From positions 5,084,001-5,148,000 of the forward strand of contig NZ_CP157276.1 of assembly GCF_040024445.1 (NCBI RefSeq): a DNA stretch of 64,000 nucleotides, written 5' to 3'. This stretch comes from Prescottella soli (GTDB taxonomy: Bacteria; Actinomycetota; Actinomycetes; Mycobacteriales; Mycobacteriaceae). A program made the translations under genes and the position numbers. The notes beneath the pieces were generated by a model. That model saw only the letters and a list, made by a program, of their open reading frames with translations. It had not been told where the DNA came from and did no database searches. Shown here one piece after another: positions 1 to 64,000 of the stretch (the first letter of the stretch is position 1; each line of letters begins with the position of its first letter).

Positions 1-139
1 CCTGGTTGGCGCCCTTGCCGCCCGGTGTCGTGGTGAACGACGCCCCGAGGATCGTCTCGCCGGGAGCGGGCAGGCGCGGGGTGGATGTCACCAGATCCAT
101 GTTGATGCTGCCGACGACGACGACTCGGTGAGCGGACAT
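1..139 (-). CDS. rbsK: Ribokinase-family sugar kinase, N-terminal fragment (runs off window)
   Basis: Only the first 46 codons are inside the window; the gene continues beyond base 1. The ATG lies at 137-139 on the minus strand. The translated start carries the PfkB/ribokinase N-terminal signature: a short beta strand of valines followed by GSINMDLV (sugar-binding Asn/Asp), then PGETILG and the GGKGANQ segment that lines the ribose site. Ribokinase phosphorylates ribose at O5 with ATP in the cytosol. It lies 54 bases downstream of the IclR gene on the same strand, so the two may be co-transcribed. Another PfkB sugar kinase is possible, but GGKGANQ favours ribokinase. Confidence 0.85.
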
Positions 140-193
140 GCCCCGAGACTAGGCGTGCCGAGTGATCGGTACCCGGTTTCGGGACAGGTCACC

Positions 194-1114
194 TCACGGT
201 GCTCCGCCGGCGTAGCCGAGTTCCGCCGCGGCCTGCTTGACCTCCGCGATGAGGCGGTCCCGCTCGGCCTTGCCGACGCGTGGTTGCAGCGGTCCGAGCT
301 GGAGGTCGTAGACGGCGCGGTTGCCGCGATCGAACACGGGAGCGCTCAGATAGCTGACCGACAGCGGCTCGTCGGAGTCGAGCGCACTCGACTCGTACGG
401 CGGCCCACCGAGCTCACCGAGGAGTTCGAGGGCCCTCGTCCCCAGGGCGTCCCGCCGTGGACGTTCGGAAAGCAGGCCCACGACCTCGCCGATCAAGCTG
501 AGCACGAGCGGATCGGTGTGCCCCAGCTCGTAGACCACCACGCCGGTTTCGCGTGCCTGGGCGAGCGCGGCTTCGAGCGATGCTCTCGTCTCCGCCGGCG
601 CGGTGGCGAGCCATGCCCGTTGCTGCGCGGTGGACCGGTGCGCGAGCACGGCGGTCCCCATCGGCGCGCGCAGGGGCAGCCGGGTCCCCACGCGTACCGC
701 GGTGGGGACGTCACTGGCGAGGCGGGCGATTCCGACGAACGTCGCCTCGGTGGCGCCGATGAGAGCCAGTGCGACACCGCATCCCGCGCGCTCGGCCAGT
801 TCGTCGAGTACGCGCTCGTCGGCGAGCGCCGGGAATGCGTGGCGGATCGCGTCGGTCACGCCGATGAGACCCGAGCCGAGCACGTACCGCCGATCCGCCC
901 GTCTGGCCACCCATCCCGCTCGTTCCAGCGACGTCATGATCAGCGTCGTCGTCGACCTGCTCAGCTCGAGAATCGCGGCGATCTCCTTGATCGAGATCGG
1001 ATCCGACCTGCCCGCCATCAGCTCGACGATCGCGATCACTCGATCCGTCGGCGGTGACCCGGCCCGATCGGAATCGTGAGGGGGCTTGTCCTCGGCCATC
1101 GACACCTCTAACAT
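194..1114 (-). CDS. IclR-family transcriptional regulator
   Basis: 306 aa at the longest start; a second ATG five codons in (base 1099, residues MAEDKPP) has a better-placed GAGGTG and may be the true start. An N-terminal winged helix-turn-helix (about residues 25-90, with SIKEIAAILELSRSTTT) is followed by an IclR effector-binding domain (about 110-260). IclR proteins bind small aromatic or central metabolites and usually regulate a neighbouring divergent operon. Here the divergent neighbour is an SDR oxidoreductase, and the 217-base gap between them contains inverted repeats suited to an operator. A ribokinase gene lies downstream. The ligand cannot be told from sequence. Confidence 0.88.
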   Translation of the reverse strand: MLEVSMAEDKPPHDSDRAGSPPTDRVIAIVELMAGRSDPISIKEIAAILELSRSTTTLIMTSLERAGWVARRADRRYVLGSGLIGVTDAIRHAFPALADERVLDELAERAGCGVALALIGATEATFVGIARLASDVPTAVRVGTRLPLRAPMGTAVLAHRSTAQQRAWLATAPAETRASLEAALAQARETGVVVYELGHTDPLVLSLIGEVVGLLSERPRRDALGTRALELLGELGGPPYESSALDSDEPLSVSYLSAPVFDRGNRAVYDLQLGPLQPRVGKAERDRLIAEVKQAAAELGYAGGAP

Positions 1115-1129
1115 TCCGCCACCTAATAC

Positions 1130-1157
1130 TAGTCATAGCGTGACTAATATTTGTCAC
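1130..1157. promoter_or_regulatory. Overlapping inverted repeats, candidate IclR operator
   Basis: Between the divergent IclR and SDR genes lie two overlapping palindromes: TAGTCA-N5-TGACTA at 1130-1146 and GTGAC-N8-GTCAC at 1140-1157, flanked by CTAGT (1129-1133) and ACTAG (1158-1162). The spot is AT-rich compared with its surroundings and includes a TAATAT box that could serve as a -10. The position and symmetry fit autoregulation by IclR plus control of the SDR gene. The regulator-site assignment is inferred. Confidence 0.55.
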
Positions 1158-1331
1158 ACTAGCCGGCTGGTTGAGGTCTGCGTCACTGGAGGCGGTGTGT
1201 GGGGCCCACATGGAGGCCGTGGCACACCGACGTGCGAATCCGCCTCCGAACCGCAACAACGAACCGACACCCGGATCGGGTTCCACCGCAACAACGGCCC
1301 GGTCCGGCGACTTCTCGAAGGAACGAACAAC

Positions 1332-2138
1332 ATGGCTACCTACGTCCTCACCGGCGCAGCCTCCGGGCTCGGCGCGGCAACCAAGGCGCGACTGGAGGCC
1401 GACGGCCACCGCGTCATCGGCGTCGACCTGCACGACACCGACGTGACCGTGGACCTGAGCACCGCAGAGGGACGTGCCGCGGCCATCGAACAGGTGACCG
1501 AGCTGGCGGGAGGAAAGATCGACGGCTTCGTGCCGTTCGCCGGGCTGGCTGCCGCCGCCGGCCGCCCGGCGCGGCTGCTGATCGCGGTCAACTACTTCGG
1601 CGCGATCGAGCTTCTCGAGGGCCTGCGGCCGCTGCTCGCCAAGGGCGAGAGCCCGTCCGTGATCCTGATCAGCTCGAATTCGACCACCAGCCAGCCGAAT
1701 TGGCCCGTGGACCTCGCGGAGGCATGCCTGGCCGGTGACGAGGAGGCCGCGAACGCGGTGGCCGACGGTTTCGGTGACTTCGCCGCGCTCCAGGCGTATC
1801 CGGCGACGAAGGCGGCGTTGGCGTACTACGCGCGGACGAGGTCGGCCGAGTACATCAAGGAGGGAATCCGGCTCAACGCCATCGCCCCCGGCCTCATCGA
1901 TACCCCGATGACGCAGGAAGGGCGGAAGGATCCGCTGACCGGTGAGGCGATGGAGCAGTTCCTGGGCACCATCCCCGCGGGCCGCGGTGGCCGGCCGGAA
2001 GAGGTCGCCTCGCTCGTGGCGTACCTGCTCGGGCCGGAGTCGACCTACTTCGTCGGCTCGGTCGTCTTCGTCGACGGAGGCACGGACGCCGCGTTCCGCG
2101 GCAAGGACTGGCCGAAGGTGTGGCAGATCGACATGTGA
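1332..2138 (+). CDS. Short-chain dehydrogenase/reductase, 3-alpha-hydroxysteroid dehydrogenase-like
   Basis: 268 aa from the ATG at 1332, preceded by a GAAGGA-type ribosome site; longer upstream readings have no start signal or homology. It is a classical SDR: N-terminal nucleotide site TGAASGLGAA, short acidic motif VDLHD that favours NAD, catalytic Ser in ISSNST and YPATK (Tyr-x-x-x-Lys). A long insert between the catalytic Ser and Tyr (about residues 118-150) and the C-terminal FVDGGTDA recall the Comamonas 3-alpha-hydroxysteroid dehydrogenase/carbonyl reductase group. It probably oxidises or reduces a hydroxyl or keto group on a hydrophobic substrate in the cytosol. It is divergent from the IclR regulator and followed by its own terminator. 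Confidence 0.8.
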   Translation: MATYVLTGAASGLGAATKARLEADGHRVIGVDLHDTDVTVDLSTAEGRAAAIEQVTELAGGKIDGFVPFAGLAAAAGRPARLLIAVNYFGAIELLEGLRPLLAKGESPSVILISSNSTTSQPNWPVDLAEACLAGDEEAANAVADGFGDFAALQAYPATKAALAYYARTRSAEYIKEGIRLNAIAPGLIDTPMTQEGRKDPLTGEAMEQFLGTIPAGRGGRPEEVASLVAYLLGPESTYFVGSVVFVDGGTDAAFRGKDWPKVWQIDM

Positions 2139-2149
2139 ATGCTGCTGCT

Positions 2150-2180
2150 CGGCATCCCGTAGACCATCTACGGGATGCCG
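2150..2180 (+). terminator. Intrinsic-type hairpin after the SDR gene
   Basis: A perfect 14-bp stem, CGGCATCCCGTAGA at 2150-2163 and its complement at 2167-2180, closes on a 3-base loop 11 bases after the SDR stop codon. No clear T-run follows, as is common in high-GC actinobacteria. Confidence 0.75.
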
Positions 2181-2230
2181 ATCAGTCTCGGGATTCCGGG
2201 GGATTGCCGGGGAGTTCGCCTCGCCCGACG

Positions 2231-3866
<1,636 letters not shown>

Positions 3867-3920
3867 TTCCTTAGGGCCGACGGCGCGTGGGCAGAACGAT
3901 TATGCGCCCGGACCGGTCGC

Positions 3921-3933
3921 TAATCTGTAGACA
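3921..3933 (+). promoter_or_regulatory. Candidate -10 box for leaderless proA transcription
   Basis: TAATCT at 3921-3926 sits six bases before the proA ATG (3933), with no Shine-Dalgarno between. This spacing puts the transcription start at or next to the start codon, the leaderless arrangement frequent in Mycobacteriales. No convincing -35 was found. Confidence 0.5.
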
Positions 3934-5216
3934 TGACTGCCGCGACGCACTCCACACCGGCCGCCAGCGACTCCGGGGACACCCGCCAGGAGGTGCATGA
4001 CGCGGCCCGTCGCGCGCGCGTCGCGTCGCGTGTCCTGGCACTGCTGACCACAGCGCAGAAGGACGCCGCGCTGCACGCCGCGGCCGACGCGGTGCTCGCC
4101 GCCACCGACGCGATCCTCGCGGCGAACGCCGAGGACATCGAGGCCGCGCGCGCCGCCGGCACCGACGAGTCCCTGCTCGACCGCCTCCGGTTGACCGCCG
4201 CGCGGGTCGAGGGCATCGCCTCGGGTCTGCGTCAGGTGGCCGGTCTGGCCGACCCGGTCGGCGAGATCGTCCGCGGTTCGACGCTGCCCAACGGCCTCGA
4301 GATCCGTCAGGTCCGGGTCCCGCTCGGCGTCGTCGGCATGGTGTACGAGGCGCGCCCGAACGTCACGGTCGACGCCTTCGGCCTCGCGCTCAAGTCCGGC
4401 AACGCGGCCCTGCTGCGCGGATCGTCGTCCGCCGCTCACTCCAACGCCGCGCTGGTGAAGGTGCTCCGCGCATCTCTGGCCGAGCAGGAGCTGCCCGAGG
4501 ACGCCGTCCAGTTGCTGCCCAGTGCGGACCGCTCCAGCGTCACCCACCTGATCCAGGCCCGCGGCCTGGTCGACGTCGTCATCCCGCGCGGTGGCGCCGG
4601 CCTCATCAACGCGGTGGTCCGGGACGCGACGGTGCCGACCATCGAGACGGGCGTCGGCAACTGCCACGTCTACGTGCACGCGGCCGCGGACCTCGAGATG
4701 GCCGAGAAGATCGTCATCAACGCCAAGACCCGCCGCCCCAGCGTGTGCAACACCGCCGAGACGCTCCTGGTCGACGCCGCGATTGCCGAGACCGCGGTCC
4801 CGAAGCTGCTGGCGGCGCTACAGATGCACAGCGTCACCGTCCACGGTGACCTCCCGGGCCTGGTCCCGGCCACCGAGGACGACTGGTCGGAGGAGTACCT
4901 CACCCTCGACATCGCACTCAAGGTGGTCGATGGAATCGACGCGGCCGTCGACCACATCGACCGCTACGGGACCGGCCACACCGAGGCGATCGTGACGTCC
5001 GATCTGTCCGCTGCGCGCGAGTTCACCGCGCGGGTCGACGCGGCCGCGGTTATGGTCAACGCCTCGACTGCGTTCACCGACGGTGAGCAGTTCGGGTTCG
5101 GTGCGGAGATCGGGATCTCCACGCAGAAGCTGCACGCCCGCGGCCCGATGGGCCTGGGCGAGCTCACCTCGACCAAGTGGACTGTCTGGGGAGACGGCCA
5201 TACCCGACCGGCCTAG
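3933..5216 (+). CDS. proA: Gamma-glutamyl phosphate reductase
   Basis: 427 aa, full length for ProA, which reduces gamma-glutamyl phosphate to glutamate-5-semialdehyde with NADPH in proline synthesis. The aldehyde-dehydrogenase-like fold is evident: [20 protein letters not shown] near residue 130, [12 protein letters not shown], and the catalytic-Cys region [13 protein letters not shown] around residue 270, then [22 protein letters not shown] near the C-terminus. proB is not adjacent in this window. The first residues after the ATG are low-complexity Ala/Thr. The promoter looks leaderless; a moxR gene follows after 20 bases. Confidence 0.97.
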
Positions 5217-5236
5217 ACGGCCCGAAAGGAGCGAGT

Positions 5237-6118
5237 GTGGACCGGGCCCTGCCGACTGCACCGCCGTTGTTCGCGAGCGTCGACGACGTCGTCGACCGTC
5301 TCGCCGAGACCGGATACCTCGCCGACAAGGCGACCGCGACCGCGGTGTTCCTCGCCGACCGGCTCGGTAAACCGCTGCTCATCGAGGGGCCCGCCGGCGT
5401 CGGCAAGACCGAGCTGGCGCGGGCCGTCGCGCAGACCTCGGACGCCGAGCTCGTGCGGCTGCAGTGCTACGAGGGCGTCGACGAGTCCCGTGCACTGTAC
5501 GAGTGGAACCATGCCAAGCAGATCCTGCGCATCCAAGCCGGCAGTGACCACAACTGGGACGCGACCAAGCAGGACGTGTTCTCGGAGGAGTTCCTGCTGT
5601 CGCGTCCGCTGCTGACCGCGATCCGCCGCGAGGATCCGACGGTGCTGCTGGTCGACGAGGTCGACAAGGCCGACGTCGAGATCGAGGGCCTGCTGCTCGA
5701 GGTGCTCAGCGATTTCGCGGTCACGATTCCCGAGCTGGGCACCATCACCGCCACCCGCAAGCCGTTCGCGGTGCTCACCTCGAACGCGACGCGTGAGCTG
5801 TCGGAGGCGCTCAAACGGCGCTGCCTGTTCCTGCACCTGGATTTCCCGGACGCGGAGCTCGAGCGTCGAATCCTGGCGAGCCGGGTCCCGGAACTGCCCG
5901 AGGCGATCGCCGAGCAGCTCGTCCGGACCGTGAACGTGCTGCGCGCGATGCAGCTCAAGAAGGTGCCGTCGGTGTCGGAGACGATCGACTGGGGGCGCAC
6001 GCTCCTCGCCCTGGGACTCGACACGCTCGACGACGACGCGGTCCGCGCCACGATGGGTGTGGTGCTCAAGCATCGGGCCGATCAGCAGCGCGCCGCCGCC
6101 GAGCTGCGCCTCAACTGA
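5237..6118 (+). CDS. MoxR-family AAA+ ATPase
   Basis: 293 aa from a GTG at 5237, preceded by AAAGGAG; reading from 5177 would overlap proA with no ribosome site. Walker A is GPAGVGKTEL (about residue 48), Walker B VLLVDEVDKAD (about 140), sensor 1 TSNATRELSEALKRRC. MoxR ATPases act as chaperones that insert cofactors or assemble complexes, normally with a von Willebrand factor A protein; such a partner starts 13 bases downstream. This pair matches the CoxD/CoxE-like subgroup rather than the MoxR-DUF58 type. The client complex is unknown here. Confidence 0.9.
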   Translation: MDRALPTAPPLFASVDDVVDRLAETGYLADKATATAVFLADRLGKPLLIEGPAGVGKTELARAVAQTSDAELVRLQCYEGVDESRALYEWNHAKQILRIQAGSDHNWDATKQDVFSEEFLLSRPLLTAIRREDPTVLLVDEVDKADVEIEGLLLEVLSDFAVTIPELGTITATRKPFAVLTSNATRELSEALKRRCLFLHLDFPDAELERRILASRVPELPEAIAEQLVRTVNVLRAMQLKKVPSVSETIDWGRTLLALGLDTLDDDAVRATMGVVLKHRADQQRAAAELRLN

Positions 6119-6131
6119 GAGGACCGAGCCG

Positions 6132-7583
6132 ATGGTCACCTCGCCTGCGCAATCTCGTGGTGGTCCGCCCGCGCCGCACGGGCTGCCCGGGCATCTCGTC
6201 GACTTCGTAGAGGCGCTGCGGCGTCGCGGCATCTCGGTCGGCCCGTCCGAGACGGTCGATGCCGGTCGGGTGATGTCCGTGCTCGACCTGCTCGACCGGG
6301 AGGCGCTGCGCGAGGGGCTGGCGTGCGCGTTGCTGCGACGCCCCACCCACCGACCGACGTTCGACGCGCTGTTCGACCTGTGGTTCCCGGCGGGCGTAGG
6401 GATCCGTGGCGGTGATGCCGACAGCGAGGACCGCGCGCTGCCGCGCACGCCCGACGGCGAGATCGACTTCGCTGCGCTGCAGGAGCTGCTGGCCGAACTG
6501 CTCTCCGACGACTCGCCGGAGGCCATCGAGCAGCTGGAGGCGATCGTCGCGCAGATGGTCGAGGAGATCGGCCGGTACGACTCGGCCAACGGGCCGTCGT
6601 TCTCGGTGTATCAGGCGCTGCGCAACGTGGCACCGGACAAGCTGCTCGAGAAGATCCTCTCCGGGCTGCTCGGCAACCAGTCGCGCGACGACAAGCCGGG
6701 CGGCGACTACGCGTCCGAGGTCGCCAAGCGCGCCGCGGTCCAGCGGATCATGGACTTCCGCAAGATGGTCGAGTCCGAGACACGGCGTCGGTCGGCGGAG
6801 CAGATCGGCAAGGAACGCGTCGCGAACTACGGCGTGCCGAGGCTCGCCGAGGAGGTCGACTTCCTGCGGGCGTCCGACTCCGAACTCGTGGCCCTGCGGC
6901 GCAGCGTGACACCGCTGGCGCGGCTGCTCGCGAGCCGGTTGGCGGTGCGCCGCAGCCGGGCCCGTGCGGGCGCGATCGACCTGCGTCGCACCCTGCGCAA
7001 GTCCATGTCCACGGGTGGGGTGCCGATCGATCTGGTCCAGCGCAAGCCGCGTCCGGCGCGTCCCGAGCTGGTCCTGCTGTGCGACGTCTCCGGCTCGGTG
7101 GCCGGGTTCTCGCACTTCACGCTGCTGCTGGTGCATGCCCTGCGCGAACAGTTCTCGCGGGTGCGGGTGTTCGCGTTCATCGACACCACCGACGAGGTGA
7201 CCCGCTTCTTCGACACCGGGTCGGACCTCGGGGTGGCGATGTCGCGGATGATCCGGGAGGCCGAGCTCATCACCTACGACGGGCACTCGGACTACGGGCA
7301 CGCGCTGGGCGTGTTCGCCGAACGGTACGCGCACAGCATCACCAGCCGTAGCTCGCTGCTCGTTCTGGGCGACGGGCGCAACAACTACCGCGACCCGGGG
7401 CTGCCGGCGCTCGAACATCTCGTATCGGTGGCCAAGCACGCGCACTGGCTCAACCCCGAGCCTCGTGGACAGTGGGGGACCGGGGACTCGGCGGCGCTGG
7501 TCTACAACGAGGTCATCGACATGCACGAGTGCCGATCCGCCCAGCAGCTCGCCGCGGTCGTCGCCGGTTTGCTGCCTGTGTGA
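6132..7583 (+). CDS. VWA domain-containing CoxE-like protein
   Basis: 483 aa from the ATG at 6132. The C-terminal half is a von Willebrand factor A domain with an intact MIDAS: LLCDVSGSV (DxSxS near residue 318) and LLVLGDGRNN later. The N-terminal half is an alpha-helical, charged region starting with a conserved FVEALRRRGISVGPSET segment found in CoxE/YeaD-like proteins. It is predicted to work as the adaptor of the preceding MoxR ATPase in metal-dependent complex maturation. No molybdenum hydroxylase gene is nearby, so the target is not indicated by context. There is no signal peptide. Confidence 0.88.
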   Translation: MVTSPAQSRGGPPAPHGLPGHLVDFVEALRRRGISVGPSETVDAGRVMSVLDLLDREALREGLACALLRRPTHRPTFDALFDLWFPAGVGIRGGDADSEDRALPRTPDGEIDFAALQELLAELLSDDSPEAIEQLEAIVAQMVEEIGRYDSANGPSFSVYQALRNVAPDKLLEKILSGLLGNQSRDDKPGGDYASEVAKRAAVQRIMDFRKMVESETRRRSAEQIGKERVANYGVPRLAEEVDFLRASDSELVALRRSVTPLARLLASRLAVRRSRARAGAIDLRRTLRKSMSTGGVPIDLVQRKPRPARPELVLLCDVSGSVAGFSHFTLLLVHALREQFSRVRVFAFIDTTDEVTRFFDTGSDLGVAMSRMIREAELITYDGHSDYGHALGVFAERYAHSITSRSSLLVLGDGRNNYRDPGLPALEHLVSVAKHAHWLNPEPRGQWGTGDSAALVYNEVIDMHECRSAQQLAAVVAGLLPV

Positions 7584-7619
7584 ATCGGCGCCCCGGGGCA
7601 GCCCGTAAGCTGGACTATC

Positions 7620-8360
7620 GTGCAGCAGCCGACAGCGATCACCCCGCGGCGCCGCCTCGGCGTGATGGGTGGCACCTTCGACCCGATCCACCACGGACAC
7701 CTCGTGGCGGCCAGTGAGGTCGCGGATCGGTTCGACCTCGACGAGGTGATCTTCGTTCCCACGGGCCAGCCGTGGCAGAAGGACGACCGTGAGGTGAGCC
7801 CCGCCGAGGACCGCTACCTGATGACGGTGATCGCGACGGCGTCGAACCCGCGGTTCTCGGTGAGCCGCGTCGACATCGACCGCAGCAAGGTCACCTATAC
7901 GGTGGACACGCTGCGCGACCTGCGGGCCCAGCATCCCGACGCGGAGCTGTACTTCATCACGGGCGCCGACGCGCTCGAGAGCATCCTGTCGTGGCAGGAC
8001 TGGGAGGAGCTGTTCGCGCTCGCGAAGTTCGTCGGCGTCTCCCGCCCCGGGTACGAGCTGCACACCGAGCACCTCTCGTCCCACCTCGACCGGCTTCCGC
8101 TGGATGCGGTGACGTTGATCGAGATCCCGGCCCTGGCGATCTCGTCGACCGAGTGCCGTCTGCGGGCTGCCGAGCACCGGCCGGTCTGGTACCTCGTGCC
8201 GGACGGCGTGGTGCAGTACATCAGCAAGCGCAACCTGTACCGGCCGCGTGGGGCGGAGCGGCTCGACGGTGCGGTGACGATGTCCGAGCCGGTCCCGGCG
8301 CGACAGGCGCCGACCGACCCTTCACAATCTTCAGTACAAGCAGAACCGGGAGAACACTGA
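7620..8360 (+). CDS. nadD: Nicotinate-nucleotide adenylyltransferase
   Basis: 246 aa from a GTG at 7620. A TAAGCT box eight bases upstream suggests leaderless initiation; the conserved domain itself begins at [13 protein letters not shown] (residue 15). NadD joins ATP and nicotinate mononucleotide to give deamido-NAD. The nucleotidyltransferase motifs [10 protein letters not shown] and ISSTECRLR (ISSTxIR class) are both present. After the core, about 40 Pro/Ala/Glu-rich residues extend the C-terminus. It is the first gene of an nadD-rsfS-gpgP-octT run and touches rsfS at its stop codon. Confidence 0.95.
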
Positions 8361-8780
8361 GTGAGCGCATCGAACGACGCCATCGAGATGGCACGAATCG
8401 CGGCACTGGCGGCCGACGAGAAGTTGGCCACGGACGTGGTGGTGCTCGACGTCTCGGAGCAGCTCGTGATCACGGACTGCTTCGTCATCGCGTCTGCCCC
8501 CAACGAACGTCAGGTCAACGCGATCGTCGACAACGTCGAGGACAAGCTGCGTGAGGCCGGGCACAAACCGGTGCGCCGCGAGGGCGCCCGCGAGGGCCGC
8601 TGGGCCCTGATCGACTTCGTCGACATCGTGGTGCACATCCAGCACACCGACGAGCGCAACTTCTACGCGCTCGACCGGCTGTGGAAGGACTGCCCGGAGA
8701 TCCCGGTGGAGGGCATCGAGCCCCGGCAGCTGCCGATCGACTCGGACCCGGTCGACGAGGCGGGGGAGCCGGAGCTGTGA
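8361..8780 (+). CDS. rsfS: Ribosomal silencing factor RsfS (Iojap)
   Basis: 139 aa. GTG start immediately after the nadD stop, with GGGAGAA in the end of nadD. RsfS binds ribosomal protein L14 and blocks subunit joining when nutrients run low. The family pattern is visible: DVVVLDVSEQLVITDCFVIAS, RQVNAIVDNVEDKL, and the EGxxEGRWALIDFVDIVVHI core followed by RNFYALDRLW. The tail is acidic, as in other actinobacteria. Translation is coupled with nadD before it and gpgP after it (GTGA overlap). Confidence 0.96.
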   Translation: MSASNDAIEMARIAALAADEKLATDVVVLDVSEQLVITDCFVIASAPNERQVNAIVDNVEDKLREAGHKPVRREGAREGRWALIDFVDIVVHIQHTDERNFYALDRLWKDCPEIPVEGIEPRQLPIDSDPVDEAGEPEL

Positions 8781-9442
8781 CGGCGGCCGCGGGCCTGCCC
8801 GCGGTCCGGCGTCTGCTCCTGCTGCGGCACGGCCAGACCGAGTACAACGCGTCGGACCGGATGCAGGGTCAGCTCGACACCGACCTGTCCGATCTGGGGC
8901 GTACCCAGGCCAAGACCGTCGCGCAGGCGCTCGCCGACAAGCGTCCGTTCGCGATCGTGTCGTCCGATCTGCGCCGCGCGCACGACACCGCGCTCGCGCT
9001 CGGCGACCACGTCGGGCTGTCGGTGGAGACCGACAGCCGGCTGCGCGAGACGCACCTCGGGGACTGGCAGGGGCTCACCCACAGCGACGTCGACGCCATC
9101 TCGCCCGGAGCCCGGGCGCGCTGGCGCACCGACGCCGAGTGGGCGCCGCCGGCCGGGGAGAGCCGCATCGACGTGGCCGAGCGCAGCCTGCCGGTGGTGC
9201 AGGAACTGCTCGCGCGGCACGAGAACTGGGGATCGGATCCGCTGGTGCTCGTCGCGCACGGCGGTCTCATCGCCGCGCTCACGGCGCGACTGCTCGACCT
9301 GCCGGTGGATCGGTGGTCGGTGCTCGGAGGACTCGGGAACACCAGCTGGGTGCAGCTCAGCGGACATGGGGAGGGAACAGAAGCGGTATGGCGATTGGAT
9401 GTGTGGAACGCGTCGGCGAGCGTGGCCAGTGACGTCCTCTGA
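8777..9442 (+). CDS. gpgP: Histidine phosphatase, glucosyl-3-phosphoglycerate phosphatase-like
   Basis: 221 aa from the GTG at 8777 overlapping the rsfS stop (GTGA). Phosphoglycerate-mutase superfamily: [10 protein letters not shown] with the catalytic His near residue 17, a second Arg in [11 protein letters not shown], Glu in [11 protein letters not shown], and the second catalytic His in [11 protein letters not shown]. The orthologous position in M. tuberculosis holds GpgP, which dephosphorylates glucosyl-3-phosphoglycerate in methylglucose lipopolysaccharide synthesis. That assignment rests on synteny and family; other phosphate monoesters are possible. Confidence 0.86.
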
Positions 9443-10199
9443 CGGCGAAGCCGTCGAGACGGCGCAGCCCGTCCTGCTGGTGGTCGCGGATTCGCTGGCG
9501 TACTACGGGCCCAAGGGCGGCCTGCCGGCCGACCATCCGCGTATTTGGCCGACCCTCGTGGCGAAGGAACTGGGGTGGCGCGTCGAACTCGTCGCGCGGA
9601 TCGGCTGGACCAGCCGGGACGCGTGGTGGGCGATCACGCAGGACCCGCGGGTCTGGGCGGCGGTGCCGCAGGCCGGAGCCGTGGTGTTCGCGGTCGGCGG
9701 CATGGATTCGCTGCCGTCCCCGCTGCCGACGGCGCTGCGCGAGCAACTGCGCTACATCCGGCCGCCCGCGCTGCGCCGCGTGGTGCGCTCGGGCTACCAG
9801 TGGTTGCAGCCGCGGCTGTCGAAGCTCGGCCGTCCGGTGGCGCTGCCGCCGAAACTGTCGGTCGAGTACCTCGAGAGCTGCCGAGACGCGCTCGCCGCGA
9901 TCCGGCCGGACCTGCCGGTGATCGGGACATATCCCTCGGTGCACCGCTGTGACGCGTACGGACGGGTCCACACCGGGCGCGCCCCCGCGGTCCGTGCGCT
10001 CGAGGCATGGTCGGCCGAGAAGCGCGTTCCGATGGTCGATCTCGCGGCCGCGGTCCGCGAGAACGTCTTCTCCGATCGCGCGAATCCGGACGGTATCCAC
10101 TGGGGCTGGGACGCGCACGAGGAAGTCGCGGCGGCCATGATCGACGCGATCAAGAACGTCCGTCGCACTGCAGACCCCGCCGAGAGCGAAATAGGGTAG
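9429..10199 (+). CDS. octT: SGNH hydrolase-fold protein, OctT-like diglucosylglycerate octanoyltransferase
   Basis: 256 aa from the GTG at 9429, overlapping gpgP by 14 bases. The SGNH pattern is visible: [14 protein letters not shown] (block I nucleophile Ser after Asp), a glycine block AVGGMDS, and C-terminal [14 protein letters not shown] providing the Asp-x-x-His pair. In M. tuberculosis the gene at this place, OctT, transfers octanoate to diglucosylglycerate early in methylglucose lipopolysaccharide synthesis, matching the neighbouring GpgP. There is no signal peptide, so it should be cytosolic. Function is inferred from synteny plus fold. Confidence 0.78.
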
Positions 10200-10203
10200 G
10201 GGC

Positions 10204-11073
10204 GTGCCTGTCGTCGTCGTCACCGACTCCTCGGCTTGCCTGTCACCCGAACTGGTCGACAGGCTCGGCATCCGTGTCGTGCCGCTGCACGTGCTCCACG
10301 ACGGGCACGACTATCGAGACGGCATCGACACCGTCCCGGACGGCCTGGCCGGTGTGACGACGTCGGGGGCGTCGCCGGGTGAACTGGGGGACGTGTACGC
10401 GGCCGCGCTGGCCGACAGCGGTGGGGACGGTGTCGTCGCCGTGCACATCTCCCGGCAGCTGTCGGGGACGTGGGAGGCCGGTCGGCAGGCGGCGCAGACA
10501 CTGGGTGAGCGGGTCCGCGTGGTGGACTCCGCGTCGGCGGGCATGGGGCTCGGGTTCCCGGCGCTCGCCGCGGCCCGGGTCGCGCGCGCCGGGCGCAGTC
10601 TCGAGGCCGTGTACCAGCGGGCGGTCGAGGTGGCCGCCCGCGGACGCACGCTGATCGTCGTCGACCGCCTGGACCATCTGCGGCGCGGCGGACGGATCGG
10701 CACCGCCGCCGCCCTGCTCGGCACGGCGCTGGCGATGAAGCCGGTGCTGCACCTCGTCGACGGCAAACTGGTACTGCGCGAGAAGACCCGCACGTCGACG
10801 AAGGCGCTGGGCAAGTTGGTCGACGCGGCCGTCGAACACGCCGGCTCGGAACCCGCCGCTGTCGCGGTGCATCATTCGTCCGCGCCGCAGCGCGCGGAAG
10901 AGGTTGCGGCGCAACTGAAAGAACGCGTCCCAGCGATGACCGAACTGGTCGTCACCGAGATCGGGAGCGTGCTCGGCGCACACGTCGGCGCGGGTGCCGT
11001 CGGTGTCGTGGTGTGCCCGGGCGGCGCGGACGCGGACGATCCGTCCAAGGATTCATCCACAGCCCGCGACTGA
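10204..11073 (+). CDS. DegV-family fatty-acid-binding protein
   Basis: 289 aa from a GTG five bases after the previous stop. The DegV hallmark start VVVTDSSACL is followed by TSGASPGEL and by VHISRQLSGTWEAG, where DegV proteins bind the fatty-acid carboxylate. RLDHLRRGGRIG in the middle is also characteristic. Family members bind a fatty acid and, in Firmicutes, feed it to a fatty-acid kinase. No kinase gene is adjacent here. In M. tuberculosis eis lies between this gene and comEA; it is absent here and only 69 bases separate the genes. Confidence 0.9.
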   Translation: MPVVVVTDSSACLSPELVDRLGIRVVPLHVLHDGHDYRDGIDTVPDGLAGVTTSGASPGELGDVYAAALADSGGDGVVAVHISRQLSGTWEAGRQAAQTLGERVRVVDSASAGMGLGFPALAAARVARAGRSLEAVYQRAVEVAARGRTLIVVDRLDHLRRGGRIGTAAALLGTALAMKPVLHLVDGKLVLREKTRTSTKALGKLVDAAVEHAGSEPAAVAVHHSSAPQRAEEVAAQLKERVPAMTELVVTEIGSVLGAHVGAGAVGVVVCPGGADADDPSKDSSTARD

Positions 11074-11142
11074 TCCACAGACTTCTTCCTCGAGGCGCCC
11101 GAGGGCGGTCAGCCGTCGTCGGCGGACCCTACGGTCGGCGCC

Positions 11143-12024
11143 ATGGGTACCGATCTGGATCGAGCGAGGGTGCGCAGCAGGCTCGCGGCGGCGTCCACCG
11201 TGCCGACGCCGATGCGCCCGGGCGGCGCGGTCGACGCCGCCGATGACGACGACGCTCCGACGTGGGCGCCGGGATGGCTGTCCGAACAGGACGATTCGCT
11301 TGGCGAGTCGGACGGCCTGCGGGATTCGCCGCGGCGGTGGGAGACGCGACTGAACCTGGGACGGCGCGGCGCGGTCGCCCTGGTCGTCGTGGGTCTGATC
11401 GCCGCCGGAATTGCCGCGGTGTCGGTGTGGCGGGATCGTCCGACGGCCCAGGCGGTTCCGCCCCTGCCGGTCGTGGAGGTCCGGCAGCAGGACGCCGGTG
11501 TCGTCGACCCGTCCGCGTCCCCGACCCCGCAGCCGGCGCCGCCCGCACCCGATGCCCAACTGGTGGTGAGCGTGGTCGGACTCGTCAACCAGGCGGGGCT
11601 GGTGCGTCTGCCACCCGGCTCCCGGATCGCCGACGCGCTCGCGGCCGCGGGTGGTCCGCGTCCCGGCGCGGACGTGCTGGGCCTCAACATGGCCGAGAAG
11701 GTCGACGACGGAGACCAGATCCTGGTCGGGGTCGCGCCGCCCGACGGCGGGCCGACCACCGTCGGCAGCGCGCGGGTGGGTGCCGGGACGGTGGCGTCGG
11801 GCGGGGGTGCCGGCGCCCCGGCGAAGGGCGCCGGGAAGGTGAACCTGAACACGGCCGCCGAGGGCGACCTGGACGCGCTGCCCGGCGTCGGGCCGGTCAC
11901 CGCGGCGGCCATCGTGGCGTGGCGGAAGAACAACGGCAAGTTCACCGACGTCGAGCAGTTGGGCGAGGTGGACGGCATCGGACCGGCCCGGCTCGCGAAG
12001 CTGCGCGACCTGGTGACGTTGTGA
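11143..12024 (+). CDS. comEA: ComEA-like DNA-binding competence protein
   Basis: 293 aa. A long charged cytoplasmic N-terminus (about 1-75) precedes one membrane helix (about 78-98, AVALVVVGLIAAGIAAVSVW), a Pro/Ala-rich linker, an SLBB/soluble-ligand-binding-like domain (VVGLVNQAGLVRLPPGSRI) and a Gly-rich spacer. The C-terminal helix-hairpin-helix DNA-binding pair reads NLNTAAEGDLDALPGVGPVT and VDGIGPARLAKL. ComEA holds incoming double-stranded DNA outside the membrane for ComEC. It is separated from comEC by 4 bases. Confidence 0.93.
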   Translation: MGTDLDRARVRSRLAAASTVPTPMRPGGAVDAADDDDAPTWAPGWLSEQDDSLGESDGLRDSPRRWETRLNLGRRGAVALVVVGLIAAGIAAVSVWRDRPTAQAVPPLPVVEVRQQDAGVVDPSASPTPQPAPPAPDAQLVVSVVGLVNQAGLVRLPPGSRIADALAAAGGPRPGADVLGLNMAEKVDDGDQILVGVAPPDGGPTTVGSARVGAGTVASGGGAGAPAKGAGKVNLNTAAEGDLDALPGVGPVTAAAIVAWRKNNGKFTDVEQLGEVDGIGPARLAKLRDLVTL

Positions 12025-12028
12025 CGCA

Positions 12029-14419
12029 ATGAGTTCGCCCGTGCTGGACCGGGTGCGTCCGCTCGATCTGCGCCTCGTGCCGTCGGCGGTGACGTGTTGG
12101 GCGGCGACGATCGTGGGGATGCTCGCCGGTTGGCGGACCGCCGCGCTCCTCGGCGCCGGGCTGGCCGGCATGGGCGCGCTGTCCGCGGTCACCGTGGTGT
12201 GGGTGCGCCGTCGCGGTGCGTCGCCGATCGTGGTCGGCGTCGGTGTGGCGGTTGTCGCGGCCGTCCTCCTCGGGGCGGGGTTCGCCGCGGCCATTGCCGT
12301 GCGCGCCCACGCCGTTGCGGTCCACCCGCTCGCCGAGAAGGCGGCCACCGGGGCCTCCGCCACGCTGACCGTCGTCGTCGACGACGACCCGAAGCCGTTG
12401 CGCAGTACTGGTTTCGGGGGCCGGCGTCAGCTGATGATCCGGGCGTCACTGCGGTCCGTAACGGACGCGGGAGGAACGACCCGCGCAGGTGGTTCGGTGC
12501 TGGTGTTCGCCGAGGCGCCGCAGTGGGAGAGCCTGCTGCCCGGGCAGCAGGTGAGCCTGCGCGGACGACTCGCGGCACCCGAGCGCAGCGATCTCACGGT
12601 CGCGGTGGTGCGGGCCACGGGTCCGCCGAGTCGCGTCGACCCGCCGACGATCCAGCGCTGGGCCGGCGGCCTCCGGGAGCGGTTGGCGTCGGCGGCCGCC
12701 TCCGGCCTGCCGCCGGATCAGGCCGGCCTGCTGCCCGGTCTCGTCGTCGGCGACACGTCCGCGCTGCCGCAGGCGGTGAAGGACGCGTTCACCGCGGCCG
12801 GACTCTCGCACTTGACCGCGGTGTCCGGCGCCAACGTCTCCATCGTGCTCGGCGCGGTGCTGCTGATCGTGCGCGGACTCGGGATCGGCCCGCGTGCCGG
12901 GGCGGTGCTGGCCGGCGCGGCGCTCGCAGCGTTCGTCGTCATCGCCCGGCCGTCGCCGAGCGTGCTGCGCGCCGCGGCGATGGGATGTGTCGCCCTGCTG
13001 GCGCTGGTGACAGGCCGTCGCAGACAGGCGATCCCCGCCCTCGCGGCTTCCGTCGTCGTTCTGCTCGCGTTGTTTCCCACGCTCGCAGTCGATTTCGGTT
13101 TCGCTTTGTCGGTGGCCGCGACTGCCGGGCTTGTCGTGCTCTCCCCGATCCTGGTGGATCGGCTGCGGGAACGGCATTGGCCGCGGTGGCTCGCGGAGAT
13201 GTGCGCCGTGGCCGTCGCAGCTTTCGTGGTCACCGCGCCGCTGGTGGCGGCGATGTCGGGAACCGTCGGCGTCGTGTCGATCGTCGCGAACATCCTCGTC
13301 GCGCCGGTCGTCGCGCCGATCACGGTCGTCGGTGCCGCGACCGCGGTCCTCGCCGCGGTGTGGGCGCCGGCCGCCGCGCTCGTCGTGCGGATCGCGGGTC
13401 CGCCGCTGTGGTGGCTGCTAGAGGTCGCCGACCGTGCGGCGGGCGTCCCGGGCGCGACGGTTGCGGTCGGCGGCGGGTTGGCGGGTGCCGCCGTCGTCAC
13501 GGTCGGGTTGGTGATCGTGGGACTCGCGGCGCGGTTCCGGTGGTCGCGCCGGATCCTGCTGGCACTCGTGATCGGTGTGGCCGCCGTCTGGGTGCCGACC
13601 CGGATCTATACGCCGGGGTGGCCGGCCGCGGGATGGTCGTTCGTCGCGTGCGACGTCGGTCAGGGCGACGGCCTGGTCCTGTCGACGGGCGACGGTCGCG
13701 CCGTGGTCGTGGATGCCGGTCCGGATCGGGAGCCGATGGACCGCTGTCTCCGACGTCTCGGCGTCGAGGAGATTGCGCTGGTGATCGTGACGCATCTGCA
13801 CGCGGATCATTACGGCGGACTCGAGGGTGTGCTCGACGGCCGCGCGGTGGGCGCGATCGCGATCGGCTCGTCCGATCTGCCCGGCGGCGGATTCCGCTTC
13901 GTGTCCGGGGCGGCGGCGCGTGCCGACGTCGCGAGGGTGCGTCTCGAGCCCGGACGTGACCTGACGGTGGGTCGGCTGCGGTTGCAGGTCCTGGGCCCGT
14001 TGGTGCCACCGCCGCGCACCGAGGCGGCGGCCGACGACGCGGCCAACGACACCTCGCTGGTGATCAAGGCGTACACGCCGGCCGGCACCATCCTGCTGAC
14101 CGGCGACGCGGAGGAGGCGGGCCAGCGGGCGCTGCTGCGGGCCGGGGTGTCGTTGCGGGCGGACGTGCTGAAGGTCCCGCACCACGGATCACGCACGACG
14201 GCACCGGAATTCATCGCCGCGGTCCGCCCTCGCCTCGCCGTGATCAGCGTCGGCGCCGACAACCCGTTCGGGCACCCCAACCCGGGCATCGTGGACCGGC
14301 TCACCGCACTGGGGGCCGTGACGATGCGCACCGACGTGGACGGTGACGTCGCGGTGGTTCGATCCGGGTCCGGGGCACTTGCGGTGGTGGGGCGTTCGCA
14401 TGGCACCATCGTCCGGTGA
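12029..14419 (+). CDS. comEC: ComEC/Rec2 DNA-uptake channel
   Basis: 796 aa, the full-length three-part architecture: N-terminal OB-like domain between membrane helices (about 40-210), a polytopic competence domain with the [15 protein letters not shown] signature (about residue 255) and roughly nine helices, and a C-terminal metallo-beta-lactamase-like domain (about 540-790) with [14 protein letters not shown] and [10 protein letters not shown]. The channel is thought to take single-stranded DNA across the membrane. The presence of HxHxDH keeps the nuclease-like site plausible. It overlaps the next gene, holA, by 4 bases. Confidence 0.95.
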
Positions 14420-15393
14420 GCACCTCTACGCGACCCGATCCGCTCCATCTCGTCCTCGGTGACGAGGAGTTGTTGGTCGAGCGCGCGGTCGCGTCCGTGA
14501 TCAGTGCGGTGCGCGCCGCAGCGGGACCGTCGGGGGAGGACATCCCGGTCTCGCGCCTGCGCGCCGGTGACACCAGCGCCCCGGAGCTGGCCGAGCTGCT
14601 CAGCCCGTCCCTGTTCGCAGAGGACCGGGTGGTCGTGCTCGAGGCGGCCGCGGAAGCAGGCAAGGACGCCGTCGGGCTCGTGCAGGACGCCGCCGCGGAC
14701 CTTCCCGAGGGCGTCGTGCTGATCGTGCTGCACTCGGGCGCGGGGCGAGCGAAGGCGATGGCCGGTGTCCTGCAGAAGACCGGCGCCACCGTCCACCAGT
14801 GCGCCAAGTTGAAGCCGGGCGAACGCGTGGACTTCGTGCGCGGCGAGTTCCGGGCCGCGGGCGTGCGCGTGTCCCCGGAGGTCGTCGAGTTGGTCGTCGA
14901 GGCCGTCGGTTCCGACCTGCGCGAGCTGGCCGCGGCCTGCTCGCAGTTGGTCGCCGACACCGGCGGAAAGATCGACGCCGGTGCGGTGCAGCGGTACTAC
15001 TCGGGCAAGGCCGAGGTGTCGGGGTTCGACGTCGCGGACAAGGCGGTCGCCGGCGACCGGCGCGGTGCGATGGAAGCCCTGCGGTGGGCGATGCACCGTG
15101 GGGTGGCCCACGTTCTGCTCGCCGACGCGCTCGCCGACGCCGTGCACACGATCGCCCGGGTGGCCTCGGCCGGGCGCGGTGACCCGTTCCGGATGGCGTC
15201 CGAACTGGGCATGCCGCCGTGGAAGATCAAGAAGGCGCAGGGGCAGGCCCGCGGCTGGGACCCCACCTCGATCGGCGAGGCGCTGCAGGTCGTCGCCAAG
15301 CTCAACGCGGATGTGAAGGGTCAGGCCGCCGACGCCGACTACGCCGTGGAGTGGGCGGTGCAGCGTGTCGCGTCCCTCCACGGCGGTCGCTGA
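14416..15393 (+). CDS. holA: DNA polymerase III delta subunit
   Basis: 325 aa from a GTG overlapping the comEC stop (GTGA). HolA is the clamp-loader subunit that opens the beta sliding clamp. The family start [16 protein letters not shown] is followed by [12 protein letters not shown] and the [11 protein letters not shown] segment; the C-terminal part [13 protein letters not shown] with a helical collar domain fits actinobacterial HolA. It lacks a P-loop, as expected for delta. It ends the plus-strand operon and converges on rpsT with a shared terminator between. Confidence 0.94.
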
Positions 15394-15456
15394 CCTTTCG
15401 ACACCGAGGTCTGGGGCTGCGGACAGGTCCGTTCATCCCGACGGTGAGGTCGTGAC

Positions 15457-15495
15457 AGAACTAGCCCCCCGATCAGGGATCGGGGGGCTAGTTCT
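15457..15495. terminator. Bidirectional terminator between holA and rpsT
   Basis: A perfect 18-bp stem, AGAACTAGCCCCCCGATC at 15457-15474 and its complement at 15478-15495, with a 3-base loop. It starts with AGAACTAG and ends with CTAGTTCT, so both strands give a GC-rich stem with T-rich ends. It separates convergent holA and rpsT. Confidence 0.88.
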
Positions 15496-15530
15496 ACAGA
15501 GCTTGCGACGGTGGAACCGTCAGAAACTTG

Positions 15531-15791
15531 TCAGAGAGAGTTGGCGACCTTCGCGAGCGCCGACTTCTTGTTGGCGGCCTGGTTGGCGTGGATGACGCCC
15601 TTGCCGGCTGCCTTGTCGAGCTTGCGGCTGGTGGTGACGAGGAGCTCGCTGGCCTTGTCCTTGTCACCGGCTGCCGCGGCCTCGCGGAAGGAACGGATCG
15701 CCGTACGCAGCGAGGACTTGACCGACTGGTTGCGGAGTCGGTTGCGCTCGTTGGTGCGGATCCGCTTCACCTGGGACTTGATGTTGGCCAC
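15531..15791 (-). CDS. rpsT: 30S ribosomal protein S20
   Basis: 86 aa, normal length. GTG start at 15791. The sequence begins [20 protein letters not shown] and continues with [13 protein letters not shown], the typical basic three-helix bundle of S20, which binds 16S rRNA at the foot of the 30S subunit. It is monocistronic, convergent with holA and divergent from the aquaporin gene across 266 bases that must hold the promoters for both. Confidence 0.98.
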
Positions 15792-16057
15792 GCGTAAAAT
15801 CCTGTCGTCTTTGCGGGTTACTGTCGAAAAGCTCTGGGCACACGTATGTACCGACCGACGACACTACCAGGACCCGCGTCGCGATCCCAAACCTGCACTC
15901 CAGGGCCGCTCGGTGGGCGCCGCCCACGACCGACGGAACCGGTAGGGCGACGTTTCGATTCGGACTCCGACACGCTCCAGATCACGCAAACCAGACCACC
16001 TTGTACGTAAAGTCCCGCTCGACAGCTCAATCAACAGCGGGTTCGGGAGGTGGGTGT

Positions 16058-16828
16058 ATGTCGACAGCACAGGAAATTGCGGAAAAGGAAGAGATTTCGG
16101 ATCTCAAGAAGTACTTGGCGGAAGGTATCGGCACGTTCGTCCTGGTCTTCTCTGCGATCGGAACGGCGGTGTTCGCTGGGGCCAAGGTCGGCCAGCTCGG
16201 GATCGCGCTCGCATTCGGTCTGACGCTGATGTTCCTGGTCTATTCGATCGGTCCGATCTCGGGTTGCCACGTGAACCCGGCCGTGACGCTCGGGCACTTC
16301 ATTCTCGGCCGCATCTCGGGCGCCAAGGCGGCCATCTACATGGGTGCCCAGGTGGTCGGCGGTCTCGCCGCGGGTCTGGCGGTCTACACGATCGCGCAGA
16401 GTCTGCCCACCTACAGCCGTGCGGCGGACGGCCTGGCCGCGAACGGCTGGGGTGTCCACAGCCCCTCGGCCGAGAGCGGTCCGCTGGGTCAGCTCGTGTT
16501 GCCGGGCTACGGCATCGGTGCCGCGATGACGGTGGAGATCCTGCTGACGGCACTGCTGGTCTTCGTGGTGCTGGCGTCTACCGACCAGCTGTCGGACGTC
16601 CCGCTCGCGGGCGTCTCGATCGGCTTCACGCTGGCGGTGATCCACCTGATCTCGATTCCGATCGACAACACGTCGGTCAACCCGGCCCGCAGCTTCGCGG
16701 TCGCGCCCTACCAGGACGGGGCGATGGGACAGGTGTGGTTGTTCATCGTGTTCCCGTTGATCGGCGGAGCACTGGGTGCGGTCATCTACCGCGCTCTCTT
16801 CGGACGCTTCAACCGACTCAACGACTGA
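16058..16828 (+). CDS. MIP-family aquaporin / glycerol-type channel
   Basis: 256 aa from the ATG at 16058, chosen because GGGAGG lies eight bases upstream; the longer reading adds 19 residues without support. Six membrane helices with the two half-helix NPA motifs: SGCHVNPAVTLG (about residue 75) and NTSVNPARSF (about 208). The residue after the second NPA is Arg, as in all functional channels. The spacing and short loops resemble AqpZ-type water channels more than GlpF, which usually has Asp after NPAR. An extended loop (about 125-150, YSRAADGLAANGWGVHS) precedes helix 4. Plasma-membrane location. A strong terminator follows. Confidence 0.9.
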   Translation: MSTAQEIAEKEEISDLKKYLAEGIGTFVLVFSAIGTAVFAGAKVGQLGIALAFGLTLMFLVYSIGPISGCHVNPAVTLGHFILGRISGAKAAIYMGAQVVGGLAAGLAVYTIAQSLPTYSRAADGLAANGWGVHSPSAESGPLGQLVLPGYGIGAAMTVEILLTALLVFVVLASTDQLSDVPLAGVSIGFTLAVIHLISIPIDNTSVNPARSFAVAPYQDGAMGQVWLFIVFPLIGGALGAVIYRALFGRFNRLND

Positions 16829-16842
16829 CGCTGACAGGGAGA

Positions 16843-16872
16843 GGGCCCGGCACACGATCGTGTGCCGGGCCC
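16843..16872. terminator. Bidirectional terminator after the aquaporin gene
   Basis: A 30-base perfect palindrome (arms of 15 bases centred between 16857 and 16858, starting GGGCCCGG) extended outward by GAGAGG/CCTCTC with one bulge. It sits between the convergent aquaporin and PemK-like genes. Confidence 0.85.
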
Positions 16873-16894
16873 CTCTCGTCGTCTCGGTGCGGCG

Positions 16895-17452
16895 TCAGGT
16901 CCAGCTGTAGTCGGCGCGCAGGCGCGTGGCGACGGCGTCGAAGCGGTCGCGGTCGAGGATGGCGCCCTCGCGGCGGATGCCCGCCTCGGGAACGTCGAGC
17001 ACGCGGTCCAGCCGCACCCAGCTGGGGCGGTTCTCGGCGTCCCAGGAGCCGGCGCCCAGCGGCAGCCAGTTGCGGTCGTCGTCCCTCCCGCTGTTCGACG
17101 ACAGCATCAGTCCCAGCAGCGTGGGTCCGTCGCGGCCGACGACGAGGACGGGGCGGTCCTTGCCCTGACTCGGGTCCTCCTCGTACGTCACCCAGGTCCA
17201 CACGATCTCGCCAGGATCGGCCTGGCCGTCCAGGCTCGGGGCGTACTCGATCCGACGCGCGCGGTGGGCCGTGGGTGCGGAATTGCGCGACACCGGCCGT
17301 CCGGGCGTGACGGTGGGATGCGGCGGCCCGGTGATCGCCTCGGTCGCGCGTTTGACCGGCCCGGTGTTCTGCAGCTGCCGAAGTAGTTTCGGGCCCTGCT
17401 GGACGGCGAAGGTGCCGAGCTTCCTGCCGATACTGCCCCACGTGCTCGCCAT
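16895..17452 (-). CDS. PemK/MazF-like protein with long N-terminal extension
   Basis: 185 aa. Residues about 80-185 resemble the PemK/MazF fold: PGEIVWTWVTYEEDP near the start of the domain, DRPVLVVGRDG, then a core strand ending in LSSNS and a closing DRFDAVATRL. Toxins of this fold cleave RNA, but this actinobacterial subgroup carries an extra N-terminal region of about 75 residues (KLLRQLQNTGPVKRATEAI) and has no antitoxin ORF on either side. The M. tuberculosis counterpart near lepA is likewise solitary. RNase activity is unproven, and a housekeeping role is as likely as a toxin role. Confidence 0.75.
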   Translation of the reverse strand: MASTWGSIGRKLGTFAVQQGPKLLRQLQNTGPVKRATEAITGPPHPTVTPGRPVSRNSAPTAHRARRIEYAPSLDGQADPGEIVWTWVTYEEDPSQGKDRPVLVVGRDGPTLLGLMLSSNSGRDDDRNWLPLGAGSWDAENRPSWVRLDRVLDVPEAGIRREGAILDRDRFDAVATRLRADYSWT

Positions 17453-17661
17453 GGGATCCGAGCTTAGTTGCGGCGCGGTCCCCGTTCGGGACGCCGGCGC
17501 CGCGGTGTCGGGCGCCCTCGTTGTTCGGCGTCCTGACGAGGCGAGGATTGCAGCGGTGTAACTCGGGCGGACCGTTGTGGCGATGAATCGATGACGGATT
17601 CGGTTCGACCGGTTCGTCGCGGAGGATTTCGAATCTCGGGGAGGATGGACTGAAATGATTC

Positions 17662-17862
17662 ATGAGGAAGGCGTCGCCGTACTTCTCGATGACCCAGCAG
17701 AATCGAAGGGTCTTTCACGTCTTCGCTGACTGCCCACGGGGGAGTCGAATACGCGCGTTCGATCGGGTCTCGGGGCGGGGCCCGTCGGCACGCTCATTTT
17801 CTTTGTGCGAATTGTGTCGGGTGCTCGATGATTCGATCGATGCCTGGGCGTGTCGCGCCTGA
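17662..17862 (+). CDS. Small CxxC protein, phage-type hypothetical
   Basis: 66 aa; an internal ATG at 17689 is an alternative start and no strong ribosome site is seen for either. The pattern FHVFADCPRGSRIR, then GRGPSARSFSLCELCRVL, recalls the small zinc-ribbon-like proteins common in actinophages (VYH..CP.G..I...GTG..LC..C). A last Cys sits three residues from the end. No partner gene is intact nearby; an integrase relic begins 22 bases downstream. It lies in a low-density stretch, and codon usage is less extreme than in the flanking core genes. Possibly a leftover prophage gene. Confidence 0.45.
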   Translation: MRKASPYFSMTQQNRRVFHVFADCPRGSRIRAFDRVSGRGPSARSFSLCELCRVLDDSIDAWACRA

Positions 17863-17883
17863 CCTGTGGCCGCCGACGACGGT

Positions 17884-17955
17884 GGCGCACGGTGCGTGAT
17901 CGCGCCGCGCGAGCGCCGCTCGATGTCGCCGCCCGTGACCCTGGATGTGTGCGCG
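17884..17955 (+). pseudogene. Tyrosine-recombinase C-terminal relic (copy 1)
   Basis: Frame-1 reading of this stretch gives a Gly-Ala start, twelve altered residues, then SPPVTLDVCAR. The 19.4-kb integrase has Gly-Ala, twelve residues, SPAVTLDVYAP at the same spacing. At the DNA level about 29 bases at 17926 match 19470 with only two differences. The catalytic Tyr is Cys and the Gly-His is gone, so this is a dead fragment. It shows that the region received more than one related recombinase or underwent partial duplication. Confidence 0.6.
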
Positions 17956-18210
17956 AGACCGTGCTTGCCGTAGGACTCTCGAGTCTCGCGGTTGCGAACG
18001 GCGGTTGATCCCCCGACCCTGCGCGCAGTTGCGCGTTGTGGCTCGAGGGAAGCTCGCCACATCAACCGCCCCGAGTGATCCTCGGGGCGGTGGTCGTTTC
18101 GCGTAAACAACGCAGTTTGTCGCTTTCGGGCGCCTCGAGTCTTGTGACTCTTGATCGATTCGGTGTCAGCTTTCGGGGCAACTTCAGCCGCGAGGCAGCC
18201 TGATCTGGAC

Positions 18211-18404
18211 TAACGTTCAACTCGCTGCCCGCGACCCCGCAGTTGCGGGTAGACAGGAACGCACCCGACCTCGTCTCGATGTGTCGAGTGCGTCTCGGGT
18301 GGGTAGTGGAAGCAAGAGGGACCCTGCTTCCAGTACGCGCCCCAGGCGTCCATGGCATGGCGCCCGCGAAGGCTCCGCACTACCCACCAGTGCGGAGCCT
18401 TCGC
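18211..18404 (+). ncRNA. Structured RNA candidate with competing terminator
   Basis: A chain of perfect hairpins in a region without a credible ORF: CCCGCA/TGCGGG (18236-18249), CTCGA/TCGAG (18275-18288), GGAAGCA/TGCTTCC with a 10-base loop (18308-18331), GCGCC/GGCGC (18337-18363), and a 16-bp terminator (18366-18404). In addition 18298-18308 (GGTGGGTAGTG) is the exact complement of 18378-18388, which covers the terminator loop and the top of its left arm. That pairing would form an 11-bp closing helix in competition with the terminator stem. A TAACGT box at 18211 could be the -10. It could be a riboswitch-like attenuator or a free-standing sRNA. Confidence 0.55.
18366..18404 (+). terminator. 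Terminator of the structured RNA
   Basis: GCGAAGGCTCCGCACT at 18366-18381 pairs perfectly with 18389-18404 over 16 bp with loop ACCCACC. The tail is pyrimidine-rich rather than a T-run. Confidence 0.75.
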
Positions 18405-18709
18405 CCTTCCGCCCGCGGTGTGCGCACGAATAGCGTGGGACCTGCGGCCCGGCCGCACAATGCACGCGATTCTCCGCGGTGCAGCGCTCTTCGATTCAGG
18501 TCGCGTCGGTGGCGCGCGTCCTGCGGCAGGGGTGCGGCCGCCGGTGATCGGGCGGCACCGTGTCCATCCGTGTCCCAAAGCGAACTGCACGGTGCCGTTC
18601 CCGATGTCCGGTACGGCTTCGTAGCGATGAGGCTCCATGACGAACCATTACCCGGACGGCTCCTTCTCTTCTAAGCGGAGCGGAGGATCTGATCGGTACG
18701 CTCGCGGGC
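18405..18709. other. Non-coding stretch between structured RNA and membrane microprotein
   Basis: No reading frame here has a start signal or recognisable product. One further hairpin is visible: CGGCACCGTG at 18553-18562 with its complement at 18588-18597 (10 bp, 25-base loop). A GGAGG at 18680 lies too far from the next ATG to be its ribosome site. Confidence 0.5.
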
Positions 18710-19027
18710 ATGGGTGGGGACCTGTTAGTGCTGATCGCCATGATCGGCCCACTCGTGATGTTCGGGTGGGCGGCTATTCGGGCGAAGCGCCGCGGGCTCG
18801 GAGGGTCGTTCGTCGGGCCGTTTCAGGAGATGTTCGATCCCGGTGCGGCGCGAGCGCAGATCGTCATCGAGGAGATCGCGGAACTGCCGGATCCTGCGGA
18901 CTCCGGCGACCCGGACAACGACGACGATGTGCCGTACACAGTGGTGCATAAGGGTGTTCGGCTCAACATCAACACTGATAGTGCTCGGCGGCGCGGAGAT
19001 GACGGGACCACCGAGCGAGCAGGGTGA
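18710..19027 (+). CDS. Small single-pass membrane protein, conserved-hypothetical type
   Basis: 105 aa. One N-terminal membrane helix (about residues 4-22, LLVLIAMIGPLVMFGWAAI) is followed by a basic stop-transfer segment RAKRRGLGG, then SFVGPFQEMFDPGAARAQI and an acidic C-terminal tail (DPADSGDPDNDDD). The FxGPFQExxDPxAxR string occurs in small actinobacterial membrane proteins of unknown function. The topology should put the acidic tail in the cytoplasm. It precedes the integrase fragment by 16 bases. No function can be assigned. Confidence 0.6.
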   Translation: MGGDLLVLIAMIGPLVMFGWAAIRAKRRGLGGSFVGPFQEMFDPGAARAQIVIEEIAELPDPADSGDPDNDDDVPYTVVHKGVRLNINTDSARRRGDDGTTERAG

Positions 19028-19043
19028 GCGCGAAGGCGGGGGA

Positions 19044-19589
19044 GTGAGTCTTGCGGCCGGGACCGGGCTACGGGCGGGGGAGCTGTGCGGACTGCGAATC
19101 TCCTCGGTCGACTTCCTTCGCCGCGAGATCCATGTGACCGAGCAATCGGCCGGCGGATCCGAGTTCGCGATTGCGAAGCTGAAGACTCCGCAATCGCGGC
19201 GGACGACCCCCGTCGGCGATTCGGTGATCGGGTTGCTCGCCGAGGAGCTCGATGAGAATCCGTCCGAGGACCGATCCCCGCCGATCTTCCGGACGGCGCG
19301 CGGGCGGATGCGGTCGCCGACGACCGTGGCGAACCGCTTCGTGATCGTCCGACGAGACTGTGGCCTGCCGGGCGGGAAGAGCTTCCACGACCTCCGTCAC
19401 TTCTTCGCCTCGACGTTGATCTTCGCGGGCGCGTCGGTCCCGATGGTGGCCCAGTACGTTGGTCACAAGTCGCCGGCCGTGACCCTGGATGTGTACGCAC
19501 CCCGGTGTCCAGGGGATGATGGGAGGGCGCGGGAGGCAGTGGATGCCGGTCCGGGCCGATGTCAGTGCGCGAGTGAGACGAGGGAATAG
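19044..19589 (+). pseudogene. 5'-truncated tyrosine recombinase (integrase) catalytic domain (copy 2)
   Basis: 181 codons from a GTG preceded by GGGGGA, covering only the catalytic half. All five catalytic elements can be seen: Arg in GTGLRAGELCGLR, Lys in KLKTPQSRR, HDLRH, His in YVGHKS and Tyr in TLDVYAP. The N-terminal arm- and core-binding domains are missing, because the upstream sequence belongs to the membrane microprotein. The end after Tyr is an unrelated Arg/Gly-rich run to the stop. It stops 3 bases before lepA. It is most likely a fossil of an element that was integrated next to lepA. Confidence 0.75.
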
Positions 19590-19592
19590 GGC

Positions 19593-21455
<1,863 letters not shown>

Positions 21456-21465
21456 GAGGGACGCG

Positions 21466-22398
21466 ATGATCGGCACCTGGTTGACCCGTGAGCTCGGGCT
21501 GGAGGTGCCGATCTTCGGCGCCCCGATGGGCGGCCGCGCCGGCGGTCAGCTGGCGGGCGAGGTCACGCGTGCCGGCGGCCTGGGTCTGCTCGGTGCCGCG
21601 CGCTACGCGACCCCCGACTGGATCGCGGCCGAATCCGCGATCGCCCGCGAGATCGGCGGCGGGCTGCTCGGCATCGGGTTGATGACGTGGTCCCTGGACG
21701 CCGACGACTCGCTTCTCGACGCGGCGCTCGCCGAGAAGCCGCGGGTGGTGTCGTTGTCGTTCGGCGACCCGGCTCCGTACGTCGAGCGGGTTCACGCGGC
21801 CGGGGCGCTGGCCGTCTCGCAGGTGAACACGCTCGAGGACCTGCGGGTCGTCGAACGGGCCGGGGTCGACTTCGTGATCGCGCAGGGCGGTGAGGCCGGC
21901 GGTCACACCGGGCGGATCGGTACGTTGCCGTTGCTGCAGGAAGTGCTCGACGCGACGCGTCTTCCGGTGCTCGCGGCCGGTGGGATCGGAACGGGCCGTG
22001 GGCTGGCCGCGGTGATCGCGGCCGGCGCCGAGGGCGCGATGATCGGCACGGTGCTGCTCGCCAGTCCCGAGACGATCGGCCCCGGGTACGCGCGCGCGAA
22101 GCTGATCGAGGCGGGCAGCGCCGACACCGTCTACACGTCGGTGTTCGACCAGGCCCGCGACCAGCCGTGGCCGGCCCGCTGGGGCGGTCGCGCCCTCGCC
22201 AACGACTACACCGCGAGGTGGCACGGGCAGGGGGCTGACAACGAAACCCTCTCGGCCGCATACGATCCCGCGGATCCTAATCAGGGTGTCGTCTACGCCG
22301 GTGAGGTGGCGGGTCTCGTCACGTCGGAGCGGCCGGCCTGTGACGTGGTGCGGTCGATCGCGGCCGACGCGGAGCGGTTGCTCCGGCGGACCTACTGA
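21466..22398 (+). CDS. NAD(P)H-dependent flavin oxidoreductase / nitronate monooxygenase family
   Basis: 310 aa, ten bases after lepA with GGAGGG. TIM-barrel FMN enzyme of the 2-nitropropane dioxygenase family: N-terminal VPIFGAPMGGRAGGQLAGEV, the phosphate-binding VIAQGGEAGGHTG (about residue 145, including the catalytic His), then LAAGGIGTGRGLAAVIAAGA and MIGTVLLASPE. Family members oxidise alkyl nitronates or, in some branches, reduce quinones or enoyl substrates. The exact substrate is unknown. It is co-transcribed with lepA by position and converges on the VOC gene. Confidence 0.87.
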   Translation: MIGTWLTRELGLEVPIFGAPMGGRAGGQLAGEVTRAGGLGLLGAARYATPDWIAAESAIAREIGGGLLGIGLMTWSLDADDSLLDAALAEKPRVVSLSFGDPAPYVERVHAAGALAVSQVNTLEDLRVVERAGVDFVIAQGGEAGGHTGRIGTLPLLQEVLDATRLPVLAAGGIGTGRGLAAVIAAGAEGAMIGTVLLASPETIGPGYARAKLIEAGSADTVYTSVFDQARDQPWPARWGGRALANDYTARWHGQGADNETLSAAYDPADPNQGVVYAGEVAGLVTSERPACDVVRSIAADAERLLRRTY

Positions 22399-22406
22399 CG
22401 ACCGAA

Positions 22407-22784
22407 CTACCCGGGGCGGTGGCACACCGCTTCGACGTTGTTCCCGTCGGGATCACGCACGAACGCGCCGTAGTAGCCGGGGTGGTACTCCGGCCATTCG
22501 CGCGGTTGGTGCAGGACCTCGGCGCCCATCTCGACTGCGGCCGCGAAGAAGGCGTCGACCGCGGCGCGGCTGTCCGCGGCGAACGCGACGTGGTTCTCGC
22601 GGAAGCCCGCGTCGGCGGGCGCCAGCGGGCTGATCCAGAAGTCCGCGTGCGGTGGCACGCCGTAACCGATGACGCCGGGGGCGGGTTCGATGACCCGCTT
22701 TCCGCCGAGAGGTGCGAGCACCGCGTCGTAGAACGCCGCACCGGCCTCGATGTCGGTGCATTGAATTCCCAGATGATCCAACAT
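22407..22784 (-). CDS. Glyoxalase/VOC-superfamily protein
   Basis: 125 aa, one vicinal-oxygen-chelate module: MLDHLGIQCTDIEAGAAFYDAVLAPLG at the start, GENHVAF-like RENHVAFAADSRAAVDAF, and the closing YYGAFVRDPDGNNVEAVCH with the metal-ligand Glu. His4, a second His and the C-terminal Glu are the likely metal ligands. This size class contains glyoxalase-like and antibiotic-binding proteins that act in the cytosol. Substrate unknown. It is divergent in context from nothing nearby and ends 8 bases from the converging flavin oxidoreductase. Confidence 0.85.
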   Translation of the reverse strand: MLDHLGIQCTDIEAGAAFYDAVLAPLGGKRVIEPAPGVIGYGVPPHADFWISPLAPADAGFRENHVAFAADSRAAVDAFFAAAVEMGAEVLHQPREWPEYHPGYYGAFVRDPDGNNVEAVCHRPG

Positions 22785-22831
22785 GCGCAGATCGTGACAC
22801 AGGTCACCGACAGGCGTCGTGGTTCCCGAGG

Positions 22832-24802
22832 TCAGGACGGGCCGTGCGCGGGCTGGAACGTGCCGGTGTGGCCGGACTCCTCGGCGCGGATGACGTGCAC
22901 GACGGCGTTGATGAGCGCCAGGTGGGTGAACGCCTGCGGGAAGTTACCCAGGTGCCGGCCCGTCTTGGGGTCGATCTCCTCGCCGTAGAGCTTGAGGGGG
23001 CTCGCGAACGAGAGGAGCCGCTCGCACAGGTTTCTGGCCCGTTTCACCTCGCCGATCTCGACGAGCGCCGACACCAGCCAGAACGAGCAGATCGTGAACG
23101 TGCCCTCCTTGCCGGACAGGCCGTCGTCGGTGGACTCGACGCGGTAGCGGAGCACGAGTCCGTCCTCCGTGAGCTCGTCGGCGATCGCCAGGACGGTCGC
23201 CCGGATCCGGGGGTCGTCGGCGGGCAGGAACCGCAGCAGCGGTGCCAGCAGCAGCGACGCGTCCAGGGACGGGTGTCCGTAGCGCTGCGTGAACACCCCG
23301 CGCTCGTCGACGCCGTGCTCGAGGATGTCGGCCTTGACGTCGTCGGCGATCTCGCCCCACTGCGCCGCGTAGGCCTTCTCGCCGTGCAGCAGGGCGAGCT
23401 TGACACCGCGGTCGAGCGCCACCCAGCACATGATCTTCGACGACGTGAAGTGCTGCGGTTCGCCGCGCACCTCCCAGATCCCGCGGTCGGGCTCGCGCCA
23501 GTGCTCGACGACCTCCTCGATCTGCCGTTGGAGCAGCGGCCACAACGTCTCGGGGACCTGGTCGCGGGACCGGACGTGCAGGTACACCGAGTCGAGCAGG
23601 GTGCCCCAGATGTCGTGCTGGTTCTGGTTGTAGGCGCCGTTGCCGATCCGCACGGGCAGGGCCCCGTCGTAGCCCTTCAGGTGGCTGAGTTCCTCTTCGA
23701 CGAGGGTGTGCTCGCCGCCGACGCCGTACATCACCTGCAGTGGGGCCGGATCGCCGTTGTCCGATTGGGCGGAGTCGAAGATGAACGAGAAGAAGTCGTT
23801 CGCCTCACGATCGAGCCCGAGGGTGTAGAGGCCCCAGAGCGCGAAGGTCGAGTCCCGCACCCACGCGTACCGATAGTCCCAGTTGCGTTCCCCGCCGGGG
23901 GTTTCCGGCAGCGACGTGGTGGGTGCGGCGAGCAGGGCGCCGGTCGGTGCGTAGGTCAGACCCTTGAGGGTCAGTGCGCTGCTCTGCAGGTGGCTCCGCC
24001 ACGGATGGTCGGGGAAACGCCCGATCGTCACCCATTGCCGCCAGCACTCGGTGGTCTGCCACATCTTGTCGGCGGCTTCGGCGAATGTCTGCGGGGCCTG
24101 CAGTTCCGACCACGACAGCGCGACGAACGCGTTGTCGCCCTCCACCATGCGAGTGCGTGCCCGAGCCTCACGGCCTTCGAGCCCCAGACGCAGGTTCGAC
24201 GTCAATCGGAGCGTCGGATGCTCGCCGTCGCCCTCGGAGAGGCTCGTCGCGCTGGCCTCCTCGTAGACCTTGCCTGTGTACTCCCAGTGAGCCGGGGCGC
24301 GGTGGTAGTCGAACGCCGGCTCGCAACTCATCTCCAACTCGACGGTGCCGCTCACGCACTTGACGGTCCGCAACAGGATGTGTTCGGCGTCCCAGTCCGA
24401 CGGTGTGCGGCGGCGCCTTCGGGAGCGCTGTTCGTTCGCGTGCCACGGGCCCATCACGAGTGCGTCGCGCACGATCAACCACCCGGTCTGGGTCTGCCAC
24501 GTGGTCTCGAGGATCAGCCCACCCGGCAGGTAGCGACGCGCGGACGGCACGTTCTGGCCGTACGGTCCGATCCGGAAGTGTCCGGCGCTCCGGTCGAGTA
24601 TCGCGCCGAACACACTGGGGGAGTCGGGGCGCGGGACGCACATCCACTCGACGGCGCCATTGCGTGCGACCAGACAGTTCGTCTCGCAATCCGAGAGGAA
24701 TGCATAGTCGTCGATCGGCGGGTAGACGCTGCGACGCTTCGGTGCCACCTCGTCGGAATCTCCCGCCGGAGTCGCGACGGGCTGCTCGGTCGTGGTCGTC
24801 AT
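22832..24802 (-). CDS. GH15 trehalase
   Basis: 656 aa from the ATG at 24802; an open frame continues upstream to 25108 but overlaps the divergent small membrane genes and lacks homology. Glycoside hydrolase family 15: N-terminal super-beta-sandwich (about 1-260, beginning PPIDDYAFLSDCETNCLVARNG) and an (alpha/alpha)6 barrel with WDYRYAWVRDSTFALWGLY, the general-acid Glu region, and GTFTICSFWLVSALVEIG. The same gene lies beside lepA and subI in mycobacteria, where the enzyme is a phosphate-dependent trehalase that recycles trehalose, linked to mycolate transport. Glucoamylase is the alternative. Confidence 0.87.
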   Translation of the reverse strand: MTTTTEQPVATPAGDSDEVAPKRRSVYPPIDDYAFLSDCETNCLVARNGAVEWMCVPRPDSPSVFGAILDRSAGHFRIGPYGQNVPSARRYLPGGLILETTWQTQTGWLIVRDALVMGPWHANEQRSRRRRRTPSDWDAEHILLRTVKCVSGTVELEMSCEPAFDYHRAPAHWEYTGKVYEEASATSLSEGDGEHPTLRLTSNLRLGLEGREARARTRMVEGDNAFVALSWSELQAPQTFAEAADKMWQTTECWRQWVTIGRFPDHPWRSHLQSSALTLKGLTYAPTGALLAAPTTSLPETPGGERNWDYRYAWVRDSTFALWGLYTLGLDREANDFFSFIFDSAQSDNGDPAPLQVMYGVGGEHTLVEEELSHLKGYDGALPVRIGNGAYNQNQHDIWGTLLDSVYLHVRSRDQVPETLWPLLQRQIEEVVEHWREPDRGIWEVRGEPQHFTSSKIMCWVALDRGVKLALLHGEKAYAAQWGEIADDVKADILEHGVDERGVFTQRYGHPSLDASLLLAPLLRFLPADDPRIRATVLAIADELTEDGLVLRYRVESTDDGLSGKEGTFTICSFWLVSALVEIGEVKRARNLCERLLSFASPLKLYGEEIDPKTGRHLGNFPQAFTHLALINAVVHVIRAEESGHTGTFQPAHGPS

Positions 24803-24904
24803 CACCTCATCATCGACCCGAGCGTTGCTCACCGTCCACAGTTCGCGAACCTGTGACGGTCCGCCCTGTTCGGCGGCGGTCGTGCCAGCGGCTAGGGTGG
24901 TCGG

Positions 24905-25129
24905 GTGGATCAACTGGCGAGCTGGTGGGACGGCACCGAACTGTGGGTGGCCGGCCTGCCGTTCATCCCGCAGGTCGTCCTGGTGCTCGCCGTGATGATC
25001 CCGTGCTGTTTCGGTATCGCCTGGTTGCTCGACCGCGCCCTGTCCACAGTGTTCGCGCTGCTGGGGCGTGCCGAGGTCGTCGATTCCGGCGGGCAGACGG
25101 ACGGGCAAACGAAGGTGGAGGGTTCCTAG
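24905..25129 (+). CDS. Small conserved membrane protein
   Basis: 74 aa from a GTG at 24905. One strongly hydrophobic helix (about residues 24-44, VVLVLAVMIPCCFGIAWLL) preceded by an aromatic amphipathic segment (SWWDGTELWVAGLPF) and followed by a polar tail rich in Gly/Gln. It is divergent from trehalase and directly upstream of a 25-codon membrane microprotein, with ATG overlapping just after its stop. A short membrane ORF at the equivalent trehalase-subI position exists in mycobacteria, from memory. Function unknown. Confidence 0.6.
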   Translation: MDQLASWWDGTELWVAGLPFIPQVVLVLAVMIPCCFGIAWLLDRALSTVFALLGRAEVVDSGGQTDGQTKVEGS

Positions 25130-25207
25130 ATGCCACGCTCACGCGTGACCATGGCGCTGATTGCGCTGATCGTCCTGGTCATCATCGCCTGGTATTTCAC
25201 CCGCTGA
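25130..25207 (+). CDS. 25-residue single-helix membrane microprotein
   Basis: An ORF of 25 codons starting ATG one base after the preceding TAG, with GGAGG (25117-25121) eight bases upstream inside the previous gene. Product: basic start MPRSRVT, one uninterrupted membrane helix (MALIALIVLVIIAWYF) and end TR. The positive residues at the N-terminus predict an N-in orientation. Translational coupling with the 74-aa protein suggests a small two-subunit membrane unit. No homologue is known to me; its size is below usual gene-calling cut-offs. Confidence 0.6.
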   Translation: MPRSRVTMALIALIVLVIIAWYFTR

Positions 25208-25249
25208 CCCGCGCGGATCGGACTTCCCGATAATCTTCCGATCCTCTGC

Positions 25250-25262
25250 TAACATCTGCCGC
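25250..25262 (+). promoter_or_regulatory. -10 box of leaderless cysteine leader 1
   Basis: TAACAT at 25250-25255 with seven bases (CTGCCGC) before the leader GTG at 25263. The identical seven-base spacer is found in leader 2, where the box is TAAAGT (26710-26715). This places the RNA 5' end at the leader start codon. Confidence 0.65.
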
Positions 25263-25352
25263 GTGTCTCCAGTCACCGCACCCCGGATCCGCCATGAATT
25301 GGCGTTGATCGCTGTCGGTGGTCTGGCAGTTGCCGATATTCACTGTTGCTGA
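25263..25352 (+). CDS. Cysteine leader peptide 1 (upstream of subI1)
   Basis: 29 codons, GTG start, ending ADIHCC-stop with codons TGT TGC TGA. No ribosome site; the -10 box is seven bases upstream, so it should be translated as a leaderless mRNA. Residues RHELALIAVG in the middle are encoded by a 31-base run identical to leader 2. In mycobacteria, leaderless cysteine-rich leader ORFs act as cysteine-responsive attenuators: slow decoding of the Cys codons changes the downstream fold and opens translation of the structural genes. This leader sits 217 bases before the subI1 start. Confidence 0.85.
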   Translation: MSPVTAPRIRHELALIAVGGLAVADIHCC

Positions 25353-25569
25353 ATCGCATCTCGGCGTTCGTTCTCTCCTGAGTCCCGGTATCCGATTACC
25401 GTCGTCTCGTCGACCCATGTCGACAGCGGGCGTGCTCTGCGCACGTTGCCTTCGAACGCCGCTTCACCCCTCGGTGCTCCCCTCGAGTTCCGAATGCTGA
25501 GCCCGGCATCTGCCGGGTCGATTCCGTATGTGATCTGCACTTGCCAGACCTGTAGGAAGGTAATCCGAC
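25353..25569 (+). promoter_or_regulatory. Attenuator region of subI1
   Basis: Untranslated part between leader 1 and subI1. It holds a CCCGGCA/TGCCGGG hairpin at 25502-25517, conserved in position in the second copy as ACCCG/CGGGT (26959-26975) with changed loop and compensating bases. A CCTTC at 25449-25453 is complementary to GAAGG in the subI1 ribosome site AGGAAGG (25554-25560). Both copies also keep TGCACTTGCCAG just before the ribosome site. The mechanism is inferred. Confidence 0.5.
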
Positions 25570-26601
25570 ATGAAGCATCGTTCCCGTTTGTTCCTCACCA
25601 CCCTCGCCACGATCGGCGCAGTCGCGCTGACCGCGTGCAGCGGAGGCTCGAGTGACGTCGCGGGGGGTAGCGGCACCAGCGCCGACGGCAGCGGCGGCAC
25701 CATCAACCTCTTCGCCTACGCGGTCCCGAAGCCGGGGTTCGACAAGGTGACTGCGGCGTTCGCCCAGACCGACGAAGGCAAGGGCGTCACCTTCAAACCG
25801 TCGTACGGTGCGTCGGGTGACCAGTCGCGCAAGGTCAAGGACGGCGCGCAGGCCGACTTCGTGAATTTCTCCGTCGAGCCCGACATCACCCGACTGGTCG
25901 ACGCCGGACTCGTCGACAAGGACTGGAACAGCGGCGCCTACAACGGGATTCCGTTCGGCTCGGTCGTGACGATCGTCGTCCGCAAGGGCAACCCGAAGAA
26001 CATCAAGGACTGGGACGACCTGCTCCAGCCCGGCATCGAGGTCGTCACGCCGAACCCGTTCAGCTCCGGCTCGGCCAAGTGGAACCTGCTGGCGCCGTAT
26101 GCCGCCAAGAGCGAGGGCGGCAAGAATCCGCAGGCCGGCCTGGACTACCTGGGCAAGTTGGTCGGTGAACACGTCAAGGTGCAGCCCAAGTCGGGTCGGG
26201 AGGCGACCGAGACGTTCCTGCAGGGCACCGGCGACGTGCTCTTGAGCTACGAGAACGAGGCGCTGTTCACCGAGCGCAACGGCGATCCCGTCGAGCACGT
26301 CACCCCGCCGGTCACCTTCAAGATCGAGAACCCGGCCGCGGTCATCTCGAACAGCCGGAACATCGCCCAGGCCACCGCCTTCCGCGACTACCTGTACACC
26401 ACCGATGCGCAGCGTCTGTGGGCCGAGGCCGGCTTCCGGCCGGTCGACCCGGAGGTCGCCAAGGAGTTCGCCGCGGACTTCCCGCAGCCGCAGAAGTTGT
26501 GGACCATCGCCGACCTCGGCGGCTGGAAGACCGTCGACGCCGACTTGTTCAAGCAGGGCAGCGGCAGCATCGCCGTCATCTACGACAACGCGACCAAGTA
26601 G
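25570..26601 (+). CDS. subI: Sulfate-binding lipoprotein, copy 1
   Basis: 343 aa. Lipoprotein signal MKHRSRLFLTTLATIG then LTAC with the acylated Cys at residue 23, so it is anchored outside the membrane. The body is a periplasmic-binding-protein class II sulfate/thiosulfate receptor: NLFAYAVPKPGFDKV, GASGDQSRKVKDGAQADF, WNSGAYNGIPFGSVV, and the PNPFSSGSAKWNLLAPYAAK sulfate-binding loop. It delivers sulfate to CysT/CysW/CysA. It is followed at once by its own terminator, so it is made separately from the transporter. It is nearly identical to copy 2 over most of the mature domain and differs mainly in the Gly/Ser linker after Cys23. Confidence 0.95.
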   Translation: MKHRSRLFLTTLATIGAVALTACSGGSSDVAGGSGTSADGSGGTINLFAYAVPKPGFDKVTAAFAQTDEGKGVTFKPSYGASGDQSRKVKDGAQADFVNFSVEPDITRLVDAGLVDKDWNSGAYNGIPFGSVVTIVVRKGNPKNIKDWDDLLQPGIEVVTPNPFSSGSAKWNLLAPYAAKSEGGKNPQAGLDYLGKLVGEHVKVQPKSGREATETFLQGTGDVLLSYENEALFTERNGDPVEHVTPPVTFKIENPAAVISNSRNIAQATAFRDYLYTTDAQRLWAEAGFRPVDPEVAKEFAADFPQPQKLWTIADLGGWKTVDADLFKQGSGSIAVIYDNATK

Positions 26602-26612
26602 CCCGACGCCCA

Positions 26613-26650
26613 CGGCGATCCGCAAGGCGGCGATGCCTTGCGGATCGCCG
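26613..26650 (+). terminator. Terminator between subI1 and the second sulfate unit
   Basis: A perfect 16-bp stem, CGGCGATCCGCAAGGC at 26613-26628 and its complement at 26635-26650, with a 6-base loop, 11 bases after the subI1 stop. It isolates subI1 from the leader 2 transcription unit. Confidence 0.88.
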
Positions 26651-26722
26651 GTGTAGGGCCGTCGCAGTCGTTCTCGATCTTGCGATTCGGGCGTCGACCG
26701 GGCCTCTGCTAAAGTCTGCCGC

Positions 26723-26812
26723 GTGTCGTTAGTCGCCGCCCACCAGGTCCGCCATGAATTGGCGTTGATCGCTGTCGGCCGACTTGCAGTCGCAGACATT
26801 CACTGTTGTTGA
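26723..26812 (+). CDS. Cysteine leader peptide 2 (upstream of subI2-cysTWA)
   Basis: 29 codons, GTG start, ending ADIHCC-stop with codons TGT TGT TGA. The -10 box TAAAGT (26710-26715) lies seven bases upstream and there is no ribosome site, indicating leaderless translation. It matches leader 1 in length, ending and the RHELALIAVG core, with changes concentrated in the first ten codons. Substitutions elsewhere are conservative or silent, which argues for selection on the peptide. It controls the whole subI2-cysT-cysW-cysA operon by the same cysteine-sensing logic. Confidence 0.85.
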   Translation: MSLVAAHQVRHELALIAVGRLAVADIHCC

Positions 26813-27028
26813 TTCGAATCTCGGCGTTCGCCCTCGCATAGCCGGGGCATCCGACTGTCCCTCGGTTCCGACGGGACGTGTCGGTCGCGGTCGCGCACCG
26901 CGAGCATTCTTCGAACGCCGTATCGCCCCGGAACTCCCCGCGAGTTCCGATACGCGAGACCCGATGTTGCCGGGTTGATTCCGTATGTGATCCTCTGCAC
27001 TTGCCAGCCCGGTAGGAAGGTAATCCGT
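26813..27028 (+). promoter_or_regulatory. Attenuator region of subI2
   Basis: 216 bases between leader 2 and subI2, colinear with the copy 1 region. An ACCCG/CGGGT hairpin (26959-26975) corresponds to the hairpin of copy 1. AGGAAGG at 27014-27020 is the subI2 ribosome site. A readable frame from 26975 runs into subI2 and contains two Cys codons (CTC), but it lacks a ribosome site. Confidence 0.5.
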
Positions 27029-28060
27029 ATGAAGCACCGCTCTCGATTGTTTCTGACCGCACTCGCCACGATCGGCGCAGTGGCGCTGACCGCGTGCAGC
27101 GGCGGCTCGAGCGATGTCGTGGGCGGCACCGACGCGGGTGCGGGTGGCGGAGCCGGCGCCGTCAACATGTTCGCGTTCGGTGTTCCCAAGCCCGGCTACG
27201 ACAAGGTGACCGCGGGGTTCGCCCGGACCGACGAAGGCAAGGGCGTCACCTTCAACCCGTCGTACGGTGCGTCGGGTGACCAGTCGCGCAAGGTCAAGGA
27301 CGGCGCGCAGGCCGACTTCGTCAGCTTCTCGGTCGAGCCCGAGATCACCCGGCTGGTCGACGCGGGTCTAGTGGACGAGGCGTGGAACAGCGGCGCCTAC
27401 AACGGGATTCCGTTCGGCTCGGTGGTGACGCTCGTGGTCCGGAAGGACAACCCGAAGAACATCGCGGACTGGGACGACCTGCTTCAGCCCGGCATCGAGG
27501 TCGTCACGCCGAACCCGTTCAGCTCCGGCTCGGCCAAGTGGAATCTGCTGGCGCCGTACGCCGCCAAGAGCGAGGGCGGCAAGAACCCGCAGGCCGGCCT
27601 GGACTATCTGGACAAGTTGGTGGGCGAGCATGTGAAGGTGCAGCCCAAGTCGGGTCGGGAGGCGACCGAGATGTTCCTGCAGGGCACCGGTGACGTGCTG
27701 CTGAGCTACGAGAACGAGGCGCTGTTCACCGAACGCAAGGGTGACCCGGTGGAGCACGTGACGCCGCCGGTGACCTTCAAGATCGAGAATCCGGTCGCGG
27801 TGGTCTCGAACGGCCGGAACGTCGCGCAGGCCAGCGCCTTCCGCGACTACCTGTACACCACCGATGCGCAGCGTCTGTGGGCCGAGGCCGGCTTCCGGCC
27901 GGTCGATCCCGCGGTCGCGGCCGAGTTCGCCGCGGACTTCCCGCAGCCACACAAGCTGTGGACCGTCGCGGACCTCGGCGGCTGGACCGTCGTCGACCAG
28001 GAACTGTTCACACAGGGCAGCGGCCACATCGCCGCGATCTACGACAACGCGACCAAGTAA
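27029..28060 (+). CDS. subI: Sulfate-binding lipoprotein, copy 2
   Basis: 343 aa from the ATG at 27029, preceded by AGGAAGG; an in-frame ATG at 26975 would add residues before the signal peptide and is rejected. Signal sequence and lipobox LTAC (Cys23) as in copy 1; the linker after it is Gly/Ala-rich instead of Ser/Gly-rich. It shares GASGDQSRKVKDGAQADF and PNPFSSGSAKWNLLAPYAAK with copy 1, the sulfate-binding core. The start codons of the two copies are 1459 bases apart, giving a tandem duplication that includes the leader. It overlaps cysT by one base and so supplies the receptor for the transporter. Confidence 0.95.
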   Translation: MKHRSRLFLTALATIGAVALTACSGGSSDVVGGTDAGAGGGAGAVNMFAFGVPKPGYDKVTAGFARTDEGKGVTFNPSYGASGDQSRKVKDGAQADFVSFSVEPEITRLVDAGLVDEAWNSGAYNGIPFGSVVTLVVRKDNPKNIADWDDLLQPGIEVVTPNPFSSGSAKWNLLAPYAAKSEGGKNPQAGLDYLDKLVGEHVKVQPKSGREATEMFLQGTGDVLLSYENEALFTERKGDPVEHVTPPVTFKIENPVAVVSNGRNVAQASAFRDYLYTTDAQRLWAEAGFRPVDPAVAAEFAADFPQPHKLWTVADLGGWTVVDQELFTQGSGHIAAIYDNATK

Positions 28061-28893
28061 TGGCCACGACACTGACTCGCCGGAAGAACTGGCTCGCTGT
28101 CACCGGAACCGTCGGCCCGCTGGGCATCGGCATCGCGGCGCTGTGGCTCAGCGTCATCGTGTTGCTGCCGCTCGCGGCGCTCACCGTCACCTCCCTCGAG
28201 GACGGCATCAGCGGCTTCTGGGACGCGGTCACCGCGCCCGGTGCGCTCGCCGCGCTGCGGGTGACCATCACGGTGTCGGTGATCGTCGCGCTCATCAACG
28301 TCGTGATGGGCACGATGATCGCCTGGGTGCTGGTGCGGGACGAGTTCCCGGGCAAGCGAATCGTCAACGCGCTCATCGACCTTCCGTTCGCGTTGCCGAC
28401 GATCGTCGCCAGCATCGTGATGCTGTCGCTGTACGGTCCACAGAGCCCGATCGACGTGCACCTCAACGCCACCCAGCCGGGTCTGATCGTGGCGCTCGCG
28501 TTCGTCACACTGCCCTTCGTCGTCCGGTCGGTGCAGCCGGTGCTGATGGAGGCCGACCGGGAGGTCGAGGAGGCGGCGGCGTCGCTGGGCGCGAGTAACT
28601 GGACGATCTTCCGCCGGGTGGTGCTGCCGACGCTGGCCCCGGCGGTCATCAGCGGCGCCGGACTGGCGTTCGCCCGCGCGATCGGCGAATACGGCTCGGT
28701 GGTCCTGATCGGCGGAAACATTCCCCGTGAGACCCAGGTGGCGTCGCAGTACATTCAGCAGCAGATCGAGATCGACCGACCGGTCAGCGCCGCGGCGGTG
28801 TCGGTGACGCTGTTGGTGATCGCGTTCGTGACGCTGTTCGTGCTGCGCATATTCGCGGCCCGCAACCAGCGTCGAGAGGAGCACGCGCAGTGA
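28060..28893 (+). CDS. cysT: Sulfate ABC transporter permease CysT
   Basis: 277 aa from an ATG sharing a base with the subI2 stop (TAATG). Six membrane helices of the MetI-like permease type: first helix LWLSVIVLLPLAAL, and the EAA loop EVEEAAASLGASNWTIFRRVVLPTL which contacts the CysA ATPase. DLPFALPTIVASIVML is typical of CysT. It forms the membrane channel with CysW for sulfate/thiosulfate import. Translational coupling with subI2 upstream and cysW downstream (4-base overlap). Confidence 0.95.
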   Translation: MATTLTRRKNWLAVTGTVGPLGIGIAALWLSVIVLLPLAALTVTSLEDGISGFWDAVTAPGALAALRVTITVSVIVALINVVMGTMIAWVLVRDEFPGKRIVNALIDLPFALPTIVASIVMLSLYGPQSPIDVHLNATQPGLIVALAFVTLPFVVRSVQPVLMEADREVEEAAASLGASNWTIFRRVVLPTLAPAVISGAGLAFARAIGEYGSVVLIGGNIPRETQVASQYIQQQIEIDRPVSAAAVSVTLLVIAFVTLFVLRIFAARNQRREEHAQ

Positions 28894-29696
28894 AGGTCTC
28901 CCCGTGGGCGCGGATCAGCATCCGCACCGTCGTCCTCGCCTACCTCTTCGTGCTGCTGATCGTCCCGATCGGCGTGATCCTGTTCCGCACCTTCGAGCAC
29001 GGGTTCGTCGCGTTCTACCAGGCGATCAGCACCCCGGCAGCGATATCGGCGCTCAACCTGTCGCTGCTGATCGTCGCGATCGTGGTGCCGATCAACGTCG
29101 TGTTCGGCATCGTCACCGCGCTGGCACTGGTGCGGGGACGCTTCCCCGGGCGGGGGCTGTTGCAGTCGGTCGTGGACCTTCCGTTCGCGGTGTCGCCCAT
29201 CGTCGTCGGCGTCTCGCTGATCCTGCTGTGGGGTGCCAACGGCTGGTTCGGCGGTGTCGAGTCGCTCGGCTTCAAGGTGATCTTCGGGCTGCCCGGCATG
29301 GTGATCGCGACGATCTTCGTGACACTGCCGTTCGTGGTGCGCGAGGTCGAGCCGGTGCTGCACGAGATCGGCGACGAGCAGGAGCAGGCCGCGGCGACCC
29401 TGGGCGCCTCCAAGTGGCAGACGTTCTCGCGGATCACGCTGCCCGCCATCCGCTGGGGGTTGACGTACGGCATCGTCCTCACCGTCGCCCGCGCGCTCGG
29501 TGAGTTCGGTGCGGTCATCATGGTCTCGTCCGGCATTCCCGGCCAGTCGCAGACCCTGACGTTGCTCGTGCACTCCCGATACATCGACGACCACAACACC
29601 TTCGGGGCCTACGCCGCGGCGACACTGCTGATGTCGATCGCGCTCGTGACCCTGCTGCTGATGACTCTGCTCGACCGCAAGAGGAGCACGACATGA
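28890..29696 (+). CDS. cysW: Sulfate ABC transporter permease CysW
   Basis: 268 aa from a GTG overlapping the cysT stop (GTGA). Six helices; [20 protein letters not shown] and the EAA loop [26 protein letters not shown] identify CysW. The C-terminal [11 protein letters not shown] ends the last helix. It pairs with CysT to form the inner-membrane channel. An ATGA overlap leads into cysA. Confidence 0.95.
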
Positions 29697-30640
29697 TTAC
29701 CGTGACCGGGGCGCGCAAGAACTACGGCGATTTCGCCGCACTCGACGACGTCACCCTCGAGATTCCGTCGGGGTCGCTGACGGCACTGCTGGGGCCCAGC
29801 GGCTCGGGCAAGTCGACGCTGTTGCGGTCCATCGCCGGCCTCGAGCAGCCCGACTCGGGAACCATCACGATCGCCGGCGAGGACGTCACCGGTGTGCCGC
29901 CGCAGAAGCGCGACATCGGGTTCGTCTTCCAGCACTACGCGGCGTTCAAGCACATGACGGTGCGTGACAACGTCGCGTTCGGGCTCAAGATCCGCAAGCG
30001 CCCCAAGGCCGAGATCGCCAAGAAAGTCGACGACCTCCTCGAGATCGTGGGACTCGACGGCTTCCAGCACCGCTACCCGGCCCAGCTGTCGGGCGGTCAG
30101 CGCCAGCGCATGGCCCTCGCGCGGGCCCTCGCGGTGGATCCGCAGGTGTTGCTGCTCGACGAGCCCTTCGGCGCCCTCGACGCGAAGGTGCGTGACGACC
30201 TGCGGGCGTGGTTGCGCCGGCTGCACGACGAGGTCCACGTCACGACGGTCCTGGTCACCCACGACCAGGAGGAGGCGCTCGACGTCGCCGACCGGATCGC
30301 GGTGCTCAACAAGGGGCGGATCGAGCAGGTCGGTACTCCGCAGGAGTTGTACGACACCCCCGCCAACGACTTCGTGATGTCGTTCCTCGGCCCGGTCGCC
30401 CGTCTCAACGGGCAGCTCGTGCGACCGCACGACCTGCGGTTGGACCGCAACCAGCTCCCGCAGTCGTTCGCGGCCACCGTGTCCCGGGTCGTCCACCTCG
30501 GATTCGAGGTGCGCGTCGAGTTGCAGCCGAAGACCGGCGCGCAGGAACTCTCCGCGCAGATCACGCGTAGCGACGCCGACGCGCTGGGGCTGCGCGAGGG
30601 CGAGACGGTGTACGTCCGTCCGAGCGACGTCACCGGATAG
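29693..30640 (+). CDS. cysA: Sulfate ABC transporter ATP-binding protein
   Basis: 315 aa from an ATG overlapping the cysW stop. Walker [13 protein letters not shown]-loop [14 protein letters not shown], signature [16 protein letters not shown], Walker [19 protein letters not shown] and H-loop [14 protein letters not shown] are all intact. A short TOBE-like C-terminal region (about 245-315) follows, somewhat shorter than the usual 350-residue CysA. It powers sulfate and thiosulfate uptake. Last gene of the leader 2 operon; it converges on a serine hydrolase gene. Confidence 0.96.
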
Positions 30641-30663
30641 TCGGCCTGTTGCAGGTCGGTGGG

Positions 30664-31944
30664 TCAGGAGCCCGACGAACCCCACGGCAGCGAGCCGCTG
30701 CTGCCGGTCGCCGTCTCGGAGGTGTTCGGGGCGAGTGTGCTCATGAGATCCTTGGTGGCCGCGGTGACCAGATCCATGTTGTGGCCGTTGTTGAGCACAG
30801 TCACCGCCCATCCCCGCGCGGGTACCAGGTAGGTGGCGCTGGTCGAACCGGCCGCGCCGCCGTTCTTGAACGCGTGTGCGGGGGTGATGCCGGATGACGG
30901 GTACAGCTGCCACCCCATGCCCATCTGCATATCCTTCTGCACGGGATTCGACGGTCCGGGTATCGCGGTGATCATCGACTGCAGCACCGGCACGAGCGGG
31001 TTGTCGCCGTAGCCGAGTGTGGCGGCCGCCCACGTGGCCATGTCCGACACCGTGCTGACGAGTCCGCCGCCGCCGGCGAGCGCGGCCGTGTTGTCCCACA
31101 GGTCGGTGGGGTGGCCGTCCGCGTACGGCTGAGCGAGATTCGCGGCGCGGGATTCGAGGGTGGTCGCGGTCATCCCGAGTGGACCGGTCAGCTCACGCTG
31201 GACCACGGGACCGAACGGCGGCTGGTCCCGTCCCGGTCCGAAGGCGTCCGCCATCAGCGTGCCGAGCGTGCCGAACCCGAAGTCCGAGTACAGCCAGGAG
31301 GTGCCGGGAGCGGTGTGCAGCGCGCCCGGCGCCTCGAGCCCCTGCCACAGGAAGTCCCTGTCGTAGAGGGCCTTCGGATTGCACATGATCCGGCCCTCGC
31401 AGGGCTTGTCGAGATTGGGCGGATCGTCGGTCAGGCCGGACCGGTGGGTGACGAGGTCGCCGAGCGTGATCGCCGCGCCTGCCTCTGTCGGCAGCGTCAC
31501 CCCGTGGGCGTAGTCCTGCGCGAGGTCGCTCAGCTGCGACTGGCCGTCGGCGATGCGTTTGGCCAGCAGCGCCGCGGTGAACGTCTTGGTCTCCGAGGCG
31601 ATCTCGAACTGGGTCTGCGGTGCCACCGGCGTTCCGGCGGCCTTGTCGGCGGAGCCGAAGTAGTAGGCGGTGGTGACGGGCCGTGCGGGGTCCGCGGGAT
31701 CGGACTTGACGATCGCGATCGCGACACCCGGGCCCGAATGCGCCATGATGCGCTGCGCGGTCAGGGTCACGGCCAGAGCCTCCGACGAGGGGCCGGGCGT
31801 CGAGAAGGGATTGGTGACCGGGAAGGCATCGGCGACGGCGGGTGTGGCGGTGGCGCCGAACGTGAGCGTCGCTGCAGCAGCGACCGTGAGGGCGGCGACT
31901 CCGAATCGTCGGCGCGTGCGCCGATCAGTGGGCGGCATGGCCAC
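30664..31944 (-). CDS. Secreted serine hydrolase, class C beta-lactamase-like
   Basis: 426 aa with a signal peptide (RRFGVAALTVAAAATLTFG, cleavage near PAVADA). Penicillin-binding/class C fold: the SxxK nucleophile SETK (about residue 118), YSDFG in the position of the YxN motif (Asp replacing Asn), and KNGGAAG as the KTG-like strand. HRSGLTDDPP is typical of the EstB/D-aminopeptidase-type branch. It probably hydrolyses an ester, amide or peptidoglycan-related bond outside the cell. A Ser/Gly-rich C-terminal tail follows. Monocistronic; substrate unknown. Confidence 0.85.
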   Translation of the reverse strand: MAMPPTDRRTRRRFGVAALTVAAAATLTFGATATPAVADAFPVTNPFSTPGPSSEALAVTLTAQRIMAHSGPGVAIAIVKSDPADPARPVTTAYYFGSADKAAGTPVAPQTQFEIASETKTFTAALLAKRIADGQSQLSDLAQDYAHGVTLPTEAGAAITLGDLVTHRSGLTDDPPNLDKPCEGRIMCNPKALYDRDFLWQGLEAPGALHTAPGTSWLYSDFGFGTLGTLMADAFGPGRDQPPFGPVVQRELTGPLGMTATTLESRAANLAQPYADGHPTDLWDNTAALAGGGGLVSTVSDMATWAAATLGYGDNPLVPVLQSMITAIPGPSNPVQKDMQMGMGWQLYPSSGITPAHAFKNGGAAGSTSATYLVPARGWAVTVLNNGHNMDLVTAATKDLMSTLAPNTSETATGSSGSLPWGSSGS

Positions 31945-32004
31945 GAGAATATCTCTGCGGCAATCGCTTTCGCAGGGTAGTCGGCAACCCGAACGAACGA
32001 ACGT

Positions 32005-32520
32005 TCAGCGGAGGGCGGTCCAGGAGTTCACACAGTGGTATTCGCGGTCGCTGTAGACCAGGGGAGCGGCGAGGGATTCCGGTTCGAGGATCCGCTGGAC
32101 CGCCGCGACGATGACGAGCGCAGATCCCGCCGCCGTCGTCGACAGCGGTGTGCAGCGCAGGACCGCACCGGTCCCGTGCAGGAGGGGTTCGCCGGTCGCG
32201 AGGGGTGACCAGGCAGTCTCCGAACCGAATCGCGGCCGGCCTGGTGTCGCGAACTGGCGGGCCAGTTCCACGTTCTCGGCCGTGAGCAGGTGGATCAGCA
32301 GGCTCCGGGCCTGCGCTATTTCGGCGGCGGACCCGCGGACCGACTGCAGCGAAAAGCCGAGGATCGCGGGATCGGCGGACACCGATGCGACGGACGAAGA
32401 CGTCAGGCCGACCGGGCCGCAGCTGCCCTGCGCAGTGACGACCGTGACCCCGGCGGGATGCCCGCGGAAGGTGCGCCGGAAGTCGTCGCTGAGCTGGGAC
32501 GTCGATGTCGCGGTGGTCAA
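32005..32520 (-). CDS. Flavin reductase-domain protein
   Basis: 171 aa from a TTG at 32520 (no better start in frame). Flavin reductase (FMN-binding split-barrel) pattern: FRRTFRGHPAGVTVVTA, GLTSSSVASVSADPAILGFSL and the NVELARQFA segment; YSDREYHCVNSW closes the domain. Such proteins supply reduced FMN or FAD to two-component monooxygenases such as HsaA or desulfurisation enzymes. No monooxygenase is adjacent. It is divergent from the YjbR/HhH gene across an intergenic palindrome. Confidence 0.87.
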   Translation of the reverse strand: MTTATSTSQLSDDFRRTFRGHPAGVTVVTAQGSCGPVGLTSSSVASVSADPAILGFSLQSVRGSAAEIAQARSLLIHLLTAENVELARQFATPGRPRFGSETAWSPLATGEPLLHGTGAVLRCTPLSTTAAGSALVIVAAVQRILEPESLAAPLVYSDREYHCVNSWTALR

Positions 32521-32568
32521 AGCGGGGCCCTTCGTCGTGTCTGCGGGGTGACAGATCCGACGCTAGAA

Positions 32569-32586
32569 CCTCGAGTTAGCTCGAGG
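32569..32586. promoter_or_regulatory. Palindrome between flavin reductase and YjbR genes
   Basis: CCTCGAG-TTAG-CTCGAGG, a perfect 7-bp inverted repeat with a 4-base centre, in the 116-base divergent gap. It may be a regulator site or a short hairpin; no regulator gene is adjacent. Confidence 0.45.
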
Positions 32587-32636
32587 TAAAGCGGATGTGC
32601 TCGACGCCACGCTCGGGTGACCCTACGATCTCGTGC

Positions 32637-33203
32637 ATGACGACGCTCCGCCAGCTCCGCAACATCGCCACGTCGTTGCCGGACGTCACCAGCGGCACCC
32701 ACTTCGGGCTCGAGGCGTACCGGGTGCGCGGACGTGTCTTCGCGTCGGTCACGCGGGACGGTGGGGCCGTGCAACTGTGGTTGCCCGAGGACGCGGTCGC
32801 CGAGATCCGCGCTTGCAACCCGGCCGCCGAGCCGATCACCCGGCAGGAGCGGACGATCGGGGTCCGCCTCCCGCTCGCCGATGTCGACGCCCGCCGGCTG
32901 AACGACCTCGTCCGGCGGGCGTGGCTGTCCCAGGCGCCGCAGCGGCTCGTCGCCGAGACGCCGGCGGCAGAGACTGCGGAACTCGGCGTGAGGGAGTTGT
33001 CGACGGCGATAGGCCGGCCCGCGACCCGGGCGCTGCAGCAGGCCGGAATCATGACGCTCGAGGCCGTGGCGCGGCATTCCCGGAAGGAACTGCTCGCGCT
33101 CCACGGTGTGGGGCCCAAGGCGATCCGGGTGCTCGCGGGGGTGCTCGGGGAGCGCGGGTCGACGTTCCGCGACGAGAGCATCGATCCGTCCTCCGCCGGG
33201 TGA
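32637..33203 (+). CDS. YjbR/MmcQ-like protein fused to a helix-hairpin-helix domain
   Basis: 188 aa from the ATG at 32637. Residues 1-110 show the YjbR (CyaY-like fold) pattern: LPDVTSGTHFGLEAYRVRGRVFASV, then LWLPEDAVAEI and a C-terminal LVRRAWLSQAPQRL. Residues about 125-180 form a helix-hairpin-helix/SAM-like DNA-binding segment, GRPATRALQQAGIMTLEAVA and LLALHGVGPKAIRVLAGVL, as in the RNA polymerase alpha C-terminal domain and UvrC. The fusion suggests a DNA-linked role. YjbR proteins have no settled function. Confidence 0.78.
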   Translation: MTTLRQLRNIATSLPDVTSGTHFGLEAYRVRGRVFASVTRDGGAVQLWLPEDAVAEIRACNPAAEPITRQERTIGVRLPLADVDARRLNDLVRRAWLSQAPQRLVAETPAAETAELGVRELSTAIGRPATRALQQAGIMTLEAVARHSRKELLALHGVGPKAIRVLAGVLGERGSTFRDESIDPSSAG

Positions 33204-33207
33204 GGCG

Positions 33208-33984
33208 TCAGTGCGGCGGTGACCCGGGTTCCAGCGGCATCGTCTCCGCGTTCCCTTCGCGCACCGCGCGGACGTAGCGGTCGACGTAGTCGCGCTCGAG
33301 CGCCTCGGCGTCCGCCCGGCCCGGCCAGCCGTCGGGCAGGAGAACCCCGTCGCGGGTGCACCGGGTCTGCCGAGCGGGTCCGAGGTCGGGCAGCGCGCCC
33401 CCGAAGTCGCACCGGTCGAACGTCGTGAGTGCCGAGAACCGGACGTCGGCGAATGTGCAGGCCACGAACCGGGCGCCGGTGAGCTTCGCGTCGGTGAGGT
33501 CCGCCCCGTCGAACACGCACCGCTCGAACACGGTGTTCTCGCCGAGGGTGATCCTGCGCAGCGACGCGCCCGTGAAGTCGCAGTCGACGAGCCGACGGCC
33601 GATCCGCGCCCCGGTGAGGCGTGCCGTGCGAAAGGTGCACCGCACGAAGAGGCGGTCGAGCACGCTGTCCGCCGCGGAGATCTTGTCGAAGCGGCTGTCC
33701 GTCACCTCGGTCTCGAAGATGTGCAGCGAACCCCGTGCATGGCTCAGGTCGAGCCGCTCCAGCGCCAGGTACTTGACCGAGAGTGCGTGCCCTCGAGCGG
33801 TCTCCACGCCACGAAGATCGACCGCACCGTCCGCGGTGACGCCCTGCGGGGACGTGACCTCGTGAGTGCGCCCGACGAACCGGGACTGTTCGACGATCTG
33901 TCGGCGGACGTCGGCCACGTCGTCCGGACTCCACCTGCGTCGCAGCGACACCGCGCTTTCCGCGGCGGGCCTTCCCTTCGTCAC
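33208..33984 (-). CDS. Pentapeptide-repeat protein
   Basis: 258 aa from a GTG at 33984. A run of A(D/N)Lxx-type repeats spans about residues 70-200 (CTFRTARLTGARIGRRLVDCDFTG, VFDGADLTDAKLTGARFVACTF), which should fold as a right-handed quadrilateral beta-helix. In some actinobacteria (MfpA) such a helix mimics DNA and protects gyrase from quinolones; this protein has longer flanking regions and no clear dimer cap, so that role is not assured. It follows the YjbR/HhH gene on the other strand with a 4-base gap. Confidence 0.83.
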   Translation of the reverse strand: MTKGRPAAESAVSLRRRWSPDDVADVRRQIVEQSRFVGRTHEVTSPQGVTADGAVDLRGVETARGHALSVKYLALERLDLSHARGSLHIFETEVTDSRFDKISAADSVLDRLFVRCTFRTARLTGARIGRRLVDCDFTGASLRRITLGENTVFERCVFDGADLTDAKLTGARFVACTFADVRFSALTTFDRCDFGGALPDLGPARQTRCTRDGVLLPDGWPGRADAEALERDYVDRYVRAVREGNAETMPLEPGSPPH

Positions 33985-34005
33985 GCGCCCACTATAGGGA
34001 CCGGG

Positions 34006-34127
34006 TCAGGCGGAGAGCCTCCACCTCGACGCCGTGTCGAGCGCCGCGCGGTACCGGTCGAGCACGACGTCGGGAGCGGCGTCGTGGTCAGGTCGTCGCG
34101 AGCGACAGCGATCAACGGCGTCACGGT
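34006..34127 (-). pseudogene. Internally deleted cbiX-type remnant
   Basis: The minus-strand stretch ends DVVLDRYRAAL...RLSA-stop, aligning with the cbiX C-terminus DVTLDRYRTAL...ERSA-stop; from the stop codon to the shared GGTACCGGTCGAG the two DNA copies have the same 50-base spacing. About 50 bases upstream another frame reads TVTPLIAVAR, matching the cbiX N-terminus TVTPPLIAVAH. So the start and end of a chelatase gene remain with the middle deleted and a frameshift between. It lies just before ddh, with the intact cbiX just after it. Confidence 0.65.
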
Positions 34128-34183
34128 CCAGGTACGGTGGGCGGTTGGGCAGCCGACGGACGTCTGCCCTGCTAGGAGGCGTA

Positions 34184-35179
34184 GTGGTAAGCGGTCGGAT
34201 CCGTATCGGCATCGCCGGATACGGCAATCTGGGTCGAGGAGTGGAGTCCGCGGTCGCGGCGAGCGCGGACATGACGTTGGTGGGGGTGTTCACCCGACGC
34301 GACCCGGCGGCGCTCATGCCACAGCGGCCGGACACGGCGGTGTTCGGTTGGGATGCACTCGCCGGGTACGAGCACGAGATCGACGTGTTGATCCTGTGCG
34401 GTGGTTCGAAGTCGGATCTGCCGCAGCAGGGCCCGGAGTTGGCGGCGCGATTCAACACTGTGGACAGCTTCGATACGCATGCCCGCATCCCCGAATACTT
34501 CGCCGCCGTGGATGCCCCGGCACGCAACGCCGGCCGCACGGCGCTGATCTCGACCGGCTGGGACCCGGGGTTGTTCTCGATCAACCGTGTCTACGGTGAG
34601 GCGATCCTGCCCGTGGGGGAGACCTACACCTTCTGGGGGCGTGGTGTCAGCCAGGGCCACTCCGATGCGGTGCGCCGGGTGCCCGGTGTCGCGGCCGCCG
34701 TGCAGTACACGCTGCCGTCGGAGGTGGCGATGGCGAAGGTGCGTGGCGGCAGCCGGCCCGAATTGACGACCCGTGAGAAGCACACCCGCGAGTGCTTCGT
34801 CGTCCTCGACGCAGGCGCAGGCGCCGACGCCGACGTGGTCCGTGAGGCGATCGTTACGATGCCCGACTACTTCGACCAGTACGACACGGTCGTCCACTTC
34901 GTCGACGCGGACACTCTCGCGCGCGATCATGGGGGAATGCCGCACGGCGGCTTCGTGATCCGCAGTGGGTCCACCGGTACCGGGAACGTGCAGACCGTCG
35001 AGTACAGCCTCGCGTTGGGCAGCAATCCCGAGTTCACCGCGAGCGTCCTGGTGGCGTACGCGCGGGCGGTGTACCGGTTGAATGCCGACGGCCGGATCGG
35101 CGCTCACACCGTCTACGACGTCCCTCCTGGTCTGTTGTCGCCGAAGTCGCCGGACCAGTTGCGCGCTGAACTGCTGTAA
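34184..35179 (+). CDS. ddh: Meso-diaminopimelate D-dehydrogenase
   Basis: 331 aa from a GTG at 34184, four bases after AGGAGG. NADPH-binding start IRIGIAGYGNLGRGVE, then VFTRRDPAAL, CGGSKSDLPQQGPE, ISTGWDPGLFSINR, FWGRGVSQGHSDAVRRVPGV and MPHGGFVIRSG, all signatures of Ddh. The enzyme makes meso-diaminopimelate directly from tetrahydrodipicolinate, bypassing the succinylase route, for lysine and the cell wall. It is patchy among actinobacteria. Located inside the sulfur module between a cbiX relic and cbiX, it looks like an insertion. The terminator lies in the convergent cbiX 3' end. Confidence 0.93.
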   Translation: MVSGRIRIGIAGYGNLGRGVESAVAASADMTLVGVFTRRDPAALMPQRPDTAVFGWDALAGYEHEIDVLILCGGSKSDLPQQGPELAARFNTVDSFDTHARIPEYFAAVDAPARNAGRTALISTGWDPGLFSINRVYGEAILPVGETYTFWGRGVSQGHSDAVRRVPGVAAAVQYTLPSEVAMAKVRGGSRPELTTREKHTRECFVVLDAGAGADADVVREAIVTMPDYFDQYDTVVHFVDADTLARDHGGMPHGGFVIRSGSTGTGNVQTVEYSLALGSNPEFTASVLVAYARAVYRLNADGRIGAHTVYDVPPGLLSPKSPDQLRAELL

Positions 35180-35189
35180 CGCGGACGGG

Positions 35190-35963
35190 TCAGGCGGACC
35201 GCTCTGCCCGCGCGATGGCGGGCAGAGCGGTCCGGTACCGGTCGAGTGTGACGTCGACGAGGCTGCTGTGTGCGCCGATGGTGTCGGCGAGGATCGCGTC
35301 GGGGGCCGCCTCGAGCGCGGCCGTGCCCAGTCGGTCGGTCAGACGTCCGGGAGCGAGAAACCAGGGGGCGATCACGATGCGCTCGACCCCTCGCGAGCGC
35401 AGCAGTGAGACCGCCTGTGCGACGGTCGGTTCGGCGGACGTGGCGAAGCAGACGACGGTTCCGGCCCAGCGGGTGCCCGCGGCGAGTACGGGCGCGAGGG
35501 CGCGGGTGCGATCATTCGCCCGTGGGTCCGACGAGCCGACGGCCGCGAGGACGACACCGGTGCGGCTGTCGTCGGTGTCGACGCCGCTCGCCACGATCCG
35601 GTCCCGTACAGCGCCGACCAGCCGGTGGTCGTGGCCCAGCACGTCCGACTGGATGAGCGTCAGCCGAGGATGCCGCGCACGGGCGCCGGAGAGAATGCCC
35701 GGCAGATCCACACGCGCGTGAAAGGCGCTGCCGAGTAGCAGTGGGACCACGATTGCCGTGGAATGGCCCTCCGCGGCAACAGCGTCGACGACCTGGTCCA
35801 CCGACGGCGCGTTCAGGTCCAGGAAGCACAGCCGGACGTCGAGGTCCGGTCGCCGCGCGCGGATCGCCGCCACGGCAGCCGTGACCACCCGAGCGGATCG
35901 GGGGTCACGGCTGCCGTGGGCGACGGCGATCAGCGGCGGCGTCACGGTCTCAGACCCGCTCAC
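35190..35963 (-). CDS. Sirohydrochlorin chelatase (CbiX/SirB type)
   Basis: 257 aa from a GTG overlapping the cysN end by 14 bases. Two tandem CbiX half-domains: the first begins PPLIAVAHGSRDPRS (metal-binding His), followed by VPLLLGSAFHARVDLP; the second has VVLAAVGSSDPRAND and RIVIAPWFLAPGRLTDR. It inserts Fe2+ into sirohydrochlorin to give siroheme, the cofactor of NirA encoded at the head of the same operon. The C-terminus LDRYRTALPAIARAERSA is the part duplicated in the relic at 34006. M. tuberculosis has an equivalent gene beside cysH-nirA. Confidence 0.88.
   Translation of the reverse strand: MSGSETVTPPLIAVAHGSRDPRSARVVTAAVAAIRARRPDLDVRLCFLDLNAPSVDQVVDAVAAEGHSTAIVVPLLLGSAFHARVDLPGILSGARARHPRLTLIQSDVLGHDHRLVGAVRDRIVASGVDTDDSRTGVVLAAVGSSDPRANDRTRALAPVLAAGTRWAGTVVCFATSAEPTVAQAVSLLRSRGVERIVIAPWFLAPGRLTDRLGTAALEAAPDAILADTIGAHSSLVDVTLDRYRTALPAIARAERSA
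35196..35233. terminator. Terminator-like hairpin within the cbiX 3' end
   Basis: GGACCGCTCTGCCCGC at 35196-35211 pairs perfectly with 35218-35233 (16 bp, 6-base loop). It overlaps the last cbiX codons and follows ddh, so it can end the ddh transcript; it may also act on the opposite strand. Confidence 0.65.
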
Positions 35964-37245
35964 CGAGTTCGACGGCCGCGATCGCGTCGCCGACGAGCCC
36001 GGCCGCGAGCGTGTTGCCGCCGGCCGGGTCGATCAGCAGGAAGCTGCCGGTGTGTCGGTTGACGGTGTAGTCGTCGGCGACGATCGGCTCCGCGACGCGC
36101 ACCGAGATCTTGCCGATCTCGTTGAGCTCGAGCGTCTCCGGGGACAGCTCGGACGTCAGTTCCTGCTCGTCGAGGCGCTCGACGAGCGCGCCGACGATCG
36201 CCTGCGTGGTGCGGGTGCCGTGCTTGAGCAGCAGGCGCGCGCCCGGACGCAGCGGCTTCTCGGCCAGCCAGCACACCGTGGCGTCGAACTCGTCGATCGG
36301 CTCGGGGGCATGCGACGGTGCGGCGATGGTGTCGCCGCGGGACACGTCGACGTCGTCGGTGAGGACCAGCGTGACGCTGCGGCCCGCGTGGGCGACGTCG
36401 AGTTCGCCGTCGGCGGTGTCGATGCGGGCCACCGTCGTCCGCGTGCCGGATGGCAGGATCACCACCTCGTCGCCGGGGACGACCGATCCGGCCGCGACCT
36501 GACCCGCGTAGCCGCGGTAGTCGGGGAACTCCGCGGTGCGCGGGCGGATGACGTACTGCACCGGGAAGCGCAGGCCCACCGCGTGCCTGCCCTCGTTGTC
36601 GCTGTCCACCGGCACCGACTCGAGGTGCTCGATCAGCGTCGGGCCGTCGTAGTACGGCGTGTTCTCCGACGCCACCGCGACGTTGTCGCCGTGCAGCGCG
36701 GACACCGGGATGGCGTGGACGTCGGCGTCGTCCCAGCCGAGCGATCCGGTCAACGACCGGAACTCCGCCGTGATGTCGGCGAACACCTGTGCTGGATCCT
36801 CGACGAGGTCGATCTTGTTGACCGCCAGCACCAGTCGCGGCACCCCGAGCAGTGCCAGTACGGCGGCGTGCTTGCGGGTCTGCGAGATGACGCCCTTGCG
36901 GGCATCGACCAGCAGGATCACCAGCTGCGCGGTGGAGGCACCCGAGACGGTGTTGCGGGTGTACTGCACGTGTCCCGGGGTGTCGGCGAGCACGAACGAG
37001 CGGCGCGGGGTCGCGAAGTAGCGGTACGCGACGTCGATCGTGATGCCCTGCTCGCGTTCGGCGCGCAGGCCGTCGACGAGCAGCGACAGGTCGGGGGTGG
37101 ACAGGCCCTTGTCGACCGACGCGCGGGTGACGGCGTCGATCTGATCGGCCAGAACGGATTTGGTGTCGTACAGCAGCCGGCCCACGAGGGTGGACTTGCC
37201 GTCGTCGACGCTGCCCGCGGTGGCGAGCCTCAGGAGGTCGCTCAT
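35950..37245 (-). CDS. cysN: Sulfate adenylyltransferase subunit 1 (GTPase)
   Basis: 431 aa from the ATG at 37245; the longer open frame upstream only overlaps cysD. GTPase motifs: GSVDDGKSTLVGRLL, EQGITIDVAYRYF, LADTPGHVQYTRNTVSG, VNKIDLVEDP, followed by elongation-factor-like beta barrels. CysN uses GTP to drive APS formation by CysD. The protein stops after the barrels (AGGNTLAAGLVGDAIAAVEL), with no CysC APS-kinase domain, unlike the mycobacterial CysNC fusion. This agrees with reduction at the APS level by CysH. Two bases separate it from cysD. Confidence 0.95.
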   Translation of the reverse strand: MSDLLRLATAGSVDDGKSTLVGRLLYDTKSVLADQIDAVTRASVDKGLSTPDLSLLVDGLRAEREQGITIDVAYRYFATPRRSFVLADTPGHVQYTRNTVSGASTAQLVILLVDARKGVISQTRKHAAVLALLGVPRLVLAVNKIDLVEDPAQVFADITAEFRSLTGSLGWDDADVHAIPVSALHGDNVAVASENTPYYDGPTLIEHLESVPVDSDNEGRHAVGLRFPVQYVIRPRTAEFPDYRGYAGQVAAGSVVPGDEVVILPSGTRTTVARIDTADGELDVAHAGRSVTLVLTDDVDVSRGDTIAAPSHAPEPIDEFDATVCWLAEKPLRPGARLLLKHGTRTTQAIVGALVERLDEQELTSELSPETLELNEIGKISVRVAEPIVADDYTVNRHTGSFLLIDPAGGNTLAAGLVGDAIAAVELGERV

Positions 37246-37247
37246 GA

Positions 37248-38183
37248 TCAGAAGTAGCCCTCTCGCTTGCGGTCTTCCATGGCCGCTTCGGAAACTCGGT
37301 CGTCGCCGCGGGTGGCGCCGCGCTCGGTGAGTCGTGATGCCGCGACCTCGGCGAGGATCGCCTCGTTGTCGGCGGCGTCGGACAGGACCGCTCCGGTGGT
37401 GGAGCCGTCGCCGACGGTGCGGTAGCGCACCGACAGCGTCTGCAACTCCTCGCCCTCGGCCGGGCCACCCCACACGCCGGGCGTCATCCACATGCCGTCG
37501 CGCTGGTAGACCGGGCGCTGGTGGGCGTAGTAGATGCTCGCCAGTTCGACGTTGTCACGGGCGATGTAGCGCCAGATGTCGAGCTCGGTGAAGTTGCTGA
37601 GCGGGAACACGCGGACCTGCTCGCCGGGGGAGTGCCGGCCGTTGTACAGGTTCCACAGCTCGGGGCGCTGCTTCTTCGGGTCCCACTGCCCGAAGGCGTT
37701 GCGGAGGGAGAAGATCCGCTCCTTGGCGCGGGCCCGCTCCTCGTCGCGTCGGGCACCGCCGAACACGGCGTCGAAGCGGTTCTCGGCGATCGCGTCGAGC
37801 AGTGGCACAGTCTGCAGGGGGTTCCGGATGCCGTCGGGGCGCTCGGTGAGGCGGCCGTCGGCGAGGTAGTCCTCGACCTTGGCCACGTGCAGGCGCAGGT
37901 TGTACTTCGCGACGACGTGGTCGCGGAAGTCCAGCACCTCCTGCAGGTTGTGGCCGGTGTCGACGTGCAGCAGCGCGAACGGCAGCGGCGCCGGCCAGAA
38001 GGCCTTGATCGCGAGGTGCAGCAGCACCGTCGAGTCCTTGCCGCCCGAGAACAGGATCACGGGTCTCTCGAACTCGCCGGCCACCTCACGGAAGATGTGG
38101 ATGGCCTCGGACTCGAGAGCGTCGAGGGTGTCGAACTTGTTGCCGTCCAGCTGAAGCCGCGGCTCGGAAATGTCGATTGTCAT
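37248..38183 (-). CDS. cysD: Sulfate adenylyltransferase subunit 2
   Basis: 311 aa from the ATG at 38183, which overlaps the cysH stop (ATGA). N-type ATP pyrophosphatase: VILFSGGKDSTVLLHLA (PP-loop, about residue 40), HVDTGHNLQEVLDFRD, FGGARRDEERARAKERIFS and NLYNGRHSPGEQVRVFPLSNFTELDIW. It adenylates sulfate to APS with CysN. The C-terminal AAMEDRKREGYF is the standard CysD ending. In the nirA-cysHDN-cbiX operon. Confidence 0.97.
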   Translation of the reverse strand: MTIDISEPRLQLDGNKFDTLDALESEAIHIFREVAGEFERPVILFSGGKDSTVLLHLAIKAFWPAPLPFALLHVDTGHNLQEVLDFRDHVVAKYNLRLHVAKVEDYLADGRLTERPDGIRNPLQTVPLLDAIAENRFDAVFGGARRDEERARAKERIFSLRNAFGQWDPKKQRPELWNLYNGRHSPGEQVRVFPLSNFTELDIWRYIARDNVELASIYYAHQRPVYQRDGMWMTPGVWGGPAEGEELQTLSVRYRTVGDGSTTGAVLSDAADNEAILAEVAASRLTERGATRGDDRVSEAAMEDRKREGYF

Positions 38184-38893
38184 GAGGCGTGCAACCCGCA
38201 TTCTGTCTTGGCCGAACCGGCCCACCGACCGCTACGCGGATCGGCGCCGGGGAGAGGTTTGGCGGTGCACGGAGCGCACCCGATGGACGGATATCCCTCG
38301 TCGACGAGCGGATTGACCAGGATCGAGTGCTCGTCGATGTACGCCTGCATGTCGTCGTCCGACCACGCGGCGATGGGGTTGATCTTCACCAGTCCGAACG
38401 CGTCGTCGAACGAGATGAGCGGTGCGTTCGCCCGGGTGGGGGCCTCGACCCGGCGGATGCCGGTGACCCACGCCCGGTAGTTCTTCAGCGTCGCCTTCAG
38501 CGGCGCCACCTTGCGCAGCGCGCAGCAGCGGTTGGGCTCGCGGGCGAACAGGTCCTTGCCCTCGGCGGCATCCTGCTCGGCGACGGAGGCCTCGGCCTGC
38601 GCGTTGATGACGTTGACGCCGTACACCTGCTCGACCGCGTCGCGGGTGCCGATCGTCTCGGGGAAGTGGTAGCCCGTCTCGAGAAACAGGACGTCCACAC
38701 CCGGATGCACCTGCGCGGCAAGGTGAACCAGGACGCCGTCCTGCATGTTCGACGCCACGATGTAATCGGAGCCGAAGGTGTCCTCGGTCCACTGCAGCAA
38801 CTCTCGGGCCGACGCTCCGTCGAGGTCCGCCGCACCCTGCGCTGCGATCGCCCGCAGATCGTCCTCGGTCGCCGTCGTCAGATCAACCGTCAC
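38180..38893 (-). CDS. cysH: Adenylylsulfate (APS) reductase
   Basis: 237 aa from a GTG at 38893 overlapping the nirA stop. The iron-sulfur Cys pairs CCALRK (about residue 123) and GCAPCT (about 205) mark an APS reductase with a 4Fe-4S cluster rather than a PAPS reductase. The catalytic ECGLH sits at the C-terminus, as expected, ending ECGLHAS. It reduces APS to sulfite using thioredoxin. The SNMQDGVLVHLAAQ and LETGYHFPET segments match the family. It is coupled to nirA, which takes the sulfite. Confidence 0.96.
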   Translation of the reverse strand: MTVDLTTATEDDLRAIAAQGAADLDGASARELLQWTEDTFGSDYIVASNMQDGVLVHLAAQVHPGVDVLFLETGYHFPETIGTRDAVEQVYGVNVINAQAEASVAEQDAAEGKDLFAREPNRCCALRKVAPLKATLKNYRAWVTGIRRVEAPTRANAPLISFDDAFGLVKINPIAAWSDDDMQAYIDEHSILVNPLVDEGYPSIGCAPCTAKPLPGADPRSGRWAGSAKTECGLHAS

Positions 38894-40599
38894 CGCAAAT
38901 CCCCCTCGTCTGCTCGAACTGCCCACTGTGCAAAACGTTCACCCTCATTGCGGTGCTTCACGAAGTTCCGCACCACTCGGTCGATGTAGTCGCCGAGCTC
39001 GTCGCTGGTCACCTTGTGCTGACGCAGCTTCCGGCCGAACGCGCTGTCGAGACCGAGGCTGCCGCCCAGGTGCACCTGGAAGCCCTCGACCTGGTTGCCC
39101 TCGCCGTCGTCCACCAACTGGCCCTTGAAGCCGATGTCCGCGATCTGGGACCGGCCGCACGAGTTGGGGCAGCCGTTGATGTTGATGGTGATCGGGACGT
39201 CGAGCTGCGCGTTGATGTCCGCGAGCCGCTCCTCGAGCTCCGGTGCGAGCACCTGCGAGCGCTTGCGGGTCTCCACGAACGACAGCTTGCAGAACTCGAT
39301 ACCGCTGCAGGCCAGCAGGTTCCGGCGCCAGTGCGACGGCCGTGCGTGCAGGCCCAGCGGCTGCAGTTCGGCGATCAGCTCCTCGACCTTCTCGTCGGGC
39401 ACGTCGAGCACGATCAGCTTCTGGTACGGCGTGAAGCGGATGCGGTCGGAGCCGACCGCCTCGGCCGCATCCGCGACCTTGGACAGGATGGTGCCGGACA
39501 CGCGACCCGCGATGGGGGAGAACCCGATTGCGTTCAGGCCGTTGCGCAGCTTCTGGACACCGATGTGGTCGATCGGGCGCTCGGGCTTCTCCGGCGCGGG
39601 ACCGTCGATGAGGGGCCGCTTCAGGTACTCCGTCTCGAGGACTTCCCGGAACTTTTCGATGCCCCAGTCCTTGATCAGGAACTTCAGCCGCGCCTTCGCG
39701 CGCAGGCGGCGGTAGCCGTAGTCGCGGAAGATCGAGACCACGGCCTCCCACACGTCCGGGACCTCGTCGAGCGGCACCCACACGCCGACGCGCTGCGCCA
39801 GCATCGGATTCGTCGACAGGCCGCCGCCGACCCACAGGTCCAGGCCCGGGCCGTGCTCGGGATGGTTCACGCCGACGAACGCGACGTCGTTGATCTCGTG
39901 CACCACATCCTGCTGACCCGAGATCGCGGTCTTGAACTTGCGGGGCAGGTTCGAGTACTCCGGATCGCCGATGTAGCGGCGGACGATCTCGTCGATCGCC
40001 GGCGTCGGGTCGAGGACCTCGTCGAACGACTCCCCGGCCAGCGGGGAACCGAGCACCACACGCGGGCAGTCGCCGCACGCCTCGGTGGTCTTGAGGCCGA
40101 CGGCCTCGAGTCGCTGCCAGATCTCGGGAACGTTCTCGATCTCGATCCAGTGGTACTGGACGTTCTCGCGGTCCGAGAGGTCGGCGGTGTCACGACCGAA
40201 CTCGGTCGACAGTTCGCCGACCGTGCGCAACTGCTCGGCGGTGAGGGCGCCCGCGTCGCAGCGCACCCGCATCATGAAGTACTTGGCCTCGAGCAGGTCG
40301 ATGTTCTCGTCGCCGGTGTACGTGCCGTCGTAGCCCTCTTCACGCTGCGTGTACAGGCCCCACCAGCGCATACGACCGCGCAGGTCGGCCTTGTCGATGC
40401 TGTCGAAGCCCTGCTTCGAGTAGATGTTCTCGATGCGCGCGCGGACGTTGAGTGGGTTGTCGTCCTTCTTGATCTGCTCGTTCGCGTTGAGCGGCTCGCG
40501 GTAGCCGAGGGCCCACTGGCCCTCGGAGACACGCTTCTTGGGCCGCGCGGTGCGCGCCGGCGGGCTCACAGCAGATTCGGCGTCGGTGGTCGACGTCAT
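38890..40599 (-). CDS. nirA: Ferredoxin-sulfite reductase
   Basis: 569 aa. Two nitrite/sulfite reductase repeats: RDTADLSDRENVQYHWIEIENVP in the N-half, the cluster/siroheme Cys at TEACGDCPRVVLGS and a second pair at NGCPNSCGRSQIADIG. The mycobacterial NirA reduces sulfite to sulfide with ferredoxin and siroheme, feeding cysteine synthesis. Here the position as first gene of nirA-cysH-cysD-cysN-cbiX supports sulfite rather than nitrite. The ATG at 40599 has AGGAG (rc of 40606-40610), which abuts a hairpin arm. The leader peptide at 40852 precedes it by 163 bases. Confidence 0.95.
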   Translation of the reverse strand: MTSTTDAESAVSPPARTARPKKRVSEGQWALGYREPLNANEQIKKDDNPLNVRARIENIYSKQGFDSIDKADLRGRMRWWGLYTQREEGYDGTYTGDENIDLLEAKYFMMRVRCDAGALTAEQLRTVGELSTEFGRDTADLSDRENVQYHWIEIENVPEIWQRLEAVGLKTTEACGDCPRVVLGSPLAGESFDEVLDPTPAIDEIVRRYIGDPEYSNLPRKFKTAISGQQDVVHEINDVAFVGVNHPEHGPGLDLWVGGGLSTNPMLAQRVGVWVPLDEVPDVWEAVVSIFRDYGYRRLRAKARLKFLIKDWGIEKFREVLETEYLKRPLIDGPAPEKPERPIDHIGVQKLRNGLNAIGFSPIAGRVSGTILSKVADAAEAVGSDRIRFTPYQKLIVLDVPDEKVEELIAELQPLGLHARPSHWRRNLLACSGIEFCKLSFVETRKRSQVLAPELEERLADINAQLDVPITININGCPNSCGRSQIADIGFKGQLVDDGEGNQVEGFQVHLGGSLGLDSAFGRKLRQHKVTSDELGDYIDRVVRNFVKHRNEGERFAQWAVRADEGDLR

Positions 40600-40600
40600 G

Positions 40601-40635
40601 GGTGCTCCTGAATTTCGTGAATCTCACGGTGCACC
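40601..40635 (-). promoter_or_regulatory. Possible ribosome-site hairpin of nirA
   Basis: On the minus strand a GGTGC (40635-40631) can pair with GCACC (40605-40601), which sits between the AGGAG and the nirA ATG. Inside lies CGTGA-N3-TCACG (40628-40616). The stem would mask the ribosome-loading region. A CCTCCTCTCC run 40 bases upstream is complementary to the AGGAG and could be the alternative partner. This is the kind of switch a cysteine leader would act on. Confidence 0.45.
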
Positions 40636-40762
40636 GGTCGAAGACAGGGAGAGGAGGGCTGTTTCCTCGCGGGGTCGTCCTCGGCCGGCCGGATTACGGG
40701 CCTAACGGGGGGAGACGAACGCAGGCGAGCGCCGCTGCTTCAGGGCAGGGAAACGCTGGCCG

Positions 40763-40852
40763 CTACACGCCGCAGGGCAGACAACAACAGCTACAGACAC
40801 GCTTGAGGTCGACGTGGCGTCGCGCCACCAGTCGTACCCCGCGATCAGTCAT
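40763..40852 (-). CDS. Polycysteine leader peptide 3 (upstream of nirA operon)
   Basis: 29 codons from the ATG at 40852, ending RVCSCCCLPCGV-stop: five Cys, three consecutive, all but one encoded by the uncommon TGT. The mid-part ARRHVDLKRV is the recurrent pattern of mycobacterial polycysteine leaders (RxHxDLxRxxC). The -10 is CAGAAT, rc of 40860-40865, seven bases before the ATG with TCGGCA 17 bases further; no ribosome site. Leaderless transcription and translation are therefore likely, and cysteine starvation should stall ribosomes on the Cys run to relieve nirA repression. An in-frame ATG 9 bases upstream is an alternative. Confidence 0.9.
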   Translation of the reverse strand: MTDRGVRLVARRHVDLKRVCSCCCLPCGV

Positions 40853-40872
40853 GGCCGCCATTCTGCCATGGG

Positions 40873-40925
40873 ATTTCCCGGCTGCCGACCAGTGGGGAGA
40901 TATTTCCCGAAAATTCTCGGGAAAT
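40873..40925. promoter_or_regulatory. Repeated ATTTCCCG palindrome upstream of leader 3 and hemW
   Basis: ATTTCCCGA-N6-TCGGGAAAT, a perfect 9-bp inverted repeat, at 40902-40925, with another ATTTCCCG copy at 40873-40880. The element lies between the leader 3 promoter and the hemW start. A related ACTTCCCGATAAT occurs at 25222-25234 just before leader 1. It may be the operator of a sulfur or redox regulator; which one is unknown. Confidence 0.55.
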
Positions 40926-40981
40926 CTCCTGATCGGGCGGGGGTACGTGGCGCGAAACGCGGTCGCTGGGACACTGGAGTG

Positions 40982-42181
40982 GTGAGTGGATCTGTTGTCG
41001 ACATCGAATCGACACGCCTGGAGCTTCCCGCGTCGGCCCTCGAAGGGGTGGGGACGCGGCCGTTCGGGGTCTACGTCCATGTCCCGTTCTGCGCGACGCG
41101 CTGCGGCTACTGCGACTTCAACACCTACACGGCCGGTGAACTCGGGACGTCCGCGTCGCCGCAGTCGTGGCTCGAGGCGCTGAAGCGGGAGTTGGCGGCG
41201 GCCGCCGAGATCACCGGTGCGCCGGCGGTCGACACCGTCTTCGTCGGGGGCGGCACGCCGTCGCTGCTCGGCGGGAAGGGGCTCGCGGAGGTCATCGGCG
41301 CGGTGCAGTCGAGCTTCGGTCTCGCCGACGGTGCCGAGGTCACGACGGAGTCGAACCCGGAGTCCACGTCGCCGGAGTTCTTCGCGACGCTGCGGGAGGC
41401 GGGGTTCACGCGGATCTCGCTGGGCATGCAGTCCGCCGCCGAGCACGTACTGAAGGTGCTCGATCGGACCCACACCCCCGGCCGGGCCGTCGCGGCGGCC
41501 CGGGAGGCGCGCGCGGCCGGATTCGATCACGTCAACCTCGACCTCATCTACGGCACCCCCGGCGAGACCGACGCCGATCTGGACCAGTCCCTCGACGCGG
41601 TGCTGAACGCCGGCGTCGACCACGTCTCGGCGTACGCGCTGATCGTGGAGGACGGCACCGCGCTGGCCCGCAAGGTGCGCCGCGGCGAACTGCCCGCACC
41701 CGACGACGACGTCCTCGCGTCCCGCTACGAGCGCATCGACGCGCGCCTGGCGGACGCCGGGCTGCACTGGTACGAGGTGTCGAACTGGGCCGCGGACGAC
41801 GACGCCCGCTGCCGGCACAACCTCGGGTACTGGGACGGCGGCGACTGGTGGGGCGCCGGGCCGGGCGCGCACAGCCACGTCGGCGGGGTGCGGTGGTGGA
41901 ACGTCAAGCACCCGGCACGCTACGCGGACCGACTGTCCGCCGGTGAGCTTCCCGTTGGCGGGTCCGAGACGCTCACGGCCGAGGACGTCCACGTCGAGCG
42001 GGTGATGCTGACGGTCCGGTTGCGGACCGGTCTGCCGCTGGCGGACCTGGGGGACGGTGAGCGCGCCGCAGCTCAGCGCGTCGTCGACGACGGTCTCGCG
42101 GTGGTCGAGGCCGACCACCTCGTGCTGACCGATCGCGGGCGCCTGCTCGCCGACGCCGTCGTCCGGGACATCCTGGACTGA
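40982..42181 (+). CDS. hemW: Heme chaperone HemW, radical SAM
   Basis: 399 aa from a GTG at 40982, with another GTG immediately upstream at 40979; longer frames overlap the leader region. Radical SAM cluster motif VPFCATRCGYCDF (CxxxCxxC, about residue 35), FVGGGTPSLL, TTESNPES, RISLGMQS and NLDLIYGTPGET are all present. HemW inserts heme into respiratory enzymes rather than oxidising coproporphyrinogen. It was formerly annotated hemN. Its neighbour in mycobacteria is also the sulfite-reduction cluster. It converges on the small conserved gene. Confidence 0.92.
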   Translation: MSGSVVDIESTRLELPASALEGVGTRPFGVYVHVPFCATRCGYCDFNTYTAGELGTSASPQSWLEALKRELAAAAEITGAPAVDTVFVGGGTPSLLGGKGLAEVIGAVQSSFGLADGAEVTTESNPESTSPEFFATLREAGFTRISLGMQSAAEHVLKVLDRTHTPGRAVAAAREARAAGFDHVNLDLIYGTPGETDADLDQSLDAVLNAGVDHVSAYALIVEDGTALARKVRRGELPAPDDDVLASRYERIDARLADAGLHWYEVSNWAADDDARCRHNLGYWDGGDWWGAGPGAHSHVGGVRWWNVKHPARYADRLSAGELPVGGSETLTAEDVHVERVMLTVRLRTGLPLADLGDGERAAAQRVVDDGLAVVEADHLVLTDRGRLLADAVVRDILD

Positions 42182-42203
42182 TGCTGCTTGACGCTGCCCG
42201 GCG

Positions 42204-42524
42204 TCAGTCGGTGGGGTCGACCGCTTCGGCCGCGTCGTAGTCGAAGACGCGCGCGTGCAGGACTACCCGGTTGCGCAGCGCCGACCGCACCGCATGGTGC
42301 ACGCCGTCCTCGAGGTAGATCACGCCGTGCCACAGCACCGCGTGCGGGAACAGGTCGCCGTAGAAGGTGGAGTCCTCGTCCAGTAGGCGATCGAGTTCGA
42401 GGACCCTCGTGGTGGTCACGATCTCGTCCAGGCGCACCTGGCGCGGGGGGATCTGGGACCAGTCCCGCAGTGTCAATCCGTGATCCGGGTACGGCTTGCC
42501 GTCCCGGACACCTTTGAAGATCAT
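42204..42524 (-). CDS. Conserved actinobacterial protein, type Rv2375
   Basis: 106 aa from the ATG at 42524; the rest of the long minus frame upstream lies inside hrcA and is not coding. Sequence opens MIFKGVRDGKPYPDHGLTLRDW and has LDEIVTTTRVLELDRLLDEDSTFYGDLFPHAVLWHGVIYLEDGVHHAVRSAL. The counterpart beside hrcA in M. tuberculosis is likewise a conserved hypothetical. A compact cytosolic alpha/beta domain is expected, with conserved DLFPHAV and RNRV. Function unknown. Confidence 0.8.
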   Translation of the reverse strand: MIFKGVRDGKPYPDHGLTLRDWSQIPPRQVRLDEIVTTTRVLELDRLLDEDSTFYGDLFPHAVLWHGVIYLEDGVHHAVRSALRNRVVLHARVFDYDAAEAVDPTD

Positions 42525-42758
42525 CCTGTGTTCCGCCTGTGTTCCTCGTCGGTGGTCGGACCCGCGCGCCGACCCGGCGACAACCCTACGGCCTGACCGG
42601 CCTGCCCGGCTCGCCCCGAATGCCTGGCGCGGCCTGCGCAGTTGGCAACAGGACCGGCCATTAGACTGGGTACCGAGGTGGGCGCCGTTCTCGGTGCGCT
42701 CGTCCCGGGGGTGACAGCGAGGAATCCCGGTCTCGTGGCGAAGTGGAGGTGGACAGCG

Positions 42759-43802
42759 GTGTCGAGTACGGAGGAACGACGGTTCGAGGTACTCCGCGCA
42801 ATCGTCGCCGACTATGTCGCCACCCAGGAGCCGATCGGGTCGAAGGCGCTGGTCGAGCGCCACAACCTCGGCGTCTCCAGCGCGACCATCCGCAACGACA
42901 TGGCCGTCCTCGAGGCCGAGGGCTACATCGCCCAGCCGCACACCAGTTCGGGGCGGGTCCCCACGGACAAGGGCTACCGCCAGTTCGTCGACCGCATCGC
43001 CGACGTCAAACCGCTCTCGTCCGCCGAGCGCCGCGCGATCCTCGAGTTCCTCGAGTCCGGGGTGGACCTGGACGACGTGCTGCGTCGCGGTGTCCGGCTC
43101 CTGGCTCAACTGACCCGGCAGGTCGCCATCGTGCAGTACCCGACGTTGTCGGCGTCGTCGGTGCGCCACCTCGAGGTGGTGGCGCTCACGCCGGCCCGCC
43201 TGCTGCTGGTTCTGATCACCGACTCGGGGCGGGTCGACCAGCGCATCGTCGAACTCGGTGACGTCATCGACGACGACGACCTCTCGCGGCTGCGCGCCCT
43301 GCTGGGCGGCGCGCTCGAGGGCAAGCGCCTGGCCGCGGCGTCGATCGCGGTCTCCGAGCTCGCGGAGGACGCGCCGGAGAGTATCCGCGACGCCGTCGTC
43401 CGTTCGGCGACGGTGCTGGTCGAGACGCTCGTCGAGCACCCCGAGGATCGACTCGTCCTGGGTGGCACCGCGAACCTGACCCGCAACGCGGCCGACTTCA
43501 CGACCCAGGCCGGGCTGCCCGGCTCGCTACGCTCGGTTCTCGAGGCGCTCGAGGAGCAGGTGGTGGTCCTCAAGCTGCTGGCCGCGACACAGGACGCCGG
43601 TCGGGTCACCGTCCGGATCGGCGAGGAGACGCAGGTCGAGGAGATGCGGGGCACGTCGGTGATCTCCACCGGCTACGGCGCCTCCGGGACGGTGTTCGGT
43701 GGTGTGGGGGTCCTCGGGCCCACCCGGATGGACTATCCGGGAACAATTGCCTCGGTGGCTGCAGTTGCCAGGTACATCGGCGAGGTACTCGCCGAGCGAT
43801 AG
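42759..43802 (+). CDS. hrcA: Heat-inducible transcription repressor
   Basis: 347 aa from a GTG at 42759 with GGAGGT upstream. N-terminal winged helix: [25 protein letters not shown] and [38 protein letters not shown]. Middle GAF-like region and C-terminal [21 protein letters not shown] close the family pattern. HrcA binds CIRCE elements to repress groEL/dnaK-type genes and needs GroEL for folding. It is followed by dnaJ2, and a TAGACT box at 42662 could be its -10. No CIRCE was seen in this window. Confidence 0.95.
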
Positions 43803-43910
43803 CGTGTGGCGGGGCGACCGCGCCGGACAGGGCGTTCGACCCGGCCGCTGCGGCGTCGGAGCGGTTCACCGCGTGGTGCGAACGAAGTAGAGAAGGACGA
43901 GATACCCAAA

Positions 43911-45062
43911 GTGGCACGGGATTACTACGGCACACTCGGCGTCGGGCCGAAGGCGACCGATCAGGAGATCAAGCGGGCCTACCGCAAGCTGGCCCGGGAG
44001 CTGCACCCGGACGTCAACCCGGACGAGTCCGCGCAGGCGCGTTTCCGGGAGGTCTCCACCGCGTACGAGGTGCTGTCGGATCCGGAGAAGCGGCGCATCG
44101 TCGATCTCGGTGGCGATCCGATGGAGTCCGGTGGCGGCGGCGCCGGCGGCGGCTTCGCGGGCGCCGGGTTCGGCGGCCTCGGTGACGTCTTCGAGGCGTT
44201 CTTTGGCGGCGGTGGCGGCGGTGCGCGCGGGCCCAGGGGCCGCGTCCAGCCGGGTGCCGACTCGCTGCTGCGCACCAAGCTCACGCTCGAGGAGTGCGCG
44301 ACCGGCGTCACCAAGACCATCACCGTGGACACCGCGATCCTGTGCGACGGCTGTGCCGGAGCGGGCACCAACGGCGACTCCAAGCCGATGCGGTGCGAGA
44401 CGTGTGGCGGCGCCGGCGAGGTGCAGTCGGTGCAGCGCTCGTTCCTCGGTCAGGTCATGACGTCGCGCCCGTGTCCGACGTGCCGCGGTGCCGGAGAGAC
44501 CATCCCCGATCCCTGCCACAAGTGCGGCGGCGACGGCCGCGTGCGCGCCCGCCGCGACATCAACGTCAAGGTGCCCGCCGGTGTGAGCAACGGCATGCGC
44601 ATCCGGCTGGCCTCCCAGGGCGAGGTCGGTCCGGGCGGCGGCCACCCCGGCGACCTGTACGTCGAGATCATGGAGCAGCCGCACGACGTCTTCGTCCGCG
44701 ACGGGGACGACCTGCACTGCACGATCCGGGTGCCGATGGTCGACGCCGCGCTCGGCACCACCGTCACGCTCGACACGATCATCGACGGGCCCACCGAGAT
44801 CACGGTCGACCCGGGCACCCAGCCCGGCTCGGTGTCGGTGCTGCGCGGACACGGCATGCCGAAGCTGCGGTCGAACGTCCGCGGCGACGTGCACGCGCAC
44901 CTCGAGGTGGTCATCCCGACCCGACTCGACGGCAAGCAGAGCAAGCTGCTGCAGGAGTTCAAGAACCATCGCGACCGCGATCACGCCGAGGTCGTGTCGA
45001 CCGGTTCGCAGAACAGCGGGGGCCTGTTCTCCCGGCTGCGTGACGCGTTCAGCGGACGCTGA
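43911..45062 (+). CDS. dnaJ2: Chaperone DnaJ (DnaJ2 type)
   Basis: 383 aa from the GTG at 43911, directly before the J domain; the longer frame adds non-homologous residues. J domain [12 protein letters not shown]...[17 protein letters not shown] with HPD, a Gly/Phe-rich region ([16 protein letters not shown]), four zinc CxxCxGxG repeats ([32 protein letters not shown]) and C-terminal substrate-binding domains. Cochaperone of DnaK. Genomic link to hrcA indicates the DnaJ2 paralogue, with the dnaK-linked dnaJ1 elsewhere. Followed by rsmE after 18 bases. Confidence 0.95.
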
Positions 45063-45080
45063 CGGGCGCCGGGCGCACTG

Positions 45081-45842
45081 ATGGCCGCGACGGTCTTCTA
45101 TCTGGATCCGCTGCCCGACGTCGGGCAGCCCGCCGTCCTCGACGGACCCGAGGGCCGGCACGCCGCGACGGTGCGCCGCATCAAGCCGGGTGAGCGCCTG
45201 CTGCTCGCGGACGGCCGCGGCGGCATTGCGGACGCGACGGTGACCGCGGCCGCCAAGGACCGGCTCGACCTCGAGGTCACGGCTCGCCGCGACCAGCAGC
45301 CCCCGACGCCTTCGGTGACGCTGGTGCAGGCGCTGCCCAAGGCCGAGCGGAGCGAGTTGGCCGTCGAACTCGCGACGGAAGCCGGCGTCGACGCGGTGGT
45401 GCCGTGGCAGTCGGCGCGGTGCGTGGCGCGGTGGGAGGGCACCAAGACGCAGAAGGGCGTCGCGCGCTGGCGCAACGCGGCGGTCGCGGCGGCCAAGCAG
45501 TCGCGGCGCTCGTTCGTGCCCGACGTCGCGGACCTGCACCACACCCCGCAGGTGCTCGACCTGGTTCGTGCCGTCGTCGGTCGCGGCGGTGTCGTGGCCG
45601 TGCTGCACGAGTCGGCGCAGGCTCCGCTGGCGTCGCTGCCGCTGCGCGACCTCGACGAGGTGGTGCTGGTGGTCGGCCCCGAGGGCGGACTGTCCGACGA
45701 GGAGGTCACGGCCCTCACCGATGCGGGCGCGACCGCGGTGCTGCTGGGGCCGACCGTGCTCCGGACGTCGACCGCGGCCGCGGTGGCGCTCGGCGCGATC
45801 GGGGTGCTCACCGACCGGTGGTCCGCGGCCCCCCTCGACTGA
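45081..45842 (+). CDS. rsmE: 16S rRNA m3U1498 methyltransferase
   Basis: 253 aa. N-terminal PUA-like domain (GRHAATVRRIKPGERLLLADGRG) and C-terminal SPOUT knot: LVQALPKAERSELAVELATEAGVDAVVPWQSARCVARW, RRSFVPDV, LVVGPEGGLSDEEV and LLGPTVLRTSTAAAVAL. RsmE uses SAM to methylate N3 of U1498 at the decoding centre. Standard position after dnaJ in actinobacteria. Ends 16 bases before the alpha/beta-hydrolase. Confidence 0.95.
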   Translation: MAATVFYLDPLPDVGQPAVLDGPEGRHAATVRRIKPGERLLLADGRGGIADATVTAAAKDRLDLEVTARRDQQPPTPSVTLVQALPKAERSELAVELATEAGVDAVVPWQSARCVARWEGTKTQKGVARWRNAAVAAAKQSRRSFVPDVADLHHTPQVLDLVRAVVGRGGVVAVLHESAQAPLASLPLRDLDEVVLVVGPEGGLSDEEVTALTDAGATAVLLGPTVLRTSTAAAVALGAIGVLTDRWSAAPLD

Positions 45843-45858
45843 CCCAGGAGCGACGGAC

Positions 45859-46614
45859 ATGCCCAGGACACGTATCGAGTACGGCCCCGAGCCGCAGCAG
45901 TTCGGACACTTCTACGCTCCGGAAAACCCTGCGGGCGAGCCTGTTCCGGTCGTCATGGTGATCCACGGCGGCTACTGGAGCGGGCAGTACCACCTCAACC
46001 TCGGGACGTCGTTCTCGCTCGAACTCGCCCGCAGCGGGGTCGCCGTGTGGAACGTCGAGTACCGGCGCATCGGCGCGGGCGGACGCTGGCCGGAGATGTC
46101 GGCGGACGTCGTCGCGGCGCTCGAGGCGATCGCCGGGCCGGTCGCCGCGGCGTCGCCGGTGCCGCTCGACCTCGACCGGGTGCGCGTCGTCGGGCACTCG
46201 GCGGGCGGTCAGCTCGCGGTATGGCTTGCCGGACAGCGGGATACGACGGTTCGACCCGAACTGGTGGTGTCGCAGGCGGGGGCACTGGACCTGGCGTCGG
46301 CCGCCGAGCGGGGACGTCGTGTCAGCTACATCGAGGATCTGTTCGGCGTCCCGTTCGCGGACGATCCCGACCTGTACCGCTCGGCGTCGCCGCAGCACCG
46401 GGTGCCGATCGGGATCCCGGCCGTGATCCTCCACGGCACCGAGGACGCGCAGGTGCCGGCGAAGGTAGCGTCCCGCTACGTCGATGCGGCCCGGGCCGCC
46501 GGGGACCCGGTGGAACTGCACCTGATCGAGGGCGAGGACCATTTCGCATTCCTCGACCCGAACACGCGCAGTTGGAAGCTCTCGCGCGAGGTCCTCGTCG
46601 CCGGTCAGTCCTGA
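45859..46614 (+). CDS. Alpha/beta hydrolase, kynurenine-formamidase/carboxylesterase-like
   Basis: 251 aa from the ATG at 45859 with AGGAG. Oxyanion motif VMVIHGGYWSGQY (HGGYW as in bacterial and eukaryotic kynurenine formamidases), nucleophile elbow VVGHSAGGQLAVW, acid in LHGTEDAQVP and His in GEDHFAFLD. An intact catalytic triad. The HGGYW type also occurs in BD-FAE ferulate esterases, so the substrate is uncertain. Coupled to rsmE by proximity; it overlaps the converging MFS gene by 10 bases. Confidence 0.88.
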   Translation: MPRTRIEYGPEPQQFGHFYAPENPAGEPVPVVMVIHGGYWSGQYHLNLGTSFSLELARSGVAVWNVEYRRIGAGGRWPEMSADVVAALEAIAGPVAAASPVPLDLDRVRVVGHSAGGQLAVWLAGQRDTTVRPELVVSQAGALDLASAAERGRRVSYIEDLFGVPFADDPDLYRSASPQHRVPIGIPAVILHGTEDAQVPAKVASRYVDAARAAGDPVELHLIEGEDHFAFLDPNTRSWKLSREVLVAGQS

Positions 46615-48212
46615 CCGGTTCTGCGGCCGGGCAGGACGACCGCGACCACCACCGCGCCGACCGCGAGCGCCAGTCCACCCACCAGGCTGGCACGCGAGAT
46701 CGCGTCGGCGAAGGCGACGGTGGCCGCGTCCATCAGCGGCTGGGCCTGTGCGGAGGCGAGCATGTTCTTCGACATCTCCTCGGCCACGATCGCGGCGCCG
46801 CCGACCGACTCACCCGACGCCTGCAACCCCTGCGCCACCAGATCCGCTTGCGGCCCGGTCAGTTTCGGGATCGGCAACGACGCGAGGAAGCCCGCGATCC
46901 CGTCCTTGTAGGCCGATGCGAGGACCGAGCCGAGGATCGCGATGCCCAGCGAGCCGCCGAGTTCGATCGCGGTGTCGTTGAGCCCGCCCGCCGCGCCGAG
47001 ATCCTGATCGGGGAAGCTGCCCATGATCGCGTCGGTGGCGGGGGAGACCGCCAGGCCGACACCGACACCGAGGAGCACGAGGGTCGGGACGAAGTCGAGG
47101 TAGGTGGAGCCGCCGTCGACCCGCGCGAGCAGCAGGATGCCCGCCGCCGCGACGAGCATGCCGCCGGCGACGATCGCCCGGGTGCCGATGCGCGGGGCGA
47201 GGCGTGCGCTGGCAGCAGCACCCACCGACACGGCGGCCGCGAGCGGCAGCAGCCGGACACCGGTGTCGAGGGGGCCGAACCCGAGCACGAACTGGAACTG
47301 CTGGGCGATGAAGAACATCGCGCCGAACGCCGCGAGGAACACGAGCATCACCGCGAGCGACGCCCCGCCGACGGCGCGCTCGCCGAGCTTGCGCACGTTC
47401 AGCAGGGGCTGCGGATGCCGGAGCTCCCACGTGACGAACAGCGCGAGTCCGACGACGGAGATCGCGGCCGCGGTGAGTGAGCCGGTGCCCCAGCCGAAGT
47501 GGAAGCCGTCGATGATCGCGAACACCAGGCACCCGATCGTCACGACGGACAGCAGTCCGCCGAGCCAGTCGATGCGGCCCAGCCCGTGCGCCTTCGACGG
47601 CGGCACCAGCACCAGTGCGGCGACGATCGCGAACGCGGCGATCGGCACGTTGATGAGGAAAGTGGAGTGCCACGAACGGCTTTCGAGGAGCCACCCGGCG
47701 AGCAGTGGGCCGAGGGCGATCGCGAGACCGGAGGTGGCGGCCCACGCCGCGATGGCGCGGGCGCGTTCGGCGGCGGGGAACGTCGCGACGAGCAGCGACA
47801 GCGTGGCCGGCATGATGATCGCCGCGCCGACGCCCATGACCATGCGGGCCGCGACGACGGCGGTGGTGGTGTCGGCGAGGCTGCCGAACACGGCGCCGCC
47901 GCCGAAGACCACCAGTCCGGCGAACAGCGCGCCGCGACGGCTGTACTTGTCCCCGACGACGCCGAACAGCAGCATCAGCGCCGCGTACGGGACGGTGTAG
48001 CCGTCGATGACCCACTGCAGGTCCGAACTCGTCAGCCGCAGGTCCCGGGTCATGTCGGGCGCGGCCACGATGAGTGCGGTGTTCGCCATGACGACGATCA
48101 GCAGGCTCAGGCACAGCACCGCCAGCGCCGCCCACCGGCGCGGGTACGGCCGGTCCATCCGGTCGACGGGGGTATTGGCGATCCCCGGTAGTTGCGACAG
48201 CGTCATGGTCAT
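46605..48212 (-). CDS. DHA2-family (14-helix) drug efflux MFS transporter
   Basis: 535 aa from the ATG at 48212, chosen because GGAGGG lies upstream. Fourteen membrane helices; motif A GVVGDKYSRRGALFAG, motif C GVGAAIIMPATLSLLVATFP and the DHA2-specific MDRPYPRRWAALAVLCLSLLIVVMANTALIVA start. ALGPLLAGWLLE follows. EmrB/QacA-type proteins export drugs or hydrophobic cations with proton antiport. The divergent TetR regulator and the paired operators indicate inducible expression by its substrate. It looks inserted between core genes rsmE and phoH. Confidence 0.9.
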   Translation of the reverse strand: MTMTLSQLPGIANTPVDRMDRPYPRRWAALAVLCLSLLIVVMANTALIVAAPDMTRDLRLTSSDLQWVIDGYTVPYAALMLLFGVVGDKYSRRGALFAGLVVFGGGAVFGSLADTTTAVVAARMVMGVGAAIIMPATLSLLVATFPAAERARAIAAWAATSGLAIALGPLLAGWLLESRSWHSTFLINVPIAAFAIVAALVLVPPSKAHGLGRIDWLGGLLSVVTIGCLVFAIIDGFHFGWGTGSLTAAAISVVGLALFVTWELRHPQPLLNVRKLGERAVGGASLAVMLVFLAAFGAMFFIAQQFQFVLGFGPLDTGVRLLPLAAAVSVGAAASARLAPRIGTRAIVAGGMLVAAAGILLLARVDGGSTYLDFVPTLVLLGVGVGLAVSPATDAIMGSFPDQDLGAAGGLNDTAIELGGSLGIAILGSVLASAYKDGIAGFLASLPIPKLTGPQADLVAQGLQASGESVGGAAIVAEEMSKNMLASAQAQPLMDAATVAFADAISRASLVGGLALAVGAVVVAVVLPGRRTGQD

Positions 48213-48255
48213 CGTCTCGAACCCTCCCTGCACCCCGGTGGACTCCGCCGGAATA

Positions 48256-48299
48256 TTGCACACTGATGTGCAAGTTAGTTATCTGCACATCGGTGTGCA
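48256..48299. promoter_or_regulatory. Twin TetR operators between MFS pump and regulator
   Basis: Two near-identical palindromes: TTGCACA-N4-TGTGCAA at 48256-48273 and TGCACA-N4-TGTGCA at 48284-48299, spaced 28 bases centre to centre. They fill the divergent gap and would cover both promoters. Recognition by the adjacent TetR protein is the natural inference. Confidence 0.8.
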
Positions 48300-48348
48300 A
48301 GAACGGCATGACGTAGATCACACCCCGGGTCCGGGGGAGGATGTACCG

Positions 48349-49005
48349 GTGACTTCCGAGACCACGCCTCCACTGCGCGCTCAGGCGCGTGCGAACCGCG
48401 CCCGCATCCTCGAGGCCGCGATCTCGGCATTCGCCGCCGACCCGGACGCGAGCATGGACGACGTCGCGCGCGCGGCCGGGGTGGTGCGGCGGACCGTGTA
48501 CTCGCACTTTCCGAACCGCGACGCTCTGATCGAGGGGCTCGTCGCGGAGGCGTCGACCGCGATCGCCGAGACCCTCGCCGCGGGTCCGCCCGCGCCGGAG
48601 GCGCCCGACCTCGGTGTGGCGGTCCTGGCGCTGCGGACGTGGCCGATCGGCGACCGGTTCCGGATCCTGCTCTCGTTCGCCCGGCGTGAACTCGGCGACG
48701 AGAGGATCCACGATCTCCTCGAGCCGCTGCGGGCGACGAGCGTGGGCAACGTCGAGCGTGGTCAGCGCGAAGGGGTCTTCTCGGACTACCTGCCGGCGGA
48801 TCTGCTGGTGGCGATGTACGAGGGGATGACGTTGACGCTGCTCGAGCACGCGAACCGGGGCGCGATCGTCGACCACGGCGAGACGTTCGCCACCGCGGGG
48901 CTGGTCCTGCTGGGCCTGCCCCCCGAGCGCGCCGTCGAGGTGGTCGAGCGGGCCGGGGGATGGCTGGCCGATTCGGGCAAATCGAACACGGGTTCGGCCG
49001 GGTAA
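48349..49005 (+). CDS. TetR-family repressor
   Basis: 218 aa from a GTG at 48349 with GGGGGAGG eight bases upstream. TetR DNA-binding domain: RANRARILEAAISAFAADPDASMDDVARAAGVVRRTVYSHFPNRDALIEGLV, followed by a helical ligand domain. Divergent from the DHA2 pump with twin operators between, so it probably represses the pump and itself until a drug-like ligand binds. It ends 95 bases before phoH. Confidence 0.9.
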   Translation: MTSETTPPLRAQARANRARILEAAISAFAADPDASMDDVARAAGVVRRTVYSHFPNRDALIEGLVAEASTAIAETLAAGPPAPEAPDLGVAVLALRTWPIGDRFRILLSFARRELGDERIHDLLEPLRATSVGNVERGQREGVFSDYLPADLLVAMYEGMTLTLLEHANRGAIVDHGETFATAGLVLLGLPPERAVEVVERAGGWLADSGKSNTGSAG

Positions 49006-49100
49006 CTCGGTGGGCGGTGTCGCTGTCGGGCGCTAGACTTTGGGCACGCGACAACCCCGTTGCGGACACGTCGGACCTGGAAGTAGGCCATAGCCCTCAC

Positions 49101-50192
49101 GTGAGTGAACAAGTCGAGAACGGCTCGCCGCGTTACCGCGGCGCCCCGCAGGATCCCGCACAGCCGGCCGAGCGCACTGTCCGCTCGACGATGGAACTCC
49201 CGCCCGAGGTGGTGCCGCCCCTGCTCGGGTCCTCCGACGAGAATCTGACCGCTCTCGAAAAGGTCCTCGACGCCGACATCCACGTGCGCGGGAACGCTGT
49301 CACGCTGACCGGCACGCCGGCCGACGTCGCGCTGGCCGAACGGGTCTTCGAGCAGCTCACGGCGCTGGTGCGCCGCAATCAGCCGATCACTCCCGACGCG
49401 GTCCGGCGGACCGTGGGCATGCTCACCCAGGGGCTCTCCGAGTCGCCGGCCGACGTGCTGAGTCTCGACATCCTCTCCCGGCGCGGCAAGACGATCCGAC
49501 CCAAGACGCTCAACCAGAAGCGCTACGTCGACGCGATCGACGAGAACACGATCGTGTTCGGTGTCGGCCCCGCCGGCACCGGCAAGACGTACCTCGCGAT
49601 GGCGAAGGCCGTGCAGGCGCTGCAGAGCAAGCAGGTGACGCGGATCATCCTCACCCGTCCGGCCGTCGAGGCGGGCGAGCGGCTGGGCTTCCTGCCGGGC
49701 ACGCTGCACGAGAAGATCGACCCGTATCTGCGTCCGCTGCACGACGCGCTGCACGACATGATGGATCCGGAGGCGATCCCGAAGCTCATGCAGGCCGGCG
49801 TGATCGAGGTTGCGCCGCTCGCGTACATGCGCGGCCGCACCCTCAACGACGCGTTCATCATCCTCGACGAGGCGCAGAACACCACGGCCGAGCAGATGAA
49901 GATGTTCCTCACCCGTCTGGGTTTCGGCTCCAAGATCGTCGTCACCGGCGACATCACCCAGGTCGACCTGCCCGGCGGGGCCCGCTCGGGTCTGCGGGCC
50001 GCCACCGAGATCCTCGACGACATCGACGGCATCCACTTCGCGATCCTCGACAGCAGCGACGTCGTGCGGCACCGGCTGGTCTCCGACATCGTCGATGCCT
50101 ACGACCGGTTCGAGGCGTCACGCGCGGACGATCTGCCGCTCGGCAACCGTGCGCAGCGGCGAGCGGTCCAGTCGCGTTCGCACCGGCGGTAG
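49101..50192 (+). CDS. phoH: PhoH-family ATPase/RNA helicase-like protein
   Basis: 363 aa from a GTG at 49101; the upstream part of the long frame overlaps tetR. A KH-like N-terminal region (LTALEKVLDADIHVRGNAVTLTG) precedes the P-loop core: GVGPAGTGKTYLAMAKAV (Walker A), FIILDEAQNTTAEQMKMFLTRLGFGSKIVVTGD (Walker B and sensor). PhoH1 proteins are linked with RNA metabolism and always neighbour ybeY. A TAGACT box at 49034 may be its -10. Confidence 0.93.
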   Translation: MSEQVENGSPRYRGAPQDPAQPAERTVRSTMELPPEVVPPLLGSSDENLTALEKVLDADIHVRGNAVTLTGTPADVALAERVFEQLTALVRRNQPITPDAVRRTVGMLTQGLSESPADVLSLDILSRRGKTIRPKTLNQKRYVDAIDENTIVFGVGPAGTGKTYLAMAKAVQALQSKQVTRIILTRPAVEAGERLGFLPGTLHEKIDPYLRPLHDALHDMMDPEAIPKLMQAGVIEVAPLAYMRGRTLNDAFIILDEAQNTTAEQMKMFLTRLGFGSKIVVTGDITQVDLPGGARSGLRAATEILDDIDGIHFAILDSSDVVRHRLVSDIVDAYDRFEASRADDLPLGNRAQRRAVQSRSHRR

Positions 50193-50251
50193 GGTTGTTC
50201 CCGCCCCAACACGGCTACGGCCGGCCCGCGAACGACGAAAGAGCGACGTAG

Positions 50252-50794
50252 ATGAGCATCGAGATCTCCAACGAATCGGGGATGGAAGTCTCCGACGAGG
50301 ACCTGATCAGCGTCGCCCGATTCGTGATCGCCCGCATGGACGTCCACCCCGCGGCGGAACTGTCGATGGTGCTGGTGGATTCGGCGACCATGGCCGATCT
50401 GCACATGCGCTGGATGGACCTGCCCGGCCCGACGGACGTCATGTCGTTCCCGATGGACGAGCTCGAGCCGGGGGGACGCCCCGACGCGCCCGAGCCCGGA
50501 CCGTCGATGCTCGGTGACATCGTGCTGTGTCCGTCGTTCGCGGCCGATCAGGCGCAGAAGGCCGGCCACTCGCTCGATCACGAGCTGGCGCTGCTCACCG
50601 TCCACGGTGTCCTCCACCTCCTCGGCTACGACCACGCCGAGCCGGAGGAGGAGAAGGAGATGTTCGGCCTGCAGAACCAGCTGCTGGCGGACTGGTACGA
50701 GGACCTGCGGCGCGCGGAGCGCGAGGCCGAGCTCGCGGCACGCGACCAGCGGCTGCTCGGCAAGACCGGGTTCGTCGACGGTGCCGAACAGTGA
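50252..50794 (+). CDS. ybeY: Endoribonuclease / rRNA maturation factor YbeY
   Basis: 180 aa. The metal site [16 protein letters not shown] (HxxxHxxxxxH) and [17 protein letters not shown] are intact. YbeY helps 16S rRNA 3' maturation and ribosome quality control. The C-terminal basic/acidic tail after the domain ([20 protein letters not shown]) is an actinobacterial extension. Coupled to phoH before and the CNNM gene after. Confidence 0.95.
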
Positions 50795-50818
50795 CATCCG
50801 GCGGACGGTGATCGGCCG

Positions 50819-52144
50819 GTGAGTGACGCCGTCGTCCTCATAGTTCTCGCGGTCGTCCTGGTGCCGCTGGGCGGCCTGTTCGCGGCCCTCGATTCGGCGC
50901 TCAACACGCTCTCGCCCGCACGGGTGGACGAGCTGGCGAAGGACGAACGTCCCGGCGCGGCGCGGCTGGTGCGGATCGTCTCCGACCGCCCCCGCTACGT
51001 CAATCTCATGGTCCTGCTGCGGATCCTGTGCGAGATCGCCGCGGCGGTCCTCCTCGCCGGGGCGCTGATCGAGTTGATCGGCCCGGTGTGGGGCGTCGTC
51101 GTCACGATCGTGGTGATGGTGCTCGTCGACTACGTCGCGATCGGCGTCGGCCCGCGCACCCTCGGACGGCAGCACGCCTACTCGATCGCGCTTGCGGCCG
51201 CGATGCCGCTGGTCGCGCTCGGCTCCCTGCTCAGCCCGGTCAGCCGCCTGCTGATCCTGGTCGGCAACGCGCTCACGCCGGGCCGCGGCTTCCGCGCCGG
51301 GCCGTTTGCGTCCGAGATCGAGTTGCGTGAGCTGGTCGACCTGGCGCAGGAGCGCGGCGTGGTGGCCGACGAGGAACGCCGGATGATCCAGTCGGTGTTC
51401 GAACTCGGCGACACCTCCGCCCGCGAGGTCATGGTGCCCCGCACGGAGATGGTGTGGATCGAGGCCGACAAGACCGCCGGCCAGGCCACGTCGCTCGCGG
51501 TGCGCAGCGGGCACTCGCGCATCCCGGTCATCGGCGAGAACGTCGACGACGTGCTCGGCGTCGTCTATCTCAAGGACCTCGTCCAGCAGACCTACTACTC
51601 GTCCGACGGCGGCCGCAGCGTCACCGTCTCCCAGGTGATGCGCCCGGCGGTGTTCGTGCCTGACTCGAAGCCGCTCGACAGCCTCCTCGCGGAGATGCAG
51701 CGCGACCGCAACCACATGGCCGTCCTCGTCGACGAGTACGGCGGCATCGCCGGGCTGGTCACCATCGAGGACGTGATCGAGGAGATCGTCGGCGAGATCG
51801 CCGACGAGTACGACACCGACGAGACCCCGCCGGTCGAGGATCTCGGGGACGGCTCGTACCGGGTCTCGGCGCGGTTGCCGGTCGAGGATCTCGGGGAGCT
51901 GTTCGACATCGAGATCGAGAACGACGAGGTCGAAACTGTCGGAGGGCTGCTCGGCTACGAACTCGGGCGCGTACCGCTGCCGGGGTCGGAGGTCGTCGCC
52001 GCGGGGCTGCTGCTGCGCGGTGAGGGCGGCGCCGACGTGCGCGGCCGCGTGCGGATCAGCACGGTGTACGTCGAGCGCGTGCTCGGCGAGGAGTCGGCCG
52101 CCGCCGACGCAATGAACGAAGACGGAAACGTGAACCAGGAGTGA
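50819..52144 (+). CDS. CNNM/CorC-type transporter with CBS domains
   Basis: 441 aa from a GTG at 50819. N-terminal DUF21 (CNNM) membrane domain with three or four helices ([44 protein letters not shown]), two CBS domains ([42 protein letters not shown]) and a C-terminal CorC/HlyC domain. Members handle Mg2+/Co2+ efflux or sensing. In mycobacteria the equivalent gene (UPF0053) sits between ybeY and era. Stop overlaps the era GTG. Confidence 0.9.
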
Positions 52145-52146
52145 AC

Positions 52147-53064
52147 ATGACCGACAACGAATTCCGTTCCGGCTTCGTCTGTTTCGTCGGACGGCCCAAC
52201 ACGGGCAAGTCGACGCTGACGAACGCGCTGGTCGGCGAGAAGATCGCGATCACGTCGTCGCGGCCGCAGACCACGCGGCACACGATCCGCGGCATCGTGC
52301 ACCGCGATTTCGCCCAGCTGATCCTGGTCGACACCCCGGGGCTGCACCGGCCTCGGACGCTGCTCGGCCAGCGTCTCAACGACCTGGTGCGTGACACGTA
52401 CTCCGAGGTCGACGTCATCTGCCTGTGCATTCCGGCGGACGAGAAGATCGGTCCCGGCGACCGGTGGATTCTCGAGCAGGTGCGTCAGATGGCGCCCAAG
52501 ACCAAGCTCGTCGGCCTCGTCACCAAGATCGACAAGGTGAGCAAGGACGCGCTCGTCTCCCAGCTCATGGCGGTCTCCAAGCTCCTCGGCCCCGAGGCCG
52601 AGGTGATCCCGGTGTCGGCGGTCTCCGGCGAGCAGGTCGAGCTGCTGGTGAAGGTCCTGGCCGGGCTGATGGAGCCGGGCCCGGCGTTCTACCCGGACGG
52701 CGAGCTCACCGACGAGCCCGAGGAAACGCTCATGGCCGAGCTGATCCGTGAGGCCGCGCTCGAGGGCCTCGGCGACGAGCTGCCGCACTCGCTGGCCGTC
52801 GTCATCGAGGAGGTCCGCGAACGCGAGGGGCGCACCGAGAAGCAGGGCGAGATGCTCGACGTCCACGCCCTGCTGTACGTCGAGCGGCCCAGCCAGAAGG
52901 GCATCGTGATCGGAAAGGGCGGCGCCCGGCTGCGCGAGGTCGGCACGGTGGCGCGCAAGCAGATCGAGAAGCTGCTCGGCGTCAAGATCTTCCTGGAACT
53001 GCACGTCAAGGTCGCCAAGGACTGGCAGCGCGACCCGAAGCAGCTGGGTCGCCTCGGCTTCTAG
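52147..53064 (+). CDS. era: GTPase Era
   Basis: 305 aa from the ATG at 52147 with AGGAG five bases upstream; a GTG six bases earlier overlapping the CNNM stop is an alternative. GTPase motifs GRPNTGKSTLTNALVG, VDTPGLH, TKIDKVSKD; KH domain HALLYVERPSQKGIVIGKGGARLREVGTVARKQIEKLL at the C-terminus binds the 16S rRNA 3' end. Era checks 30S assembly. It ends the core operon, and a terminator follows. Confidence 0.97.
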   Translation: MTDNEFRSGFVCFVGRPNTGKSTLTNALVGEKIAITSSRPQTTRHTIRGIVHRDFAQLILVDTPGLHRPRTLLGQRLNDLVRDTYSEVDVICLCIPADEKIGPGDRWILEQVRQMAPKTKLVGLVTKIDKVSKDALVSQLMAVSKLLGPEAEVIPVSAVSGEQVELLVKVLAGLMEPGPAFYPDGELTDEPEETLMAELIREAALEGLGDELPHSLAVVIEEVREREGRTEKQGEMLDVHALLYVERPSQKGIVIGKGGARLREVGTVARKQIEKLLGVKIFLELHVKVAKDWQRDPKQLGRLGF

Positions 53065-53084
53065 ATTCTGTCGCGCCCGTTTTC

Positions 53085-53120
53085 GTCGTGCCGCTCCTCT
53101 GATCGGGGGAGCGGCACGAC
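53085..53120 (+). terminator. Terminator after era
   Basis: GTCGTGCCGCTCC at 53085-53097 pairs with GGAGCGGCACGAC at 53108-53120 (13 bp) and is followed by CGTTTTC, a short T-run. Confidence 0.85.
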
Positions 53121-53225
53121 CGTTTTCGGCGCGGCGGTGTCCTGTGCGTGCGACGATGACATCTCGACACCTGGGCGGCTCTCGGGTTCTTCCGGAACTG
53201 ACGGCCCCGTCCGGAGGAGACACCG

Positions 53226-53738
53226 ATGCCGCAGGCGCGAACCTATGGTCAGGCCAACCCGATTCAGCGCGGACTGCGCTCGGTTGCCGGCCTGGCGCCG
53301 GTGTCCTGGCTGTTCGCGCGCACCCTGCACCGCGTCGACCGTCCGGTCTTCCGGATCACCGGGGGGCGGCGCACCCTGACGAGCATGCTCGCGGGTCTGC
53401 CGGTGGTCATGCTCACGACGACGGGCGCGCGCAGCGGTGTCCGCCGCACCGTCCCGCTGCTCGGGCTGCCCGACGACGACCGGATCGTGGTCATCGCCTC
53501 CAACTACGGGCAGGCGGACAACCCGTCCTGGTACTACAACCTGCGCGCTCACCCGCGGGCCGAGATCTCGGTCGCCGGCGGTGCGGTGCAGGAGGTTCGG
53601 GCGCACGAGGTGGCGGGGACGGAACGGGAGAGGCTGTGGAGGCTCGGGTTGTCGATCTATCCGGCATGGGCGGTGTACGAGAAGCGGGCCACCGGCCGCC
53701 GGATCCCGGTGATGGTCCTCGAACCCGACAGTGACTGA
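53226..53738 (+). CDS. Deazaflavin (F420)-dependent nitroreductase-family protein
   Basis: 170 aa with an ATG at 53226 and GGAGGA upstream. The DDN-like split barrel reads LTTTGARSGVRRTVPLLGLPDDDRIVVIASNYGQADNPSWYYNLRAHPRAEISV. PSWYYNL and TGARSG are the hallmarks of F420H2-dependent reductases of this family. They reduce quinones or nitroimidazoles with F420H2. This implies that the host makes F420. Monocistronic and convergent with PucR. Confidence 0.87.
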   Translation: MPQARTYGQANPIQRGLRSVAGLAPVSWLFARTLHRVDRPVFRITGGRRTLTSMLAGLPVVMLTTTGARSGVRRTVPLLGLPDDDRIVVIASNYGQADNPSWYYNLRAHPRAEISVAGGAVQEVRAHEVAGTERERLWRLGLSIYPAWAVYEKRATGRRIPVMVLEPDSD

Positions 53739-53775
53739 CCCGCGGCGCGAGCGCGCAGGACCGATCTGCGGCGCG

Positions 53776-55335
53776 TCAGGCGCCGCGGTGTCGGCGGGCG
53801 GTGGTCGAGTCGAGCACGAGTGCCGCCGCCAGCCGGACCCGATGATCCGTGACGTCGAGTCCGGAGAGATCGATGATCTGTCTCATCCGGTAGCGCAGGG
53901 TGTTCGGATGTACGTGGAGTTCCCGAGCGGCGCGCTTGGGTTCGCCGTAATGAGCGAGGTATGTGGCGAGCGTGGCGACGAGGTCCGATCCGCGCTCACG
54001 GTCGTGATCGACCAACAACCGCACCGGTCCGACGTCGAACGGCGTTGCCAGGATCGCTGAGCGGGCGCGAGCGAGGGCGATGTCGGGCCATGCCTCCTCG
54101 AACGTCGTCGACGAAGCATGAAGGCGCCCTACTCCGGCGAGGGCCACCAGTTCCAGTGCCTCCGAACCGGATCTGGACAGTTCTTCCGGGGTGCGTGCAG
54201 GGCCGCCGGCCAGCGCGGACGCGTTCGCCTGGTCCGCGCCGGCGATCGCGGTCCGCAACCATTCCCAACTCCCGGCGACCCTCGTGGACCCGGCGTCGGT
54301 GACGACCGCGATCGGTATGTCGTCGAGCGTCGTGAGTAGTGGTTGGAGCCATCCGTGCCGACGGAGGAACCCCTCCTGCGCCGCGATCTGCGTATCAGCG
54401 GTGTCGCTTCGCGCGCTCGCCAGCGCGACGACGCGCCACGGTCCCGGCGGAAGGGGAACGGTGACGCCGTCGTCGGGCGAGAGCAGAAGCGCGCGAAGGC
54501 GGTCCGCGGACATCCGGCGCGCCATCCCGGACTGGGCGCGCAGCCGAACCAGGTGCAGCGCCACGACGGATGCGGTGCGTGTCAGCTCGAGCAGTTGATG
54601 TGCGGACACCGGTTCGGATTCGACGACCCAGATGGACCCGAGCAGTTCCCGACCGGAACGGATCGGCACGACGAGGCGCGGGAGGAAGCCCTCTGGTCCG
54701 GAGTCGATCCGGATGGGGGCGTCGCAGCCGTGCAGTCGACGAAAGGTCCCGCGAGATCGGAAGTGCCGGATCACGTTTTCGGGAACGCGTCGTCCGACGA
54801 TGGTGGAGATCCGAGCGGTGTCCGCGGTGTCCTGCAGCTCCGAGTGCGCGAGGACTCGGGACTGGACGTCCTCGATGGTGACAGGCGCGCCGACGATCGC
54901 GGCCGCGGCGTCGGCGAGGCCGAAGAGCGCGTCGTGGTCGACATTTTCGCCGCTGATCTCGGAGCCGACACGGACGGTCGAGTGGTCGATGACGCTCCGG
55001 ATCAGCCACACGAGGTGTGTCCACGAGGTCGTCGGCAGCAACTCGACGAGTCCGACGCCGAGCGATTCGGCCGCACTCACCACGTCCGGCTCGGCGGCGG
55101 CGGGTACCGGCAACACCACCGCGCACGAACCGGCCTGGGCGGCGCTGTGCAGGAGGTCGACCGCCCGTGACGTCTCGTGGATCCCCGGTCCGAGCACCAG
55201 GTGCCCGCGACCGCCCGGCTCGATCCGGTCACCCTCGTAGAGAACGACGTCGGTGACCTGATCTCGGTGGGCAGTCACCGCCGGGCGCACCACGGCACCG
55301 CCCAGGGATTCGATGAGGTAGCTCAGGCGGATCAT
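53776..55335 (-). CDS. PucR-family transcriptional regulator
   Basis: 519 aa. An N-terminal PucR ligand domain (from residue 1, with the DVVLYEGDRIEPGGRGHLVLGPG region), a middle GAF-like region and a C-terminal helix-turn-helix: LATYLAHYGEPKRAARELHVHPNTLRYRMRQIIDLSGLDVTD (PucR HTH_30). Purine- and amino-acid-catabolism operons are often run by such regulators. It is divergent from the DadA-like gene over 176 bases and so probably controls the following oxidase/aminotransferase/hydrolase genes. RBS GGAGG before the ATG. Confidence 0.9.
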   Translation of the reverse strand: MIRLSYLIESLGGAVVRPAVTAHRDQVTDVVLYEGDRIEPGGRGHLVLGPGIHETSRAVDLLHSAAQAGSCAVVLPVPAAAEPDVVSAAESLGVGLVELLPTTSWTHLVWLIRSVIDHSTVRVGSEISGENVDHDALFGLADAAAAIVGAPVTIEDVQSRVLAHSELQDTADTARISTIVGRRVPENVIRHFRSRGTFRRLHGCDAPIRIDSGPEGFLPRLVVPIRSGRELLGSIWVVESEPVSAHQLLELTRTASVVALHLVRLRAQSGMARRMSADRLRALLLSPDDGVTVPLPPGPWRVVALASARSDTADTQIAAQEGFLRRHGWLQPLLTTLDDIPIAVVTDAGSTRVAGSWEWLRTAIAGADQANASALAGGPARTPEELSRSGSEALELVALAGVGRLHASSTTFEEAWPDIALARARSAILATPFDVGPVRLLVDHDRERGSDLVATLATYLAHYGEPKRAARELHVHPNTLRYRMRQIIDLSGLDVTDHRVRLAAALVLDSTTARRHRGA

Positions 55336-55511
55336 GCTTCCTCCAGGGGCCTTGTCGGACAGGTTGCCGATTGCCGCTCGGCAGCAACAAGATTCGATTG
55401 TGCTCTCGGCACTGTTTCGGCGGCAGTTGTTGACGCTTCGTGACGGTGACGGGCGACGCCCGCTGGTCGATCCTCGTAAGGGCTGGGAAGATCGAGGAAG
55501 AGAGGTACGAC

Positions 55512-56783
55512 ATGGGCAACAGTCATGCGGCCCCGCGGCGGGTCGGGATCGTCGGTGCGGGAATGGTCGGGTTGTCGACCGCCTGGTTCCTGCAGGAGCG
55601 GGGAATCGATGTCACGGTGATCGACCGCGACGGTGTGGCGGCGGGCGCATCGTGGGGGAATGCCGGGTGGATCACGCCGGGCATCAGCACCCCACTGCCG
55701 GAGCCGGCGGTTCTCCGGTACGGCATCCGGGCCCTGCTCAGCCCGCGCTCGCCCGTCTACGTTCCGCCGACGTTGAACCCGCGCCTGATCCGCTTCCTCG
55801 CCTCGTTCGCGCTGCACAGCACGACGGCGCGCTGGCGCACGGCGATGACTGCGCTGGCCGAGATCAACCGCCACGCGCTGTCGGCGTTCGCCGCTCTCGA
55901 GGAGAACGGCGTCGGCGGAAGGACACACGAGGCGAAGTCCTTTCTGGCGGCGTATCGGACGGCTCAGGAGCGGGCGGTGCTGCTCGAGGAGATCGAGCAC
56001 ATCCGAGGTGCGGGACAGGAGGTCGCCTTCGACGTACTGTCCGGCGACGACGCCCGCGAGGTGGAGCCGTCCCTGTCCGACCGGGTCGGTGCCGCGATCC
56101 GACTGCACGGCCAACGGTTCGTCGATCCGGCGAGTTTCGTGGGGAGCCTCGCGGCGGCCGTTCGCGAGCGCGGAGGCCTCGTTCTCGAAGGCCCCGATGT
56201 CACGGCGGTGGTGGACGACGGCGCCGCCGTGCGTGTTTCGACTTCGACCGGCGATGAGGGGCCGTTCGACGCGGTGGTGCTCGCTACAGGAACGTGGCTG
56301 GGCGACATCGCTCGTGGATTCGGCGTCGGCCTTCCTGTGCAGGCGGGCCGGGGATACAGCTTCAGTGTTCCGATCGAGCATGTTCCTTCGGGCCCTGTCT
56401 ACTTTCCGGCGCAGCGTGTCGCGTGCACACCGCTCGGGGACCGGCTTCGGGTGGCCGGGATGATGGAGTTCCGCTCACCGGAGGCGCCGCTCGATCGACG
56501 GCGGATCGAGGCGATCGTGGAGGCCGCCCGTCCATTGCTGCGTGGGGCGGACCTGGACGACCGACGAGACGAATGGGTGGGGTCCCGACCGTGTACACCG
56601 GACGGCCTGCCGCTTATCGGCGTCACTCGTTCTCCGCGGGTGTACGTCGCCGGTGGCCACGGGATGTGGGGGATCACGCTCGGCCCGGCCACAGGGCGCC
56701 TGCTCGCCGACGGCATCGTGACCGGGCGGGTGGCCCCCGAACTGGCTGCGTTCGATCCACTGCGCCGGAGATCATGGCGGTAG
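55512..56783 (+). CDS. FAD-dependent D-amino-acid dehydrogenase-like oxidoreductase
   Basis: 423 aa from the ATG at 55512. Rossmann start VGIVGAGMVGLSTAWFLQERGIDVTVID (GxGxxG), then GASWGNAGWITPGISTPLPEP (the DadA-type motif with the Asn-Ala-Gly strand), and closing CTPDGLPLIGVTRSPRVYVAGGHGMWGITLGPATGRLLA. DadA family enzymes oxidise D-amino acids to keto acids and pass electrons to quinones. Divergent from pucR; the aminotransferase converges from the other side. Substrate unknown. Confidence 0.87.
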   Translation: MGNSHAAPRRVGIVGAGMVGLSTAWFLQERGIDVTVIDRDGVAAGASWGNAGWITPGISTPLPEPAVLRYGIRALLSPRSPVYVPPTLNPRLIRFLASFALHSTTARWRTAMTALAEINRHALSAFAALEENGVGGRTHEAKSFLAAYRTAQERAVLLEEIEHIRGAGQEVAFDVLSGDDAREVEPSLSDRVGAAIRLHGQRFVDPASFVGSLAAAVRERGGLVLEGPDVTAVVDDGAAVRVSTSTGDEGPFDAVVLATGTWLGDIARGFGVGLPVQAGRGYSFSVPIEHVPSGPVYFPAQRVACTPLGDRLRVAGMMEFRSPEAPLDRRRIEAIVEAARPLLRGADLDDRRDEWVGSRPCTPDGLPLIGVTRSPRVYVAGGHGMWGITLGPATGRLLADGIVTGRVAPELAAFDPLRRRSWR

Positions 56784-56864
56784 CGGAGGCCGATGCCTGT
56801 TGTCACGGGTTGCATGGACCAATTCGCGGTGCCAGGTCCTGCGGCCCGTCCCGGTATCGCACGG

Positions 56865-58166
56865 TCACGCGTCGACCGCGGCCGACACCTTCATCAGGAC
56901 GGTCTCCAGTGTCGCGAGCGCCTCGGCGGCCTCCTCGGTGGTGACCGTCATCGGCGGCGTCACGCGAAGGACGTTGCCGTGCAATCCGCCCCGCCCGATG
57001 AGGAGGCCCGCGGCCCGTGCCTCGGCCAGGACGGCCGTGGTTGCCGGCACCGCGGGCGTCTTGGTGCCGGGCAGCACGAGCTCGACCCCGATCATCAACC
57101 CGACGCCGCGGACCTCACCGACCAGTGGGCACCGCGCGCCGATAGCCCGCAGACCGTCGGAGAGCAGCGCGCCGACGCGGTCCGCGTTGGACTGCAGGTC
57201 GTGGTCTTCGATGTAGTCCAGTACCGCGTTCCCGGCAGCCATCGCCATCGGATTGCCGCCGGCCGTGGAGATCGAGTTCGCGGTCAGCGAGTTCATCAGT
57301 GACTCCTCGGCAACGACTCCGCCGATGCTCATGCCGTTCGCCAACCCCTTCGCGAACGTGATCGCCTGAGGGCGGACGCCGTAGTGCTCGATTCCGAACC
57401 AGGACCTGCCGGTCCGTCCCCAACCCGACTGCACCTCGTCGGAGACGAACGGAATCTCGTACTCTCGCAACACCTCTTGCATCGCCAGGAAGAACCCGTC
57501 CGGGGGAGTCGCGAAACCGCCTGCCCCCTGCACCGGTTCGGCAATGAAACAGGCCACGTTCCCCGAGGTGGACGTCTCGATCATCGTGCGGAGTTCGTCG
57601 GCGCACGCGGCGGTGTAGGCGTCGTCGTCCAGATGCCCGAACGGGCTCCGATACTTGTACCCGCTGTGCGCGTACGTCACCTGCAACGGACTGAGCGACG
57701 TGGCCGACCATCCTCGGATCCCGGTCGCCGCGACGGTGCCGAACGACCGACCGTGGTAGCTACCCCGCAGCGCGATCACCTGGTTCGAGGACTGCGCACA
57801 ACTGGTGAGGAGGAAGGCCGTCTCGACGGCTTCCGATCCCGAGTTGACGAAGAAGACGCGCGGATCGTCGATCGGCGCGCGTGCCGCGATCTTCTCCGCG
57901 AGCTCCACCTGGGCGCGGATCAGATAGAGCGTCGAGGAGTGCATGATGCGTCCCGCCTGGGCGCGGATCGCCTCGGTGATCTCGGGGATGTCGTGGCCGA
58001 CCATGGTCGCGAGCAGACCGCCGAAGAAGTCGAGATAGGTGCGTCCGTCCCCTCCGACGACGTGACGTCCCTTCCCCGAGACGATTTCGAGGGGATCCTC
58101 GTAGTACAGGGACATCCACTCGGGCATGACGGAACGGTGCCGGTCGTACAGCGTGGCCTCGGTCAT
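56865..58166 (-). CDS. Class III aminotransferase (AGXT2-like)
   Basis: 433 aa, ATG at 58166 with AGGAG. PLP fold: FFVNSGSEAVETAFLLT, GSYHGRSFGTVAATG, FIAEPVQGAGGF, VSDEVQSGWGRTG and the Schiff-base Lys in ITFAKGLANGMSIGG. The start SLYYEDPLEIVSGKGRHVVGGDGRTYLDFFGGL and the DDPRVFFVNSG region resemble alanine-glyoxylate/beta-amino-acid aminotransferases. It probably transfers an amino group from a beta- or omega-amino acid to a keto acid. Convergent with the DadA gene, divergent from the M20 gene. Confidence 0.88.
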   Translation of the reverse strand: MTEATLYDRHRSVMPEWMSLYYEDPLEIVSGKGRHVVGGDGRTYLDFFGGLLATMVGHDIPEITEAIRAQAGRIMHSSTLYLIRAQVELAEKIAARAPIDDPRVFFVNSGSEAVETAFLLTSCAQSSNQVIALRGSYHGRSFGTVAATGIRGWSATSLSPLQVTYAHSGYKYRSPFGHLDDDAYTAACADELRTMIETSTSGNVACFIAEPVQGAGGFATPPDGFFLAMQEVLREYEIPFVSDEVQSGWGRTGRSWFGIEHYGVRPQAITFAKGLANGMSIGGVVAEESLMNSLTANSISTAGGNPMAMAAGNAVLDYIEDHDLQSNADRVGALLSDGLRAIGARCPLVGEVRGVGLMIGVELVLPGTKTPAVPATTAVLAEARAAGLLIGRGGLHGNVLRVTPPMTVTTEEAAEALATLETVLMKVSAAVDA

Positions 58167-58499
58167 TCTGAAGCTCCTGCCAAGGGTTGTGGGGAACCGC
58201 GGATCGGTGCCCCGCGGCGCGGTTGCCTAGGCGCGTCACGATAGGGCCGATCGGAATCGTGATCGAGATCGCTCGGCGCCGCGTCCGGCTATCTGAAATT
58301 TCGTGCGGGCGATCCCGGGTCACGTTCTGGACTGACCGGTACGTATGCCTGCTCGGCAGGGGCTTCGACGCCGATCGGAGTGGTCGGTCCGGGCGAAAGT
58401 TCATATAGTGACACTCGATCGGCTTCCTCGTTGCCCAACCATCGCTCGGAGTTCATCGTGGGTCCACCGAACGAACGGATGACCGAACGAGGTGTTGCG
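58167..58499. promoter_or_regulatory. Divergent intergenic region, aminotransferase / M20 hydrolase
   Basis: 333 bases without a gene. A TATAGT box at 58404-58409 may be the -10 for the plus-strand operon. Repeated CGATCGG/CCGATCG pieces are present (near 58229 and 58371), but no single convincing operator stands out. Confidence 0.4.
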
Positions 58500-59783
58500 A
58501 TGACCCGGACGACCGAAGCCACCGAACCGGCGGTGAGCGGGCTGCAGGAGGCGGTCGAGGAGCTGAGGGAGCCGATGCTCGAGTTCCTCTCCAGCGCCGT
58601 GCGGTGCCCCAGTGTCAGCGGCGACGAAGACACGATCCACGGTTTCCTCGCCGGCTGGTTCGACGCGAACGGCTGGATCCACGAGACGCAGCATCTGCAC
58701 CTGACCGCGGCAGGCCGCGGCGCTGATCCGGCCACGGAGCCGCGGCTCGACCACCGGTGCAACATCGTCGCGTGGCCCCGCCCGCCCCGCGAGGACGCGC
58801 CGACCGTCGTACTGAACGGGCACATCGACGTCGTGCCGCCGGGTGACGTCGAATCGTGGACGTTGCCGCCCTTCAGCGGGCTGCGCCGCGGCGGACGCGT
58901 TCACGGGCGTGGATCGGTCGACACGAAGGGACCCATCGCATCCGGCGTCTTCGCGCTGCAGGCGCTGCGAAACCTGGACGTGGAACTGCCCTTCGACGTT
59001 GCCGTCCAGTTGGTCATCGCCGAGGAGACGACGGGCATCGGCACCCGCGCCGCTTTCGAGCGGATCGAGCGGCCGGCCGCGGCCGTGGTTCTCGAACCGA
59101 CGGGCGGAGTGGCGGCACCGGCGGGAACCGGGCTGCTCTTCTTCCGCGTCGAGATCGACGGGGTCTCGGCCCACACGTCGGCACCGTGGCGCGGCCAGGA
59201 CGCCTTCCTGCACCTGATGCGTATCCACTCCGCGCTCTCCGACCTCGCGGACGCCCGGGCGGAGGTGCACCGGAACGAGTACTTCGCGGACATCCCCACC
59301 CCCGTCCCGTTCGTCATGGGAACCGTGCGCGCGGGGACCTGGCGGGCGGCAGTGCCCGATACCGCCGAGATGGCCGGTCGCTGGGGAGTGGCCGCCGGCG
59401 AGGACCTCGACGAGATGCGTGCGCGGATCGAGGCACTGGTGGCGAAGGTCGACGCCGACGCCGGGTGGGGCGAGCGACCGAGCAGGGTTGTGTGGCAGCA
59501 CGAGTTGCCGGGATGGCAGACCGATGCCGGCGCGCCTCTCGTGCAGGCGGTCCGGGAGAGCGTCGACGCTGTACGCCGGTCGGCGACCCCACTGGTGGGG
59601 ATGACCGCCGCGACCGACGCCGCTCAGTACGGCCCCCGCGGCATCCCCACGATCATCTACGGCCCCGGCGATACGGCGCTCGCGCACAGCCCGGACGAGT
59701 CGATCGAGGAGGACGAGGTCGTCGCGTCGGCTCAGGTGTTGGCGCGGACGCTTCTCGCCCTCGCATCGCGGACGACGTCGTGA
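58500..59783 (+). CDS. M20-family metallopeptidase / amidohydrolase (ArgE/DapE type)
   Basis: 427 aa from the ATG at 58500 with GAGGTG; an ATG at 58479 is also possible. M20 motifs: VVLNGHIDVVPPGD (metal His-x-Asp), GRGSVDTKGPIASG, VIAEETTGIG (catalytic Glu-Glu), then the dimerisation lid and a C-terminal YGPRGIPTIIYGPGD. ArgE/DapE enzymes remove acyl groups from N-acyl amino acids. It is the first gene of the M20-iclR-E1 alpha-E1 beta-ADC-MFS run, so it may release an amino acid or keto acid for degradation. Confidence 0.87.
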   Translation: MTRTTEATEPAVSGLQEAVEELREPMLEFLSSAVRCPSVSGDEDTIHGFLAGWFDANGWIHETQHLHLTAAGRGADPATEPRLDHRCNIVAWPRPPREDAPTVVLNGHIDVVPPGDVESWTLPPFSGLRRGGRVHGRGSVDTKGPIASGVFALQALRNLDVELPFDVAVQLVIAEETTGIGTRAAFERIERPAAAVVLEPTGGVAAPAGTGLLFFRVEIDGVSAHTSAPWRGQDAFLHLMRIHSALSDLADARAEVHRNEYFADIPTPVPFVMGTVRAGTWRAAVPDTAEMAGRWGVAAGEDLDEMRARIEALVAKVDADAGWGERPSRVVWQHELPGWQTDAGAPLVQAVRESVDAVRRSATPLVGMTAATDAAQYGPRGIPTIIYGPGDTALAHSPDESIEEDEVVASAQVLARTLLALASRTTS

Positions 59784-60586
59784 CCGCCTCGAACCAGGGG
59801 ACGACGCTGCGCACGCTGTCCCGGGGCTTGGAGGTCCTCGAGGCCATCGCGGCTGCCGATGGCACGGCGTCGGCGAAAAGTCTTGCACGACAGCTGGATC
59901 TCAACCGCAGCACCTGCTATCACATCCTCCGCACACTGCAGGAGGACGGCTTCGTCACGAGGCTGCCCAAGGGCACCTACATCGTGGGCAGTCGTGCCGC
60001 ACGACTGAGCAAGACGGTGGCCGATCACACCCGTCCCGATCCGACGCTCTCGGCGCTGTTGTCCCGACTGCATCGGCTGACCCGCGAGACGGTGTACATC
60101 TCCGGCTGGTACCACGGCACGGTCACGCTGCAGGAATGGATCGGCGGGCTGCACATGCTGAACGTCGGAAACCTCGACGTGGGGTACACCGGCAACATGC
60201 ACGCTCGCGCATCGTGCAAGGCGATCCTCGCGCACCTGCCGGCGCGGGACGTCGACGCGATGCTCCCCGACACCAGCTTCACGCAGCTGACACCGAACAC
60301 GATCCCGAACCACGACACGCTGGCCACGGAGCTCAAACTGGTGGCCCAGCGTGGCTACGCGATCGATGCCGAGGAGTACGAGGTCGGAGTGTCCTGCGTG
60401 GCAGCCCCCTTCTTCGACGTCGACGGCAAGCCGTCGGGCGCCTACGCGGTGTCGGCGCCGACCGCCCGATTCAACCGTGATCTCGGTTCGCTGAGCACGC
60501 ACGTCCGCGACGTCGCGCACCGGGCCACGGCCTACCTTCGCACCACCTCGCCCACACCGCTGCGCGCGGTGGGCGACGGCCGCTGA
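59780..60586 (+). CDS. IclR-family transcriptional regulator
   Basis: 268 aa from a GTG overlapping the M20 stop. Winged helix: SRGLEVLEAIAAADGTASAKSLARQLDLNRSTCYHILRTLQEDGFVTRLPKGTYIVG; C-terminal IclR ligand domain with HARASCKAILAHLPARDVDAML and YEVGVSCVAAPFFD. Encoded inside the operon it presumably regulates, an unusual position compared with the divergent IclR at the left end. Its ligand is probably an intermediate of this pathway. Confidence 0.88.
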   Translation: MTASNQGTTLRTLSRGLEVLEAIAAADGTASAKSLARQLDLNRSTCYHILRTLQEDGFVTRLPKGTYIVGSRAARLSKTVADHTRPDPTLSALLSRLHRLTRETVYISGWYHGTVTLQEWIGGLHMLNVGNLDVGYTGNMHARASCKAILAHLPARDVDAMLPDTSFTQLTPNTIPNHDTLATELKLVAQRGYAIDAEEYEVGVSCVAAPFFDVDGKPSGAYAVSAPTARFNRDLGSLSTHVRDVAHRATAYLRTTSPTPLRAVGDGR

Positions 60587-60649
60587 CCCGCGCGGTCGCG
60601 CTGCCGACACCCGTCTACTACCGAATCACCATCAGACTGTGGAGGACAC

Positions 60650-61600
60650 ATGTCTCGAGTTCTGCTCCGATATTTCCGCGAGATGCACCGAATCCGCACG
60701 ACCGAGAACGAGATACTCCGGCTGCGCAAGGCAGGTGACATCGTCGGATCGGTCCACCTCTGCAACGGGCAGGAGGCCATCTACGTCGGTGGTGCTGCAG
60801 GACTTGATCTTTCGCGGGACGCGGTGTTCCCCACCTACCGTGGCCACGGCTGGGCGCTCGCCCTCGGCGCCTCGGTGCACCAAGTGCTCGCCGAACTCCT
60901 GGGACGGAGCACCGGCGCGAACGGTGGCCGCGGCGGGTCGGCCTACTTCTCCACGCCGGCGCACGCGATGTACGGCGAGAACTCGATCGTCGGCGCCGGT
61001 GCGCCGATCGCCGCGGGTGCCGCTCTTGCTGCCACCTTCGACGGCTCGGGTCGGGTGGCGGTGGCCGCCTTCGGTGACGGCGCCCTGAACCAGGGTGCTG
61101 TCCACGAGGCGATGAACTTCGCGTCCATTCGCAACCTTCCGGTGATCTTCGTCGTCGAGAACAACCACTACTCCGAGATGACGCCGATCGTCGACATGGT
61201 CAAGAACGAGGTCCTGTTCAAGCGCGCCGGCATCTACGGCTTCACCGGCGCGCGGATCGACGGGAACGACCCCGCCAAGGTTGCCGAAGCGGTCTCCCGC
61301 GCAGCGGAACACGCGCGCGACGGCAAGGGCCCGGTGCTGCTCGAGGCGATGACGCATCGCCTCGTCGGTCACTACATCGGCGACGCCCAGCAGTACCGGC
61401 CCGACGGTGAGATCGAGGAGATCACCCACGAGGAACCACTGATCCGCGCCGCGCAGTCGCTCCTGGCGTCCGGCGTGACGCAGGCCGATCTCGATGCCGT
61501 GGCGGCCGACGTCGTCCGTGAGGTCGCCGACGCGTCGGACCGGGCGCTGCGCGATCCGATGGCCGACCCCCACACCGCACTGGAGCACCTCTATGCCTGA
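60650..61600 (+). CDS. Thiamine-pyrophosphate-dependent dehydrogenase E1 alpha subunit
   Basis: 316 aa, ATG at 60650 with GGAGG. TPP-binding motif GDGALNQGAVHEAMNFASIRNLPVIFVVENNHY, and GSVHLCNGQEAIYVG plus PTYRGHGWALALG. RLVGHYIGDAQQYR near the C-terminus. It pairs with the next gene to form the alpha2beta2 E1 that decarboxylates a 2-keto acid or acetoin. No E2 or E3 gene is seen before the window ends. Acetoin dehydrogenase and branched-chain keto-acid types are both possible. Confidence 0.88.
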   Translation: MSRVLLRYFREMHRIRTTENEILRLRKAGDIVGSVHLCNGQEAIYVGGAAGLDLSRDAVFPTYRGHGWALALGASVHQVLAELLGRSTGANGGRGGSAYFSTPAHAMYGENSIVGAGAPIAAGAALAATFDGSGRVAVAAFGDGALNQGAVHEAMNFASIRNLPVIFVVENNHYSEMTPIVDMVKNEVLFKRAGIYGFTGARIDGNDPAKVAEAVSRAAEHARDGKGPVLLEAMTHRLVGHYIGDAQQYRPDGEIEEITHEEPLIRAAQSLLASGVTQADLDAVAADVVREVADASDRALRDPMADPHTALEHLYA

Positions 61601-62597
61601 CATCAAGAACCTGACCTACGCCGGCGCCGTCAACGAGGCCCTGCGCCGCGCACTCACCGAAGACCCGACCACTCTGGTGTTCGGCGAGGACGTCGCCGCC
61701 CCCGGTGGAGTCTTCGGCGTCACGAAGGGGCTTCGGAAGGCCTTCGGCGACAGGGTGTTCGATACTCCGATCTCGGAGTCGGCGATTCTGGGTGGGGCGA
61801 TCGGTTCGGCGATGTTCGGTCGACGGCCGATCGTCGAGATCATGTGGGCGGACTTCTCGCTGGTCGCGTTGGACCAGCTGGTGAACCAGGCCGCCAACAT
61901 CCGGTACGTCTCCGAGGGCGCGCTGTCCGCGCCGATCACGGTGCGGACGCAGCAGGGGAGTGCTCCGGGCGCGTGTGCACAGCACTCGCAAAGCCTCGAG
62001 GCGCTCTTCGCGCACGTGCCCGGGCTCCAGGTGTGTATGCCCGCCACCGCGCAGGATGCTCACGACCTCCTGCTGACCGCGATCGCGTCGGACGATCCCA
62101 CCATCGTCATCGAGAACCGCACGCTGTACCACGGCGCCAAGACGCCCGTCGCCCTCGGCGGTCCGGTGCTACCGCTGGGCGGCGCCGTGACCCGGCGGCC
62201 GGGAACCACGATGACCGTGGTCACCTGGGGTGCGATGCAGTTCCGGGTGCTCGAGGCGGCGGACGCCCTGGCCGCCAGGGGGATCGACCTCGAGGTCATC
62301 GACGCCAGGTGGCTGCGTCCCCTCGACACGGGAGCGATCCGGAGTTCGGTGCAGCGCACCGGACGCCTCGCGGTCGTCCACGAGGCGCACACCTTCGCCG
62401 GGCTCGGCGCGGAAGTCGTCGCCGACGTCGTGTGCTCGGGTGTCGGCCTCCGGCAGCCGCCGCTGCGGATCGGTGCCCCGCCGGCGCGAATCCCGGCCGC
62501 GCCCAGCCTCGTCGACGCCGTCGTGCCCACCGCCGAACGGATCGTCGCCGAGATCGAGGCCGCGCTGGTCGCCGACGGCTCGGAGGTGTACGCATGA
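61593..62597 (+). CDS. Thiamine-pyrophosphate-dependent dehydrogenase E1 beta subunit
   Basis: 334 aa, overlapping the E1 alpha stop by 8 bases. TYAGAVNEALRRALTEDPTTLVFGEDVAAPGGVFGVTKGL, ISESAILGGAIGSAMFGRRPIVEIMWADF and the C-terminal LEVIDARWLRPLDTGAIRSSVQRTGRLAVVHEAH give the transketolase-type E1 beta pattern. Together with the alpha subunit it provides the complete E1 active site. Translational coupling continues into the ADC-like gene (ATGA). Confidence 0.9.
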   Translation: MPDIKNLTYAGAVNEALRRALTEDPTTLVFGEDVAAPGGVFGVTKGLRKAFGDRVFDTPISESAILGGAIGSAMFGRRPIVEIMWADFSLVALDQLVNQAANIRYVSEGALSAPITVRTQQGSAPGACAQHSQSLEALFAHVPGLQVCMPATAQDAHDLLLTAIASDDPTIVIENRTLYHGAKTPVALGGPVLPLGGAVTRRPGTTMTVVTWGAMQFRVLEAADALAARGIDLEVIDARWLRPLDTGAIRSSVQRTGRLAVVHEAHTFAGLGAEVVADVVCSGVGLRQPPLRIGAPPARIPAAPSLVDAVVPTAERIVAEIEAALVADGSEVYA

Positions 62598-63391
62598 CAC
62601 CCGAGCGCGCGGCGGCGGCCACCGCGATGCCCGCGTTCGCGCCGCTGTTCGCGGCGGGAACCGAATCGGTCCGCGTGCGCTGGTTGTCGCTGGTGTACGA
62701 GACGGACGGCGAGGTGCTCGACGCGATCCTGCCGGCGCCGCTCGGTCCGGGCGGTCGCCCGCAGGTCGCGGTGTGGACCGCGGAGTTCATCGGGGCGGAG
62801 TTCTCGGCCGCGGACGGCACCAAGGAGGTGCGTCCGGCCTACATGCAGGGCGGAATCTCGGTCCGGTGCCGCCACGACGGGGGGAGCGACGGCGCCTATG
62901 CCGTCGGGACCTACGTCGAGGGGCTCAACCACGGCATCCTCGGGCGTGAGCTGTTCGGGTTGCCGAAGAAGCAGGCGCGTCGAGTGCAGCTGGACGAGAC
63001 CTCGGACGGTCTCGAGTACTCGATCCGGAACGCTGCCGGAATCGACCTGGTCGCCGGCCGGGTCGCGCTCGACAACGCCCGCGCGACAAGCGAACTCGTC
63101 CCGGAATGGTTCTCCACCCACTACACCCTCAAGCTCATCCCGAGCGCGGAGGGGAACGGATTCGACATCAGCCGTCTCGTCCGGATCCCCTTCGCATTCG
63201 AGTCCGAACGCCCCTCGCGGGTGGGGTCGGCGGCGCTGCAGCACCAGCACTGCCCCGGTGATCCCGTGCAGCTGCTCGCTGTCGCGAGCGAGGTCCGTGC
63301 AGCGTACGGACTCGCCCGGCTCGACATCGACTACGGCACGTACCTCGATCACGTCACCGACATCCCGACGTTCGGATCGCCCGTCTGGTAG
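62594..63391 (+). CDS. Acetoacetate-decarboxylase-fold enzyme
   Basis: 265 aa. ADC-superfamily pattern: GTYVEGLNHGILGRELFGLPKKQARRV. The Lys-Lys of GLPKK corresponds to the Schiff-base pair in acetoacetate decarboxylase. YMQGGISVRCRH and LQHQHCPGDPVQ are also of this family. Members decarboxylate acetoacetate or catalyse aldol-dehydration of pyruvate with aldehydes. Encoded with a TPP E1 and a transporter, it may process a small keto acid. Overlaps E1 beta by 4 bases. Confidence 0.8.
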   Translation: MTPERAAAATAMPAFAPLFAAGTESVRVRWLSLVYETDGEVLDAILPAPLGPGGRPQVAVWTAEFIGAEFSAADGTKEVRPAYMQGGISVRCRHDGGSDGAYAVGTYVEGLNHGILGRELFGLPKKQARRVQLDETSDGLEYSIRNAAGIDLVAGRVALDNARATSELVPEWFSTHYTLKLIPSAEGNGFDISRLVRIPFAFESERPSRVGSAALQHQHCPGDPVQLLAVASEVRAAYGLARLDIDYGTYLDHVTDIPTFGSPVW

Positions 63392-63431
63392 TTCTCCCGT
63401 CCCCGCGTCATCCCAGACCCAGGAGTGACCC

Positions 63432-64000
63432 ATGTCCCAACTTGCCACCCCCGCAGTCGCACAACCGGATTCGGACACTCTGTCCCCGGCCAAACGCAAG
63501 GCGATCATCGCCGCGTGCATCGGGAATTTCCTCGAGTGGTACGAGTTCGTCCTCTACGGCTACTTCGCGGCCACGTTCTCCGTCCTGTTCTTCGACAAGG
63601 GCGATCCCGCGGTCTCGTTGATGCTCACATTCCTCGTCTTCGGCATCAGCTTCGTCGTTCGTCCCCTCGGCGGGATCTTCTTCGGTTACATCGGCGACCG
63701 GTTCGGCCGGAAGGTGACGCTGTCCGCGATCATCCTGATGATCTCGTTCGCGACCGCGCTCATGGCGGTCGTGCCCTCCTACGCGAGTATCGGTGTGGCG
63801 GCGCCGCTGCTGATCCTGATCCTGCGGTGCATCCAGGGAATCTCCGCCGGCGGCGAATGGATGGGGGCTGCGGCGTACGTCGTCGAATCGGCCCCGGCAC
63901 ACCGCCGTGCGTACTACGGCAGCTGGCAGACGATCACCATCTCCCTGGGCATGTTCACCGCCGCGCTGAGTTCGCTGATCCTCACGGCGAGCCTCAGCGC
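63432..64000 (+). CDS. MHS-type MFS metabolite:H+ symporter, N-terminal part (runs off window)
   Basis: About 190 codons are inside the window; the gene continues beyond base 64000. ATG at 63432 with AGGAGTG. IAACIGNFLEWYEFVLYGYFAATFSVLFF is the characteristic first helix of the metabolite:H+ symporter family (ProP, ShiA, KgtP), followed by VRPLGGIFFGYIGDRFGRKVTLSAII and LILRCIQGISAGGEWMGA. It probably imports the organic acid or amino compound used by the upstream enzymes. Substrate unknown. Confidence 0.9.
   Translation, partial: MSQLATPAVAQPDSDTLSPAKRKAIIAACIGNFLEWYEFVLYGYFAATFSVLFFDKGDPAVSLMLTFLVFGISFVVRPLGGIFFGYIGDRFGRKVTLSAIILMISFATALMAVVPSYASIGVAAPLLILILRCIQGISAGGEWMGAAAYVVESAPAHRRAYYGSWQTITISLGMFTAALSSLILTASLS

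What the first reader, a model, noticed from the sequence alone, without database searches (positions are those of the whole stretch)
25263..27028. Twin leaderless Cys-Cys leader peptides, one per duplicated sulfate receptor
Two 29-codon ORFs, each with a -10 box exactly seven bases from the GTG and ending ADIHCC-stop, precede subI1 and subI2-cysTWA. The coding core RHELALIAVG is identical while the first ten codons have drifted, and each has a separate transcription unit (a terminator sits between). Cysteine leaders of mycobacteria are known; a duplicated pair that separately tunes receptor-only and receptor-plus-channel transcripts is not something I know to be described. It would let the cell raise receptor levels independently of the channel.
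Basis: partly seen in the sequence, partly recalled or inferred. Interest (0 to 1): 0.9.

Follow-up and report, generated by a model that had tools for sequence, protein, structure and literature searches.

The report
Twin cysteine leaders before sulfate receptors
Two copies of a known type of tiny cysteine-sensing gene each sit in front of one of two duplicated sulfate-receptor genes; the sensor type is already known in related bacteria, but the conserved pair, and signs that its peptide sequence itself matters, give a clean natural test of how such sensors work.

Summary
The two ORFs are real and exactly where stated (25263-25352, 26723-26812), each 7 nt after a -10 box, ending Cys-Cys-stop; no such ORF arose in 100 shuffled windows. 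Both pass the curated cut-off of NCBIfam NF042937, "Ms4533A family Cys-rich leader peptide" (59 and 47.2 bits; cut-off 31), so the leaders belong to a known kind: leaderless cysteine attenuators. The tandem pair is genuine: 11 of 14 genomes of the genus (Prescottella) hold two leader-subI units, 3 hold one; outside the genus 1 of 287 genomes sampled holds two, on different contigs. In 160 distinct leaders the first terminal Cys codon is TGT in 160 (subI genes: 11 TGT, 86 TGC), and residues 13-19 and 23-25 are held at peptide level. Leader 1 has one terminal Cys in 6 of 11 twin genomes; leader 2 has two or more in 11 of 11. Folding gave no support for release of the ribosome-binding site; a C-rich, G-poor spacer (146 of 157) fits Rho-dependent attenuation better. 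Separate tuning of receptor and channel is plausible but unshown.

The parts
25247..25262 (+). extended -10 (TGC TAACAT) of promoter 1 plus 7-nt gap to the start codon
   Evidence: Sequence. Over 160 distinct leaders, -10 end to start is 7 nt in 122, 6 in 36, 8 in 2 (the scan required 4-9).
25263..25352 (+). leader 1, MSPVTAPRIRHELALIAVGGLAVADIHCC, Cys codons TGT TGC
   Evidence: ORF; NCBIfam NF042937 leader_Ms4533A 59 bits, cut-off 31
25290..25304 (+). small possible hairpin inside leader 1, CGCCA-TGAAT-TGGCG
   Evidence: Sequence; codon 10 is CGC in 146 of 146 Arg cases; GCCA in 160 of 160 and TGGC in 159 of 160 leaders by the codon counts
25362..25370 (+). 5' arm of the post-leader helix, unit 1 (CGGCGTTCG)
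   Evidence: Covariation across 22 of 25 UTRs of the genus: 181 of 198 cells paired, double changes at 3 of 9 pairs
25453..25461 (+). 3' arm of the post-leader helix, unit 1 (CGAACGCCG)
25555..25560 (+). Shine-Dalgarno GGAAGG of subI1
   Evidence: Sequence; GGAAGG in 23 of the 25 aligned UTRs of the genus
25570..26601 (+). subI1 (343 aa), sulfate-binding lipoprotein
   Evidence: TIGR00971 175.9 bits, cut-off 155.5; closest solved structure 6DDN SubI, 453 bits
26613..26650 (+). 16-bp perfect hairpin after subI1; probable but unproven terminator, no T-run
   Evidence: by eye a strong hairpin follows subI1 in 9 of 11 twin genomes, with different stem sequences in the two lineages
26707..26722 (+). 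extended -10 (TGC TAAAGT) of promoter 2 plus 7-nt gap
26723..26812 (+). leader 2, MSLVAAHQVRHELALIAVGRLAVADIHCC, Cys codons TGT TGT
   Evidence: ORF; NCBIfam NF042937 47.2 bits
26822..26830 (+). 5' arm of the post-leader helix, unit 2
26912..26920 (+). 3' arm of the post-leader helix, unit 2
27015..27020 (+). Shine-Dalgarno GGAAGG of subI2
27029..28060 (+). subI2 (343 aa), 87% identical to SubI1
   Evidence: TIGR00971 163.5 bits; identity
28060..28893 (+). cysT, sulfate permease
   Evidence: TIGR02139 271.9 bits, cut-off 246.1
28890..29696 (+). cysW, sulfate permease
   Evidence: TIGR02140 347.4 bits, cut-off 329.1
29693..30640 (+). cysA, sulfate ABC ATPase
   Evidence: TIGR00968 416.5 bits, cut-off 342.75

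Best explanation
Each ORF is a leaderless cysteine attenuator of the Ms4533A type. RNA polymerase starts at the GTG; ribosomes load on the 5' end and translate 27 codons to an invariant UGU that has only one or two more codons before the stop in 145 of 160 family members. With enough Cys-tRNA the ribosome finishes and leaves, and the roughly 200-nt untranslated C-rich spacer shuts the downstream gene off. When Cys-tRNA is short the ribosome waits at the UGU and the downstream gene stays on. The leader-subI unit was duplicated in tandem in an ancestor of the genus, each copy keeping its own promoter, leader and spacer, so subI1 alone and subI2-cysTWA answer cysteine through two separate sensors. 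Shown here: the ORFs, family membership, retention of both copies, codon and peptide constraint, a covarying helix within the genus, the C-rich spacer. Inferred: leaderless translation, stalling, the off-switch (Rho-dependent termination favoured over masking of the ribosome-binding site) and termination between the units.
For: Both leaders pass the NF042937 cut-off. 11 of 14 genomes of the genus have both units, and the core of both leader sets is under amino-acid-level selection: pN/pS in codons 10-28 is 0.078 for leader 1 (10 of 11 genomes; one longer leader left out) and 0.139 for leader 2 (11), against 0.67 and 0.65 in codons 2-9; for 60 leaders drawn from the 160 it is 0.28 against 0.80. 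First terminal Cys codon TGT in 160 of 160 leaders, against 11 TGT and 86 TGC in 96 subI genes. Cys at codon 28 in 151 of 154 leaders found without fixing the register. Spacer C>G in 146 of 157, mean skew +0.131, upstream control 76 of 157, -0.004; 83 of 92 against 47 of 92 after clustering similar spacers. Papers citing Canestrari 2020 state that such leaders regulate cysteine genes in M. smegmatis.
Against: No transcript, footprint or reporter data. Masking the leader by a stalled ribosome does not change Shine-Dalgarno accessibility beyond shuffled spacers (mean -0.11 against 0.03 kcal/mol, 25 UTRs, 6 shuffles each). The 5' arm of the helix is genus-bound: 22 of 24 rows of the genus, 4 of 136 others. 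The leader-to-SD pairing seen in unit 1 of this window is not general in the alignments. 69 of 160 leaders have a single Cys in the terminal tract, followed by Arg, and 50 have only one Cys in all, unlike published polycysteine tracts. The C>G test has no matched set of ordinary long 5' UTRs as control. The 160 leaders were gathered by a family model and a scan that required 6 of 13 core residues, so their conservation is partly selected.
Confidence: 0.75

Rival explanations
1. Redundant duplication: the pair is a tandem copy kept alike by gene conversion that merely raises SubI dose; the two leaders respond identically and nothing is tuned separately.
For: In this strain both leaders end TGY TGY with the same 7-nt promoter spacing. 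subI1 and subI2 are 96-97% identical in three 100-nt blocks where subI1 is only 82-87% identical to its counterpart in two other species, which suggests gene conversion.
Against: Both units persist in 11 of 14 genomes; leader 1 has one terminal Cys in 6 of 11 while leader 2 has two or more in 11 of 11; spacers differ between units and species; in 8 of 11 a 74-aa ORF lies between the units.
Confidence: 0.4
2. The nascent leader peptide, not only the Cys codon, is the sensor: an arrest peptide whose core in the ribosome tunnel makes the ribosome pause at UGU28 or the stop codon according to cysteine supply.
For: H11, L13-G19 and V23-D25 are kept in 155-160 of 160 leaders with free third positions at several codons; Cys at codon 28 in 151 of 154 though codons 2-9 drift. 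Leaders with a single Cys are common (50 of 160). The stall site lies next to the stop codon.
Against: Conservation is partly selected by the scan. It could serve a product acting in trans, and codons 10-15 are also constrained as RNA. The published M. smegmatis model needs only the Cys codons (recalled; the paper is not held).
Confidence: 0.2
3. Shine-Dalgarno masking: leader RNA pairs with the region of the subI ribosome-binding site and a stalled ribosome frees it, as reported for mycobacterial cysteine genes.
For: Pairing 25320-25337 with 25533-25550 in unit 1 (83% complementary); translation attenuation is stated for M. smegmatis cysteine genes in PMC13236596.
Against: No average effect in 25 UTRs of the genus; the 58 of 88 UTRs that a first run printed before its time limit show no consistent effect; the pairing is not conserved in the alignments.
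Confidence: 0.3
4. A conserved DNA or RNA element that is not translated.
For: Codons 10-14 are strongly constrained at nucleotide level and can form a hairpin.
Against: pN/pS 0.08-0.14 in the core against 0.65-0.67 in codons 2-9; open frame kept in 160 distinct sequences, although the scan itself required an open frame.
Confidence: 0.04

Closest known systems
Ms4533A family Cys-rich leader peptide (NCBIfam NF042937)
   Same: Both window leaders pass the curated cut-off (profile positions 1-30 and 7-30 of 30) and precede subI.
   Different: Two tandem copies, one per receptor paralogue; leader 1 reduced to one terminal Cys in 6 of 11 twin genomes.
Polycysteine leaderless ORFs of Mycobacterium smegmatis (Canestrari et al. 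2020, PMC8764745; not held; known from citing passages)
   Same: Leaderless short ORF with terminal Cys codons in front of sulfur genes.
   Different: Contiguous Cys codons there; here one or two in most members, a conserved peptide core, and no general SD-masking effect found.
Cysteine leader peptides of PMC1262725 (2005; passages read)
   Same: ORFs with Cys codons near the stop before cys operons; no conserved terminator hairpin; Rho-dependent termination proposed.
   Different: Its authors called the Rho idea weak because polyY motifs were not conserved; the composition of 157 spacers here gives it more support. No twin arrangement in the passages seen.
Ms4527A family Cys-rich leader (NF042936)
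   Same: Another leader of this class lies in the same window at 40852-40763 (-).
   Different: Different peptide family (RRHVDL core) with a CSCCC run, before a nitrite/sulfite-reductase-like gene.
E. coli tnaC arrest peptide and Rho-dependent attenuation (recalled; the tna operon is cited as analogue in PMC1262725)
   Same: Short leader, stall near its stop codon, Rho-type off state proposed.
   Different: No sequence relation claimed; the signal here would be cysteine or Cys-tRNA; arrest not shown.

Membership tests
Ms4533A family Cys-rich leader peptide (NF042937) | Score over the curated cut-off of 31 bits | tested here: met
   59 bits (leader 1), 47.2 bits (leader 2)
Ms4533A family Cys-rich leader peptide (NF042937) | Directly upstream of a sulfate-binding protein gene (my reading of the family's usual place) | tested here: met
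   subI1 and subI2, TIGR00971 175.9 and 163.5 bits, cut-off 155.5
Leaderless cysteine attenuator (Canestrari type) | mRNA starts at the start codon | not testable with these tools
   -10 box 7 nt before GTG in both agrees with it; no 5'-end data
Leaderless cysteine attenuator (Canestrari type) | Contiguous Cys codons near the end of the ORF | tested here: met
   Two Cys codons before the stop in both window leaders; but 69 of 160 family members have one there
Leaderless cysteine attenuator (Canestrari type) | Leader RNA structure that masks the downstream ribosome-binding site and is opened by a stalled ribosome | tested here: inconclusive
   No average effect in 25 UTRs; one possible pairing in unit 1
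Leaderless cysteine attenuator (Canestrari type) | Downstream gene responds to cysteine | not testable with these tools
   Needs expression data
Rho-dependent attenuator | C-rich, G-poor untranslated stretch after the leader | tested here: met
   146 of 157 spacers C>G, upstream control 76 of 157; window spacers +0.191 and +0.129, reached by 1.25% and 4.9% of 150-nt windows; no matched control of ordinary long UTRs
Rho-dependent attenuator | Termination lost without Rho activity | not testable with these tools
   Needs experiment
Intrinsic terminator between the units | Stem-loop followed by a T-run | tested here: not met
   Strong 16-bp stem but no T-run; it may still terminate, untested

The most novel reading that the evidence does not exclude
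The twin leaders are two copies of a cysteine-sensing nascent peptide: a fixed 27-residue chain with a nearly invariant core (H-x-L-A-L-I-A-V-G ... V-A-D) that holds the ribosome at an invariant UGU next to the stop, protecting a Rho-loading spacer; the duplicated sensors have been retuned by changing the number of Cys codons (one for the receptor-only unit in 6 of 11 species, two or more for receptor plus channel), so that receptor and channel supply switch on at different cysteine levels.
Probability: 0.15. Interest if true: 0.75.

Novelty: new variant of a known kind. Interest (0 to 1): 0.45.

Why it matters
Cysteine attenuators of actinobacteria have been explained by Cys codons (citing passages). 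This family shows features that a codon-only model does not predict: a peptide core conserved across genera, an invariant TGT as first terminal Cys codon where TGC is the normal choice, and a nearly fixed distance from start to Cys. Fifty of 160 members have a single Cys. The duplicated pair is a natural side-by-side experiment: same genome, same gene family, two leaders that diverge, with one or two Cys codons depending on species. It makes the questions 'codon or peptide?' and 'Rho or ribosome-binding site?' directly testable, and would be an unusual case of a transporter whose receptor and channel are set by separate sensors.

Tried and rejected
Rfam scan of 24900-28100 up to E=1: no match. 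Shine-Dalgarno release model: a first run stopped at its time limit after 58 of 88 UTRs, no consistent effect; a run on the 25 Prescottella UTRs with shuffled spacers gave a null result. Leader-to-SD duplex energies have no null in this GC-rich DNA and are not used. Post-leader helix: a best-complement search was not convincing for any single sequence (19 to 259 of 500 shuffles reach it, which ended in a script error before the last sequences). I kept the helix only after the covariation count, in which partners were sought by a GAAC/GGAC/GAGC anchor and, in 12 of the 22 rows with more than one candidate, picked by eye; 3 of 25 rows (short-spacer leader-1 units L137, L145, L147) lack the 5' arm. 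Of 2000 shuffles 15 reach the number of paired cells, 5 the Watson-Crick cells, 9 the double-change cells and 38 the double-change positions; the shuffles do not keep relatedness. One duplication or two: the protein tree (subI2 group 57/95, subI1 group not one clade) and half-gene trees do not decide. I favour one duplication of a unit that included the 74-aa/25-aa pair with loss of one copy of that pair in each lineage, because Arg20 stands in 9 of 11 leader 2 and 0 of 11 leader 1. The sigma-70 scan found no promoter pair in 24800-28100. The first gene-order run used an out-of-frame translation of the divergent gene as probe; the right frame finds the gene in 25 of 25 records, and Pfam names it Glyco_hydro_15.

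Rows dropped: 8 named loci (L057-L061, L071, L074, L075) were left out (print), 26, 29 and 40 as the same genomes as fetched handles, judged from equal contig lengths. Of 111 subI upstream regions 106 gave a leader. Leader 1 of L147 (one codon longer) was left out. Three of 160 leaders had too little flank. The scan fixes the register and asks for 6 of 13 core residues; frees the register but demands a core motif and the -10. In one search eight loci gave no leader (L082, L123, L126, L127, L129, L133, L187, L188); I did not resolve each. The family scan scored at most 25 candidates a genome, so 165 of 301 is a lower bound, and so is the count of genomes with two.
Full report
What is there. The window carries, on the + strand, promoter 1 - leader 1 - subI1 - hairpin - promoter 2 - leader 2 - subI2 - cysT - cysW - cysA. 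Both leaders are 29-codon GTG ORFs, 7 nt after a TANNNT box that is itself preceded by TGC. They are the only ORFs of that description in 64 kb on either strand, and 100 shuffles gave none. SubI1 and SubI2 are 343 aa each, 87% identical; the nearest solved structure by sequence is SubI, PDB 6DDN (453 bits).

What it is. Both leaders match NCBIfam NF042937 (Ms4533A family Cys-rich leader peptide) above its curated cut-off. The class is known: cysteine leaders before mycobacterial cys operons were predicted in 2005 (PMC1262725, passages read); cysteine-rich leaderless ORFs were reported with ribosome profiling in 2015 (PMC4633059, passages read); and the mechanism was studied in M. smegmatis by Canestrari et al. 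2020, which I could not open and know from passages of papers that cite it (PMC9094748, PMC13236596, PMC9031893). So the leaders themselves are not new.

How old is the pair. The genus is Prescottella by the titles of the closest records. 14 of 14 genomes of the genus match the leader family: 11 have two matches, 3 have one, and the same 11 have two subI genes in tandem. In a sample of 301 genomes of the family (the 14 of the genus included) 165 match; outside the genus 151 of 287 match and one of them has two matches, on different contigs (at most 25 candidates scored a genome). In that one, G038, a subI relative follows each leader; one leader ends CR and the other CCR, and one of its contigs has the length of a Skermania contig. 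Gene order: in the three single-copy genomes and in all 11 outgroup records checked, a 74-aa ORF (with a 25-aa ORF detected in some) lies between a divergent glycoside hydrolase family 15 gene and subI; 8 of 11 twin genomes have that ORF between subI1 and subI2, and the window's lineage (3 genomes) has it before subI1. A tandem duplication of the whole unit with loss of a different copy of the small-ORF pair in each lineage explains both orders; blocks of high identity between subI1 and subI2 suggest gene conversion on top. The trees do not exclude two duplications.

What selection says. In the scan with free register one leader has its first Cys one codon earlier as TGC (L190; 153 TGT of 154). 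V23, D25 and C28 are invariant and A24 is 159 of 160; H11, L13, A14, L15, I16, A17, V18 and G19 are kept in 155-159 of 160 (the scan asked for 6 of 13 core residues and a Cys at 27-30). Codons 17, 22 and 24 use all four Ala codons, so the peptide and not only the RNA is held; codons 10-15 are also constrained at nucleotide level. pN/pS in codons 10-28 is 0.078 for leader 1 (n=10) and 0.139 for leader 2 (n=11), against 0.67 and 0.65 in codons 2-9; over 60 leaders drawn from all 160 it is 0.28 against 0.80, with synonymous sites near saturation. The distance is nearly fixed: core Leu at codon 13 in 153 of 154, first Cys at codon 28 in 151 of 154. 69 of 160 leaders have Arg after the first terminal Cys; 50 of these have no other Cys anywhere.

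Divergence of the two leaders. In the 11 twin genomes leader 1 ends in two Cys in 5 and in one Cys plus Arg in 6; leader 2 has two or more in all 11. These species are not independent, so this is a pattern, not a test. In the window's own strain both have two, TGT TGC and TGT TGT.

How the signal is read out. The published model is that a stalled ribosome opens RNA that hides the downstream ribosome-binding site (stated for such systems in PMC13236596, first part of the Discussion read). I compared the cost of opening the SD with the whole leader RNA and with everything up to the stalled ribosome removed, in 25 UTRs, against spacers shuffled by dinucleotides (6 each): mean difference -0.11 against 0.03 kcal/mol, no effect. 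In this window the difference is -1.7 for unit 1, against the model, and +0.5 for unit 2. A pairing of leader 1 with the region before the subI1 SD exists but is not general in the alignments. A likely RNA element of the genus is a 9-bp helix whose first arm starts 10 nt after the leader stop: 22 of 25 UTRs have it, 181 of 198 cells pair, and three of nine pairs show double changes (4 cells; 9 of 2000 shuffles reach that; partners partly picked by eye). Its 5' arm motif is found in 22 of 24 rows of the genus and in 4 of 136 others. What does persist across genera is composition: the 120 nt after the leader are C>G in 146 of 157 (mean skew +0.131), the upstream control in 76 of 157 (-0.004); in 92 clustered representatives 83 and 47. 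The C excess starts at the leader stop and fades about 240 nt on. The spacer of the third leader in the window is similar (+0.193). This is the kind of composition that Rho loading would need (recalled) and supports the suggestion of PMC1262725, which its authors called weak. I therefore favour Rho-dependent attenuation as the off state, as inference.

Verdict on the claim. Two separately sensed units are likely; independent tuning is possible and not shown. The hairpin between the units (z -6.36) has counterparts after subI1 in 9 of 11 twin genomes by eye, with one stem sequence in the window's lineage and another in the rest, which supports some role such as termination or 3'-end protection, but it lacks a T-run and the simple scan does not call it. 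Searches of the held papers for a twin arrangement found none; most papers of subscription journals are not held.

Noticed in passing
window 40852-40763 (-): A third cysteine leader, MTDRGVRLVARRHVDLKRVCSCCCLPCGV (NF042936 leader_Ms4527A, 50.8 bits, cut-off 45), before a nitrite/sulfite-reductase-like gene starting at 40599 (-) (best model below its own cut-off). Three cysteine leaders lie within 16 kb.
   Followed up: partly
window 24905-25126 and 25130-25204 (+): A pair of small ORFs (74 and 25 aa) tied to the sulfate locus: the 74-aa ORF lies beside it in all 25 records checked; no NCBIfam match, and in Pfam only DUF347 for the 25-aa ORF, below its cut-off. Its position relative to the two subI units differs between lineages.
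   Followed up: partly
own genome G000:C1:2363964-2364011 (-) and 1985525-1985581 (+): Two further putative leader peptides (NF042934 cis_reg_atten over cut-off); the second reads ...RRRAVDLCRLGGCCCPCC. Downstream genes not examined.
   Followed up: no
L237 and L238 (genome G038, another genus): A second case of two leader-subI copies in one genome, on different contigs, one leader with one terminal Cys and one with two.
   Followed up: partly
window 25290-25304 and 26750-26764: A small possible hairpin (CGCCA-TGAAT-TGGCG) inside the leader ORF; GCCA is kept in 160 of 160 and TGGC in 159 of 160 leaders by the codon counts. Role unknown.
   Followed up: partly
window 25570-26601 and 27029-28060: Mosaic identity between subI1 and subI2 (68% to 97% in 100-nt blocks) points to segmental gene conversion.
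   Followed up: partly
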